Below, piece after piece: positions 1 to 64,000 of a DNA stretch of 64,000 nt. Made by a program: the position numbers and the translations under genes. Within the stretch, counting starts at the first letter, position 1, and every line of letters starts with the position of its first letter. This DNA comes from Gautieria morchelliformis. Lineage: Eukaryota > Basidiomycota > Agaricomycetes > Gomphales > Gomphaceae. Under the pieces are notes generated by a model. The model was not told the origin of the DNA, searched no databases, and saw only the letters and a list, made by a program, of their open reading frames with translations. The stretch lies in NCBI GenBank assembly GCA_015179125.1, contig WHVA01000024.1, positions 412,329 to 476,328 of the forward strand. Reading direction: 5' to 3'.

Positions 1-1
1 T

Positions 2-2007
2 TTTACCTGGCAAAAAGAGGGAAGGGTATGGACACCACGTCAAAGGGGATATAGCATTGGACGCCTTCACTTTGCAAGCCCAAAATCAGGAGAGAGATTT
101 TATTTGCGCACTCTCCTCACGGTGGTCAAGGGGCCAGATCCTTTGAGGAGCTTAGGACAGTGGATGGCATACAATGTGCTACTTACAAGGAGGCCTGTCT
201 TGCCAGGGGACTTCTGGAGGATGATCAGGAGTGGAGGTTGTGTCTCCAGGAAGCCAGTGGCATGAAAACAGGTGCTCAGCTCAGACATCTCTTTGCCACC
301 ATCCTTGGTCATTGCATTCCCTCACAGCCTGACAGACTATGGGACGCCTTCAAGGAGCACATATGTGATGATCTCAGACATCGGCTCCAAGTCAGACACA
401 ATATCCAGGAGCCACGGGATGATCAGGTCTATGATTTTGGCCTCTTTCTCTTGGATAAACTCCTTCAGCGTAATGGAATGTCCTTGAGCAGCTTTAAAGA
501 TATGCCTCGGGTGGCAGGCGAGTGGGAGGTCCTGATTGGAAACAGGTTCATAGCTGAGCAGAGGGACTATGACCCTGTTCAAGAGAGGCAGATGGCTGAT
601 GAGGAGGTTCCCAAGCTGAATGAGGGGCAAAGGTCTGCGCATGATCAGATATTACGGTCGGCACTGGACATAGATGCTCAGGGGAAACCTAATGGACAAA
701 TGTTTTTCGTCACTGGATCAGGGGGCGCTGGGAAATCATTCACATGGAACACCCTAATCCACTCCTGTAGAGCGGAGAGTCTCATTGTGCTTGCTGTAGC
801 CTCATCTGCAATGGCTGCACTTATCCTCACTAATGGGACAACCTCTCACAGCATGCTTGGAATTCCAATTCCTGTCCATGAGGGCTCTCTCTCCTCCATC
901 AAAAAGAACTCTGACCAGGCTGATATGCTGAGACTGGCCAGGCTCATCATTTGGGATGAGGCTGCAATGCAGCATCGCCATGCCGTAGAGGCCATTGACA
1001 GGACACTGAGGGATTTCCTTGACCAGCCTGACAGACCCTTTGGTGGCATCACGGTCGCCTTTGGAGGTGACTTTCAGCAGACTCTCCCAATTGTCCCTAA
1101 AGGCTCCAAGGAGGATATCGTGGGAGCTACCCTTCAGAAGTCATATCTGTGGCCAAGGATCAAGGTCCTCCATCTGACAGAGAACATGCGGGTGAGAAAT
1201 GACCCTGACAGAGCCAGGTTTGCAGAATGGCTGCAGAATGTGGGTCAGGGAAAGGATCTCCCACTAGATCATACATTCTCACTGCCTCCTCACATGGTTT
1301 GTGGCCCTGGAATTGCAGAGCTGATCCAGGAAATATACCCTGGCATTGGCAATGCAATCCCTGCCCAGGACAATTATTTTTTAGAGCGGGCCATCCTCTG
1401 TCCCAGAAATATTGAGGTCAATGAGATCAATTCCATGGTGTTGAGGCAGTTTCCAGGTGATGCTCAGGTCTTCCACTGTGCAGATTCTGTCAAGGAAACC
1501 GACTTTGCAGAGCAGTATCCTGTTGAGTATCTGAATTCCATAGAGATGGGCAGTCTTCCTCCTGCTCACTTGGAAGTCAAGCCTGGAGTGCCTCTGATGA
1601 TGTTGCGCAATTTGGATAAGAAGCAAGGACTATGCAATGGGACAAGGTTGCGGTTGGTGAGGATGAGGAATAGAGTGTTGGAGGTCAGGATCATCTCAGG
1701 TCCACGTGCAGGAAATACTGCTTTCATCCCCAGGATCACTATTTCACCATCAGAGGGAGAATTACCATTTGTGCTGCAGAGGAGACAGTTTCCAGTGCGT
1801 GTGGCATTTGCAATGACCATCAACAAGTCCCAGGGACAGTCTTTGGGTACGGTTGGGCTGGACCTGAGATATCCAGTGTTTGGACATGGCCAGTTGTATG
1901 TTGGTGTTTCAAGGGGAACAAGCTGGAACAAAGTGAAGGTCTTGCTTGAGGAGGGTTTGAACACAACCAACATTGTATATAAAGATGTATTACTTAGAGC
2001 TCCTTGA
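2..2007 (+). pseudogene. Helitron RepHel helicase, C-terminal part (copy 1, frameshifted)
   Basis: This is the 3' part of a Helitron Rep-helicase gene, entered from the window edge. The PIF1-type helicase shows Walker A (GSGGAGKSF, near 717), Walker B (LIIWDEAA, near 941), FGGDFQQTLP, LTENMR and the final motif block TINKSQGQSLG with HGQLYVGVSRG, ending DVLLRAP-stop at 2007. In the family this helicase unwinds DNA during rolling-circle transposition. Compared with the second copy at 3442-8789, a G is missing in the G-run near 131-134 (four G instead of five), which moves the frame from the one read at base 2 to the one open from 160. Copy 1 keeps CAG where copy 2 has a TAG stop. It also has a few extra codons near residue 50 (CIPSQPD). 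The Rep domain lies upstream of the window. Confidence 0.93.
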
Positions 2008-2186
2008 TTTCTGATATCTACTTGATGCAAATTGATTACTTTGATTTTCCTCAATGCACTTGACCTTACTGATATGTTAGACTTACTGATGCGTTAGACT
2101 TACTGATGCATTAGACTTACTGATGCGTTTGACCTTACCGAGGCGTTTGACTTGCACCCCCGCGCGAAGCGCGGGTATCCACCTAG
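2008..2186 (+). mobile_element. Helitron 1, 3' terminal region
   Basis: The non-coding 3' end follows the helicase stop. Short repeated lines (TTACTGATGCGTTWGAC type) lead to a 7-bp stem, CCCGCGC/GCGCGGG with a GAA loop at 2159-2175, and the element ends seven bases later in CTAG (2183-2186). A GC hairpin close upstream of CTRR is the defining Helitron 3' end. The next base is T, as expected for insertion between A and T. Confidence 0.9.
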
Positions 2187-2275
2187 TCTAAGAGTTAAAC
2201 GAGCACGGTGGGTGGTTGTAGGCCCGCTGACAAATAATGTTACCAATAATGTTACGTAAGAATTAGGTCAGCAGA

Positions 2276-2296
2276 GCGAGCGGCGCAGCCGCAAGC
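2276..2296 (+). promoter_or_regulatory. Conserved subterminal GC hairpin of Helitron 2
   Basis: The core GCGGC-GCA-GCCGC can fold on itself. The same 21-base motif sits 75-90 bp inside the 5' end of all three Helitron units whose 5' ends are in the window (here, 9080-9100 and 12299-12319). That constancy in otherwise divergent leaders suggests a role in 5'-end recognition or transcription. The role is inference. Confidence 0.6.
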
Positions 2297-2463
2297 CCAG
2301 ACCGACCGGTCTCTGGTGCTTGCCAGTACAGCGCTGGGTGACCTGGGAGACGCTGCGCAGCTGGTCCCCTCTGCCCTCCTTCTACCATCATCCCATCCCA
2401 TCCCATCCCATCCCTCCCACCACCTGCTTCATTTCCATTAACATCCTATCTAGGTTCTTTCTG

Positions 2464-3330
2464 GTGAGTTTGATGCTACTGAAACTGCCTTTTTTTATGT
2501 TTGTTATTTATAATTTCGCTTTTTTGGCTTTTTTTATGCACTTTTCAAGTGATATTTGTCCTGTCACTGTTGCACTGGGTACCTGGGTGTTTCTGGTGAG
2601 TGTTATGGTATTGTACCTACCTTTTCTTGATGCTTATTATGTTGTTATTTGCTTTAATTTCGCTTTTTTGGCTTTTTTTAGTCACTTTTCAAGTGATATT
2701 TGTCCTGTCACTGCTGCACTGGGTACCTGGGTGTTTCTGGTGAGTGTTATGGTATTGTACCTACCTTTTCTTGATGCTTATTATGTTGTTATTTGCTATA
2801 ATTTCGCTTTTTTGGCTTTTTTTAGGCACTTTTCAAGTGACATTCTTCCTGTCACTGCTGCACCTGCTACCTGGCTGTTTCTGGTGAGTGTTATGGTATT
2901 GTACCTGCCTTTTCCTGATGCTTATTATCTTCTTATTTGCCATAATTTCGCTTTTTTGGCTTTTTTTAGGCACTTTTCAAGTCACATTCTTTCTGTCACT
3001 GCTGCACTTGCTACCTGGCTGTTTCTGGTGAGTGTTATGGTATTGTACCTGCCTTTTCTTGATGCTTATTATCTTCTTATTTGCCATAATTTCGCTTTTT
3101 TTGGCTTTTTTTAGACACTTTTCATGTGACATTCGTTCTGTCACTGCTGCACTTGCTACTTGGCTGTTTCTGGTGAGTGTTATGCTATTGTATCTGCCTT
3201 TTCTTGATGCTTATTATGTTGTTATTTGCTATAACTTTGCTTTTTTGGCATTTTGTGCCACTTTTCAAGTGCATTTGTCCTGTCACTACTGCATACCCTA
3301 CCTGGGTATTATCCCCTTTCTGGTAAGTTT
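2464..3330 (+). repeat. 144-bp tandem array with splice-site-like boundaries in Helitron 2 leader
   Basis: GTGAGT-type donors recur at 2464, 2596, 2740, 2884, 3028 and 3173, and GTAAGT at 3323; three successive intervals are exactly 144 bp. Each unit has a donor-like start, a pyrimidine tract ending TTTTTTTAG, then about 58 bp ending CTG before the next donor. The period is a multiple of three, so long reading frames run through it by chance; I do not call these as genes. It looks like a repeatedly duplicated leader intron plus mini-exon. Confidence 0.8.
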
Positions 3331-3443
3331 TTGTAACTGTATCTGCTGTTTGCAGTATTTATATTAGGATCAGTGGCTTTGCAATCCATCTGAGATACCC
3401 GCACAGCCTGTTTTCCCTGAGTTTGCCTTATTCTGCTTGCGAT

Positions 3444-3500
3444 GTAAGTCTGATATTGATGTCTTTATTCTCTCTCTACTCTTATGCCTGCATTTCTCAG
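3444..3500 (+). other. Leader intron whose removal creates the RepHel start codon
   Basis: A 57-bp stretch runs from GTAAGT (3444) to TTTCTCAG (3500), the right size for a basidiomycete intron. Joining AT (3442-3443) to G (3501) makes ATG followed in frame by GATCCATCTACC, matching the long downstream frame. An unspliced alternative ATG exists inside the intron at 3484 in the same frame. Splicing is inferred from sequence only. Confidence 0.6.
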
Positions 3501-4012
3501 GGATCCATCTACCCCAGAGAGCATCCGTTGGCAGGTGCGTCAAAGTGCAAGGGAGGGGCAGGAGGTAATGACACCACCCAGTCATCGGAGAGCGCGTCAG
3601 AGAGCGCATATTGGAGCTCAGAACCAGCCACCCCCTCCACCACCGCCTTTTGCCATCCCTCACCCTCCTTCTAGAAGCAGTGCAGCCGATCCTTTTCAAC
3701 AACCTGTGGCAGGGCCATCACGTCCACCAATGCCTGCAGGGCCATCACTTGCTCCTGATCCCAGTCCTACAGAGCAGGTGGCAGCCCTTCATGCTCAGTT
3801 AGCAGTTATCACACCATGGCAGCCCCTGAGAAGACATAGGCCAGACCCTGTACAGCCAGCTCCATTGCGCCCTCCTACGCTTGCGGGGCCATCATATCCA
3901 CCTGATCCCAGTCCTGGAGAGCAGGTGGCAGCCCTTCGTGCACAGTTAGCAGCTATCCCACGATTACAGCCCCTCAGAAGAAATAGGCCTGATGCTGGAC
4001 AGCCAGCTCCTG

Positions 4013-4372
4013 TAGTAGGTTCTGCAGCAATTGCTCAGTTGTGTGCTCAGGCGGCTGGAATTGGACAACCTGTAGTAGGCTCTACAGCGGTGGCAGATTT
4101 GCGTGCTCATGCTGCTGGGTTACAGCCTATCCCAGCACAGCCCTTGGGAAGACACAGGCAGGCACCTTTACAACCAGCTCCTAGACCTCCTGTAGTAGGT
4201 TCTGCAGCAATTGCTCAGTTGCATGCTCAGGCGGCTGGAATTGGACAACCTGTAGTAGGCTCTACAGCGGTGGCAGATTTGCATGCTCACACTGCTGGTA
4301 TACAGCCTATCCCAGCACAGCCCTTGGGAAGACCCAGGCAGGCACCTTTACAACCAGCTCCTAGACCTCCTG
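4013..4372 (+). repeat. Two tandem 180-bp units in the RepHel N-terminus
   Basis: Two nearly identical 60-codon units (VVGSAAIAQL to PAPRPP) lie at 4013-4192 and 4193-4372 in frame within the Pro/Ala-rich N-terminal region. Only a handful of bases differ, so the duplication is recent. Confidence 0.85.
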
Positions 4373-4429
4373 TAGTAGGTTCTGCAGGAGTGGCAGCATT
4401 GCGTGCTCAGGCCAATGCAATAAGACCAA

Positions 4430-4632
4430 TGCCTCAGCTACTCCCTGCACTTCTGCGGCCTCTTCAGCGACTCCCTGCACCTCCTCAGCCTCCTCAGCCA
4501 CTCCCTGCTCCTCCTCAGCCTCCTCAGCCACTCCCTGCACCTCCACAGCCTCTTCAGCCACTCCCTGCACCTCCTCGGCCTCCTCAGCCACTCCTTGTAC
4601 CTCGGCAGCGTCCTCAGCGACCTCCTCCTCCT
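4430..4632 (+). repeat. 30-bp proline-rich minisatellite in RepHel
   Basis: About six in-frame 30-bp units encode QPLPAPPQPP-type decapeptides between the 180-bp repeats and the Cys-rich region. This is a flexible low-complexity linker; copy number is likely variable between elements. Confidence 0.85.
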
Positions 4633-7600
4633 ATTCCACTTGGTCGCTCTAGAATAATTGAGGCAGATGTGCAGCGTCATGATCTGGGTCCCATGGTTAT
4701 TCCCTGCCCTGACTGTGGAGCATTACACTGGATGGCAGAACGCCTGCTGAAATCCTCAAATCGGCGGCCCAGATTTGGTGATTGCTGTTTAGAAGGAAAG
4801 GTGCAGCTTCCAGAGCTGCCAGTGCTCCCTCAGCCATTGAGACGGCTCTTAGAGGGCCAGGACCCTGAGGCCAAACAGTTTCGCAAGAACATCAGGCAGT
4901 ACAACGCTGCATTTGCATTCACTTCCTTGGGAGCCGACTTTGATCTAGATTTGCTTCAGGAGGGTCGTGGTCCATATGTCCTCAAGCTACAGGGCGAACT
5001 GTATCATATTCATGGCTCTCTCATCCCTAACCCTGGGAGGCAGATACAGTATGCCCAACTTTATATCTATGATCCAGCATTGGCTTTGGCACAGAGGAAC
5101 ACGCGTAACCCAGGTCTGTCTCCAACTATCATGGGAGACTTGCAGGAAATGCTCCTCCTATGCAATCCTCAGTTCCCATATATAGACAAGCGGCTGAGAG
5201 GCTCAGAGCTCAGGGACAGAATGGTGAGATCCGGGCTAGGCTCACATACAGGGAACACAGGGATCCTAGGAGGTATAATATCCCTACTGCGGATGAGATT
5301 GCGGTGGTTCTTCCTGGAGATGGCATCAACCCTGAACCTAGGGATGTTATTGTCCAGCTCAAAGGTGGACGCTTTCGAAGGGTATCTGATATGAGTCCAA
5401 ACTATTCCTCTCTTCACTATGTCTTGCTCTTTCCCAGGGGAGAGTTGGGGTGGCAACCTGGTATTCGCTATCGCCAATTACCAGGCGGGCATGAGCGACG
5501 TGGGCGTGTCACCCAAATTCAGTACCATTCCTATCGTCTCTTCCAGAGAACAGAAGAACCTACAACACTCCTGCGTGCTGGCAAATTATTCCAGCAGTAC
5601 ATTGTAGACTCTTGGGCCGCTGCAGAGCAAAGCAGGCTGTGGTGGATCAGGACAAATCAACACACTCTCCGTGCTGAGATGTATAACCAGATGATGGATG
5701 CCTTTCATCGCAATGACAATGACAGAGATCCAAACAACTTGGGGACAAGATACATTCTGCCTGCCACATTTCAGGGGGGGACACAGGACATGCAGGAAAA
5801 CCTGCAGAACTCTCTGGCCATTTCAAGGAAGCATGGTGTGGCAGATCTCTTTATTACCATGACTGCCAATCCCAACTGGCAGGAGGTATTGGATGCATTG
5901 TTGCCTGGACAAACTCCTCAGGACAGGCCTGACCTGGTGTCGCGGGTGTTCCAGCTCAAAAAGAAATACCTCATTGACTTGATCGTCAAGGAAAAGATTT
6001 TTGGGGAAACCATCGCTCACGTCCACACCATTGAATTCCAGAAAAGGGGACTCCCACACATGCATATTCTTATCTGGTTTGAAAGAGATTCCAAGATCAG
6101 ACATCCACATGAGGTGGATTCAATGATTTCGGCAGAGTTCCCTGATCCAGAGACTCATCCTGTCCTCTACCGGTTGGTCTGTGAGCTGCTGACACATGGT
6201 CCCTGTGGAGAAATGAATCGAAACGCACCCTGCATGGAAAATGGCAAGTGCAAGAAAAAATTCCCAAAGCCATTCTGTGAGGAAACCAGTCTGAATGAGG
6301 ATGGATATCCAAAATATCGTCGTCGCAATGATGGAAGGCTGCACAATGTCAGAGGTGACGTGCTGGACAACAGATGGGTTGTGCCATACTCTGCTCTGCT
6401 CTTGCTCAAATTCTGGTGTCACATCAACCCTGAACTCACCATCAATGTGAGGTGTATCAAGTATATCCACAAGTATCTCTACAAGGGCCATGATTGGACC
6501 ACCATGGAGTTTGGTCGCACCCAGGATGAAATTAAGCAGTACCTGGACGCTCGCTATGTCAGTGCTCATGAGGCCTGTTGGAGGTTGCTGGAGCGGGAAA
6601 TCCACACCCAGGTGCCTGCAGTCATGGCACTGCCAGTCCATGAAAAGGACCATCACACAATCATCTTTGATCCCAACCAGGATGTGGACAACATCCTGGA
6701 AAGGGCTGAGGCGAAAAAGACACCGCTCATGGCTTACTTTGAGGCCAATGATATCTACCCTGAAGCACGTGATCTGCTCTATGTGGAGTTTCCTGAGCAT
6801 TTTACATGGCACTCACAGGAAAAGGTATGGACACCACGCCAAGGAGGTTATAGCATCGGTCGCCTTCACTTTGCAAACCCTAAATCAGGAGAGAGATTTT
6901 TTGTGCGCACTCTCCTCACAGTGGTCAAGGGGGCCAGATCCTTTGAGGAGCTTAGGTCGGTGGATGGCATACAATATGCTACTTACAAGGAGGCCTGTCG
7001 TGCAAGGGGACTTCTGGATGATGATCAGGAGTTGAGGTTGTGTCTCCAGGAAGCCAGTGGCATGAAAACAGGTGCTCAGCTCAGACATCTCTTTGCCACC
7101 ATCCTTGGCCATGGCAGACTATGGGATGGCTTCAGGGAGCACATATGTGATGATCTCAGACATCAGCTCCAAATCAGACATGGTATGCAGGATCCACAGG
7201 ATGATCAGGTTTATGATTTTGGCCTCTTTCTCTTGGAAAAAATCCTCCAGCAGGGTGGAATGTCCTTGAGCAGCTTTGATGATATGCCTCGGGTGGCAGG
7301 CGAGTGGGAGGCCCTCATTGGAAACAGGTCCATAGCTGAGCAGAGGGACTATGACCCTGTTGAAGAGAGGCAGAAGGCTGATGAGGAGGTTCCTAAGCTG
7401 AATGAGGGGCAAAGGTCTGCCCATGATCAGATATTACGGTCGGCACTGACCAGAGATGCTCATGGGAAACCTGATGGACAAATGTTTTTTGTCACTGGCT
7501 CAGGTGGTGCTGGGAAATCATTCACTTGGAACACTCTAATCCACTCCTGTAGACCAGAGAGCCTCATTGTGATTGCAGTAGCCTCATCTGCAATGGCTGC

Positions 7601-9079
7601 ACTTATCCTCACTAAGGGTACAACCTCTCATAGCATGCTTGGAATTCCCATTCCTGTCCATGAGCGCTCTCTCTCCTCCATCAAAAAGAACTCTGACAAG
7701 GCTGACATGCTGAGACAGGCCAGTCTCCTCATCTGGGATGAGGCTGCAATGCAGCATCGCCATGCCATAGAGGCCATTGACAGGACACTGAGGGATTTCC
7801 TTGACCAGCCTGACAGACCCTTTGGTGGCATCACAGTCACCTTTGGAGGTGACTTTCAGCAGACTCTCCCAATTGTCCCTAAAGGCTCCAAGGAGGATAT
7901 CATGGGAGCTACCCTTCAGAAGTCATATCTGTGGCCAAAGATCAAGGTCATCCATCTGACAGAGAACATGCGGGTGAGAAATGACCCTGACAGAGCCAGG
8001 TTTGCAGAATGGCTGTAGAATGTGGGCCAGGGAAAGGATCTCCCACTAGATCATACGTTCTCACTGCCTCCTCACATGGTGTGTGGCCCTGGAATTGAAG
8101 ATCTGATCCAGGAAATATACCCTGGCATTGGCAATCAAGTCCCTGCCCAGGACAATTACTTTTTGGAGCGTGCCATCCTCTGTGCCAGAAACACTGAGGT
8201 CAATGAGATCAATTCCATGGTGTTTAGGGAGTTTCCAGGTGATGCTCAGGTCTTGCACTGTGCAAATTCCATTGAAGAATCCGACGATGCAGATCGGTAT
8301 CCTGTGGAGTATCTGAATTCCATAGAGATGGGCTGTCTTCCTCCTGCTCACTTGGAAGTCAAGCCTGGAGTGCCTCTGATGCTGTTGCGCAATTTGGATC
8401 AGAAGCAAGGATTATGCAATGGGACAAGGTTGCGGTTGGTGAGGATAAGCATTAGAGTGTTGGAGGTCAGGATCATCTCAGGTCCATGTGCAGGAAATAT
8501 TGCTTTCATCCCCAGGATCATCATTAAGCCATCAGAGGGAGAGTTGCCATTTGTGCTGCAAAGGAGGCAGTTTCCAGTGCGTTTGGCATTTGCAATGACC
8601 ATCAACAAGTCTCAGGGACAGTCTTTGGGTACGGTTGGGCTGGACCTGAGATATCCAGTGTTTGGACATGGTCAGTTGTATGTTGGTGTATCAAGAGGGA
8701 CCAATTGGAACAGAGTCAAGGTCTTGCTTGAGGAGGGTTTGGACACAACCAACATAGTATATAAAGATGTATTACTTAGAGCTCCTTGATTTTTTAATAT
8801 CCACTTCTCTTGATATGGTTTATGTGTTTGACTTCATTTTACTTGATGCAAATTGATTACTTTGGTTTTCCCCAACCTACTTGACCTTACTGATATGTTA
8901 GACTTACCAATGTGTTAGACTTACTGATGCATTTGACCTTACCGAGGCGCTTGACCTACACCCCCGCGCGAAGCGCGGGTACCCCCACCTATTACACTAT
9001 ATGAAAGCGCCTCGGTGGGTTGTGGGCGTCGAGCTTATGTCAGGTTTTAGGTCAACCTTAGTCAGCTGGCCAATCGGAT

Positions 9080-9100
9080 GCGAGCGGCGCAGCCGCGAGC
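9080..9100 (+). promoter_or_regulatory. Conserved subterminal GC hairpin of Helitron 3
   Basis: Same 21-base motif as at 2276-2296 and 12299-12319, with GCGGC/GCCGC stem. It is followed by two near-palindromic sites, GGTCACGTGACC (about 9120) and GGTCATGTGACC (about 9179), which resemble bHLH E-boxes. A matching GGTCACATGACC follows the motif in Helitron 5 (about 12338). Confidence 0.55.
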
Positions 9101-9249
9101 CAAGAACGCCGTGCAGCATGGTCACGTGACCGTTTGCGTTCCAAATTAGGTCAGCCGCGAGCATAGAACGCTGCGCAGCGGTCATGTGACCCGTTCACGA
9201 CCAGAGCGCGCATACGCGAGTGTGGTCCGTGCATGACACGCGCGCGCGG

Positions 9250-9256
9250 TATAAAG
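9250..9256 (+). promoter_or_regulatory. TATA box in Helitron 3 leader
   Basis: TATAAAG lies in a GC-rich context about 55 bp before a pyrimidine-rich stretch, a common fungal promoter layout. It suggests the satellite-bearing element can be transcribed even though it encodes no protein. Confidence 0.5.
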
Positions 9257-9304
9257 GCCGAACGGTAAGGAGGGAACGCCAGGAACCTGCCAACCGCCGA
9301 TTCC

Positions 9305-9440
9305 TCTCTCTGCTGTCTGCTCTGTCTGCTGTCTGCTGTCTGCTCTGTCTGCTTTGTCTGCTGTCTGCTTTGTCTGCTGTCTGCTTTGTCTGCTGTCTGC
9401 TCTGTCTGCTGTCTGCTGGCTCCTCTGTCTGCTGTCTCCT
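9305..9440 (+). repeat. CTGTCTGCT microsatellite-like tract
   Basis: Alternating CTGTCTG and CTGCTTTG words fill about 130 bp directly downstream of the TATA box. Reading frames through it are leucine/cysteine-rich artefacts. Confidence 0.8.
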
Positions 9441-9549
9441 CCTTTAGCTGGCTGGCTATTGGTAGGTAATATCTTTTTTTTAATGCATTGCCATGTATTT
9501 TATTATATTTGTGTTGGTAATTTTATTGGCTCCTTTTTTTTTCATCATA

Positions 9550-10215
9550 TAGTTGTCACATGTGCATTATATTTTTGTGATTTTTTTCGAAAATAGATTT
9601 AAATAACATCCAAAGACTGCTGAAAAAAAATGTTTTAATATCAATATTTTTCAGGTTTTTTTCGAAAATTGACATCAATAAGTTTCCTCTAAAATTAATG
9701 ACAATATGTTCTACATTTAAATGTGGTTTGTTTTATTGTTTTATTTACTGTAAAGCTGCTTACCAGCCACTCCTCTCTGGCTATACTGGTGGCTGGCTTA
9801 CTATGGCTTTGGCTGGGCTCTGGGTTTCTCTGTCAGTCTCTGGGCTTCTCTGGCTTTGGCTGGGCATTAATCACAGCTTCTGCTTCAATGTAGAGTACTT
9901 TTTTGACATTTTTTCGCAAATAGATATCAATAAATTATCCTGACTTTGTGAAGATTGACAACAGCTCCAGGTTAAATGTACAGTGCATTTTTTTGACATT
10001 TTTCGAAAAATAGATAATCCTAACTTTGCTAAAATTAATAACAGCTTCAGCTTACATGTACTGGACATTTTCTTGACATTTTTTCACAAAATAGATAATC
10101 CTGACTTTGCTAAAAATTAATGACAGCAGCTGCTTAAATATGGTTTCCTTGACTATTTTATTTATGTCTGTATATAAAATAGATATTGATACATGTCCCT
10201 GAGCTTGCTAAAAGC
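9550..10215 (+). repeat. Degenerate AT-rich repeats of about 90 bp
   Basis: Diverged units share a core of TTTTTTGACATTTTTCG, AAATAGATA, a TCCTGACTTTGC block and AAAATTAATGACAGC. They recur near 9550, 9655, 9905, 9990, 10070 and 10165. A single related unit lies near 14875-14935 in Helitron 5, tying the two non-autonomous elements together. Confidence 0.65.
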
Positions 10216-10239
10216 TAATAAGTAGTAACAGCCTCTGCT

Positions 10240-11350
10240 TGCTTCACTTTGAGGCCCTTGGGGACATGCTACACATGCCATTGGGACATGCTATGCATGC
10301 TATACTTGAGGGGCATGCTACACACACTATGCTTGGGGACACGCATGCTATGTGTGGAGACACTCATGGTATGCATGGAGACACAAATGTTATGCGTGGG
10401 CTATGCTTGGGGACATGCACGCTATGCTTGGGGACACGCATGCTATGCATGTCTCCATGCATGTTATGCGTGGGGACACGCATGCTATGCTTGGGGACAT
10501 GCATACTATGTGTGGAGACACTCATGGTATGCATGGAGACACGAATGTTATGCGTGGGGACACGCACGCCATGCTTGGGGACATGCACGCTATGCTTGGG
10601 GACACGCATGCTATGCATGGAGACACGCACGCTATGCTTGGGGACACCCATGTTATGCGTGGAGACACGCATGTTATGCATGGGCACACGCACGCTATGC
10701 ATGGGGATGTGCACACTATATGTGGGGACACACTATGCTTGGGGGACATGGTACAAACAAGGGACACACTACAGGGGAAAACACTACAAACAAGGGACAT
10801 TCTACACATGCTATACTTGGGGACACACTACAAACAAAGGGCATGCTATGCACACTATACTTGGGGGACATGTTATGCATTGGGGACACACTTTGCACAC
10901 TATACTTGAGGGAGATGCTACACACACTACATGTAGGGACATGCTACACATGTGGACATGCTATGCATGGGGGACACACATGCTATAATTTAGGGACACG
11001 CTACGTTTGGGGACATGCTACAAACCAGGGACATGCTATGCATGTGGGACATGCTATGCATGTGGGACATGCTATGCATGTGGGACATGCTATGCATGTG
11101 GGACTGCTATGCATGTGGGACATGCTATGCATGTGGGACATGCTATGCATGTGGGACATGCTATGCATGTGGGACATGCTATGCATGTGGGACATGCTAT
11201 GCATGTGGGACAAGCTATGCATGTGGGACATGCTATGCATGTGGGACACGCTACGCACACTGTACTTGGGGACATGCTACATGTGGGGACACACTACATG
11301 TGAAGACACACTATGGATGGAGGACATGCTATGCACACTACTTGGGCACA
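10240..11350 (+). repeat. ATGCATG satellite with an 18-bp core array
   Basis: Words of the type GGGACATGCTATGCATGT repeat throughout. From about 11036 to 11250 the period is a regular 18 bp with near-perfect copies; before that the units are 20-24 bp and diverged. Both strands are open in several frames because the repeat lacks stops. There are no unique spacers, so it is not CRISPR-like. Confidence 0.85.
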
Positions 11351-11497
11351 TGCAGCCATGTGTAGAGACATTACCTATCTTGATGTGTTACTTATAGCTA
11401 CTTTCAATTGCAATGAGATGTGTTTTACTTATCCCAAGTTTGATTTACCCAATGCGTTTGACCTACACCCCCATGTGAAGCATGGGTATCCACCTAG

Positions 11498-12057
11498 AGG
11501 TAAGGGTTCAAGAATCGAGTTAAGTTGGATATCAGAAATCGAGTTGGAAGGCAGAGGTCAGAGAGACAGAGGCCTTGCAAGTACTTGCTGTGGTAAGAAC
11601 AGGAAACAGTGCAAAAGAGTCACATATCAAAGTCAATTATCTGATTGCAGAACAGAGGCACACATGACTGGGTTTTATACAAAGAGCTGAGACAACATGT
11701 CAGAAGGTAGAGGTAAGCAATTCCAGTGCAAGCAAAAGTAACTAGGATAAATGGAGTAAGTAACTAATATGGAACAAGAGGAACTACAAGGGGGTGCCAG
11801 GTAGAACTAAGAACAATCAATAGGCAAAAGAACAAGGGGAATGTGGGTCTAATTGATAGTGGAACAAATGGATCACCTGATGCTCTGGACTTGCTATGCT
11901 AAGGGTCAAGTAGGGAAGGACGGTGAATAGAGCCAAAAGGGGAAGTATGTGAATAGTAATGAACAAGGGGATCAAAAGGTCAAAGTGTGGATGTTGCGGA
12001 ATAGAGCCAGAGGAGGCATCGAGGTACTAGAGTTGGTCAAGCAGCATGGTCATAACA
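11498..12057. other. Non-coding insert between Helitron ends, possible LTR remnant
   Basis: I see no gene here. The tract is purine-rich, unlike its neighbours, and its right end reads GGTCATAACA just before a Helitron-type TTACCTACCTTGATG block, which resembles the end of a reversed LTR. I could not find a matching left end or target duplication, so this stays a suggestion. Confidence 0.3.
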
Positions 12058-12223
12058 TTACCTACCTTGATGTGTTTTACTTATCTGAAAGAAATTTTCT
12101 TATCCAAATGTGTTTGACTTATCCCAAGTTTGATTTACCCAAGGTGTTTGACCTTGCTGATGCGTTTGACCTTACCGAGGCGTTTGACTTGCACCCCTGC
12201 GCTTTGCGCGGGTATCCACCTAG
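12058..12223 (+). mobile_element. Helitron 4, 3' terminal fragment
   Basis: Only the end is present: TTACCTACCTTGATG, several GTTTGACCTTACC-type lines, a CCTGCGC/GCGCGGG stem and CTAG at 12220-12223. It is immediately followed by TC, the start of the next unit. Confidence 0.8.
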
Positions 12224-12298
12224 TCAATAGTATAAAGTTGCTGGGAGGGTGGTTGTGGGTTTTACATAATAATGTTATCTAATTTGCTGAGTTTGAAT

Positions 12299-12319
12299 GC
12301 GAGCGGCGCAGCCGCGAGC
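12299..12319 (+). promoter_or_regulatory. Conserved subterminal GC hairpin of Helitron 5
   Basis: Third copy of the 21-base GCGGC-GCA-GCCGC motif, 75 bp inside the element and identical to the copy at 9080-9100. Confidence 0.6.
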
Positions 12320-12659
12320 GACCGAGCAGTGTGTCTGGTCACATGACCAGTTCGCGTCCACCGCTACTGCGCGCGCACCCACCTTCCCTCAATCCTCCTG
12401 TTGGAATTTCCTCTGGCTCAACTGCTGGCCCCCTCTGGCTCTCCTGCCCACTGTCTCTGTGCCTGCTGGATCTGTCTGTCTGCTGCTGGATCTGTTCTGC
12501 TGCTGGATCTCTGTCTGCTGCTGGATCTCTCTGTCTGCTGCTGGATCTTTGTGTCTGCTGCTGGCTCTCTGTGTCTGCTACTAGCTCTCTCTGTGTCTGG
12601 CTCTCTCTGTGTCTGGCTCTCTCTGTGTCTGTTACTGGGCTGTCTGTCTCTCTACAGCC

Positions 12660-14003
12660 CCCTCAGGTAAATATTGTTAATATTTCGCTTTTTTATCCTC
12701 TTTTGACTTCTTTCAGCCTAGGCTGCTCCTCTCATTGCCTTCCACCTTTCTGGATGGTAATTAATGGCTCTGGTGTGTTTTTTCTATCATACCTATCATT
12801 TCTTCCAATAATTTCGCTTTTTTATCCTCTTTTTGTCTTCTTTTCAGCCCCCTCTCTCAATGCCTCCCACCTTGCCTGTCTGATATTGCTGCATCTGGTG
12901 TGTGTTTGCTATCATGGTTTGATATTTATTAGAATCAGCTGCTCTCCATGGTAAATATTGCTATTTCTTGCTATAATTTTCGCTTTTTTAATCTCTTTTT
13001 GACTTATTTTCAGCTTAGGTTGCTCCTCTCATTGCCTCCACCTTTCTTGGTCATCACTCCTGCCTCCTGTGTGTTCTTTCCTCATCATATTTCTTCCACT
13101 AATTTTCGCTTTTTTATCCTCTTTTTGCCATCTTTTCAGCCCAGGTTCCTCCTCTCAGTGCTTCCCACCTTTCCTGTCTGCCATTGCTGCATCTGATGTG
13201 TGTCTTGCTATCATATTTGTTTTGTTTTGACATTTATTAGAATCAGCTTCTCTCCATGGTAAATATTTCTATTTCTTGCTATAATTTTCGCTTTTTTTAA
13301 TCTCTGTTTGACTCCTTTTCAGCCTATTTTCCTCCTCTCATTGCCTCCCACCTTTCTTGATGGTCATTACTGGCTCTGGTGTGTTTTTTCCTATCATATC
13401 TATCATTTATTCCAATAATTTTCGCTTTTTTATACCCTTTTTGCCTTCTTTTCAGCCCATGTTACTCCCCTCAGTGCCTCCCACTTGCCTATCTGTCATT
13501 GCTGCATCTGGTGTGTTTCTTCCTATCATATTTATGTTGTTTTGATATTTATTATGATCAGCTTCTCTCCCTGGTATTTCTTGCAATAATTTTCGCTTTT
13601 TTAACCTCTTTTTGACTGCTTTTCAGCCTATGTTGCTCCTCTCATTGCCTCCCACCTTTCCTGGCCATCATTACTGCCTCTGGTGTTTTTTTTTTCCTTA
13701 TCATATCTGTCATTTCTTCCAATAATTTTCGCTTTTTTATTCTCTTTTGGCCTTCTTTTCAGCCCAGGTTCCTCTCAGTGCCTCCCACCTTGCCTATCTG
13801 CCATTTCTGCATCTGGTGTGTCTCTTGCTATCATATTTATGTTGTTTTGATATTTATTAGGATCAGCTTCTATCTGTGGTGTTTCTTCCTGTAATTTTCG
13901 CTTTTTTGACCTCTTTTTGACTTCTTTTCAGCCCAGGTTGCTCCTCTCATTGCCTCCACCTTTCCTGCTCATCATTACTGCATCTGGTGTGTTTTTTTCT
14001 GTC
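12660..14003 (+). repeat. Higher-order (about 304 bp) array of intron-like units
   Basis: Acceptor-like TTTTCAG or TTTCAG sites recur near 12716, 12847, 13014, 13140, 13322, 13456, 13626, 13762 and 13930. Every second one is about 304 bp apart, so two half-units alternate. Each half has a GGTNNNT-like start, an ATAATTTTCGCTTTTTTA tract, then CAG and a short exon-like stretch (GCTCCTCTCATTGCCTCC type). The layout copies that of the 144-bp array in Helitron 2, including a TTTCGCTTTTTT core. Confidence 0.75.
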
Positions 14004-14008
14004 ATTTC

Positions 14009-14793
14009 TGTCGCGAGGAGAGACTTAGCAGCTACGGACTTTCATTTCACATGATCTAATTCATGACTTCATGCACACGACTAATGATTCACAATGTTCA
14101 CTAGAACGACTTCTATTCATGACTACTCTAACAACCTATCACTTACTATCCACATTCAATCCCATTTTGAGCACTGCGAGACACATGCATACACACCCGA
14201 ACCATCAAGACATGAGTCAACAACACAAACACATACTGACACTCACTGAGTTGAGCCAAGCGCAATACGCCACTACCGAGTACCTAGACCCATACAATGA
14301 GTTGAGTTGAGACACAAGCACAATCGACGTGCCGATTACCAGGGTGAACCAAGTCGATCCCATCTCACGATCAGGACGCATGACATACATTCTCTCCACC
14401 ATACTCGAGTCACATCTATTCTACCTATTCCATTCCACCTACCTTCCCGCCTCATCCCTCGAGTCATCAAATGAGTACGCACCTTTCTATCCTATGTCCA
14501 GGCGAGACCGAGCAGGCGAGCTGCCGTGCTGATATACAGTGTCGGCAGAACACATGCACCCATTGTACAACCATCTCCTATCATCTCTGTTGTCTGTTCT
14601 ACGTGTCGAGACCCCTATCCGAGTTGTTATAAGTAGTATGAGATGTACAACTGAAAATAATCATGAACTTGTGATACTTCTTCAACTTCGAGATACTAAG
14701 TCAACCTCAAGCTTCTCGCAATCTCATCGCACTCAGCCTCGAGCTTAAGGCCACAATCACCTATTATATTCGAGTCAACCTACATCTCTGTCA
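14009..14793. mobile_element. Solo LTR with 5-bp target duplication
   Basis: A 785-bp block starts TGTCGCGAGG and ends CTCTGTCA, with the direct repeat ATTTC on each side (14004-14008 and 14794-14798). TG...CA ends plus a perfect 5-bp duplication indicate LTR-retrotransposon insertion and recombination to a solo LTR. Composition differs from the T-rich array it interrupts. No coding sequence is seen. Confidence 0.8.
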
Positions 14794-15397
14794 ATTTCTT
14801 GCAATAATTCTTTCTTTTTATCCCTTTTTGTATTTTATTTTATATGTATATACATATATCCTGTATAATTTAAAACATTGATATCAATAGATTTCTCGGA
14901 ATTGGCTAAAAATTGAGGACAACAGCCCTGCCTGAAAATATGAGTCTATTTCTCTGTTATCCATTGTACAACCTTCTGCCATTTATTTATTTTCACTTGC
15001 TCCTACAATAATTTCTTTCACTTTTATGCTCTTGCAGATACATTATAAACAAGTGACATGCAACAAACAAGGGAAATGCTACTTGGGGGACATGCTATGT
15101 ATGGGGGGCATGCTATGCATGGGGGCCACACTATGCATGGGGGGCACGCTACGCATGGGGGCATGCTATGCACACTATACTTGGGAGACATGCTACACTC
15201 AGGGAACACATGCCATACATGGGGACATGCTACACATGATTGGCACACAGACATGGGAGAAATGTGTGGAGACAGGGTACCCAGATGTGTTACTTAGAGC
15301 TACTTTCAATCATGACAAGATGTGTTTGACCTAAGTTTCATCTACCCAATGTATTTGACCTAACCCCTGGGCAAAGCACAGGTATCATCCACCCTGG

Positions 15398-15761
15398 CAG
15401 TGGTCCCAGCACATCCAGGCTTATCCCACAGGTCCCTAGCAGTCTCAGGTCATCCAGGCTCATCCCACGTGTCCCCAGCAGTCCCTACCCAGTGCTGTGC
15501 CACACCCAGGCATATCCTGATGTGCAGCACAGGGGCATGGTAGGAGTAGACTTGCAGTATGCAGTATTTTCCCATGGGCAGTTTTACGCTGCACTAATTG
15601 GAACAAGTCCATGTTCTTTAATGTTGTATACAAAGAGGTATTGCTAAAGCCTGATTAAATATGTAGTTTCATTCCACCAAATAATTCTTTAATACTATTA
15701 ACTACCCCTGTGCAATGTTAGCCTTAACTAACCCGGTGCAAAGCACGGGTCAATTGGCTAG
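15398..15761 (+). mobile_element. Helitron 6, truncated 3' fragment of a different family
   Basis: It ends with CCCG(G)TGC/GCACGGG stem (15732-15749) and CTAG at 15758-15761, followed by T. The spacing and loop (AAA) differ from the other units, so this is a second Helitron family. It contains a decayed helicase C-terminus. Confidence 0.75.
15538..15658 (+). pseudogene. Helitron helicase C-terminus relic
   Basis: The reading GVDLQYAVFSHGQFYAAL matches the last conserved helicase block (GLDLRYPVFGHGQLYVGVS in copies 1 and 2). After a small deletion and frame change it continues FNVVYKEVLLKPD-stop, matching VYKDVLLRAP. The rest of the gene is absent. Confidence 0.8.
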
Positions 15762-16200
15762 TATAAAAGGAGGCCCTTTGCCTGCCCTTTGAGTAATCAA
15801 TCTACCCATCTTCTATCCTACACAGCTACAAATATTAAATTATTTCCAGAGTTGTGCTGCTGCATTGAACTGGTATTCTACTAGTCGTGTAAACGACACG
15901 TTCTGATAGACAGAGGCGTTAGCAATAACACCAAAGTCTTGAAGGGTTCCAAAACACCAACCCATCCCCTGTGTCTGACCCATGGAAGGCTCCCCTGCAC
16001 CCACCTGCCCCTTTTTGCTCTCTTTTCCTTCTCCATCCGCTGGAAACAATGCCACCCAAGGCACCCTCCATGGCTGATGTCCCTTCCACTCCGGCTCTGC
16101 CACAATGTGACAGTTTCACCTCTTAATCACCTCATCCAGGAAAAAATTGAAGTGGACTGCAGTCATCTCATGCAATATACCCAGGAACCCCCCCAAACCA
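15762..16200. other. Gene-poor stretch with TATA box, possible retroelement 5' fragment
   Basis: TATAAAAGG stands at 15762-15770, followed by pyrimidine-rich sequence and, at 16050, a short frame of 25 codons starting MPPKAPSMADVP. This is like the start of some Gypsy gag genes but stops at once. I see no LTR ends or target duplication. No gene is called. Confidence 0.25.
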
Positions 16201-16213
16201 CACATTCGTCTGC

Positions 16214-16759
16214 TCAGCAATCAATCAGTTTTTTATTTATTTTTACCTGGTCGTTCGGAAAGAGGTCTCCGACAATTGCGAAGTAGATGCTGCATGTGTT
16301 GAAGAATGCGCATCCCTTTTCCCGATCTCCATCAAAGTCCGCCGGAGTTGCGGGTTTGACCTTTGCCAACTTCGTGGACATCCTCTCTTCCGCCAGTTCC
16401 GCTTTTCCGAAATCCGGCTCATCCAGCATTGCATTTCCACCACCTTGTGGAATATCTAACTTAGCCAAAATCGTTTGTAAGGCTGTTTCAATCGCGTCGG
16501 TCTTCATCCGGTTCCACGTCAATTCCTCCTCCATATTCCGAAGGCGATCATCTGGATCCATGTCAGAAGGGGAAATATGGGACGGGAATTCCGGGGTTGG
16601 GAGCTCGACATAAGAAGAGGGGCTGTCGTATACCGTGTGTGCGGAAGAGGTTGCGATCTCCGAGTCGCTGTCTCCAATTCCAAACGCACCTACGCCGAAT
16701 GCAATGCGCAGTACAACTGCCGGTCCTCTAGGGGAGAGACTTTTCTGCTGTAAGGGCAA
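16214..16759 (-). pseudogene. Ty3/Gypsy gag fragment
   Basis: On the minus strand a 181-codon frame contains a coiled stretch (DDRLRNMEEELTWNRMK) and then the gag-like line PATPADFDGDREKGCAFFN...FPNDQVKI, which resembles the capsid N-terminus of fungal Gypsy gag (P..FDG.R..A..FL). It stops early (KKLIDC) before the rest of capsid and zinc knuckle. The natural start may be the Met at DMDPDDR. It is truncated on its 3' side and has no adjoining pol. Confidence 0.65.
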
Positions 16760-17409
16760 CCCTGGCTGGTTGTGGAGATCACACTACCACACAACTGACA
16801 AGGGGAAATCCAAAGTATGTATAAATGAACAGAGTATACAAGAGAGGGGATTCTCACCTGACAGCGCTTATTTATATTCACACACCCATGTACTTACAGC
16901 AGCGTTTCCCAGCATGAAAGGAAAGATAGGCGGGAGTCGGACTCGCCAGAGTTAGTAAGGTAGCCACTGGTTCTTATTGTCATGTAAAAGGAACTGCCTT
17001 ATTGTCCCGAGATGGGCTTCTGTACTGCTAGGATATTTCATATTCCAAAACTCAGTGCTCAGCATTGGATTCTGGATTGTGACTCGACGAATAAGTACAC
17101 ATGCCAACCGGGCCGCCTCATGTTTGCTTTCACGAAGGCCGCCATCGATTCACTGAGAGGTGGATGTACGGAATCAGCTATACAGTACATGAAAGGAGAG
17201 ATTGATGGATCGCAAACCAGAGCCGGACAAGCTAACTGTACTTCCATGTCGTTTGCACACCATCGTTAAAATCATAATGTGTGAAGATGCCCGGGTCTGC
17301 ACCAGTGCTTGCCCTCTTCCCTCTTTTCTTCTCTAGCTTCGGTTCATGGGGCCACCCTTGCACCACCCCGACCACAGGATCCCTGGACTTTTCCGAGATG
17401 CTGGGCATT

Positions 17410-19083
17410 CACCGCGTTTTAAGGGTTGGTAATTGTAGTCTGAGAACCTGAAAATTAGTCAGTTTATGTTGGTGCTCGGCAAAAGAGTAGGTGAGGTACG
17501 CAGATCTCCAAATAGGTCTGACCAACCCTAGGATGCGTGCACATTAGATACGCACGTCATTGATCGTGTATCTGAGTGCATCACCTATTCAGATGTGTAA
17601 ATACCCTAGTGAATTATATTATAAGTGAGCCTCATTGTCAGATGCCGACCTTGCAGGAACGGCCTCGCGCATATAGTCTACTTGGAGCGCAGTGACCTAC
17701 AGGCACACCTGCTTGTAACAGGTAATTGTATTCCAAACCAGTATGAGATAATTTAACCCACAGACATATATTAAAATATACAGAGATAATATTATTTGAA
17801 ACCAATACAAAAAACAGTCACACACATTCTCGACAGCGTCCCCACTCCCCCTTGTCTCTATATCCCATATATGCGTCATCTGTGCGCGCACGTCAGCATC
17901 AGCGTCCACGTCATAGCAGCACCTCACCTTATTCCAGGACCAGACATGATAAGCTGCCCGTCGCCGGAAAAGTCAAGCGAATAGATTTCCTCCTGGTGCC
18001 CCTCGAACACGGTGTGCATGGGCTTCTTTGTGACATGCTAGACCTGCGAAAGCAGAAAAAAAAGAGGCAAAGTCAGCACCCATCACCGCACCCCGCCCGC
18101 TCCCCCGCCCTCACGAACACGTCGCGCCACTCATGCGTATCTGTTTATCCTCGGCACCCATCATGAGGAGCTTCCGGCCGGGGCTAAACCGCATGCTGCG
18201 GATATACAGGTCCCCGAGCTTCGCGCTGCGGTGTCGTCCACCAGCATCTCGAGCGAGGCGACAAAAACCAAAAAACGAATATGAATCTGACCAACACCGC
18301 ATCAGCCCAACCACACAGAAAGAGAGACACAAAACTGTGGCACACCCTTGTTCCGCACCACGTCTTTGCACCCGTCTTCGAGTTGTGTGATGCGCGGCGT
18401 GTGCGTGTGCGCGTAACACCCTGTGGGTCAGTCAGCATGCGGCGTGGGAGGGCGAGGGACGCACCCTTCACTCGGTTGCCCCCCTGTTCTCGCGTTGTCA
18501 CAAGCCTATGGTATCAATTGCCAACGCAGAGTACCGATTGTTGAGCTGACTGACTCTGAGGCAGGGATCAACAGTCGAGAAGGATGTTATTATAGCCGCC
18601 AGAGGCACACCGCGAGTGGGTTGTGGTGGTAGGAGTGAAAGTGACGGAGTCTGAAACAAAATGAACTTACAAGTACAAGTAGTACTAGTACTTAGTACTA
18701 TTAGTATATTAGTACGAGCATCGGCGCTGTTACATAAAAATATTTTCTAAGTTCATTTGGTGAATGTATAGCTCCCCAGATGCATTCTGGGTTGACCTCA
18801 CATGGTCAAAGCACGTTTGAGAGCAATTGCTAGCAAGCACTCAACCAATTGGCACTAAAGCTTGTCATCGAGGATGGAGGGTGACCAGAATCCGATACCT
18901 TCGAGGTAGGACACATGGTCGATTAGATTTGATGTCACTCCCGGGTATTTGGACGTTCACCTTGCCGGGATCATCGTGGAATCTGGTTACTAACTAGTAC
19001 CTTGCTTTATGTAGCCCTGTCTCAAACCATATCGGATCAGGATATGTATTCCGACCACAAACACCAAGCCCTAAAATGCGGTG
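17410..19083. mobile_element. Pack-type TIR element 1 carrying a Tup1 fragment
   Basis: The left end CACCGCGTTTTAAGGGTTGG and the right end (read reversed) CACCGCATTTTAGGGCTTGG are imperfect terminal inverted repeats of about 35 bp. ATT flanks both sides (17407-17409 and 19084-19086), a 3-bp target duplication. The 1674-bp interior has no transposase but holds spliced-type exons of a Tup1 homologue on the minus strand. The 3-bp duplication and CAC start suggest CACTA-like ends, but the superfamily is not proven. Confidence 0.7.
17815..18400 (-). pseudogene. Tup1-like WD40 co-repressor, captured exon fragments
   Basis: Four exon pieces can be read on the minus strand in the order of fungal Tup1: NSKTGAKTW (near 18388-18358); GDLYIRSMRFSPGRKLL with GAEDKQIRMS (18225-18130); TKKPMHTVFEGHQEEIYSL with FSGDGQLIMSGPG (18035-17945); and MTHIWDIETRGSG (17880-17820). 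Gaps between them have GT...AG ends. In functional Tup1 these form WD40 blades that bind repressor proteins in the nucleus. Here the W-D of one blade is lost (TAG in frame before TKKP), GSGD is GPGI, and the protein is cut on both sides. It lies wholly inside the TIR element 17410-19083. Confidence 0.8.
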
Positions 19084-19202
19084 ATTGTCATTTTCAGTGT
19101 AAGAGCTGCTGACTGTGCCTATCATCGTAAGCAGCAATGTAGACATCCCACTGATGCGGGTCAATATGGGTGGGCGCATTAAATATTAACTCCCAATCCA
19201 AT

Positions 19203-22068
19203 CACCGCGTTTTAGGGCTTGGTAATCGTGGTCGGAATATGTAGGCTAGTCTGATATAGAAGCGCCAACTCCTAGACATTAGTGAGTACTCGTGATCTAC
19301 GATGATGTCGGCGCCGCGGACGTCTAAATACCTGGGGCTGGGTTCAATCTTCTGCAACCCCATGTCCTCAATCTTCAACATAGGATCACGAGTACCCAGG
19401 GTAACCCCACAACCTCGGTTGTCGGATTCTGTCATAGTACGGCTAAATCAGACCGACGCTTGATCCCAATCAGACTTCAGCCATGTGTGGCCACGCGGCA
19501 ACACATGCAAGGGCATATGATTGCTCGTTCCCGGGCTGAACTTGGAAAAATTTGGAGAGCAACAACTTAACAATATATTAGTCACTACTAGTACTAGTAG
19601 AATTCTCTGAAGTCCTTTCGGATCCCAACCTTATGTAATTAGAATACACTCGTTCTTCCTCTCTCACCGCCACCACCATGACCGTGATGTGTTCGCCCCG
19701 TGTGGGCCAGTAGCACTGGGCGGGCACATCGCGGTCATGGACATGTCTGCTTTTTGCTTTTCGTGCCCCACAGCGTGCGCACACCACACCTCACGGACCA
19801 CGGTGCGTGGGGGAACGGCGAGAGCGGCGACGGCACAGGGAAGGGCGCGGGCGGGTGAATGTGCGGGGCCATGTGCGTGTGCGCCGCCGGGTCCAACGTG
19901 TCATTCAGAGAGGGTCTTGCGCCAGATGTATGTCAGCGACTACCACCGCCATTCTTACCGATTCCGACGTCCCCCAGGGCTCTACGACCTTCTGTCCTCG
20001 CCTCCTCTTGATCGATTACAAGAGTAAATCCAACAGTGCATATAAGTATGTCTTAACCATCTCAAACGCCATATAGGCAAATTTGGCTCTTTATCCCATA
20101 TCAATGCTCTCAATGTTGGTGAAGAAGATGCCCCGGTCGATTTGACGTGGTCAGCTCCATTTTTGACATTCGCTCTTCATTTCCAATCTAGAAAACCTCA
20201 GGACAGGGCCTGTTTCGGAGCATCTCCAGGACCCCATCCCGCAGAGCTCATATCACGCCCGCCTTGATGCTGGGGAGGATGAAGAGGATGAAGATGACTT
20301 AGATGTGGAAATGGACAAAGGCGAGCACGATTCTGTCCCCGATCTCACTTCCTCCATTCGCTTTTGGTCCGACTATTCACGCATGTTCTACCATCCTCGC
20401 AGTCTCCACCGCATCCCGGACCCCTGCAGAGTGGAAGCGCGAAGCCGGATGGCCACAGGTGTCGAGAGGTTCCACGCGTACAACACGGTGAGTTCACTTG
20501 ACTACCCATATGGAAAAATTCCATGAGACTGACAAGGGATGCATATACCCAGAATCAGGCTGTGCTGGAAGACTCCTTCAGACTATTTGCAGAAGAGTGC
20601 CACTTGTTACAGGTACGTCTTCTGCCGCAGGCCGCTTGTGCTCATCGCTTAATCGGACACGTCCTTAGGGTGTCCAGCTGTGCATGGACGCGCCGTCTTT
20701 CGGCTCCTTTACAGTGTCACTTCTTTCCCGGTTCCGTGACGAGTACCCCAAACTCCCTGTCCTCAGCTTCTGTTCGCTCTCGCGGCATGATCCTGCTGAA
20801 GTCAATTTAGAGAATGTGGGTTGCATGTCTCTTATAGCCAGTTCCGCTCTGATTGATACTACGAACATATTAGACACCAGGTTGCGTGAATGCCTTGAAT
20901 GATGCATTAACACTCAATGAATTGGCGGCGTTATTGACACTGGTCGTGCCCTTACAATCTCCCACCACATGGCGTCGCAGACCGTGGAGTGAACATCTAA
21001 AGGTCGATGTGTGTGTTTGTAGCCATCTTATTTACCTAGGCTTAATCCCGCTTGAGACAGTTCACGCATCCCTACACACCTCCGCTCTCCTTGCGGCCCA
21101 CATTGAAAGTTCCACGCTTCCCCTCCGGTACGTCAGAATCCATGCACAAAACCCCGTATACCTAAACACCGTCTCGCCTCAGGTTAAACGCTTCAGTGCC
21201 CTCCTTTACAGACCTTGCATCCCTCTGCGCACAGCTTAACTGCGCGGTAACACACCTTTCGTCGCGTTATCCGGTGCATTTCCTGTAACCCCATCTCCTC
21301 CCGCTCTCGAAATACTCATTCGACTATTCACACCCTGCCTCACTGCCCAAGGTACATACTTTCTGATGGTTCTGTCATAGTTGCTGATACGTGTGAAAGG
21401 ACAAGAGTTCAGTGCCGTTTGCACAGCGGGATGTGTACCGGGGCCTAGACGCACGAGAGAAGGCGGCTGTCCAGAGCTGGGTTGTGGATGCAGAGTTGGC
21501 GGTGGGTTCGGATATGGGTCGCTCGGGTCGTGGTGAACAACCGCATGTTTTCAGGGTGCGGGGAAGGCAGTGGAAGGGCTCTTAAGGTAGAAAAGAAAAT
21601 TCTATGGGGCGGTGTGGACGCGATGTAGCTATGACGCATCGCGTTGAGGTGCTACCTATTAGAGTAATGGAACTACTTTTATCTCCACCCATCTGCCTGG
21701 TTTCGAGGGGCTCAAGTATAATCAGATTAGGACTACTTGCGAGGCTTAAACATGGATGTAGGTAATAGCATCGCAAATACACGATATGCGCGGGCACAAT
21801 TTGACAAGTTCATAAAAACTTGTGCTCAGAGGAGGCGGGTTGGTCAGGCTGTGATGAGCTCACATGTTATGATGCTGAATACCTATATTGTTTGGACCTA
21901 CGAACGAGGACTAACATCTATGAAGGTATCTAAACTGAACGCAAGGCACGCCATATTCATGATCCGAGTACCCCGACTGATCAGAGCCCGAGCACCCACT
22001 ATAACCCCGCTAGATCTCACCTACTCGTGAGAATTCCCACCACGATTACGAACCCCTAAAACGCGGTG
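19203..22068. mobile_element. Pack-type TIR element 2 carrying a Dml1/Misato fragment
   Basis: Ends are CACCGCGTTTTAGGGCTTGG (left) and, reversed, CACCGCGTTTTAGGGGTTCG (right); about 32 of the first 36 bases match. AAT lies on both sides (19200-19202 and 22069-22071). The TIR is the same family as element 1, only 119 bp away. No transposase is seen in its 2866 bp; it carries a multi-exon Dml1 fragment on the plus strand. Confidence 0.7.
19884..21350 (+). pseudogene. Dml1/Misato-like gene fragment (tubulin-related, mitochondrial inheritance)
   Basis: Dml1/Misato proteins have a tubulin-like fold and affect mitochondrial partitioning. The exons read in order NVSFREGLAPD; CPRLLLIDYKSKFGSLSH with EDAPVDLTW; an acidic stretch then RFWSDYSRMFYHPRSL; NQAVLEDSFRLFAEECHLLQ; GVQLCMDAPSFGSFT with LLSRFRDEYPKLPVL; CVNALNDALTLNELAAL; TSALLAAHIESSTLPLR; and FTDLASLCAQLNC. 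They are joined by seven or so GT-AG introns of 50-65 bp, for example GTATGT...CCCCCAG and GTACGT...CCTTAG. The N-terminal tubulin-like start (about 60 residues) is missing and the frame breaks after VHF near 21290, so it is a fragment. It sits between the TIRs of 19203-22068. Confidence 0.82.
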
Positions 22069-22631
22069 AATGGTTGCGGCAATGGGTGTCGCGATCAAGC
22101 AGCCCCGAGCCCCAAACTACCAAAACTGGGTAAAGTATAATCTGCATACTTCCTCGCTAGCACTGCTCACTGTCTGTTTCCCACATTGAATTTCAAAATG
22201 TTGATAATGTTTACCATTTGTCGGTACGATCGATCGGTACGTAGTTTCTAATACGAGCTTGTTTCTATAGGCTAACTTCACAAGCCTTCGTATCCCATCA
22301 AGTACCCGTTGCGGATTTCAGCTTAATACGCTCGGGGTTGACACGCCCACCTCCATGGACTCCTGTATCTGGTAGCAAGGCTCTCCCTTACAGATAGAAT
22401 CCCGACTCTCCTGCAATGGCCGTCAGTCTCTACCATATTATTTATATAAATCTCAGCAAGTAAACTCAGCATTGTACACATACTCATCTATCATAGAAGC
22501 GCGTCGTATGCTCCAACCCACTCGAGATGAAATAATAATAAACCGAACGCAATTGTCCTGCTCCGAAAAAGTGAGTACGAAAAACGCACACGCGCGGCGG
22601 ACGCCATGTAGTAATAGACGTTAGACGCACC
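22069..22631. other. Gene-free spacer between TIR element 2 and the host gene island
   Basis: AT-rich sequence with no coding frame that resembles a protein. A short TATTTATATAAAT tract near 22440 could serve as 3' or promoter sequence. Nothing else is recognised. Confidence 0.5.
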
Positions 22632-23150
22632 TCACTTCGGCCTCTGCCTGAAGTTCTGGAACCAAAAGTACTCCCCACCATACAGCAGCATCGCGCCAAA
22701 TGTCGCCCCATTCAGCGCGAGCCCCAACGGGTGTCGCTGCCACACGCGCACCTTCGGCACGGAGTCGCCCCTTAGCTTCCGCATCTCCTTGCGCAGCGCG
22801 TTCAGCACGAAATAGCTCGCCGCCCATGCTGCAAAGCAAAGCAAACCAGACACCGCCAGTGAGCCCTCCACGCGCGGCCAGCCCGAGAAGAACTTGAACG
22901 CTTACACGTGGCGACTGCGCTGCCGTTCTCGACGTCGCCCGTCGATAGGACGTACCCCGCCCCCGCAAACACGAGGCCAAACCCGAAGCGCACGGCGAAC
23001 GGCGGGAGGGTGGGGCTCGTCACCGCGACAGGCGATGTCCCGAGAACTAAGGAATAGGCATAGGCATGAAATTGTTCACCGGTCAAAAGGCATGTTGCGG
23101 TGTGTGACGGCGTGGACACGTACAGAGAGCGGAAAGAGACCATACCGGCC
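22632..23150 (-). CDS. Small membrane protein, Aim19-like (tentative)
   Basis: The last exon (22828 down to 22632) encodes WAASYFVLNALRKEM...LYGGEYFWFQNF and ends in a stop. The preceding exon (22906 upward) gives PPFAVRFGFGLVFAGAGYVL followed by STGDVENGSAVAT. Removing the 77-bp intron 22829-22905 (GTAAGC...TTTGCAG) joins them in frame through ACG-T/CA. Two or three hydrophobic segments and the line GAGYVLSTGD.ENGSA resemble fungal Aim19-type mitochondrial proteins, but I cannot confirm this. The N-terminal exon is unsure: a further intron ending TTCCTTAG near 23045 is likely, so the start near 23150 is provisional. It begins the run of minus-strand host genes. Confidence 0.6.
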
Positions 23151-23667
23151 ACCTAAGCGCAAAATGGGCAGTTTGAGCAGAACGTTTAGCCCCGGGTTTG
23201 TGGAGGGCTCACGGCGAGTGGGAGTAAGGAGAGATTAGCTTTGCCAGAGACTGAGTCCCAGGGTCAGGATAGGCCTGTTCAGGTGGGGACCGTGCGTTGA
23301 TATCGGGCATTCCGACTAGCTTTCGGTAACTTGAGCACTGAAATCGAGAAGTTGGGAGGTGCCGAATAAACGGCGGCCAGTTAGACGCTCTGACATCAGG
23401 GCACGTCACAGCTTGTCACGTCTCAAGATTCACCGCACACGCCCAAGTACTTCGTGTGGGGTAATCTTATGTAGCACTGTACATTGCCATGATGTTCTAT
23501 AGACGTCTACGTGTGGTCTCCGAGCCAAATATCAAAATACTAATAAAGTAGACGGTTATCGGACGACTGCTGGAAACAGACGTCCTGTTACCTGTATGAC
23601 TGAACATTGAGGACAATAAAAGAACAAATGACCTCACATAATGAAACGTTTTTGACATGTAGTGCCA
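23151..23667. other. Intergenic region upstream of the Aim19-like gene
   Basis: No gene is seen apart from a possible N-terminal exon of the Aim19-like gene near 23160-23230. It also contains the 3' flank of the TMEM135-like gene, with several AATAAA-like signals (for example near 23540 and 23617). Confidence 0.4.
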
Positions 23668-26028
23668 TCAATTAGGGCCAATGAATTGATACAGTATACG
23701 TCGTACAAGGCCAGACAGATGCTGCGGGTCGTGCTATGCGGTCGTTCCTTACTTAAACAGCGCCGTAACAACATGCAAATTCGTGCACTCACTTGGTATG
23801 CGTTCTGATACTCTTCGTGTCAGCTGCTTACAGTAAGATATGCCACTACACATGCACTCACCATGACCATTCCCATTCCCGCTGCACATAACTGGGGAAG
23901 AAACGTGCAGGTCAATGCGGCAGACAGAAGAAATCCCGAAAACATACCACGCATTCCCCGTATTTCGCTGGACCGATGACAAGGCCCTTCCCCCTGGCCA
24001 TCTTCCAAACACTCTCCAGGCCCTTAGGGAGGGCGTACATCGCCAACTCGGGCCTACGATGCTTAGCCTCCACAAAAAGCGACATGCCAGCAAGTAATCC
24101 TCCGAGCCAGAAAGACAACCGCCCAATCAGCAGATCCGTTACACGCTTGGGAAGCTTCAAGGCCGACGCAGGCAAATTTAAATATGCGTGCAAATTGTGC
24201 TTCATGCAAAAGTAGGCTGTGCATAGGTACGTTAAAGTGATGCAGAAGCACAGCCTCAGGACGGCATACTCTGATAGATCACAACAAACGCGCCAAGGAA
24301 CGCAGAGCTCCGTGCTGTGCCGAACAAAGCTTTGCCAAGCATCCTCAGAGGCTCTTTGAGAAATCGGCCACGTTTGAATAGGAGCATCGGGATAAAGTGC
24401 AACGCGCCATATATGGGGAACTGAAGAAAGGTCAAATTCAAATTCAGCAAAGTGTGCCCAAGAATTCATTACCATCCATTTGAATACAGATATGAAGCGA
24501 TCAGCTGGCACGGAGGTACAATTAGCCAGCCAGGGATGTACGACGGCGCACGACGCATAGCGCGGCCCATAATCACTCAATTCACGGGCTCGCTCTAGCT
24601 CGCCGAGTAGGAGCGATCGCACATCAGGGTGAGTGCCCTATCAACAATAATGAGAGGTGAAGTTGGACTGCACGAGACACACACCTCCCATTTCAAGGCC
24701 CATTCGAAGTCTTCAGGGTCGAACTTTCCCGTGCGAACGAGGTCGCGGTTGACGCGTACGGTCTGTGGCGTCACTTTGGACGCCATTTGGATCCTGTGTT
24801 GCAGCCGATGAGTCGCAAGCAGTGAAGATATAACGTAACACCCTGTGCCCACCATGCGACATAGCCTGGTGGAATCGTATCTGGACGGAGGAGAAAGGCA
24901 TATAGGATTTGACCACAACTATAGCATTGAAGTGAGTTTGGGAATGAGAAGCGGTTGACCATTCGTTTACCAAAGTGAAAAAACGATGATCGGCCCGAAT
25001 GGGACCTTGATATTATACTTGGTACTTAGTGCATTATATGATCCTTGCAATCCTCTGGCAAAAAAGTTGTATCGAGCGGACGGGTCCACGTTCAACTTAC
25101 GGTATGGTTTAAGGCCAAAGATGGAATAGTTTTTGGTCTCACCTAACGAACAATTGCTGCGCAAAAGGCACGCGTCGCCTCTTCTTCTCAAATAATAGAC
25201 CACACCCGCCGGCAACGGCTCCAGCGAAAACAGCGTGCCACCGTCTAGTACGTTTACGCACCCATTCCTGGTGTGCCTGTGCCTGAACGGAGAGTCTCCG
25301 CGTGACTCGTGCAGTCCGTAATGTGATGCCTTGCTCAAGGTCGACGTCTTCAGTCTCAGTTTCACAAAAGGCCGACGGGTATGCCGGGGGAGACACGGGT
25401 GAATTTGAAACGGAAGAGGGTTGATTGAGAAGGGGCAGGGCGTTGAGAAGGTACTTGTACAACGCGACAAATGATCCTGAAAAATATCGAGATTCAGCCT
25501 TAGGGGTTAAACCCAAACCACTACCGACCAATCATTGCGGCAAAACGGAAAGAGTCCTCCCCTAATATAGCATGGCGTATAAGGGATAACCGGAATTCCC
25601 TACAAAGAGTGAACTCGGACGCGAACGTAAATGGTATAAGACCACAAACCGGGGTAGCCGCATTATCCGGAAGAGCAATACGAACAGGTTGAATCCGGAG
25701 CGAATTCCAAAGGCCAGCATTCCAGCACCTTCATGGGCAGGTTCAAGCCACAAAACCAACAGTCTGAGATATTAGCGTACTCACGCGCACCACCTCGCAA
25801 AGCATGCTCCAAACACTGGCGAATGGTAGTGAGCTCTACCGCAGGTTCCCCACGGTCACGCCAGACCATCTTTCGTGCATCCCTCAAACGTTCCTGGTCA
25901 TTAGCCAGCGCGACCAGGTTCTCAAACGAACGTATGGCTCGTTCGGGAACCGCATTTTGCAAGTAGCTCGGCGTTCGCGACAAACGGACGCTGGCTGCTT
26001 TGAGGCGTTCTGCATTAGGCTCGTCCAT
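23668..26028 (-). CDS. TMEM135-like multi-pass membrane protein
   Basis: About a dozen exons join in frame from ATG at 26028 to TGA at 23668. Visible blocks: MDEPNAERLKAASV; SYLQNAVPERAIRSFENLVA; LAFGIRSGFNLFVLLFRIMR; FRLSLIRHAILGEDSFRFAA; FVALYKYLLNALPLL; RKRTRRWHAVFAGAVAGG with LLFEKKRRR; CCGQILYAFLLRPDTIP; VHPWLANCTSVPADRF; FPIYGALHFIPMLLFKRG; GTARSSAFLGAFVVIYQS; LSFWLGGLLAGMSLFVE; ALPKGLESVWKMARGKGL; and final exon HLSGLVRRILYQFIGPN. Introns are 50-85 bp, with donors such as GTGAGT, GTAAAC and GTATGC. The order and length match basidiomycete TMEM135 homologues, which relate to the Tim17/TMEM135 superfamily and act at mitochondria or peroxisomes in animals. I see no lesion. The function in fungi is not settled. 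Confidence 0.9.
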
Positions 26029-26554
26029 TGGGTTTCGGCCCAGCAGGGCTTAGTTTTGGTATTGACGAGGAAATCCTATATGTATCGCGCTGCCCCAAGG
26101 GTGAACGTTGAACGGCATAAAGTGGCCGGTATCACGTGACACCATTCGGTTGGGGATTGGGGTTGGCCGCTCCTCGTAGCTTGATTAATTAACCTGAGAA
26201 AGGCTTGCATTAACTTCTTACACTATATTCACTCGGTATGCAAAAAAAATAGAGACGCGACAGCCTCTGTTGTAAATTGAGCAAGGACATGACTTTTAAA
26301 GAAGTAGAGAAGTTCCTCCACAAGATGAAGAGGGGATGTCTACAGTGGTGGAGTCAAATCAGTCACTGTTGAAGCGGCGAAGAAAAATAGGAAAAAGCAA
26401 GAATGTCGTGGGACAAAATCAGACAAAATATAATGATTCCGGAAAGACTATTTCCACACTGGCGAGGCATCTCGCCTCGGTAGAGGGAGTCTATTTGTCA
26501 TCACAAAAGGAAGAACATAACATGATTCAGACAAGGAAAACAACGAATGCCTAC

Positions 26555-27061
26555 CTAGCGGTTTTTGAAGTAGTCCAGCACGACATGCAGACCCTCACTC
26601 TCAACACCGTACTCTTTAACAACGACGCAAGAACATCCGACTACTTTGCGTGCGTTGCCTTCACGGTCGATCTTGCAAAGACCAGCCCATGTTCCAAGGA
26701 CTTTGGCGTCGCTGACCTTGATCAAGTTGATGCTGTGGTCGGCGCACAGCGCCTCGATGAGCTTGATGTATTCAGCCTCGGTACAGGTATCAACGAGGAC
26801 GCAGAGATGCGCCTGGCGCTTGTCTAGAGCTTTTGCGCATTCGCGGAGGCCGCGAGCAAGCCCGTCATGGACGAGGGCGTTTTTGAGCACTTGCTGTTGG
26901 GCAGAAATTACAGTTCGGTCAGGTCATCCTGCGCTGGAAACATTAATCTCGTTTACCTGAAGAGCATCCTCTAGCGACAATTGTCCCTTAGGAGCCGCCT
27001 TGGCCTCAACCTCAACTTCGATTGGGGCGTCGACTTGAATTTCATCTCCAGCGTCAGACAT
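26555..27061 (-). CDS. RPS12: 40S ribosomal protein S12 (eS12)
   Basis: Two exons. Exon 1 (27061-26957) encodes an acidic start, [17 protein letters not shown] to LSLEDALQ; exon 2 (26893-26555) reads [55 protein letters not shown] and ends VVLDYFKNR-stop. The 63-bp intron (26894-26956) has GTAAAC...CCAACAG. The protein is about 146 residues, the normal size for eS12, a small-subunit protein of the ribosome beak. This is one of the most conserved proteins in the window and it is intact, which anchors the region as real host DNA. Confidence 0.97.
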
Positions 27062-27871
27062 CCTAAGGGGGAACTTGTTAATACCAGTAAGTACATGTCT
27101 AGGAATATGACTGACTTTGTTTTGGATTTGGTTAAGAGGTACCCGATGTCTTCGTTCGCTATCGTCGATGAGAAAGAATTATTCCAGCGCTTAGTTTGAG
27201 ATGATGGTCCTGATTAAAGTTCGTATAAATTGAAACGGAGATTCAAACTGACTCCGAACGTTGAATAGCTCCAGACCTGTTATGCAAGTATTGGTGGCTC
27301 ATTTCAGTTTATAACAGGTTATAAATCGGCTCAGAGACAGTATCGTACAGGTAAATCTAGGTTGAAATTATTAAAAACATTGATAGACGGCGATATATAT
27401 ATACACTTAGCCTCTACTCGGACACAGTGTACTAAGTACTAACCGACTGGCTTCTAAATCTATTTGACACACAGGAGGATCGCATCAGGCGGGAGTGGTT
27501 GGTGTTCTGCGGCAGAAGGGGAATGCGGTTGTGTACATGGATGATGGCCTATTCAAGTTGTAGAAGTACAAGGTGAACGCGAGCTGAGTATTGGTGGCAA
27601 TTCAACAGAATATTCCGAAGGGCGCCATCAATAGATGCTTCAACCCCAGGTTTCTATAACCAAAGTTGGAGATCTCTGGTGAGGACATAACTTAGTAAGG
27701 ATCGATGCTTCTAAGTTAGGACCTCCGAAAAACATATGCACGTCTCACTCATCCTTCAAATGCTCCGCGCATCTCACGCATGCATCGACTAAATATGACG
27801 TGGGTCATTGCTAGATAAATCATGTAGTAGGCATCAACAACATGATAAGAGACTCATTATTGTTACGTGAT
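27062..27871. other. Intergenic region, RPS12 promoter side
   Basis: No coding frame with family resemblance is found. It should contain the RPS12 promoter (immediately right of 27061). TATATATATA occurs near 27395-27405. Otherwise nothing is recognised. Confidence 0.5.
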
Positions 27872-28672
27872 TCATTGTCCTTTCTTCGTAACCGCTGCAG
27901 ACGTAGCAAGGACTGCGGCCAGCGCAATCCATACAGCAATAACCACCCACCCCGTATATTTCCCGAAACTCTCATTGCGGCTCGTTGTGTCACTCCCTGC
28001 AATGGAGTATGCGATCACCCCAATTAAGAATGCGCATAGAGCGTACGCAAGCATGACAAGAGGCAGCGACGCGAGGATCGCACTATACTATTCAGCGCAA
28101 TATAACTGTGAGCATGTGAGTGGAACAAAAAAAAACAACTCACAGACCGACCGAGAGACGTCTTTTGCATACGCAATCGGTAGTCCCTCCCATTTAAAGT
28201 GATGACGAAAGATACCAGGCTTGATGCGGCACACAAAGCAGATATCAGAGCCGCCGTACGAGACGTTCCGTTGAGCTCTGGCAAAACCAACATCGTGACA
28301 GAGGTACTGAGTAAGAGTGCTGCCTAAATATATCCATTAGCATTCACCAACTCGGTAGAGCATCAGAGATAGGCCGATGCTCACGACAAGAGGCTGGCCG
28401 CTTCCCATAACAATATCGCCTGGCCTTTGGGCTCCCATCCCTGCTTGCTCCTCCTCATCGGTAAGACGGTTTGAATTCCACCCCTCACGGCCAGGTGATT
28501 CGAATAAATATGGTACACCGAGACACACAACAGCCTTGACAAAATGTAGAATTGTCCGCTGAAAGGGGATTGCGTGCTCCACCGCTTCCATTGGGCGCCC
28601 AGACAGAGAAGTGAGTTTCTCCGGAGGTGATTTGGCCACGTATTTCTGTCGCCATTCCGCTGTCCCTGGCAT
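27872..28672 (-). CDS. Multi-pass membrane protein, not recognised
   Basis: Three exons join in frame: 28672-28348 (MPGTAEWRQKYVAKSPPEKL to SIGLSLMLYRV), 28319-28144 (ALLLSTSVTMLVLPELNG to KTSLGRS) and 28087-27872 (YSAILASLPLVMLAYALCAF to TKKGQ-stop). Introns are GTGAATG...TTAGGCAG and GTGAGT...CTGAATAG. Four hydrophobic segments are visible: FVKAVVCLGVPYLF, IGLSLMLY, ALISALCAASSLVSFVITL, LACALCAFLIGVIAYSI-like, and a C-terminal VVIAVWIALAAVLATSAA. The N-terminus is hydrophilic. An upstream Met at 28682 gives a different frame and is not used. I cannot name a family; it is likely a small integral membrane protein specific to fungi. Confidence 0.65.
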
Positions 28673-28771
28673 TCAGATTCATCTGTCTACACTTTGTTTC
28701 ATGTCACATACTATAGCGCAATAAAATCTGGGCGATCAAGCGAGTTCGCACAATCTGATTCGGGGAGGAGT

Positions 28772-30562
28772 TCAAAGCTGGGGAAGGAAGTGAATATTTT
28801 CTTCGGGGACTGCAGGAGACCAACCTGTGAGGTTCCGAAGAAGTTCTAGGAGGTCTACACATTCTTTCTGAGTGAAAGGCGAAGGAATGGCAACCGGTTG
28901 TGGAATCCGCAGAACTTGATCTATGTACGATGAAGCTCTGCTAGCAATCGAAACGAAACCGTGCTGACCAGAATAACACCACGTCAAGACTTCCAACGCT
29001 TCCTCGTATGCACTTTGTGGGAGAGATGCATGGGCAGGATGTGTAGACATATACTGCCAGTAACGATTCTCGAGATCCAAACCTGCAATTAAAAATTGTG
29101 TAAAATCAACGGCGTGACTTCAGAAGTCGCCACTTACGGTCCTGATCAGAAAGGTCCTCTGTTGTGGCATGATACTCGGAAGGCGGGTCGAACGTCACAG
29201 CTCGAGTAGCGTGCAAGACCCAATTCCTCATAGGCATGAACTCCCACTCCGACCCACCTGTCGTGGCCAGACCAGGATTCGCATCTCTAAGCCACAGGTC
29301 AATTCCCTCTTCAATTCGCAAGGTCGACTCAGCCTTGCGGATTGTGTTGTCATCTGTGGCGTTGCCATTGCCATTTTCACGGCCCTCTTCAACACCCGCT
29401 GACGAAGATCGGTTCAGTTTCAAATATGACTTTACAGCGGCCAGTTTTTTTTCGTCACGTAGGTCAATGTCGGTAACGGTGCGAGTCGCAGCGTGAGAAT
29501 AGTAGTAGGAGGAGGAAGGGAGGACATGCTCGGTCCATCCGAGGGATGGAAAGGTTTGTGGCGGCAAAGGCCATACCGAGCTACAACTTGTTCAAGAAAC
29601 AGACAACAAAAAAGAAGAAGTACATGCTCAAGGATGTCGTCTACTTCCACCGTAAGTAACGATGATTCAAGCAGAGGTTTGTCTTCCCTGAAGGAACCAT
29701 TCATGTGGTGAAATGAAGATAGGCGAGGAAAGACAAACTGGTGTGTATCCGGGTCCGGTGGTCTGTGTGCAACATCGATGCTGGAGTCCATACGTCTTAA
29801 TTGAGCTTGGCTATATCGCGACCGTCAATAAGAATGCATAAATGTTAAGATTAGAAGAAAACTAACTGTGCCAAGATTTCATGCAATGGGGGTAATGTCG
29901 ATGGGACTTCCTTCGGAGTGAGATCAACAAAGGATGCGTCGGTAGGTGCTGGCTGGTCGAGAAGAGACGGCCCGGTGCCTCGAATATCGCTGCATGCGAT
30001 AAATACTGCTATCAAACGTGAAAAGAAAGGAGAAGATAAGACCGAACTCAATCAGGTAGTTGGGATCAACCGGAGAAACAAACTTGATGTCGCTGACAAT
30101 CGCGTCGTCGAATTGAGTAGTTATTCTGGATGCGATGCTAGGTGAAGGAAAAAGGTCATCTGAAGAGAGACGAGGGACGGACTTGATCCGTTTTTTTGGT
30201 GTGCTACGCCTGCTATCACCCGTTAAAATGATTGGTTGTTGGGATGCATAGATATGCTCGGGTTCGTCGCCTGTAAACTTCAGCCTGGTAATATCCAAGG
30301 CGTTCTTTTGTTCTTTATTGTTAGCAACGGCAAGGTCAGTTTCAGGTTCGGTTTCCAGACGAAATCCAGGAAAATGTTCGTCATTTTGGCCAGTCACTGG
30401 CGACGACGGTGGAGCTGTTATCCCCATATCATTCTCCGGATGGAGGATGGACGGTGCAGACGTAGAAGCGGCTGGGAGCTTGGCTGGCTCAGAGGGAGCC
30501 GCTGGGGTCCCCTTGGAATTACGTTTGAAAGCAGATCTTACGCGGGTACGAACGGTTTTCAT
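28772..30562 (-). CDS. Hypothetical protein with a WW-like tryptophan module
   Basis: The gene starts MKTVRTRVRSAFKRNSKG at 30562 with a Ser/Pro-rich, low-complexity N-terminus (to about 30045). Exons continue DIRGTGPSLLDQP, a piece with HRPPDPDTHQFVFPRLSS, then a module PLPPQTFPSLGWTEHVL with SSYYYSHAATRTVTDIDL that looks like a WW domain variant (W, then YYY-H). Next come EEGIDLWLRDANPG, the exon LDLENRYWQYMSTHPAH and a stop after IHFLPQL. Introns include GTAAGT...TTGCAG near 29130. Related agaricomycete proteins I know usually run on into a membrane segment, so the C-terminus may be shortened or have one more intron. No function is known; the exon joins in the middle are only partly certain. 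Confidence 0.6.
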
Positions 30563-31418
30563 GAGAGAGATTGACGGTGAGGGGAAGGGAGCGATGACAC
30601 TACAAGTAGTTCGATAGGTTATAGGCGTGGTGGAGGTCAGATAACAACGTGTTAGCTACTAAAACAGTACGCGCATCATAACGAAAGGCGTCGCGGTCGT
30701 GCAGCTGCAGGGCCGCGCTCGGATATTATATGCCGCGTGCCCTTCACGTGTGATCAGTTTATACAGTACTTATCCCAGCAGAACATAGCGCAGAAGTATA
30801 TACCGTAGAAAGCCTGCGTCAGTGAAAGGATGTTCCTAGTAATCTGCAACAGCATCAATTAATATTGTTGGGGCCAAAAGAACTTCCAATTTCATTATTT
30901 GTCACATCCAAATGGCAAAGTGTACCGACGAGCTTCTATGTGTCTGTAGGTTACGCAAAACACTTCTCATAATATTGACACGGGTGGTTCAGTGGATTTG
31001 CTTCACACTTCCGTTAAGTGTCGGTGCAGAACTGTAAGTACCTCTTGACGTTGAGTCGACGTGGTCTTTATCAGTTCGGAGCACTCCACCTCCCCGGTTC
31101 AGAGTCCGCACTTGAATGCTATTTTTATCCCATGGCAACTGGTCTGTTATCGGCCTCACCTTGAAGTTTGAAGCTTGACCGGTGACTAGCTTGAATCTCA
31201 ATCGTATTCGGAAACCTATGGCGAAAGTCCGACGAAAAGACGCTTCGAGCATGTATTCGATGGTTTCTGTGTGACAATATCGACTATCGTGGGCAACCGC
31301 TGGGTCCCGGAGTGACGGCTTTTCTTCAACGACCATGCTTCGATTATGGTGTCCTACCAGAAATTTAAGCTCAATGGTTCTCGCCAAGCAGTTCAGACCT
31401 CCCTTCTACAGCCGGACT
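30563..31418. other. Divergent intergenic region
   Basis: This spacer separates the minus-strand gene starting at 30562 and the plus-strand YCII gene at 31419, so it holds both promoters. An open minus-strand frame (30989-31387) has no family resemblance and overlaps the promoter of the YCII gene. Confidence 0.5.
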
Positions 31419-31871
31419 ATGTCAGATGCCACCAGGACTCTTCATCAATTCATGGTTTACGCCCCAGACTATACGGATGAGGGTGCTCTACAGCGCAGAC
31501 TGCATGTCCGGGAGAAACATATGACCGCTGCGAAAGGATTACATGGATCGGGATCCTTGAGTGCGTAGTACTTGTCGTTGAAGCTTCGTACTTACAGTCA
31601 CGCAATTTTGCCAGATATCGGGGGCGCTATCCTCAGTCCTGATGGTCTGGAGGTTTCGGAGCCGACAAGCAAGATCATTGGATCTATGCTCGTAGTTCGT
31701 GCCGAGAGTCTCGAAGAAGCAAGGAAGCAGATAGAGGCAGATATTTACTGGACTGCAGATGTTGTAGGTTCTTGCACAGCGCATGTCCTAACGCACTGTT
31801 GATTATATTTGCAGTGGGATAAGGATCGTCTCCTAGTTCTGCCATTCCTTCAAGCACCGTTTACCCTATGA
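31419..31871 (+). CDS. YCII-domain protein 1
   Basis: Three exons with introns 31561-31614 (GTGCGT...TGCCAG) and 31764-31814 (GTAGGT...TTGCAG). The protein reads MSDATRTLHQFMVYAPDYTD, then REKHMTAAKGLHGSGSL, IGGAILSPDG, GSMLVVRAESLEEARKQI and IYWTADVWDKDRLLVLPFLQ before TGA at 31871. YCII proteins are small dimeric alpha/beta barrels; the catalytic-type His (HM in REKHM) and the Asp pair in APDYTD are present. An in-frame Met at 31374 would add the basic stretch MVLAKQFRPPFYSRT, possibly a mitochondrial signal. The substrate is unknown. It is the first of three YCII copies alternating with an unrecognised gene. Confidence 0.85.
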
Positions 31872-32136
31872 TCAGCATCAGTGCGAGACAAGCCGAGCAC
31901 TAGTACTGAAATCAGGCGCATCTGTCCTAAGGGTTATTATGATTCATTCGTTTGAGAAACTGGTGGGATGTGGATATCGGCCATAAACTCCAGTTTTTAG
32001 AGATTTCTCTCGCAAATTCAAAGCTTCGAAATGTCAACAAAGTACTATTGCATACGGAAATTACTGCAATGATAGTAAAGTTCACAGATAGCGCTAGTAT
32101 ATCACAGACACGCCACGCTTGCCATCCGCCGCAACA

Positions 32137-32729
32137 ATGTCGATCATTCCTGATGCCCTGTCTCAATTACTTGAAGAGACCTCAGGAAATCCAGCACTCC
32201 TGGAAGTTTTGTTGGACGTTGCTGCGACTAGAGCAGCCAAGTTGAAGGCTGAGGCTATTTCTATACCTCCCCCACAAGTCATGGTGCGATGGAGAAGCCA
32301 CGAGGTAGTATTTGCCAGATCTGCTTTACAGTCCAGCAGCTTGCTGGTATGTGGTCCGGAAACACTGGCCATGGTTTTTCCAATCAATGATTGCAACAAT
32401 TTCAGGTGGTATACGGTGCTTTCACACGAGCATTTGAATTAGAACAAAGGACGGGAAACACATCTCTGGAGTCGGAATGGGACCCCATGACCAAGACTAA
32501 GGTTTCCTACATACCAATGAAACTCTATGCCACGTTCCTATGGGGCCCGGGTGCTGAGAAGAAGACAGATCATGAGGTATCGGGTGGCGATGGCTCATGG
32601 GGAAGTCTCCTGAACAATATCGACGAAATCCACATATTGACGATGGCTCAGCACTATGCGAGACGAGAGAAAGAGGAGAAGCTGTTTGAGGCAAGGGGCG
32701 AACTGGGAGCTTCTACTACTACTTCATGA
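32137..32729 (+). CDS. Unrecognised small protein, family A
   Basis: Two exons (intron 32346-32405, GTATGT...TTTCAG). It starts MSIIPDALSQLLEETSGNP and continues with MVRWRSHEVVFARSALQ, then VVYGAFTRAFELEQRTG, IPMKLYATFLWGPGAEK and DEIHILTMAQHYARREKEEK, ending STTTS. No known domain stands out. The lines MVRW..HEVVF and a partner 'F.R..L..SSL' recur in paralogues at 34110 and 35036, and the gene alternates with YCII genes, so the two may act together; this is inference from position only. Confidence 0.7.
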
Positions 32730-32951
32730 GAATGGGTAGTTGTTAAATGTACACCAGTGAACGGTGTAGACATTCAGTAGAGCGCGCCCCTTCTCTGCAG
32801 ACAACCATGCTTATCCTTGTAACGCCCGTCGCGTTTCCCTCTGCGATGATAAGTAGAGCTCGATGCCGTGGGAAAAGGCTGTCGCTGGACTCCGCGGTGG
32901 ACTCGTACCTCTGTACAATTCCTACGCATACCTATTCTCGCCAGAGAATCC

Positions 32952-33402
32952 ATGTCAACGACTAAGCTTCACTCCTTCATGGTGTATGCTCCCGATTACC
33001 CTGATGCAGCCGAACGCCGACAGAAAGTTCGAGACCAGCATTTGGTTGGCATTAAAGAACTTCATGATTCCGGGACGTTGAGTGCGTGTCGCCGAGTTCC
33101 AACCTTTGCCTTGACTGGATATAAGTTATCACTTCGTCGTTGCAGAGGTCGGTGGTGCACTACTCAGTCCCACCTCTATTGAGCCGGGGGCAAGCAAGCG
33201 TGAGATGGTGGGATCTATGGTCGTCCTTCAAGCGACGAGTGTTGCAGAAGTAAGAAAGAGGATTGAATCAGACATATACTGGACATCGGACGTGGTGAGT
33301 GTCACATCTGACCTTGGGGCAGACTATGCTAAATGTGCCTCTTAGTGGGATAAGGAGCGGCTCGTGATCTTGCCTTTCGCACAGGCCCAGTTCCCCAACT
33401 AG
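32952..33402 (+). CDS. YCII-domain protein 2
   Basis: Three exons, introns 33082-33145 (GTGCGT...TTGCAG) and 33295-33345 (GTGAGT...CTTAG). The protein starts MSTTKLHSFMVYAPDYPDA with RDQHLVGIKELHDSG, VGGALLSPTS, GSMVVLQATSVAEVRKRI and IYWTSDVWDKERLVILPFAQ and ends QFPN-stop. Same domain, same intron positions and phases as YCII protein 1, so a tandem duplicate. All expected motifs are intact. Confidence 0.85.
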
Positions 33403-33772
33403 AGTCTCCACTCACATTTATTATTTCCATGTACTTCGCGATTTCAGTCTCTCGAAATGAATCTATGTGGGTATCACTGCTAGACTGGGGCCACATACAC
33501 TCTAAGCCTTCGGCTGCGATAACGTTCTCCCAGCTCTCATGACTTCTCGGAGCTTGGCGGATATTATCTGCTCATGGCTGGTCATATAACTAAAGCTTCC
33601 CTGCCTCGTACCTCCGCGATGTCTCTCTAAAACTGACTTCTCTGGGAAGGTGAGTGGATTTCTACTATGATTCTATTTACGAAGCAAGTATATCGAGCTG
33701 GTATACACTTAGTGGCTCTCGTGAATTGACCGCGCTGGTTAATGTCAGGCTAATATGTTGATTGTAATTCCA
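33403..33772. other. Downstream flank of YCII 2, duplicated at 40950-41320
   Basis: No gene. The stretch is nearly identical to 40950-41320, sharing lines such as CATTTATTATTTCCATG and TATCTGCTCATGGCTGGTCA, and marks the extent of the segmental duplication. Confidence 0.7.
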
Positions 33773-33845
33773 GTGGACAAGAAACACCCTTCAACTCTGC
33801 CATTCCTTCAAGTTTCAAGCCTCATTACTCGTGCAAAGGCACAGT
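33773..33845 (+). pseudogene. Relic of a YCII last exon
   Basis: After an acceptor-like TTCCAG comes TGG-ACAAG, then in the shifted frame KHPSTLPFLQVSSLI, which matches the WDK...LPFLQ ending of YCII exon 3 with one G missing. A sister relic lies at 41320-41390 in the duplicated segment. Confidence 0.6.
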
Positions 33846-34109
33846 TATATAATTTCTGTGTCATGTTTTACTCCGTTTGGAAATAACTGTGAGATACCAG
33901 ATTCATTTGTTCTAATATTCCTCATGTGACAGGATGCTTTCAGCCTGAGATTCAAGATTGTGTATATCAATATGCTCGTCAACTCAATCATGCGCCTAAC
34001 TTTTTACAACTCAGTTGCTAATACTTAGACCAACCTACACACTCCATAGTGATACCCTCAGCCCTGTCGTAAAATCCACAACCAGACTCTCACCACCCGC
34101 TCGCTGCAC

Positions 34110-34656
34110 ATGTCAAGCGTGTCAAGCATTGCCGACTCTCTCTCTCGAGTTATTAGAGAATCCTCGGATGGAACAGTACCGGTGGCGTCACTCGTGGACC
34201 TTCTCCAGGCCGCTACTACTGCTGGCGCTATCGCTAAACCTCCGCTACGGGTCATAGTTCGATGGAAAAGTCGCAGAATGATAGTCTCAAGAGACATGCT
34301 GAAATCAAACAGCCTGACAGTAGGTGGACGTTGCAAACAATCATCAGCTTCGTTAATTCATAGAAAACATCTTGATTAGACACTCTACGTGTTTTTCACA
34401 AAAGAAATAATCGACTTCGACGGATCCTCTCGTCGTATACAATCCTTTTCGGGACTTACTTGCCTATGAGGTTCTACGTCACACTCCTCGGGGGCATGGC
34501 GCTTCCGAAGGGGAAGAACTGGAGGTACCAGACTGCGGTCAGTCATGGAGCTCTATCGTGCCTACTATCGATGAAGTACACATATTGACGCATGAGGAGC
34601 ACCTTGCGAGACGACGCGGAGAGCCGAAGTCTGGTGACAAAACCATCCATGCTTAA
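34110..34656 (+). pseudogene. Family A paralogue B, probably decayed
   Basis: Exon 1 (MSSVSSIADSLSRVIRESSD to VIVRWKSRRMIVSRDMLKSN) matches the start of family A. A GTAGGT...GATTAG intron leads to TLYVFFTKEII. After that the homologous line FYVTLLGG and IDEVHILTHEEHLARR need changes of frame (a G lost in the G-run near 34490, and another shift before it), ending at 34656. Either it is broken or it uses an exon I cannot define. Confidence 0.55.
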
Positions 34657-35035
34657 AGATTGACCAGACTTGGAGAGGAGTATACACAGCCTGCCATGGT
34701 GATCGAGCGGTCGTCGTTGAAGTTTGAAAGCCTGGAATTCCTTGTGGAATGGACATCCAATCAAGTACATCAACTAATTCACAGTGCATAGATGGTATAC
34801 AGCAGGAGTGTGCGCAAAAATCATGATCTTTCTTGAAATACAATCTGTGCACGCCTGTTCGGAACCCAGGACAGGATGGATGGAAACCGTACCTTGAGTT
34901 CTTCAGCTTCAAGCCCGGACCCAGCTAGGGTCGTACTTGCTAACTTCCAAGCCATGCGTCCTCACAGGGCCGGTCACTGTATCGAAACGATGTACAGCCC
35001 TAGCCTACACATAACCACACCCTCGACCCCTGGAG

Positions 35036-35445
35036 ATAGTATTTGCCAGATCTGCTTTGCAAGTCCAACAGCTTGCTGGTATGTGGTCAGGAAACACTGG
35101 TCATGCCGGTTCTTCCAATCAATGATTGCAACAATTTCAGGCGCTATACGGTGCGTTCACAGATGCATTTGATTTAATACGAAGGACTGGGAACCAATCT
35201 CTGGAGAAACGAGACCCAATTTTACCCGCATACCAATGAAATTCTATGCCACATTTCTATGGGGCCCGGGTACTGAGAAGACAGATTATGACGTATCGAC
35301 GGGTGGCGAGGACTCATGGAAAGGTACCGTGAAAAATATCGGCGAAGTCCACATATTCACGATGGCTGAGCACTATGCGAGACGAGAGGAAGAGGAGAAA
35401 CTGTTTGAGGGAAGGGGCGAACCGGGAGTTTCTACTACTGCATGA
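35036..35445 (+). pseudogene. Family A paralogue A', truncated copy
   Basis: This is a duplicate of 32290-32729. The first part, VFARSALQ, has an inserted base, the intron ends TTTCAG at about 35140, and exon 2 reads LYGAFTDAFDLIRRTGNQSL. A short deletion then breaks the frame before KFYATFLWGPGTEK and EVHIFTMAEHYARREEEEK-STTA. The 5' exon is missing, so it is a pseudogene. Confidence 0.75.
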
Positions 35446-35656
35446 GAAGGGTTAGTTGTTAAATGTACACCAGTGAACGGTGTAGACATTCAGTAGGGCC
35501 GCTTCTCTGCAGACAACCATCCTTATCCTTGTAACGCCCGTTGCGTTTCCCTCTGCGATAATAAGTAGAGCTCAAATTAATGCCGTGGGAAAAGGAGCTG
35601 TCGCTGGTCCGGACTCTGTACCAATATCTCTGCGCATACCTATCGCCAGAGAATCC

Positions 35657-35777
35657 ATGTCAACAACTAATCTTCACTCCTTCATGGTGTATGCTTCCGA
35701 TTGCCCTGATGCAGCCGAACGCCGACAGAAAGTTCGAGACCAGCATTTGGTTGGCATTAAAGAACTTCATGATTCCG
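35657..35777 (+). pseudogene. YCII copy 3, 5' part of split gene
   Basis: MSTTNLHSFMVYASDCPDA to IKELHDS matches exon 1 of YCII 2. Homology stops exactly after ATTCCG at 35777, where foreign sequence starts. The remainder of the gene resumes at 40616. Confidence 0.85.
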
Positions 35778-35960
35778 CCGGGGGCGCGCAAGTCCCTAGA
35801 TTCGAGTTCGTGCCGCCACTGGTGCTGGAGGATGGGTTTGAAAGTCGCAGCAGCTCTGACAAGCAGGACAAGCCGCGACGGGGTCTATATGGTATTCTTC
35901 TGGTGAGGGCTGTTGGCCATGGCCATGCACCGTTGTAGGCACGTTCATGAGTACCGAACA

Positions 35961-35994
35961 CGGCCAGTCCCACTGATCACAGTGGGACTGGCCG
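35961..35994. repeat. Perfect 15-bp stem palindrome
   Basis: CGGCCAGTCCCACTG, a four-base spacer ATCA and the exact reverse complement. A strong hairpin near the left end of the insertion; it could be a terminator-like or recombination structure. Confidence 0.85.
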
Positions 35995-36165
35995 CGTGCA
36001 GTACCAACGAATGAGCCTACGACGGTCGCAAGATATGTGATGCTCCGTAGCATACTTCAAGCATACTTCACCGTCACCTGCTTCCCATTCTCCATCGACG
36101 TCCATCGGACCGCCTCTTCACCCTGCTGAGTCAGGGGGCGTGCAACTCTCCTGAGACCGCCGTGG

Positions 36166-37465
36166 TCACGTCGTTGCAGATACGACTGGGGCCGACAAGG
36201 ACCCGGTACCATCGAAAGTTCCAGGAGAGTGCCGCGGCCCATCAGCTTTGGAGGCTACTTCAGCATGCTAGACATCAGAGAACGTGAGTAATGGTACACA
36301 GCGGCTACAAGCAGATCCGTAGACAGAGAGGAGCCAATGTCCTCTTTCGAGTGACGACTCCATCCCTGGCCCGTATGCGCAGAGTAGGGAAAAGCATTGC
36401 ATGCCTGAGCGTTCCGAAGCCCATCCTTGAACATTCCTGGCCGCTCCAAGTCCCTCTCGAGAGGATCCACGCCCTTGCCTTTGTCAGGCTTCGACGACGC
36501 TCCAGCTGACTTAGCGCGGTCTGGGTCTTCCGTCTCATTGCCCCCAAGATCTTTTTCTTGAGGTCGGCATCTGTCTTGTGGCGAGGCGAGGCGGGCTAGA
36601 CAACAGAGCACGTAAGTAATGGTACACAGAGAGGAGCCGATGTCCTCTTTCGAGTGACGACACCATCCCTGGCCCGTATGCGCAGAGTAGGGAAAAGCAT
36701 TGCGTACCTGAGCGTTCCGAAGCACATCCTTGAACATTCCTGCCCCCCCCTCTCGAGGGGATCCCCGGCCTTGCCTTTGTCGGGCTTCGATGTCTGCTCT
36801 CGGAGAGAAATAGGCTTGCCTTCTTTCTTATCCGCGAGCGTGGTGTCGGTTGGCACGGTATGGCGTGCCTTGTGGGGAGAGTCGACGTGATCGCGCGTCC
36901 TACGTGGCTCCTGATGTGACGGCCGTGGTGCCTTGGACGGCTGGTGATGGCTGTTATACGAAGATGTGAGCTGAGGCAAATCGGCATAATAAAACAGCGC
37001 ACAGGACATCCCCCGATGATCCTTGATCCTTCTGAGAAGGTTTTTTACGGCTGGCCGAGGCGCTGCCTGAAATAGATGATGCTATGTTAGCTTCGACGCA
37101 AAGGTCCCCCAACGACGACTTACCAGGCGGACGTGTAGGATTAGATTTTGAGGAAAGCAGTGCCTCCAGTGCCTCAGGCGGCGCCTTCACTGCGGACTTT
37201 GAGGACGATGCCACAGGTTGCTAATAGGTGCCGTCAAAAAAATCGTTCTCTTTGACCGTCATAAGTAAGCACATACCTGTCCAGTCTGCTTGTCGTCAGT
37301 CAGGGACGCGGCAAATGAAGGTAGTTTCTTCTGAGAGAAAGTTCAAATAAGGTGATGTGCAGTGGCAGTGGCGGCGGGTGGACGAAGGCGATATGGATAG
37401 GATTGTAACTGACCGTCATTGTGTTGCGGTCGTCCGAAGAGCCTTGGACGGATGTTGTTGGGCAT
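36166..37465 (-). CDS. Unrecognised multi-exon gene with repeated intron
   Basis: Probable start MPNNIRPRLFGRPQHND (37465). Exon-like pieces continue KKLPSFAASLTDDKQTGQ, QPVASSSKSAVKAPPEALEA, SASASRKKPSQKDQGSSG, a Ser/Lys-rich stretch and two related units, SKPDKGKAGDPLERGG and SKPDKGKGVDPLERDLERPG, each followed by MFKD.LRNAQ before an intron; the last exon ends APVVSATT-stop at 36166. The protein would be basic, disordered and without a known domain. The join between the first two exons is out of phase with the donor I chose (GTCAGT at 37413), so either an exon is wrong or the gene is damaged. Introns at 36596-36707 and 36268-36404 are homologous to each other and to introns at 39222 and 39423. 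Confidence 0.4.
36268..36404 (-). repeat. Introner-like copy 1 (137 bp, GC donor)
   Basis: Runs from GCATGC (donor, after CTCAG) to GATGTCTAG on the minus strand and shares ATGCTTTTCCC, CATACGGGCCAGGGATGG and GAGGACATYGGCTCCTC with the other copies. It has an extra block near its acceptor end. Confidence 0.6.
36596..36707 (-). repeat. Introner-like copy 2 (112 bp)
   Basis: Minus strand GTACGC...TTGTCTAG. Homology to the plus-strand copies begins a few bases after the donor and ends at the acceptor, while the flanking exons are unrelated. Confidence 0.6.
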
Positions 37466-38459
37466 GGCTGAATGTGTTGATCAAGGTGAGAATGGTAAAA
37501 CTGGCGTAAGTGATCGCGGCGGGTACTTACAGTGGGGCGAGCTGAGAGTCGGGTGGGGAACAGCGCACGTGTGCTTTCCGCAACGCGCGTGGTGTATCTT
37601 GGGACTTGGGCAAGATGCTTTATCTTGGGGCAGGATGGACGAGGTTGGATGCGGGTGGCAGGAAAAAGAAGGGCAGGCGACTCGGCCATCCCCGGACGAT
37701 ATCGCACTCATTCGAAAGCCTCAAGGACAGACACGTAGGTCACCCAAATCGAACCAACTGCGAAAGACGGTTCCAGAGCGCCGCGTACGAATCCCGGGCC
37801 GCTGATGGGGGTTCCGTGTGAAAATTACACCCAACTTCACAGTAAGCATTCTCACAGGCTGTTTGTATCGTTCCGCTTTCTGTATCGCTTCTCTGAGAAT
37901 TGTCCTGCCTCGACGATCGATGCTCAAAAAAGGGTATTACTGGTGGCTTGTCCCCGGTACACAAAGCTTCGGCCTCAGACCAAACCTGGCCAGAATCTGC
38001 CAGCTCAGTCTTTCCCACCTCATGGCGATTGCTCTACTAGTTACATACGGTGAAGTCGTCTCGACCCCGGATCATTGAGGCTGTGCTTGCGATTATTAGT
38101 ATTATGATTTCTTGCAAGCACTCCCGCCTAAGAGAATGCTAATTGGCGCTGGTGAAGTTTTTCCATCAAATGATCCTGACCTTAGGTGAAAAGCCTGTTC
38201 TACCTCAGAGGTTGGCAGGGTGTGGCGGCAGAGCGCATCCATTGCTCAGGTGCGCTGATATGCCTTTGTCTGCTGGGTAGCTCAGTGACGAGCTGTACTT
38301 AGGGCTGGGCCCGGGTGACCGCTGAATAGACAAGCCAGCCGTTATCTTTTTTCGATTCCATTGACGTCGCTTATACTTATTATGTTAGGGAGCTGTTTCG
38401 GCCGAAGGCGGACTTTGAACCTAGCGCTCATCAGCGGAACAATGGCGTACTTGCTCGAA

Positions 38460-38466
38460 TATAAAT
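38460..38466 (+). promoter_or_regulatory. TATA box of the three-module gene
   Basis: TATAAAT lies 50 bp before the ATG at 38516, with a C-rich leader between. This is a standard arrangement for a fungal gene and supports the start chosen. Confidence 0.55.
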
Positions 38467-38515
38467 TCCTTTGTTCCGTCCTGCCACCCAACGACCCAAC
38501 TCACATCCACCACAA

Positions 38516-39174
38516 ATGTCCCGTCCCGGCCCTTCCAACGTGAGTACCGTTCTCATGCTACCACTGCTGGAACTGACAGTACGTGCAGATTCTGCCTAGT
38601 CTTAGCAGCCTCGGGCTGCGTGAACATCAGCCCTCGCGGCCAGCGTCGGTTGGGGACCTCACCCTCCCTCCCATGCAGCAACACCAACATTGGGATTGGC
38701 AGCGTCCCCGGGCGCTTAATGTGAGTACACAAATATCACGCGCTCTCCCTGCTTGAACTGAGAGCGGTGCCAGACACCAAACCTGCCGACCCTCGGCAGC
38801 CTAGGGCTGTACGAGCAGCCGCCACCGCGGCCACTACAGCTGAGGGAGCTAACGCTCCCTCAGATTCAATACCCACAACAATGGGATTTACCTGGCCCAC
38901 CGATGCTAAATGTGAGTACATGATGCATGTTCATGTTCTCCTCCATCCACCATGACTTTTTTTATTTCGCGGAGCTGACAACGGCCCTTGCACACGGATC
39001 GTGGGAAGTTGAAACGTCTGGCAGACGTTTCAACTTCCAACGATCCGCAGCCTCGGGCTGCTGGATCGCCCCCAACTCCCGCCACCATGGGATTGGGAGT
39101 TAACACTCCCACCCATCCACCCACCTAACGGGGATGGGCCCGCGATGGTGCATGGGCAGCAGCCCTTGCACTAA
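38516..39174 (+). CDS. Small three-module protein, one module per phase-0 exon (LTLPP family)
   Basis: Four exons: 38516-38539 (MSRPGPSN), 38589-38720, 38774-38911 and 39025-39174, with introns starting GTGAGT and ending GTGCAG, TGCCAG and TGGCAG. All junctions fall between codons, giving a 147-residue protein. Exons 2-4 each encode the same module: LPSLSSLGL...GDLTLPPMQ...HWDW; LPTLGSLGLYE...RELTLPQIQ...QQWD; LPTIRSLGLLD...WELTLPPIH. The pattern is LP-[ST]-[LI]-x-[SK]-LGL, 15-18 residues, then [DE]-LTLPP-x-[QH], often ending W-D. A minus-strand gene at 43945-44707 joins one such module to two zinc-finger-like motifs, so this short form may be a regulator or a truncated relative. It lies in the 4.84 kb insertion. 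Confidence 0.7.
38996..39047. repeat. Near-perfect inverted repeat at an intron/exon border
   Basis: GAAGTTGAAACGTCTG, one G, then its exact complement, extended outward by GGATCGTGG/CCAACGATCC with one mismatch. The proposed acceptor of exon 4 (GGCAG at 39024) lies in its centre, so folding could affect splicing. Confidence 0.8.
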
Positions 39175-39221
39175 GTCTAGTCGGGGATGGCTGGGGACGC
39201 ATTCACCCGCTTATAGTCAAG

Positions 39222-39345
39222 GTAGGTCATGCTTTTCCCCGCTGTCCACATACGGGCCAGGGATGGAGTCGTGACTCGCGAGAGGACATCGGCTCCTCTC
39301 TGTCTGCGCCGTTCTGTGTCGTTACTTACGTGCTTTATTATCTAG
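39222..39345 (+). repeat. Introner-like copy 3 (124 bp)
   Basis: GTAGGTCATGCTTTTCCCC to TTATTATCTAG on the plus strand. It is homologous through its length to the minus-strand introns at 36268 and 36596. The 77-bp exon-like stretch 39346-39422 follows. Confidence 0.6.
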
Positions 39346-39422
39346 TCCGCGGAACCACAGGCCCAGGTGGAGATGCCGCGGCGGCTGGGGCTGCTGCGGC
39401 AGAGGCTGGTCGGGATGACCAG

Positions 39423-39544
39423 GTAGGTCATGCTTTCCCCCAATGCGCATACGGGCCAGGGATGGAGTCGTGCCTCGAGAGAGGACATCGGCTCCTCTCT
39501 GTCTGCGCCGTTCTGTGTCGTTACTTACGTGCTTTATTATCTAG
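39423..39544 (+). repeat. Introner-like copy 4 (122 bp)
   Basis: Nearly identical to copy 3, with the same donor and acceptor, and followed by a second copy of the 77-bp exon-like stretch (39545-39621). A fifth, truncated copy starts at 39622 and fades after about 35 bp. Alanine/glycine-rich readings of the exon units are not assigned to a gene. Confidence 0.6.
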
Positions 39545-40164
39545 TCCGCGGAACCACGGGCCCAGGTGGAGATGCTGCGGCGGCTGGGGCTGCTGCGGCA
39601 GAGCCTGGTCGGAATGACCAGGTAGGTCATGCTTTCCCCCACTCTGCGCATATTAATAACTGCAATCGGCAGTACACAAGCGTGTGTAGTCGGGGATGGT
39701 TGGAGACGCATTCACCTGCCTATAGTCAGGCAACGTCCGGGTTGCGACTGCGGGTGGATGTACGGATTTCTTTTCGCTTGAGAAAACTAGTCGAATAGAA
39801 GTCGATCGTGGATGTCACCCTGCAGGGTGTTTTAAAAATTTGCTTTTGTTTTTGCTTTGTTTTGTACTTGATTTCCTTTGTTTCATGTTTGCTGTGGCGT
39901 TTGCTTTGGTCTTGTTAATGTCGCTTTCTTGTCCTGTGCTATCGGAGGTCTGTAGTGTACTTCTTGTCCTGTGCCATCGGGGGTCTGCAATGTCATCATT
40001 TGTCGGGCACTCCGGTGCGGTTGAACAGCTGCAATTCATCGATTGGCTACCCGGGACGAGTACGTTTGTATCGGGTTCGAACATATACACGAGACAAATT
40101 CAGACGTGTCGAGGACATATCACGTTTCATCAATCACCTGTATTAGGCTATTCAGAGGTAGGTA

Positions 40165-40542
40165 ACTGGCTTCCTTCGCGGAAGGAAAGCAAACCATCTC
40201 CATCCGCCATGACATTGTCTTTTTTATTTCGCGGAGCTGACAGTTAACGGCCCTTGCAGACGTACGGTGCCAAGCGTCGGGAGGTGCATGGTGTACCAGC
40301 TCCCGACGATCGGCAGCCTCGGGGGCTGCCTCACCGGCACCAATCGCCGCCACCCTGGGATTGGGACACGGGGAAGGATGGACCATTGCACTAAACAACC
40401 CCCATCTGGGGACGGCATGGGAGACGCCGCCTCCAAAGGGAGTGATCATGTGGTCACTAGCGCAAGGGTGGCCCCAGCACAAAAGGCGGTCAACCGGACG
40501 CCAAGAAGGAGAAAGGAAAGAAGGGAAGTATTGGGGAACTGA
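40165..40542 (+). pseudogene. Decayed LTLPP-family module copy
   Basis: An intron-like stretch ending CCCTTGCAG (40260) resembles intron 3 of the three-module gene (shared TTTTTTATTTCGCGGAGC). The following exon gives YQLPTIGSLGG and, after a frame change in a G-run near 40325, LPHRHQSPPPWDWD. LTLPP itself is lost. Confidence 0.6.
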
Positions 40543-40615
40543 GACCGCGTCATCTTTACGCACTACTTTACAGCTTGTCCGGTCCTGGTTTGCGATCCAT
40601 CGATTGTTGTCTTCA

Positions 40616-40949
40616 ATTCCGGGACGTTGAGTGCGTGTCGCCGAGTTTCAACCTTTGCCTTGACTGGGTACAAGTTATCATGTCGTCGTTGCAGAGGTCG
40701 GTGGTGCACCACTCAGTCCCGCCTCTACTGAGCCCGGGGCAAGCAAGCGTGAGATGGTGGGATCTATGGTCGTCCTTCAAGCGACGAGTGTTGCAGAAGT
40801 AAGAAAGAGGATTGAATCAGACATATACTGGACATCGGACGTTGTGAGTGTCACATCTGACTTTGGGGCAGACTATGCTAGATGTGCCTTAGTGGGATAA
40901 GGAGCGGCTCGTGATCTTGCCTTTCGCACAGGTCCGGTTCCCCAACTAG
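40616..40949 (+). pseudogene. YCII copy 3, 3' part of split gene
   Basis: From ATTCCG the sequence continues exactly where 35777 left off: exon 1 end, GTGCGT...TTGCAG intron, VGGAPLSPAS...GSMVVLQATSVAEVRKRI, a GTGAGT...CTTAG intron and WDKERLVILPFAQ...PN-stop. Apart from the insertion the reading frame looks open. Confidence 0.85.
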
Positions 40950-41359
40950 AGTCTCCACTCACATTTATTATTTCCATGTACTTCGCGATTCTACTCGCTC
41001 AAAACGAATCTATGTCGGTCTCATGCTGTTAGACTGGGGCCACATACACTCTAAGCCTTCGGCTCCGATAACGTTCTCCTAGCTCTCATGGGGCTTGGCG
41101 GATATTATCTGCTCATGGCTGGTCATATAACTAAAGCTTCCCTGGCTCGTTCTGCACTTTGACCCTCCGCGACGTCTCTCTAAAACTAACTTCTCTGGGA
41201 AGGAGTGGATTTCTATTATGGTTCTATTTAGGAAGCAGGTATATCGAGCTGGTATACACTTAGTGGCTCTCGTGAATTGACCGCGCTGTTGATGTCAGGC
41301 TAACACGGCGATTGTAATTCCAGTGGACAAGAAATGTCCTTCAACTCTTCCCTTCCTCC

Positions 41360-43665
41360 AAGTTTCAAGTCTCATTAACGATATCACGAAATTCGAGGGT
41401 GACCACGGCGACATACCATCTGGGCCCGTCACCAGCGACGTATTGTTGCAGCTTGACGGCCTCGATCTTACACCTTACTTTCCCCAGCCCCTCATATCGG
41501 CATGCAGCGGGCTTGTCTCGGATCCCCGCCTGGCCCTCAGAGCAAAAAAACGCCACCATTATATCCCCCCAGGCTGTTCATACTTCAGGTGTTCAGGAGT
41601 CAAATGTCAGTACCAAATTGGATCAATCAGATTGGTATACCTGTATTTTTCAGCCCAAGATCAATCAATACCACCAAGGTCCACTGGTTTGGGATACTAG
41701 AATGATCAAGTCAGAGGCCGCCAACGGTGACAGGTACGCGTCCCTCATCATCATTCTCGTTTTTCTTTGCTGATAATGTTTTGCGACAGGATCTGGGCCA
41801 TCTGGAACTAGGGCATTTACGATCTCACATATCACCGTCTTTCAGGGCGACAATTCATTGTCTTTTCTGGATGCCAATATTACCGCTATTTTCAAGCAGC
41901 AACCAGGTCAAGACATATCTGGTCAATTGAATCGTGTTCTTGGTCGAATGGACACCAACACCAGAAATATGAACACGGCCTGCGTCCAGTGTATGTTTTA
42001 TGGGTGAGACTGATTTCAGGGATGTCAAGTGCAGTATTGTCTCCTCATCGTCTTCTCGGGTTTGATTGTAGCTACAATCGCTGCCAAATGTATGTTCCCG
42101 TCTTTCGGGCTACTGAGTCTTCTGCCTTCTTACCAAATCATTCGAACAGTCCTTGCCTCTCTCCAGCTAACCGGGAAGCGCTCACCCGAACTCTAAGAAA
42201 AAATAATCATATGTCAGGTCTCTTGTTACACTGAAGGCGAAAATCAATCCGCCGCACGATTGATTCATTTGGCTGCTCTCAGATATGATGACAAACCCAA
42301 GTTGATGTTCTTCATTTGTGATGGAAATATCATCGGTAGTGGCAATGATCGCCGACGCTTCGTATTGTACTCGACATCCTCGGCGTCGATCCCCAGCCGG
42401 ATCCAGAGCCTTTGCTGTTCAAGTCTGTCGGCGAAGGATCCAAACAGCTTAACTACGGAAAAGTCTACTCCAGCTTGTACGGGTTTGAGGGTCACGTGGT
42501 ACCCTGAGTGTCATCGTCTTGACTTTAGTTTGCTGTTTTATTCATATCCTCCAGGTATATGGTTGTCGTTAAGGTCGGAAAGCCCAGTGCACGCACAAAG
42601 CCCGGAAATCATGGCAAACGCGATTTACAGATCCTGCTGATGCACTATCTCAATCGTGTTCATTTCGATGCGCCTATGACGCCCCTGGAGCTTGAGATCT
42701 ACCATCAGATGCGTAATGTAATTGGTATTGATCCAGCGTTTTACTAGTACATTTCTATGGTGGACGCCGGTACAGTGGGTTGTTACGCAACGGAAAGCTG
42801 AATTTATTGCTTATAAGTCCTTATAGACAGTAGAGCCTGATTCTCTGAACCGTCTCGTGGCATGTTGCGCCGACGATTCCAGTATCATTGGTATATGTGG
42901 CGAAACAAAGCTGGACAACGAACAGATGTCATGGTGAACGATGATTCAGGTACGCCTAATTTTTTTTTCGGGTCAGTGTACTTCAGTGTACGCTTCCGCA
43001 ATAACTGTCAGGTCTACGAGTACTATATTTCGCATCACCTTGCAAAGGGATTCGAGAGCTTGTCTGGCTCTGTTACCTGTCTCTCCGGTTGCTCCAGTTT
43101 GTGGACAGCTGACAAGGGACGACCTATTATCATTTCGAACCGCATCATCGATGAATACTCGGAGCCCAATGTCGACACCCTCGACAAGAAGATTCTGTTG
43201 TCGCTTGGGGAAGCTCGGTTTCTGACGACGCTCATGATGAAACATTTCCCAACGTACAAGATGAAGTTCAGTCCTGATGCCATTGCACATACCATTTCTC
43301 CCCATCGGTGGAGCATCCTTCTGTCTCAACGACGGCGATGGATAAACTCTACAGTGCATAATCTTTGCGAGCTGATATTTCTACCTGAACTTTGCGATTT
43401 CTGTTGTTTCTCCATGCGATTTTTTGTTTTCATCGATCTGTTGGGAACGACCGTGAGTCTTATGCCTTATTTATATAAGATTTCCATCCATCTGAAGGTT
43501 CTGTTTAAGATCCTGCCTGCTACCGCTGTTTACGCGAGTCTTTCCTGAGGGACGTGATGGAATTCCTGAACTAATCACGTTATTAGTTGGTATGCCTCAT
43601 TATCATAGTAGCCATAGGTCACGCACCCATTCCAATCATTTCATTGGTTCTGATTGCCGCAGTTT
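41360..43665 (+). pseudogene. Chitin synthase (class V-like) pseudogene
   Basis: Chitin synthases are plasma-membrane glycosyltransferases that polymerise GlcNAc from UDP-GlcNAc. Recognisable blocks in order: [118 protein letters not shown] with [45 protein letters not shown] (the QRRRW motif); and a membrane segment, VISLVLIAAVYFA-like. Several frame changes and stops occur (for example IWAIWN-stop near 41810 and a stop after DPAFY). The catalytic EDR is EAR (SLGEARFL). The N-terminal myosin-like part is absent, and the C-terminal membrane region is cut. Confidence 0.9.
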
Positions 43666-43734
43666 ACTTTGCTGGCCTAAAGCAATAACTCAAACATCTG
43701 AGCTCATCTCTTCACAGCGAGCAAGGCCTCGGTC

Positions 43735-43935
43735 ATGGACGGCGGGCAATTCCGAATGGACGCTGCCAGCCGCGCCACGAGCAACATTGTGGTAAATTTC
43801 GGAACCACATACACAGGGCAGCTTACTGATCTAAGCCAAGACTGGACAATTTTACACGTGACGGTCTACGTGTTGTCCCTACGCTCTACAAAGTCCCATC
43901 GTCGTATCGATGGTCGACGGCAACCCAGCTACCTG
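43735..43935 (+). pseudogene. Hsp70-family ATPase N-terminal fragment
   Basis: IVVNFGTTYTG corresponds to the phosphate-binding start of fungal Hsp70-like proteins (VG.DFGTTYTGV). After a frame shift the sequence reads DNFTRDGLRVVPTLYKVPSS, matching the following region. Only about 65 residues remain before the overlapping minus-strand gene begins. Confidence 0.65.
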
Positions 43936-43944
43936 TCATCTACG

Positions 43945-44707
43945 TCAACTTGCGTGGAGAATCCTCCACACCGCAGCCTCATACCCGTTCCTAAACAGCC
44001 CCCGGTCATATTGGACAATCTCCGCCAGCCGCTCACGAGCCAACTGCTTTGCTACTTCACGGCTTCGAGGTGGCAGGTCTGGCCCGGCTCTGCAGGTTGT
44101 TATGTGTTCAGTGAGGGCCTCCGGCCTCACATAGTAGCTGGTTGGGTTTCGGCACCAGGGGTGTGGGCAGTGTGTCCTGAATCTGTTGGCAACACGCATC
44201 CTCGCCTCGGTGTTAATGATGGTTGCCTGGGACATCTCTATCTGCCTTGCCTCGATCCTTTTCATCTCCCACATCGCATGGCGCGTGAGCCAATGCTTGG
44301 CGATGTCACCATTTTGGTGATTGCTCGAAGTCTCGCCGCAGACTACTCCTTCCAGAGAGACATAGTTACATTTCCCATCCCTGGCAATCAAGTCCATGGG
44401 ATTCAGGAGTTCAGGTCGAGTGCGATAACGTGGTGCCACCGTGCGCACTCTCGTTTGCCGTGCTGAATGGCGTTTGGGGCTACCATCCGACTGTGTCCGT
44501 CCGGGACATGACCTGTCCCACTGGTGTGGGTGCTGGATGGGAGGGAGGGTGAGATCCCGAACCGACAGCGGCTGCGAGGGCTGCTGTTTAAGCAGCCCGA
44601 GCTTGCTGATAGTGGGCAGTTCCACCTGCACCTGCCGTCAGTTCTGGCAGGGAGAGCGTGATAATGGTACTTACATTGATTTTGACGGGATACCCGCTAT
44701 GAGACAT
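43945..44707 (-). CDS. LTLPP-module protein with two zinc-finger-like motifs
   Basis: Exon 1 (44707-44675) encodes MSHSGYPVKIN; a 43-bp intron (GTAAGT...ACGGCAG) leads to exon 2 (44631-43945). The protein, about 240 residues, has one N-terminal module (LPTISKLGLLK...RDLTLPPIQ...QWD), a basic linker, then a C2H2-like motif (C-x8-C-x14-H-x4-H, starting KCNYVSL) and a C2HC-like motif (CPHPWC-x15-H-x4-C). It ends AAVWRILHAS-stop. The domain mix suggests a nuclear DNA- or protein-binding factor, but no known family is certain. The layout (tiny first exon, phase-0 intron, module) is the same as in the gene at 38516. No lesion is seen. The plus-strand frames across it are shadows. Confidence 0.7.
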
Positions 44708-45335
44708 TGTAGTCGTGGTCAAGGTATGAGTGAGAAGTTGGGCAGCAGGACTGAACAAAGGAACTTATATTCGAGCAAGTACGGCAGGTATTGTTCCCAA
44801 AATGGATGCCGTAAAAGATAGGCGGCTCACTGCATGCCGCGTACGAATCCTCATTGGTTCCGGCCGTGTGAAAATTACACTCAACGTGCGGCCTCAGTCA
44901 GTACTGTAGCCACTATTAACATCATCTCAAGGCCCAGTCTGTGTCCGTGCGCGCTCCCAGTACAACTGCCAGCGTCGAGAGTCCTCCGCGTACTTCTGGC
45001 TGTCCTCGTTTGTGCAGTATATATGTGAGCCCCGAGGTGACGGGTGTACTAGCGAGCGGAGCTCCGCACCTGAGTTGAATTATGTGAACTGTAGCCTATC
45101 AACCGCGTACCACATCAGGAAATGCGGTTGGGGCCTAAACCCGTACATAGCCAGCTATCAAAATATATACCGTCTATATTGTTCTACAAGTATATATACA
45201 GTATATACAGAGAAGCTCAAATTCTCTTGCCTTTTGCCCTCTACTTTCACCACCTTCATCTGCTTGCATTCTTCTACCACACTCCTTTTCTCTCTTTTAA
45301 TCCTCCATCTTAATCATTTCACTTACTGCTGTAAT
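44708..45335. other. Intergenic region
   Basis: No gene is seen. A block near 44841-44890 (GCCGCGTACGAATCC and GTGTGAAAATTACAC) is also found near 37782-37840 in the same orientation. A pyrimidine-rich tract occupies 45215-45320. Confidence 0.45.
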
Positions 45336-45480
45336 GCAGCTTTGGTCTAGTGGTTCAACTGCAGGGAACTTATCTGGTAAAGCACTGCAGGTCTCAGGAG
45401 TGTGTCAGGGTGCGGGCATTGTGGGCATGGAAGAGGGAGCCCCAGGCAAGTCAACATATTATTTTTATACACTTATGCCA
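45336..45480 (+). repeat. tRNA-like SINE candidate
   Basis: TGGTCTAGTGGTT (45343-45355) is an exact-looking RNA polymerase III A box. About 40 bp later GCAGGTCTCAGGAG is a weak B-box match. The rest does not fold into a proper tRNA and is followed by T- and A-rich sequence, as in tRNA-derived SINEs. Only one copy is in the window, so it stays a candidate. Confidence 0.35.
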
Positions 45481-45550
45481 TTTATTGATCTTATTTTTTA
45501 GTTGCTGCGCCCTCTTAACCAGCAAACACTGAGCAATTACCCCTCCACAG

Positions 45551-46016
45551 TTCCTAGGAGGTTAATCAAAAAGGTCATGTGATGCAGCATATATGAGTAT
45601 ATAATAATATATTATATGAGTATTAATAACAACATATAGGAATATATAGTAGTATTTATAAGGAGAATAATACAATGTTATTAGAAGATTCTGTATATAT
45701 TTAAACATCTCAGATATATATATACATATGAGAGAGTGTTACAGCCATGCATTTCCGACTTCCAACACTCAGTTCCGCTCCCATTCTGACACTCTGATAA
45801 TTCCGACAATCCCACCCCTTGTTATATCCTTTATTCTTTCGACTCTATTACTCAGACCCACCGGACTTGACTTGCAGCACAGCAAGGCCATATGTCTGTC
45901 CCCTCTTGAGTCCCATTGTTCTGTTATGTCAGATATGCTTTCCGTCCCCTTGTTCTTTTGCCATTGTTCTTTACTCTACCCTGCACCCCCTTGTAGCTCT
46001 TTGTTCCCAATTAGTT
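45551..46016 (+). repeat. AT-rich block plus truncated Gypsy LTR, copy of 58237-58716
   Basis: The first 185 bp (TAATCAAAAAGGTCATGTGA...CATATGAGA) match 58237-58412, and the following TGTTACAGCC...TTCCCAATTAGTT matches the first 300 bp of the LTR at 58413. The copy is degraded (many TTCCG words mutated) and ends at the start of the large hairpin. Confidence 0.8.
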
Positions 46017-46043
46017 ACTTACCCTGTATGTCTATCCAACTTC

Positions 46044-47011
46044 ATTAACATAAAGTATGGGAAGAAAACTTGAAGACAGGGAACATAATTTCAGAGAAAC
46101 CTACTTCAAGTCAGCAAAGTAAAATCAGGTAAATAATACAATAACAATCCACAACAAACAGAAAAAAAAATCAAAATTTCATTGGGCATGAAAGGGTGAC
46201 AAGATAACAAATAATTTCATGATAACAAACTTTGACACACAATGACAATGTTAAGATTATACATATTGTTTCCTTGGATGATAAATAATGAGGGTATTAG
46301 ATATTTCTGGAACAGGTTTATGATAGAAACTATCAAAATATGACTGAGTATGAAGTATAAAGTTATTTTAAAATAATGTAAGTGAGGAAATTATGGAATA
46401 ATGATCAACTTTTAGATATATATCTTCTGAGGATTTATATATCAAAATTGTGAACTAATAGAAAGATTTCCTTCCTTGGGATATTCATACATAATGATCA
46501 GAGCTCTAATCTCCCATGTGGTGCTAAGGGAAACTGAGGAAAGCTGAGTGGAGATTAGAGATTATGTATGAATATCCCAAGGAAGGGAATCTTTCTATTA
46601 GTTCAAGCTTTTTATATATAAATCCTCAGAAGGTATATATCTAAAAGTTGATCATTATTCCATAATTTCCTCACTTACATTATTTTAAAATAACTTTATA
46701 TTTCATACTCAGTCATATTTTGATAGTTTCTATCATAAACCTGTTCCAGAAATATCTAATACCCTCATTATTGATCATCCATGGAAACAATATGTATAAT
46801 CTTAACATTGTCATTGTGTGTCAAAGTTTGTTATCATGAAATTATTTGTTATCTTGTCACCCTTTCATGCCCAATGAAATTTTGATTTTTCTTCTGTTTG
46901 TTGTGGATTGTTATTGTATTATTTACCTGATTTTAATTTGCTGACTTGAACTAGGTTTCTCTGAAATTATGTTCCCTGTCTTCAAGTTTTCTTCCCATAC
47001 TTTATGTTAAT
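46044..47011. repeat. Large inverted repeat, arms about 465 bp, loop about 36 bp
   Basis: The left arm (from ATTAACATAAAGTATGGG at 46044) is the reverse complement of the right arm (ending CCCATACTTTATGTTAAT at about 47011), with only scattered differences. The centre lies near 46530. A transcript would fold into a long hairpin RNA. There are no clear target duplications or coding frames. Confidence 0.9.
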
Positions 47012-47236
47012 GATATCAATCTGAATTTCTTCATTTACCTCAGACAGTTACTCTAAAAACATCCCAATTTATTTCATTATTTCCCCTTGCATCTTATGAA
47101 GGGAATATTCTTTATTTTTTCACAATTTATTGTGGCTACTTTTTATGAATACTTATCTGTTTTTATTCAAAGTTTCTTTTTGTCTTAGATTGTAAAAAAG
47201 GAACAAGTTTTCACAATTTCCCATAGGTTCAAATTA

Positions 47237-48681
47237 TTACAGGATTTCCTCTCTTTTCACCATTTCTTGCTGTGGGTTACCGTAAACAAACAATGACTTG
47301 CACCTAGTGTATAGCACTCTGTGTATTCTTAGAATGCATCCAGGTCCCTCATCAAAACTGTCAGGCTGGTGCATGTATATTTCTTCTTCTATAGTTGAAT
47401 TGAGATAAGTGCCTTTGACGTCCATCATCTCGATCTCCCAATGGAGTGTGTTAGTAAAACACGTAGAGAGTCACATTTGACCACAGGTGATGATATTTCA
47501 TAGCAATCCATCCCTGGTCTCTGTGTGAATCCTTGAGCTACAACCCTTCCTTTCGCTTTGTCAAATTGCCCATACGGCTGTGTTTTAACAGCATATACCC
47601 ATCATCAGCCAATGGCTGTTCGACTGGGTGGTAATTCTGTCAGTTCCCATGTCCCCAGTGTTTCATGTTGATCCATTTCAATTTCCATTGCTTTCTCCCA
47701 AATCGGCGCATCATCATGTGATACTGCTGTTCTGTAGTTCTTGCGCTCGGTGATGATTTCTCGTGTTATGTAAGCCTGCTTGGTATGGCCTGAGTCGTTC
47801 AATTTCCAGGAATCTGGTCTTTGGGTAATACATGTGCTCTGTCGAATCTGCAGGGCTGGCGCTTGTTCAGGTGGATTAGGGATGGGTGTTGTCTGGGTGA
47901 TGATGTCTGTGGGGTAGGTCCAGCACATGCTCACCTGGTGACTGCTCTCCCTCAAGCGGTGCCGTATCATTAGTGTCATTGTCACCATTATCCGGGATAG
48001 TGTAGAGTCTATTGTTCCTTTCGTTGAATGTAATGTTTCTTGAGATTTGAACATGTTTTGAAGCTTTACCATAATACCCTGAATCATCTTTCCTGGGCCT
48101 ATGATGTTGTTGTGCCTTAAGCTGCTGTGTCAACCCAGCTTTCCAGGCTTTGTCCTCATCTAGGACTCATGCTATTAATATATCAGCCATTTTTCAGGCT
48201 CCACTGGTGTTTACTGCTGTAATAAACACCAACCAAGACTCTGGTAATGATATCAGCAACATGTTTGAGAACTCAGTGTTGCTGATGTAATGTCCTCATA
48301 CATTCAGTTCTTGTTGAATGCCACAGAGCTTGCATACATGCTCCTCCATGTTTGTGCCATCTTTGGCAAGTGTCTGGAAGAAATCTGATTAATGTAGACT
48401 AGCTGTTCATCAGCAACCCTAAGGCAAATTTCCTTCCTGGTCTTTTTATCCTTCTTTCTCCACTCATCAATTCCCTACTGCTGGGCTGCAGTGATATTGC
48501 CGGCATCTGCCAGTCTCAGTTCTGTTTCCCTGCCAATGGCCATGTCCCACAGATCCAAATCATCGAGTATCCACTTGAGCCGCCAGCGCTATGCCGCGTA
48601 GTTGTCCCTGTTCAGAGGGACAATCTTGTATGTGTTATTGCTGTTGGGATCTAGAGATCCGGCACTTTGGTGCAATGACAT
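47237..48681 (-). pseudogene. Ty1/Copia fragment: gag joined to reverse transcriptase, minus strand
   Basis: Reading from 48681: MSLHQSAGSLDPNS, KIVPLNRDNYAA-stop, LKWILDDLDLWDMA, DKKTRKEICLRVADEQLVY; then gag C-terminal SLPESWLVFITAVN. The linker continues to the RT start (APIWEKAMEIEMDQ...GTWELTELP, near 47650) and MDVKGTYLNSTIEEEIYMHQP (47428 down). Several stops (TAG in the gag) and missing protease and integrase show it is internally deleted. It points away from the plus-strand Copia copy, the two being head to head. Confidence 0.85.
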
Positions 48682-48886
48682 GTTGATGACACGTCACACT
48701 CGCGCAGACAAAGGACTGGACAAGTAGAAGAACGACAAAGGGATATAGGAAATACAAGGGACAAAAGGAGACAATAAGATTATAATTAGTACAAGCTTTC
48801 TTGTATATCAGGCAGCGACCAGAGGTTGCTGCTGGACATTGAATCTATGGTCAAATCCCCGTACTCTAATTCTACTTCGACCTATA

Positions 48887-48898
48887 GGTTATGGGCCC
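48887..48898 (+). other. Copia primer-binding-site-like sequence
   Basis: GGTTATGGGCCC, the sequence typical of Copia elements primed by an initiator-tRNA half-molecule, lies 72 bp before the gag ATG at 48971. The upstream LTR cannot be delimited. Confidence 0.5.
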
Positions 48899-48970
48899 CG
48901 GCCGTAACTAAATTATCTCAAAAAAAAACAAACTCTATATCTCTTCCATACTCATAACAATCGACCTACA

Positions 48971-50165
48971 ATGTCAACTGCCAGCACGAACAATACATAC
49001 AAAATCAATCCGTTGAATGGCGACAATTGTGCTGCCTGGTGCCTATGACTTGGATGGATCCTTGATGATCAAGATCTATGGGAGATCGCAAATGGTACTG
49101 AAATAGAACCCAAGCCAATGGACCCAAGGAACATGACAGCGTCAGAGAGACAGGCGATGGCAGATTGGCAGAAAAAGGACAAGAAGGCAAGGAAAGAAAT
49201 CTGCTTGCATATTTCTGATGAACATCTGGTCTATGTTGATCAATCCATGACAAGTAAATCTATTTGGACTAGGCAACAGGGAATTTTCGAGTCACAAGGT
49301 GCAGTTGGGATTGTCAACCTGCGCCGAGATTTCTTTCGAACATTTGCCGAGAATGGCGCCAACATGGAGCACATTCATACTGATTTTTCAAATACACTAC
49401 TTACCTCATTGCCAGAATCTTGGTCCTCATTTATTACCGCGGTTAATGCCAGCGGTGTTTCAATTTTGTTGGATGTCCTGATAGCCAGGATCCTGGAGGA
49501 AGATCAGGCCTGATAGGCAGAATCGGGCTGACAGACGGTTGTTCGGACTCAGTCATGTGATGACCCAGGAGCCACGGGGAAGTGCCATAACTGGGGAAAA
49601 CTAGGGCACTACATAACAAATTGTTGGGCAAAGGGCAGAGGCAAAGAAGGCCAGGCACCCATGTGGTATAAGTCAATGGAAAATGACACAGCCAAGCAGG
49701 CCAACGGAAATAATTGCTGGCTAGCAGACTCGGCAGCGAGCACGCATATAACATGCAACGAGATCCTTTTTCGACTTATACAGCAAATAATTCTATTATT
49801 GATAGAATCACATCTGGTGCCTCACTGCAAACCCATGGACAAGGGACGGTACCTCTAGAATTCAAGGTTGGGGCCGATGTATTTACGGTCAAACTCAATG
49901 ATGTGAAACATGCACCTGAGGCACCCAATAACCTCATCAGTATAGGCTGTCTCATGGACATTGGTCACTTGGCTACTTTACATCATCAAGAGTTGAATTG
50001 GAATCGAAATCTGGAACTGTATTTCAAACAGGCAACAAAGGTGGCGTGTATGTATCAATTGACATGCCAAGGGACAGGGAGAAACGAGACGGCTGTGCTC
50101 AAGGGGGAGGAATATATGACATGTGAGCAACAGCACATCAACGAGAACGCGAAAGCAGTCCCGTG
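48971..50165 (+). pseudogene. Ty1/Copia gag-protease fragment, plus strand
   Basis: Starts MSTASTNNTYKINPLNGDN. An in-frame TGA replaces the expected CGA codon before LGWILDDQDLWE; gag continues MTASERQAMADWQKKDKKAR, SIWTRQQGIFESQGAVGI, FRTFAENGANME, then a deletion, then SLPESWSSFITAVN. The zinc knuckle is damaged (CHNWGKLGHYITNC; second Cys replaced by Trp). The protease core is WLADSAASTHITC near 49720, continuing with LNDVKHAPEAPNNLIS in another frame. The element then runs into host gene pieces at about 50170-50400. Confidence 0.85.
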
Positions 50166-51404
50166 ACTCATACCCCCCAATCTCCTGGTCAGGAACCCAA
50201 GGAAGCTGACAAACAGGATGTAATTGTCACTATACAGACAAAGGCAGGATCCCTACCAGAAGTTTTCTGTGGATCGTGGAGTTCAAGGCCACATTCACGA
50301 TCAAGTGATTGTCTCCACAATCTTCTGAACCAGACGATCCCCTCACTGGTCGTCGTGGTGTCGATATCAGTACATCATTCACCCGTGTGTGAAACGAGCG
50401 AACAGTTCAAACCTGAGTCTATTCATAAAGAAGTAGCTGGAAGTCTTGCACCTAAGGCTGGTGATGGACGCGCCTTCGAACTAGAACTACCCAGCCAGCA
50501 GCAGGGAGATAGCCATCACTTCACTGCAATCAAACAACCATCAAAGGGGTGGGAATGTGTTCTACTCTGGGATCCAGCAATGCAGCAACTTACTATTGAG
50601 AAGCTCAAATCAACACTGAATCTCAACTACGACCAGGGCGGAAAGGGGCACTTATCAGCATGGGCTTCCTCATCTGCGGTGGCGGGAGCTAGTCGCACTA
50701 AACGACAGGCTCTTAACTCTGCTGCTCAGGTGACAGACCAAGAGGATGGAGAAGACGATGGAACATCCAATGAGAGTGAGGGTGGTTGTGAAACCATTGA
50801 GAGACTAAAGGATGATCTCTTTGCCGAAGACGAGGAGACACCCTCAGAGGATCTTTCTACTCACAAGGCCCGACAAGCTCAAATTGCAGCTCAAATAGCT
50901 GAATTGGAATCAAAGAATGTCGGTCCCAAAGACTGGATGTTAATGGGCGAGACAACATTATGCTCAAGGCCAATAAACTCTCTCCTGGAAGAGGATCTGG
51001 AGTTTGACCGGACCATGAAGGCTGTACCTGTTGTTACCGAGGAGAGTGTTCAGACCCTGGAAGGTGTCATCAAGAAGTGGATTCTAGACAATCAGTTCAA
51101 TGATGTTGTACGCAAGCGACCAGTGGAAGACAAGCTGTCTCTTCCATCACGGCTGTTCAAACTCGACGACCAGAAGTCAGCGCAATTGCTTGCCCAGATC
51201 AATGAAAATGAATACACAGCAAATGAAAACGGCACCGGGATTGATGATCGAGACGGTTCTGAAGATGGCTCAGGAGAAGGCATCACTGAGCTGCATGACC
51301 CTTCCGATGATGATTCAGAAGATTCAGAGAAGCACTGGATAGACCTTGACCAACCTATGTGCCCTAATCAAATAGGTAAAGAGGCTATACATGGGAAGAA
51401 GTGA
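50163..51404 (+). pseudogene. Chimeric frame: Copia tail + Eaf-like N domain + Mpp10 C-half
   Basis: The single 413-codon frame is a mosaic. Residues about 80-180 (FKPESI, then FTAIKQPSKGWECVLLWDP and LTIEKLKSTLNLNYD) match the N-terminal domain of Eaf, a partner of RNA polymerase II elongation factors. From about 50770 the frame is the conserved half of Mpp10, a U3 snoRNP protein for 18S rRNA processing: KARQAQIAAQIAELESKN, KDWMLMGET, RPINSLLEEDLEFD, PVVTEESVQTLEGVIKKWI, NDVVRKRPVEDK. Near 51250 it jumps (DDRDG to SEDGSGEG) into the acidic N-terminal part of Mpp10, which normally comes first. The frame stays open but no single protein has this order. Confidence 0.75.
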
Positions 51405-51905
51405 GGTGACATCCCATCTTGGACGACAACTTCCTCTCTCTGGCAGAATTCAACGTGGAGACTGAGAAAGCCGAGGCTAAGGGCGTGTCGAAAGGCCGGA
51501 TGGGTCAGGATGGCGATGATGATGATGATGACAATGCAGCTGATGATGTTGACCTTTACACATCTGTGGATGATGTGGGTGGAACTACAGTTGAAGAGGA
51601 TGATCTTGAAGATAGTGGGGAACCCTACTATCGGGACTTCTTTGCCACACCATCCTGCACAAAAACAACTGCTGCCAAAGCACCTAAAAAGCCACCGTCA
51701 GAGTCGCGGAACAAGACAAGTAAAGTATGGTTCCATGACCAGGTGCACATGAAAAATATCAAAAGCTGTGGAAGGGCAACACGGTCGTGCTCATGGAGAG
51801 CAGACTGGTGTGGGTGGAAAATGATGACGACGAGGATGAGGACGAGGAGTTCGGAGAACAATTCGAAGATTTTGAAGAGGAGGAAGAAGAAGGCGACATG
51901 GACGA
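51405..51905 (+). pseudogene. Mpp10 N-terminal half, frameshifted
   Basis: LDDNFLSLAEFNVETEKAEA, an Asp-rich run, EDDLEDSGEPYYRDFFA and KVWFHDQVHMKNIKS match the Mpp10 region preceding the conserved half found upstream at 50770. One extra base near 51415 separates it from the preceding frame, and another shift near 51780 leads to LMESRLVWVENDDDEDEDEE. Confidence 0.75.
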
Positions 51906-52092
51906 TGAGGAAGACCACTGTCTCGTGTACAGGAGCTTGCTGGAGTTATTCAAGGAAGACTTTGCACCAATACACATTCTTGGACAATTCAACCACAGGT
52001 TCATCATCGCGCATCGGGTCGCGCTGAACAAAGTTGAGAGAAACCTTGGTGCGAACCATCTGTTCCACCATGTTACAAGCACCCAAAATTAG
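51906..52092 (+). pseudogene. Pms1/MutL-like C-terminal fragment
   Basis: After the acidic Mpp10 tail the open frame changes character: ELFKEDFAPIHILGQFNHRF then IIAHRV. GQFN.GFII is the start of the C-terminal dimerisation domain of Pms1 mismatch-repair proteins. About 35 residues are kept, so the identity is likely but not certain. Confidence 0.5.
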
Positions 52093-53324
52093 ATTCTCGG
52101 GCCAGGCTGGGCTCAGAAAGCCCAGGCTTGGGCTCTGCTTTAGCAGGCTCAGGCTCAATGAAACCTCCAGCCCAACCCATTAGTCAGGCTCAGGCTGGGT
52201 CGGGCTCGGCCCCAGGCTTCACCTATGAAAAAACAGACACAAAAAAAAATAATATGATTAAGCCATAGTATCAATATCAAATGTTTTCTTATTCATCATC
52301 ACTCTTCTCAATGTCCTAATGGTTGTCTAGTGACTCAATATATTGACACAGGGTCTTTGTGTCACTGATGAGTCTTAATCTGGACAGATGACAGCATGTG
52401 ATTTCACAACACTGACATCAATCTGATGCATATACCCACAAATTTTACAACACGACATTTCTGAACTTTTCCATCCTTCCCAGTCACAGCCGCTGGTTCT
52501 TCAAAAAATTCGCCAAGGTCACAATTTGCATGCTTTCGAATCGCCTTTGTTGATTGTGCAGCAGAGAGATTGCACATCAGCATGAATGAGATCTACAGCT
52601 GACTTGTGGCACTTCATAGCTGGGAAACAATGCAAGGTAAGCCTACTACATCATCTGAACCGAGAAAATTCTGCTTACCATTGTTATGATATATGCAATT
52701 ATATTATTTAAGTCATCCACATATATAGAAACTAATAAAAGAAACAAGAAAAAGAAGAAGAATCTACCAAGGAATGGGATCAACACTCACGACAGATATC
52801 GACGCGCACAGAGCACATGACACTCACGATCAAGTAGCTATCTTATCTGTAGATCAGATAAGATACAGGAACAAAGGCATCGGCGATGTGTGGCCGATCA
52901 GAGACAGCGTGCTTATTGACAGATGGTATCGGCCATGACGTCGACAGGCACCAGGCCACAGGCACCGAGGAGGTGCGGGCTGTTAGAATAAATGGATAGC
53001 TATATCAAACATTATTCTAAGGTCTAAACAACGTCTAATTGAGCTAATTATCTGGGAGAAATAATCCATGCACCAGTAGCAGTGCCTGCCCTGGAAAGCA
53101 GGCACCTGGGCCCTGGTCAGAAGAAATATTGCTATGGGGATAATAGTCCCATACAGGGACATCGGACACGATGGATATTACAGTATACAGTCCTATCTGT
53201 GGACGTACTGAATAGCTACCTCAGGAGAGAGGTACAGAGATGGCAAATGCCTTGCCAAGGCTGCTGTAGGCACACAGCACAGGACACACAAGATTTCTTT
53301 TCTATTCTATTCCCCTGACCAGCT
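52093..53324. other. Gene-free region with a CAGGCTC-type repeat
   Basis: From 52100 to 52230 words like GGGCTCAGGCT and CAGGCTGGG repeat. The rest is AT-rich with no protein-like frame; short frames near 53080-53320 have no resemblance to a family. Confidence 0.5.
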
Positions 53325-53760
53325 CCACTGATTACTAAGTGTATTACATGTTGAAAGGGGCTTTGTATACTACTCCAAGGTCCCAACTTAGATACTTGTC
53401 AGTAGGACAAGTATCCCCATCATTGTTCCTGCCCCACAGCTGTATGCAGCCTGTGGAGCACTTTCCATATTATCCTGACCCATTCACTCACTATCTTGAA
53501 CACTGGTAGTCACTACTATTTTAGTATAAGTAGCTACCATAAATTTACAAACAAAATATCATCCAGAAAATGTCCAGAATTACTGTTTCACCCCCTGAAG
53601 TAACTGTAGACCTGTTTAATAGCTACAGAACCTATTTCTTGATAGTTTTCTCTAATTCTTTGTTGAGAGTCTATTATAACTGGTTATACTATACTGATCC
53701 AAAAGTGAAAGCTTCGGACCCCTTGTTCCTCTGTTCTCACCTGTTTCTTCCTCGGCTTGG
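53325..53760 (+). repeat. Diverged direct repeat, copy 1
   Basis: Shares with 54115-54545 a series of lines: GGCTTTGTATA, CCCCATCATT, ACCCATTCA, AGTATAAGTAGCTACCA, TACTGTTTCACCCCCTGAAG and TAGCTACAGAAC. Copies are about 790 bp apart in the same orientation, like LTRs or a tandem duplication. Ends are unclear. Confidence 0.7.
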
Positions 53761-54114
53761 TCACGTGTTACCTACATCAATCAGTGACGCACTCGCTCCA
53801 CAGAGCTTAGTCAGCTCACGCATATACCGTGCACAGGGGTGCACAAAGGATTCCCATTCCCTGAGTCATCAAACATATCTATTCTGATATATCTGATATA
53901 TTATTCCTAAAATGGGCACCAAACGCCGCAGAGGAGTATAGACTGCGCAGGAGCATCGGACATCACGGAATGACGACAGAATGTCATTCCAAGCACGTAT
54001 GCTTGATCAGCTGCCCCATAGAAGAGGCACAGAGACAGTGGCCCCATCACCAAGAGTAGCATTTATGCTACACAAGAGAAACTTAATTTCCATTTTCTAT
54101 TGAGCTCCATGACA

Positions 54115-54545
54115 CAACCAGCTGATTACTATCTTAACATCATGTAGACAGGAGCTTTGTATAGTAGGTACAAGACTCTATTCCAAAGCCTAACACCCCT
54201 GTCATTATCCCCATCATTTTGATGGCTTTATGACTACAAGTAGTCACCCCTTTAGTTACATATAGTTTTTCGACCCATTCACCCATTATCCTGAACACTG
54301 GGAGTTATCACTATTATAGTATAAGTAGCTACCACAAATGTACGAACCGATCATCCAGAATTTACTGTTTCACCCCCTGAAGTCACTGTAGTCTTGTTTG
54401 ATAGCTACAGAACTTAAATCTAAATAGTTTTCTCCAAATCTTCGTTGAAAGTCTACTATTACTGTTTACTCTAAACTATCTCAAAAGCAAAGCCTTTTGA
54501 GACAGCTGTCCTCTGGATCGAGACCATTTCCTCATCGATGTGGTC
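54115..54545 (+). repeat. Diverged direct repeat, copy 2
   Basis: Second copy of the repeat at 53325-53760. The 350 bp between the copies contain no recognisable coding sequence (a short MGTKRRRGV start stops at once). The following 54546-55385 also holds no gene I can support. Confidence 0.7.
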
Positions 54546-55385
54546 ACGTGACCACCATCCATCAGTGATGGACGTGTTTATTTTGATGTGCTCAGCATCG
54601 AGCGCATTGTTGCAGTTTTTTACCATACATTCTAGGTCCTTGACCTCTTTTTGAGGTCATGGATGTCCCGTAAGGGCTCTACTCACATGTTGTGCATGAT
54701 TGCTTGGGAACCACCCCCAGGCCACATTGATGGTGTCGCTGACATCCTCATCCTTTAGCTTCACCTTTCAGGTGCTGCTCGCAGCCCTTAAGTGCATGGT
54801 GTATGCCACACAGGTGTTGCAGTCGTCCAATCATAACCCCTCAACATGTGTTTGTTTATGCTGTTGAAAATAGAGATGGAGAAGATAATGTAAGAAATTT
54901 AACTCCTGCCCAATATACAGTTTTCCACCGTCATCTGAGACAGCACTGCCATCTGAGACAACCTCAATTTCCCCAGCTGTGGTCCAGTGGGATCTGAATA
55001 CTCCCCTAATAGAAAATCTCCAGATAAATGTGAAAAGCATTCCCCCTTAAAGGAGCTAAAGAAACGGACCAAAATTGGTAGAGTTGTGGGATGATGTTGC
55101 GCAAAAAAGTGGCTTTTTGCGGTATTGCGCCTGTATCAGCACCAAATCAGATCATTTGAGTAAAAATACAGTTCTATCCCAAAGTTTGGTCCATAAAGAG
55201 AAATTTTACATAGGACACATGAGAGAAACAATGATTTGCTGCAGAACTAGTGGGGGTTCAGTGCATTGGCCGTTCCTCCCCAGTGCTCTCACTGCACCTT
55301 GTCGAAGCCTACACACACCTCTGCTGCTGGTCCCTGCAGGTCCCAACATCCATGCCAGGACGGGAAAAGTCAAATGAGGTCAAAT

Positions 55386-57435
55386 CTTGTGAGAAAAGCA
55401 GGAACTGAGAGGAACTCGTTGTTGCAGCCGTTGCGATTTACAGAGTGCATCAGGCTCAAAGTGATGCGTCAAATGCATCTCATTATGAGGCTCGAAAGCG
55501 ATTTGGCTACTGACAGGCTGCTGAACTTGCTGAGCAACAACATTTCCTTAAAACCGGGAAGCACATTCATGTTGATCATAACACAGTGCGACGGCGCAAG
55601 CAAGAGTTTACGCGAACATCAAAGGATGCCAGTTTCAAGACAAGCGCACACCTCACATGTGAGCAGGAAGACATGGTTGTTGCTTATGCCATTGAAGTTG
55701 CCAATAGAGGCTTCCCACTGAACCTTCAGAGGATTCGAGAGATTGCGGACAAGACCCTACAAGCAGCAAACCCAGACAACCCTGGCGTTGGGGTGAATTG
55801 GGCACATCGTTTCGTTCATGAGAGGCATGCCGATCGCCGTTCTGCCTATTGGTCATGGCCGCGTGAGTCAGTTCATGGCCAGGCAGCTAATCCCTTCAAT
55901 ATCAAGATGTTTGTTTTATGATGACCTGTTGCAGGAGAATGATAATTGTGGTGGGTTTGAACCACAAAACATATATGGAGGAGATGAGAGTGGTTTGATG
56001 TCGGGAGTTGCACAGAAGGAGAGAGTAATAGGTGGCAAGGGGAAGAAGATCCAGCATCAGAAGCGAGAGACTAATTGTGAAAATACAACGGTCATTGCGA
56101 CAATTTGCACAGATAGCAGCGTGTTGAGACCAATCGTGATATTCAAAGGGAAGCACTATCAAGTGAAGTTGTTACAGGAGAACCCTACTGAGGCTTCGTG
56201 AGTCACATATTGTTTAGTTGAATGTATGCTGACAAGATCTCACTCATTTGCTATCCCGCACACACAATGCACATCTTGCAGGGCCTCGATGTTGCTTGCT
56301 TTGGAGTGTTCAAGACTATTGGGCTCAAGAGACCCTTCATTTTGAACAGAGGACAGGAGAGAAGGTCACGAAATCTAATTTTCTCAGCCCTCTCGCAGCT
56401 GCGTGGAAGCGGACATTCATTCCAAGCACAGTCAAGAGTGCATTTTCTAAGACAGGCATTTATCCATTCAATCCTGATGCCATCTCACCTGAACAGCTGG
56501 ACCCTAGTAAGGAGACATCAACAAGGCTCCACTCCCACTTCCTACCATCCCATCCCCTGTTCGAGCAATGGTGGAAGGACCTTCCATTCGAGTGGTCCTG
56601 GCTTTGGAGTCCTCACAATCAGTCCCTAAGGTGCTGGTTTTTTATACTCCAACAAAGACACGCACCCTGCACATTTATCCAAGGCTCCTGGCTGAGGCGG
56701 AGATGAACAAAGTTCTTGAGGCACACGAAACATCTTTCTTGACCAGCTCATCCCCAATCCACTCCTCTTTGGAGGTTCCAATGGCGCTGTTCTCAGCCAT
56801 TGAAGCACCAACAGATGTGTCAGAGATGCTTACCTGGGAACCCGACACAGAACAGTCAGCAGTATTGCAGATGAAGCTCGCTGACACTCAGTATGAACTC
56901 AAGGTGATGAAGGAGCGCCTTCTCACCGAACGCGCCCAACTTGTGTTGGCCGGGATACATGTAAATAGGCTTAGGGACCACCTGTACAAAAAAGAAGAGA
57001 AAAGCAAAAGTAAGAAAAAAAGAGAAGCTGATGGGGGATGGCTTACCACAGCTCCTCACCGATCCTAGATTTTGCAGCGCCGAGAAGGACCACAAAGAAG
57101 CTAAAGAGGAGGGGAAGATTGATAAAGAAGTGAGAAAAGTGGCGCAGAAGGAGCAGGTCAAGGCAAAGAAGAACTGGGAGGAGGAAGCGGCCAAAATTGC
57201 AGAGGAGAATCACGTCAGACTAGCAGGTTATGCGGGCGAGTTGCTGGCCTGGAGGGGAGAGAGCGAGCTGGCGAAAAGTGAGCGGCAGCAACCCAGATGG
57301 CTTAAACCAAAATGACCCACCAAGATCCCGGCCCCTCCAAAGCTTTATGTGAAGAAGCGCGCCCCCAAAACGACCGCCATTGATCCAGAGGGCAAGAGTA
57401 GTGGCTCAGAGAGTGACAAGAGTGACGACGAGTGA
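55386..57435 (+). pseudogene. CENP-B/Jerky-type DDE_1 trans-posase pseudogene
   Basis: Order: helix-turn-helix (HYEARKRFGY, stop, QAAELAEQQHFL), CENP-B-type DNA-binding part (LTCEQEDMVVAYAIEVANRG, NPGVGVNWAHRFVHER), DDE_1 start (FEPQNIYGGDESGLMSG with the first catalytic Asp; PIVIFKGKHYQ), then a deletion removing the second Asp region (normally DGHSSH). After 56220 it resumes YADKISLICYPAHT, HILQGLDVACFGVFK, SAFSKTGIYPFNPDAI and a lysine-rich coiled C-terminus to 57435. Frame changes occur near 55910, 56210, 56330 and 57020. Enzymes of this family cut and paste DNA using a DDE triad; this one is dead. Confidence 0.85.
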
Positions 57436-57693
57436 TTTCCCATGGGTGTTTCAGATGCCCATTTCGAGCTCCGAGTCCCCTCATGACTGGGGCTCACATT
57501 TATGACATTCCTCAGTTATAATTTGATAGATTAGACCTATAGGCAGCAGTAAAATATGGTGCTATAATATACTCCAATTTTTTGAAGAAGTTAGGAGAGC
57601 ACAGGGGACGATGAGTGATAAATCCATTTTTGCTGTTTCAAATGACAGTGGAAAACTGTACTGAGAATAATAACACCATAAATAGTATGATAT

Positions 57694-58224
57694 TGTTACG
57701 ATACAATCCATCGTAAGGTTGACCGAGGTCGGGAGCGAAACCCGAGGTAAGGTCCGAGGTTACGGGGCGAGGTTTGGATGGGGAAGTCGGAGAGGGACTT
57801 GGCTTCAGCTTATGTGCTGCGCCGACCCTACGCACGAGTCCCAACTTCGGAGGCAAACGAATAAGAGGCGAGGTTTCGTTTAAGAGGCGAGGCTTAGAAA
57901 CTAGCTAATGATCGAAGGGATACGATAGTTGATTTTCAGACTGAGGAGTAGGAATGCATACAAGTGGGGTTATATACGAGCGAGGGTACGAGTCAGGGGC
58001 GAACATATTAGTGGAGGTCAGGGCGAGGTAATATATGAATGATGCGTGATGGAGCGGAATCAGTAACTAAGGGATTACGGTCATGGGTTCAAGGTCGGAT
58101 ATGAGCTCAAGCTCGGGCTCGGGCGCGGATAAGGATCATATGTACTCGGGCACGAATATCACAAGGCTCGGGCTCGGAAGAAGGTTCTACCAGTAAGTAA
58201 CCGGCCAAAGGCCGGGTTCTTACA
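57694..58224. mobile_element. Solo LTR with perfect 5-bp target duplication
   Basis: A 531-bp block begins TGTTACGATAC and ends GGTTCTTACA, with GATAT directly on both sides (57689-57693 and 58225-58229). It contains CGAGGT-rich lines and a CCGGCC/GGCCGG hairpin near 58201-58215. The TGTTA...TTACA ends indicate a Ty3/Gypsy-like LTR of a family different from the one at 58413. Confidence 0.85.
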
Positions 58225-58236
58225 GATATTTTCAAT

Positions 58237-58412
58237 AGGAGGATAATCAAAAAGGTCATGTGATACAGCATATATGAGTATATAATATATATTATAAGAG
58301 TATTAATAACAACACATAGGAATATATAGTAGTATTTATAAGGAGAATAATAGATGTTATTAGAATATTCTGTATATATTTAAACATCTCAGAGATATAT
58401 ATACATATGAGA
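58237..58412 (+). repeat. AT-rich block preceding the Gypsy LTR
   Basis: Matches 45551-45737 over its length (ATCAAAAAGGTCATGTGA to CATATGAGA). In both places a TGTTAC LTR start follows at the same point. Confidence 0.75.
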
Positions 58413-59105
58413 TGTTACGACCGTTCATTTCCGACTTCCGACCCTCAGTTCCGCCACTCCTTCCGCCCCTCCAATAGTTCCGCACATCGTTCCGCCCCTC
58501 CGACATTTCCGACATTCCGCCCCTTGTACATTTCCCTTGTTCTTTCGACTCTATTACTCGGACCCACCGGACCCACCTCGCCATCCATCAAAACCATATA
58601 TCCGGTCATCCTTGTAGTTCGTTGTCAGATATGTTTTCCCGACCCCTTGTTCTTTGCCATTGTTCTACCTTACCCTGAACCCCCCTTGTAGTCCCATTGT
58701 TCCCAATTAGTTAGTTCCCACACATTGTACTCGACTTCCGCTTCCTCCGGAATTTGCTTAGTACAACACCATTACTTGTTGCTCTGCGCTTTGTATAAAA
58801 ACCCCCTCATGTATGTCTGTTATTCTGCAATCAGATAATCACCTTCGATACTTGATTTCCTTCGCTCCATCTCCTGTTCTTAGCACAGCGAGTCTAGCAA
58901 GATCTCAGTCTCTCTCTCAGCCTTCCGTCTTCCGCCTTCCGCCTCAGTTCCGACTCAAGTTCCGACCAAACCTCTGGTCCAGTACTTTCTGACTTCCGGC
59001 TCATTTCCGAAATACCTAGGACGATAGTTCATTGGGGGCGCAACCTATAAGTTGAAGCCGCTGTCCTTTCCAGTTCCGACTTAGTGGAAATCTCGATACG
59101 TAACA
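58413..59105 (+). mobile_element. 5' LTR of a Ty3/Gypsy element
   Basis: Starts TGTTACG and ends CGTAACA, a perfect 7-bp terminal inverted repeat. TATAAAAA lies near 58794. The LTR is dominated by TTCCG words. The gag ATG follows 33 bp after the end; the 3' LTR is beyond the window. Confidence 0.85.
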
Positions 59106-59138
59106 GTATTATCTGATTCCCACCCGATAACTATCACT

Positions 59139-60553
59139 ATGCCTCCTCGTACCACAGCTACTTCAGCTCGAGCAGGAGCTGTCGAAGCTCTCTCTTATTT
59201 TGGCAGTCTTAGATCCGCAGCACCAAGGCACGCGGAACCCTCCAGCAGCTCTCGTGCCGACGATGAGCTTTCCGATGCTTTTCCGCAACGATTCGAAGAA
59301 GTTCCCGACGCTAATCCCGACGAAATCCCGACTACGACGGGAATTCAACGAGTAGCAGCGGCGAACAAACAGCAGCGTCATTCCGACGCCCAGCTCCACC
59401 ACCACCACCTCCACCAGGACCACCTCCAGGCGGCCCTCCAGGCGGTCCCCCAGGCGGTCCTCCCGGCGGTCCTCCACCTCCAATTCCACCTCAGATTCCC
59501 GCCAACCCAGTTCCGCCCGCGCCAGTTCCGGATCTTGCACAAGCCATCGCCATGCTAGCCGGACAACTCCAGCGCCCGGCCCAAGCACCACCACGCCCCA
59601 AGACAAAGGTCCGCGAACCAGATCAGTTCGACGGTTCCGACCCCAAGAAGCTCCAGCCATTTCTGGTTCAGCTTCAACTCAATTTCCGTGATCGTCCCGA
59701 CGCCTTTCCCGACGACGAACGAAAGGTCAATTATGCCCTTTCCTATCTCCGAGGCACGGCGCTCGACTATTTCGAACCCGCCCTCATGGATCCATTCGCT
59801 CTCGTCGACTGGGCCGACGATTACCCCAATTTCATTTCCGAACTCCGCAGCAACTTCGGACCATTTGATATGGAAGCCGATGCGGAAAACGAACTCGATA
59901 AGCTTCGCATGAAAGACACTCATAAGATAGCTAAATATATCGTCACGTTTCAGCAGCTCGCTCCTCGAGTCCAATGGGGAGAAGCCGCACTCCGACGCCA
60001 GTTTTACATGGGCTTGCCATCCCGCATCAAGGATGAAATTGCCCGCGTCGGAAAACCCGCCACCCTTACCGACCTCCGCAACCTCGCCCAATCCATCGAT
60101 TCGCGCTACTGGGAAAGACACTCCGAGATTGCTCGTGAAACCTCCGCCCAGAGCAAGAACGACAAGTCTTCCGACAAGAAGTCTGATAAAGACAAGAAGA
60201 AGACCAATTCCGGAAACACCAACTCCGGAAACAACAACAACAACAGTTCCGGATCCAACTCCGGCAACCGGAACAACAACAACACCCCTCGGAACAACCA
60301 GGCCTCTGGTTCTAACACCAATGCCCGGAAGAGCACCCCGGATCTTTCCGACAAACTTGGGAAAGACGGAAAACTAACCCCTGTAGAACGCCAGCGTCGC
60401 ATGGACAACAACCTTTGCCTCTTCTGCGGCAAAGGAGGTCACGTCGCTCGCGACTGCACTCGCGCTTCCGCCTCCGCTGCTAAGGCCAAGGGCCGCGCAG
60501 CAAAGACGGAAGAGAAATCCGAAGCGGTTCCCGCTGCGGACTCAAAAAAATAG
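59139..60553 (+). pseudogene. Ty3/Gypsy gag, with one frame change
   Basis: Starts MPPRTTATSARAGAVEALS at 59139. The Pro/Gly-rich linker (GGPPGG repeats) and the rest are read in another frame from about 59380, so one base is gained or lost there. Gag then shows PDQFDGSDPKKLQPFLVQL, FISELRSNFGPFD, FYMGLPSRIKDEIA, an Asn/Ser-rich tract and the zinc knuckle CLFCGKGGHVARDC, ending DSKK-stop at 60553. Gag forms the particle and binds RNA. Apart from the linker shift it looks intact. Confidence 0.85.
60544..60550 (+). promoter_or_regulatory. Predicted -1 ribosomal frameshift heptamer A_AAA_AAA
   Basis: Seven A residues occupy the exact X_XXY_YYZ register of the gag frame, immediately before the TAG stop (60551-60553). 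Slipping back one base opens the frame that reads into the protease (IVSSPPASARAEG). This would let gag and pol be made as a fusion. Confidence 0.65.
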
Positions 60554-63500
60554 TCAGCAGTCCTCCGGCCTCCGCACGAGCTGAGGGCTGTGTTGACCCC
60601 ATTCGTGCGACAAACGCGGTTAAACTCAACGCATCCGCTCTTTCATCCTCCAACTCTCTCTCTGTTCCGCTCACTTCCGACACAATTTCCGCACCCCCGT
60701 TTACAGCATTGGTCGACTCCGGTTCGACTCATTGTTTCCTCGATTCCGACTTTGTTTTGAAACATAAACTTCCGACCCGCAACATTCCGACTATTCCGCT
60801 CCGCCTTTTCGACGGGTCTTCCAACACGGGAATTTCCCAAGTTGTGGATCTGTCTATCCGTTTCGCTACTGGGGACAACCATGAAGTTACGTTTTACGTT
60901 ACTCCGCTAGATGCTAGCTGTTCCGTTGTACTAGGACACAATTGGCTCACCCGATATAATCCGTCGATTAACTGGGCATTGGGTCAAATACAGTTCCGTA
61001 CCCCGGATCAACTTCCGTCTATTCCGACGTCTTCTGCAAAGATGGCTCAGGCCTCTTCTGCAACTCCGCTCGTGGATTCAGTTCCGCACTCCGGTCCCGC
61101 TTTAGCACCTCCGCCCCTCGAAGCCCCTCGAATTGCGCTCGTTTCCGCCACCGCTTTCCGCGTATTGCAACGGCAAGATGATACGACCGTTTTCCAGCTT
61201 CACCTCTCCGATTCGGCTTCAGTCAAGGCTCGTTCCGCCTCGACTTCCGCTCCGGTCGACATGAGCTCAGTTCCGGAAGAATATCGTGACTTCCCGGACG
61301 TGTTCAATAAGGCCAAAGCCGACAAACCTGCTGAACATCGACCTTACGACTTAAGATAGATTTGGAAGAAGGAGCATCTCCGCCCCTTGGACCGATCTAC
61401 TCCTTTCGCAAAGTGAACTCCTAACTCTCCGAGAGTTCGTCGATGAACATCTCAACATGGGCTTTATCCGCCCTTCGCTGTCTCCGCACGGCGCTCCGGT
61501 CCTCTTCGTCAAGAAGAAGGATGGATCTCTCCGCCTCTGCGTCGATTTCCGCGGACTCAATGCCCTCACTAAAAAGGACAAATATCCGCTTCCGCGCATT
61601 TCCGACTTACTCGACACTCCCCGCAGGGCGAAGATCTACACCAAAATTGACCTCCGGCACGCTTATCACCTTGTCCGCATCCGGGAAGGTGACGAGTGGA
61701 AAACCACCTTCCGCACCCGCTACGGTGCCTTTGAGTGGACTGTCATGCCTTTTGGTCTAACCAACGCTCCCGCGCTTTTCAGCGATTCATGAACGACGTA
61801 TTTTCCGACCTCCTCGACGTATGCGTTTTAGTCTACATTGACGACATCCTCATCTATTCCGACACACCGGAAAAACATCGGAACATGTCCGGAAGTACTC
61901 CGCCGTCTACGCAAACACCATCTCTACGCAAAAGCAGAGAAATGCGAATGGCATCGCGACACGGTCGAATACCTCGGCTACATCCTCTCTCCAACAGGTC
62001 TTACCATGGCAGAGGACAAGGTCAAGGCAATTCAAGAATGGCCGGAACCCCGACGTGTTAAGGATGTGCAGTCTTTCCTTGGCTTCGCCAACTTTTACCG
62101 GCGTTTATTTATAATTTTTCCGACATTACTGTTCCGCTCACGCGTCTCACCAGGAAGGGTGCCCCATGGAATTTCACACCGGAATGCCGCTCCGCATTTG
62201 AAGCCTCAAATCGGCCTTCACCACGGCTCCCAACTTGGTTTCTGGATTCCTGATGCCCAACTTGTACTCGAAACCGACGCTTCTGACTACGCGCTAGCCG
62301 CCATTTCTTTCCATCATTTCACCCGACGACGGAGAAATTCATCCGATCGCCTTTCATTCCGCACCTTTTCCGCCCCGGAACTCAACTACGACGTCCACGA
62401 TAAGGAACTACTTGCGATTTTCGAAGCCTTCAAAATCTGGAGACATTACCTTGAAGGTCCAACTTATCCGATCGACGTTGTAACGGATCATAAGACCTTG
62501 AGTATTTTGCAACCACTAAGATTTTGACTCGCCGTCAAGTCCGCTGGTCTGAATACTCTCACAGTTCAACATGGTGATCCGTTTCCGCCCCGGAAAGCTC
62601 GGAGCAAAACCCGACGCACTCACTAGACGTTGGGACGTCTACCCAAAAGAGGGAAGTAGCGACTATGCCAGCGTTAATCCGCACAATTTCCGCCCAGTAT
62701 TCTCCACTGAGCAACTGGCATCGTCCCTGCGTGCCACAGCATTGCAGTTTCCGCTACTCCGCGCCTCAATTATTATGGACACCGAGTCTCTCCATTCCGA
62801 CATCCGTTCCGCACTTCGTTCCGACCCATCTCCGCAACCCACCTCGTTGACCCACCAGTCCTGGATGTCCCTCGATTCCGATGGATTTCTCGGTACAAGT
62901 CCCGGATTTACGTTCCGGACACCAACGATCTACGACTTCGCGTGCTCCAGCAAAGCCACGATCATCCGCTCTCAGGACACCAAGGCCAGAACAAGACCCT
63001 CGACATAATCCGACGACCTATACTTGGCCTCTCCTCCGCACGATGGTCCAAGACTACTGCAAGTCATGTCACCACCTGTATGCGAGCCAAGCCTCAACGT
63101 CACAAACCTACGGCCTCCTGAAGCAACTTCCGATCCCGGAACAACCGTGGAATTCGATATCCATGGATTTCATTGAGAAACTTCCTAAGTCATCCGGCTA
63201 TGATACCATTCTAGTGATCGTTGACCGCCTCACAAAGCAGTCCATCTTTATTCCGACCTACGACACCATAACTTCCGCCCAGCTCGCACAGCTCTTTGTG
63301 CTCCACGTCTTTTCCAAGCACGGAATACCTTCCCATGTCACTTCCGACCGTGGATCCGAATTTGGTCCTCCTTTTTCCGCACACTCGGCAAGGCTCTCGA
63401 CATGAACTCCACTTCACTTCCGGTTATCACCCCGAAGGAGACGGACAAACGGAACGTACTAATCAGACCCTTGAGCAGTATCTCCGCGTCTATTGCAACT

Positions 63501-64000
63501 ACCAACATAGCAATTGGTCCGACCTTCTTCCCTCGCGGAATTTGCCTACAACAAGCGCCTTCCGCTACCACCGGAATTTCACCCTTTTACGCCAACAAGG
63601 GCTACCACCCGAATCTCGCCATCCACCCTGAACGCGACCTCGCCTCTGCAAGAGCCCGAGATTTCGTTGTGGAACTTGACGACCTTCACCAGCACCTCCG
63701 AGAGAACATTACCGCTGCCCAGAAGAGATACCAAACTTCCGCCGATCGGAAACGCCTTCCGCAACCGGCATTCGAGATAGGCGACAAAGCCTTTGTCAAA
63801 GCGGAAAACTTCCGCACCACTCGCCCCTCGAAGAAGCTCTCTGAGAAATACCTCGGTCCTTACGAGATCATCGCTAAGGCCGGCAGTCGTTCTTTCACCC
63901 TCAGACTTCCTGACAATATGCGCGCAGTACATCCGGTATTCCATGTCTCTATGCTTGAGCCAGCAGTTCCGAATACAATTCCGAATCGAGAACAACCTCC
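60551..64000 (+). pseudogene. Ty3/Gypsy pol (protease, RT, RNase H, integrase), several frameshifts, cut by window end
   Basis: Protease: ALVDSGSTHCFLDSDF (near 60710). Connection: VPEEYRDFPDVFNKA, broken near 61352 (one A lost) and near 61410. [41 protein letters not shown] (C lost near 61772) and the active-site VYIDDILIY. RNase H: VLETDASDYAL, PELNYDVHDKELLAI, VVTDHKTL. Integrase: [46 protein letters not shown] (D, D and E all present), then the C-terminal LSEKYLGPYEIIAK and HPVFHVSMLEP at the window end. At least six frame changes make it non-functional unless the assembly has errors. Confidence 0.9.

Follow-up and report, generated by a model that had tools for sequence, protein, structure and literature searches.

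Two adjacent terminal inverted repeat elements

The window analysed here, a 64,000-nucleotide stretch of Gautieria morchelliformis contig WHVA01000024.1, contains two neighbouring elements bounded by terminal inverted repeats (TIRs). Exact 3-bp target site duplications (TSDs) flank both, ATT for element 1 and AAT for element 2, and the spacing between them is 119 bp with TSDs counted. TIRs and TSDs lie where the preliminary description had placed them (17410-19083 and 19203-22068).

17407..17409, no strand: left TSD of element 1, ATT (TSD check; a lone ATT in the empty site on C781)
17410..19083, + strand: element 1, Tup1-type, non-autonomous TIR element of 1,674 bp
17410..17443, + strand: outer-arm TIR of element 1; the end matches cargo-free elements C182:291694, C210 and C148
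17810..18639, - strand: widest possible captured stretch of element 1, a Tup1-like WD40 fragment with native sequence on both sides
19050..19083, - strand: inner-arm TIR of element 1
19084..19086, no strand: right TSD of element 1, ATT
19087..19199, no strand: inter-element host DNA, 113 bp without TSDs; C781 match 75-84%
19200..19202, no strand: left TSD of element 2, AAT
19203..22068, + strand: element 2, Dml1-type, non-autonomous TIR element of 2,866 bp (10 further copies examined)
19203..19238, + strand: left-arm TIR of element 2 (41-nt arms including flank, 90% complementary)
19203..19895, + strand: native left part of element 2, with ...GGGTCCA as its last bases before the capture junction; in C314 and C210 native sequence carries straight on from it
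19896..21490, + strand: captured Dml1/Misato fragment with putative introns (L063:1699-3307; right edge +/-2 bp)
21491..22068, + strand: native right part of element 2, 97% to positions 10790-11374 of the C356 element
22033..22068, - strand: right-arm TIR of element 2
22069..22071, no strand: right TSD of element 2, AAT

Paralogous DNA on contig C781, found by a search with the right flank, runs through both insertion sites in pieces of at least 37 bp at 75-92% identity. At the element 1 site the 18-mer GGGCATTGTCATTTTCAG is matched exactly and contains a single ATT; the corresponding triplet at the site of element 2 is diverged. These empty paralogous sites indicate that both insertions are real. 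They carry no Tup1 or Dml1 exons, contrary to one of the two outcomes that the preliminary description had named as refuting it. The left flank, which contains a high-copy repeat, gave no allelic empty site. Four genome-wide transposase profile searches returned no row within either element among the best candidates listed, in line with the earlier reading that neither encodes a transposase.

A multi-copy family of Pack-type elements

A search of the organism's own 122-Mb genome with the 24-base TIR core (at most three mismatches) gave 95 forward and 77 reverse matches, of which about 100 of the 172 places are listed, while the reversed core, used as a control, gave none on either strand. The TIR is therefore not confined to this locus, contrary to the other outcome named as refuting in the preliminary description. 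Exact 3-bp TSDs flank 15 of the 20 complete TIR pairs within the loci examined, 11 of these 15 having the form ANT. Of 31 rows retrieved with a 661-base query, 17 cover at least 600 bases at 84-100% identity (element 1 included), and on contig C209 a further family TIR lies 543 bp past a Tup1-type element. The empty sites and distinct TSDs point to multiplication by transposition. TIRs, TSDs, host gene fragments and multiple copies with no transposase row inside support the classification of both elements as Pack-type, non-autonomous elements, as had been proposed.

The Dml1 cargo and its donor gene

The Dml1 fragment of element 2 is 96% identical over 1,600 bp, introns included, to an intact-looking gene on contig C234. 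Pfam identifies Tubulin_3 on cargo and donor, and Misat_Tub_SegII on the donor. In full 100-bp windows, 94-99% of aligned bases are identical, with at most six gapped positions each. The GT..AG stretches of the donor, read as introns from the reading frames rather than from an annotated gene model, are kept in the cargo, and the capture was therefore DNA-mediated. The earlier claims of an intron-bearing Dml1 cargo and of a DNA rather than RNA route are thus borne out for this fragment.

No family TIR (at most five mismatches) is present in the 6-kb donor locus, which leaves the captured stretch free of them for 1.7 kb on its upstream side and 2.6 kb on its downstream side. Farther out, 7.3 kb upstream of the gene, a family element has its end. 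A partial Dml1 copy on contig C333 was rejected as donor, being 93% identical with a match limited to the 3' part of the query. Its right-junction bases are those of most loaded copies shown, and may therefore have been present in the donor allele.

The capture junction and cargo-free relatives

Junctions were compared in 11 Dml1 copies, C351 being left out. The left capture junction is common to all 11, which suggests a single Dml1 capture. In the cargo-free element C314, a left part of the element 2 type is joined directly to what comes after Dml1 in C473. Element C210, which has an element-1-type terminus, was fetched afterwards as a test of this acceptor and passed: in the 201 bp seen around the acceptor, besides its 1.5-kb end, the sequence is unbroken and 92% identical to C314. 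The cargo-free state therefore seems to be the ancestral one, and C314 probably did not arise by deletion. In trees of the left part, C314 does not fall clearly outside the loaded copies.

By this comparison, about 1,650 bp of gene DNA entered and 6-7 bp of element were lost, about 698 bp from the left end. The original capture reached about L063:3348; the far right end (L063:3345-3348) is kept in four of 11 copies, three of which are also internally deleted, and an earlier end is found in seven. Microhomology at the junctions is 0 bp on the left and 0-1 bp on the right, and so does not speak positively for template switching. A hairpin at the acceptor was considered and discarded, the centred 60-nt window ranking 34 (from 0) of 293 for stability along C314.

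The Tup1-like cargo of element 1

Native matches to element 1 stop at element position 399 and restart at 1230, which is the start of the compared locus. Two WD40-like exons (17924-18037 and about 18111-18260) lie apart, and it is this spacing, rather than alignment to a donor, that suggests intron retention. The fragment matches yeast TUP1 (1erj) in a single stretch with an E-value of 6.8e-17, but six multi-WD40-repeat chains exceed 1erj in total score. The Tup1 label of the preliminary description is supported by this single-stretch match, and the WD40 fragment is most like Tup1. In the search for a donor only a 63% relative was located, at C419:47222. Element 1 carries an older capture of a Tup1-like fragment, confined to 17810-18639 at the widest. 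The Tup1 tree comprises 12 of 13 copies, the partial copy C145 being left out.

Later changes in the loaded copies

In element 2, a later internal deletion joined Dml1 to the present native right part, with loss of the Dml1 end and of native sequence. Three other copies (C559, C166 and C779) have a 581-bp stretch in place of the Dml1 end. C-to-T decay is concentrated at CpG (156 of 1113 CpG cells vs 52 of 3263 other C cells); these cells span 11 related copies and hence are not independent. Between donor positions 2000 and 2285, cargo differences number 55, 16 and 31 at first, second and third codon positions (totals 1042, 1030 and 1027), with no third-position excess in that interval. Indels there are not a multiple of three in five of 11 copies, three have only a 12-bp deletion, and three have none. 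Selection on the Dml1 cargo is not supported.

A possible transposase partner

The element on contig C356 shares both termini with element 2, over 358 bp (94%) and 585 bp (97%), and carries a broken transposase. Its own flanking triplets do not match. It is possible that this element represents autonomous kin. DNA 86-100% like its transposase stretch occurs on seven contigs (C356, C349, C560, C571, C428, C422 and C182), all of which bear family TIRs among the places listed. The TIR flanks the transposase-like DNA on C356 and C422, lies 1-3 kb off on C349 and C571, is less than 8 kb away on C428 and C182, and is 13 kb away on C560.

The broken C356 frames resemble fungal Tnp2 only in motifs that we take to be characteristic of it, a hint that the transposase is probably CACTA/EnSpm-like. 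Scanned pieces of the C356 frame gave no accepted Pfam match. One PF02992 row, below the cut-off (C342, E 0.0097), lies next to a relative that is distant (45%). Judged by eye against about 100 of the 172 TIR places, all 83 PF02992 rows fall outside family elements. A second shared frame was also noted. In CACTA/EnSpm elements generally, subterminal repeats are the binding sites of a second protein. The family ends, 5'-CAC..GTG-3' with a 3-bp TSD, agree with those given for fungal EnSpm (PMC12730594). The family is tentatively placed in this superfamily by its TSDs, its ends, the Tnp2-like motifs and the sub-cut-off PF02992 row. Plavaka was rejected as a partner, since none of 135 rows for its transposase (PF18759) lies between family TIRs, again by eye for about 100 of the 172 places.

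A PIF/Harbinger transposase (DDE_Tnp_4) is a rather improbable partner in place of a CACTA-like one. Harbinger elements too have 3-bp TSDs (PMC12730594), and at two C182 loci a family TIR and a DDE_Tnp_4 frame (PF13359, E 6e-7, above the cut-off) are 608 bp apart. The C182 copies, however, have just 57 bp of terminus in common with element 2, the repeat containing them continues 1.5 kb past the TIR, and relatives of the frame on C190 and C161 (85-86% protein identity) have no family TIR within 2.3-3.1 kb on each side. Both long termini of element 2 are instead found in the C356 element.

A proposed mechanism of gene capture

We consider it likely that two related CACTA/EnSpm-like subfamilies, to which elements 1 and 2 belong, captured genes by break repair and were then multiplied in trans. 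An element of C314 architecture would have been broken internally. Repair polymerase would then have copied an ectopic Dml1 template before rejoining the other end, by gap filling or template switching, and transposition would have come next, the order of events that FoSTeST proposes for Pack-TIRs in animals. Transposase may have been supplied in trans by C356-like elements, which share both termini. The loaded element now sits at numerous places whose 3-bp TSDs differ and are mainly ANT. Internal deletions have diversified the copies, and the cargo would be passive, not selected and decaying chiefly at CpG. Element 1 would be the record of an older, Tup1-like capture. We infer both transposition and mobilisation in trans from sequence.

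The unbroken acceptor in C314 and C210 suggests that a break within one element was filled by copying gene DNA, and this contiguity is a poor fit with the tandem-insertion model from plants, in which two elements would have inserted astride Dml1, lost their inner ends and moved by their outer TIRs as a hybrid. Tandem insertion is the mechanism published for Pack-CACTA and other Pack-TYPE elements (PMC8903248, PMC13317346), and close pairs do occur here, as with elements 1 and 2, the C209 pair and the family element upstream of the donor gene. We nevertheless regard it as unlikely for Dml1: in two cargo-free elements the native sequences that flank the cargo elsewhere join up with just 6-7 bp between them, and two independent inner deletions would have had to meet at the same native position (roughly 0.5%, for random breaks in an element whose length we put at about 2.7 kb). 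The donor locus, moreover, is without a family TIR over the distances given above. For element 1, tandem insertion may still apply.

The state of C314 could also reflect secondary loss of Dml1 by deletion between CCA motifs, one at each end of the captured piece, and its position in the trees, not clearly that of an outgroup, would allow this. Such a deletion would leave a GAT behind that is missing from C314 and C210 alike, and C210 has the same unbroken sequence despite its element-1-type terminus, making such a loss very improbable. Still harder to credit is an origin of the gene pieces as cDNA or retrocopies that landed in elements, the reading given to an intron-less histone H3 piece in a hAT element of Pseudocercospora fijiensis (PMC6710886). 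The alignment of element 2 with the donor extends across the full genomic length and takes in the intron-like GT..AG stretches, which refutes a retrocopy origin for Dml1.

Going beyond capture by break repair at this locus, this fungal CACTA-like family might acquire genes by ectopic copying into breaks within single elements, with no tandem insertions, a GC-rich acceptor serving as a recurrent break point. We offer this tentatively, as slightly less than an even prospect. If true, other copies would be expected to hold further cargoes at this same native point, and the donor gene, the loaded copies and, in two subfamilies, the acceptor without cargo would together form a full record within one genome.

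Relation to known systems and significance

Plant CACTA elements have 3-bp TSDs and CAC-type ends, as does the family described here. The published Pack-CACTA and Pack-TYPE elements are further alike in their non-autonomous TIRs, gene fragments and multiplication in trans (PMC8903248, PMC13317346), but here the host is a fungus, the TIR begins CACCGCG rather than CACTA, and the cargo flanks are contiguous in cargo-free elements. Animal Pack-TIRs, for which gap filling and FoSTeST have been described (Tan et al. 2021, PMC8277862), share a single internal insertion point, little element loss and multiple copies, and differ in that the present case is fungal and CACTA-like, with the cargo-free acceptor present as sister elements in the same genome. 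In four multi-copy animal cases examined in that study, orthologous TIR elements were not found. Its Pack-TIR set shows microhomology at one or both break points in 190 (67.6%), which makes microhomology common but not required; the Dml1 junctions, with 0-1 bp, do not show it. Among elements of the CMCT clade, fungal EnSpm has 5'-CAC..GTG-3' ends and 3-bp TSDs as here, whereas Plavaka, a family reconstructed from Agaricomycotina, ends in TGT..ACA or CATCA..TGATG (PMC12730594).

The preliminary description held that capture in a basidiomycete with regulators as cargo would be unusual; the 135 Plavaka rows agree with a host of that group. Fungal TIR capture does have precedent, but in ascomycetes: hAT-H3 and Tc1/mariner elements in Pyrenophora (Manning et al. 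2013, PMC3538342), and hAT-H3 in Pseudocercospora (Dhillon et al. 2019, PMC6710886), where the cargo has no introns and was interpreted as coming from a transcript or retrocopy. In those reports, too, fungal DNA transposons capture and multiply a gene, whereas here introns appear to be kept, and the donor can be observed alongside an acceptor that lacks cargo.

Helitrons are not known to have TIRs or TSDs. These rolling-circle elements have also captured gene fragments in the genome of the basidiomycete Pleurotus (PMC4289320).

How TIR elements pick up genes is still argued, with tandem insertion and hybrid excision proposed in plants and gap filling or fork switching in animals. With donor, cargo-free acceptor and loaded copies in one genome, the break points can be read base by base, and what is new here, as the comparisons suggest, is that the Dml1 capture can be viewed before and after the event, in its donor, cargo-free relatives and loaded element. 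The published fungal TIR cases that we found involve hAT or mariner elements, one of them with intron-less cargo; the present case would extend capture with introns kept, by a CACTA-like family, to fungi.

Two adjacent elements of a repetitive TIR family

The two elements, separated by 119 bp in the window, together with the captured part of the first, are as follows:
17410-19083: element 1 (Tup1-type), complete TIR element, target site duplication (TSD) ATT
Element 1 positions ~400 to at most 1230: captured stretch, between native sequences
19203-22068: element 2 (Dml1-type), complete TIR element, TSD AAT

The terminal inverted repeats and 3-bp target duplications (ATT and AAT) reported in the preliminary description are borne out, and the genome-wide check that it proposed revealed many further copies. 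Scanned against the genome that contains the window (122 Mb in 1,113 contigs) with as many as three mismatches, the 24-base core of the TIR matched 95 places on the forward strand and 77 on the reverse strand, against none for the reversed core; about 100 of these 172 places are listed. Identical 3-bp TSDs flank 15 of the 20 complete family elements in the loci examined: AAT (4), ACT (3), ATT (2), AGT (2), and TTT, CAT, TAT, and AGA (1 each), with the form ANT in 11 of the 15. The flanking triplets are unmatched in the elements on C181, C356, C430, C1081, and C260.

Searching with the right flank located paralogous DNA on contig C781. One locus there (L070) joins the two flanks of element 1 directly across a single ATT, the joined 18-mer being exact, and continues past the element 2 site. 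A second locus (L069) spans the element 2 site. At that site the triplet corresponding to the TSD has changed from AAT to AAC.

Positions 16246-16863, beside element 1, belong to a high-copy repeat (39 other places at 95-96% among those scored, from 1,910 initial candidates). An inverted repeat of 27 nt (85%) lies at 19676-19740, in the native left part of element 2. Two elements on C349 and C356 (L016 and L017) have identical outer flanks of 1,500 bp, reflecting either an assembly duplicate or a recent segmental duplication.

Captured genes

Alignment of the Dml1 cargo to the C234 gene matched element 2 positions 691-2290 to C234:95695-97306 at 96%. Agreement per full 100-bp interval is 94-99% of the aligned bases, with at most six gapped positions, and intron-like GT..AG stretches of the donor are retained, in agreement with the earlier proposal of a Dml1 piece with its introns in place. 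The C234 locus encodes Misato/Dml1 (Pfam Misat_Tub_SegII, E 9e-9; Tubulin_3, E 2e-7). Its frames suggest that the gene extends beyond the captured part at both ends; the captured DNA begins within an early exon, and the start codon was therefore not taken. On the upstream side of the donor Dml1 (L063, C234:94000-100000), a family element at C234:87849-88435 stops 7.3 kb short of the gene. A second, partial Dml1 (L085, C333:64170-64330), comprising the 3' part of the gene, extends beyond the captured end at 95.7% identity to the donor.

The captured stretch of element 1 contains WD40-like exons on the minus strand. Its assignment to Tup1 has support: yeast TUP1 (1erj, 64 bits, E 6.8e-17) is the sole single-stretch match among the top seven structural matches; the six WD40 matches ranking above it each comprise several stretches. 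Within the genome, the nearest gene-like match lies at C419:47222 (63%). Among the sixteen long copies, identity to element 1 is 84-97%. On C227, C733, C326, and C454 the native part beside the cargo reaches a common end, equivalent to position 762 of the C182 element and 701 of that on C210, which means that native sequence has since been lost from element 1 at this point.

The capture site and its history

In the cargo-free relative on C314, the left part is the same as in element 2, but it is followed directly, with no Dml1, by what lies behind Dml1 in the copy on C473. The cargo-free sequence reads ...GCCGCCGGGTCCAGGTTCGGGTGCATG..., and the loaded sequence ...GCCGCCGGGTCCA + ACGTGTC...GATTCC + GGTGCATG...; the exchange removed 6-7 bp of element and added ~1,650 bp of gene. 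The C210 relative, with a terminus of the element 1 type, was compared over the corresponding 201 bp to test whether C314 might be a deletion product. It has an unbroken GGGTCCAGGTTCGGGTGCATG at the site, so the cargo-free state is probably older than the divergence of the two subfamilies. At the right break the partial Dml1 on C333 has GATTCCG and C234 has GATTTCG; the C333 bases would explain the GATTCC/GATTTC mismatch between loaded copies and C234. No duplication was seen at the acceptor, so insertion of another transposon is ruled out as the source of the Dml1 piece.

Eleven Dml1 copies (element 2 and ten more) were compared, and the left junction is identical in all. The farthest right end (donor positions L063:3345-3348) is retained on C473, C245, C740, and C1081, with positions 2503-2990 absent from the first three. 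The right end lies at 3307 in element 2, C430, and C260, at 2611 in C559, C166, and C779, and at 2448 in C181. A single capture followed by separate internal deletions is the simplest reading. Over a shared 753-bp block, divergence is 3.6-5.3% between copies and donor and 1.3-5.7% among the copies; 14 differences from the donor are common to all eleven, and 91 columns vary among them.

No sign that the host uses the cargo emerged from the sequences compared. C>T changes are concentrated at CpG, affecting 156 of 1113 CpG cells, compared with 34/1083 at CpA, 10/1057 at CpT, and 8/1123 at CpC, as expected of methylated repeats. Differences between the Dml1 copies and the donor show no preference for codon position 3, and in the exon checked five of the eleven have an indel whose length is not divisible by three.

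In place of the Dml1 end, the elements on C559, C166, and C779 (L057, L058, and L056) share a 581-bp stretch (98.6-100% alike), possibly a second capture. The cargo of another Dml1-type element (L055, C1081:212736-217028) is interrupted by a 1,574-bp insertion with relatives on C182.

Mechanism of capture

We propose that a break within one element was repaired by copying ectopic DNA, here Dml1. Break repair within a single element predicts that the native sequences on the two sides of Dml1 are contiguous, as seen here to within 6-7 bp; this is the gap-filling or FoSTeST account put forward for animal Pack-TIRs (PMC8277862). Microhomology is near absent (0 bases shared at the left break, 0-1 at the right) and adds no further support. 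In the model outlined for plant Pack-CACTAs in sections of PMC8903248 and PMC13317346, two elements inserted close together shed their inner ends and then transpose as one hybrid unit. Two family elements flanking Dml1 could have been mobilised likewise, and the element ending at C234:88435 keeps this minor alternative alive, though its proximity would also suit copying from a nearby template. Tandem insertion, however, needs two independent breaks to coincide at one native position, within 6-7 bp, and repair of a single element remains the preferred account.

Superfamily and transposase partner

The C356 element (11,374 bp, including a Copia insertion) has termini in common with element 2 over 358 bp and 585 bp, and is flanked by two unlike triplets. 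Its broken frames resemble fungal Tnp2 proteins and may be CACTA/EnSpm-like. Pfam did not confirm this for the C356 frames, and none of 83 matches to PF02992, the CACTA/EnSpm-type transposase profile, falls within the family elements seen; one, below cut-off, adjoins a 45% relative on C342. DNA 86-100% like the C356 stretch occurs on seven contigs, all with listed family TIRs, which flank it on C356 and C422. The distance to a family TIR is 1-3 kb for C349 and C571, under 8 kb for C428 and C182, and 13 kb for C560. The family likely belongs to the CACTA/EnSpm superfamily.

DDE_Tnp_4 (Harbinger) frames on C182 (L028, L029, and L074) lie 608 bp inside a family-like TIR, in a repeat whose similarity reaches 1.5 kb beyond that TIR; they are probably a neighbour or nested repeat rather than the family's partner. 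Plavaka is excluded as partner on the TIR places seen. Five elements without Tup1 or Dml1 cargo (L030, L031, L033, L034, and L080) have a second frame near one terminus (MRVVHHDPSDPYPNPPPTL.., MRVVNHDLSDPYAKPPPS.. and relatives), perhaps encoding a terminus-binding partner protein; the C356 version has no Pfam match.

Relation to known captures

Gene capture by TIR elements is already known in fungi. Captures by hAT-H3 and mariner elements in Pyrenophora are described as the first in fungi in a passage of PMC3538342, and a hAT-H3 capture in Pseudocercospora is interpreted as a transcript or retrocopy in part of PMC6710886. Among the matches listed from the open-licence literature, none describes gene capture by a CACTA-type element in basidiomycetes. 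The main value of the present case is its record of donor, acceptor, and product.
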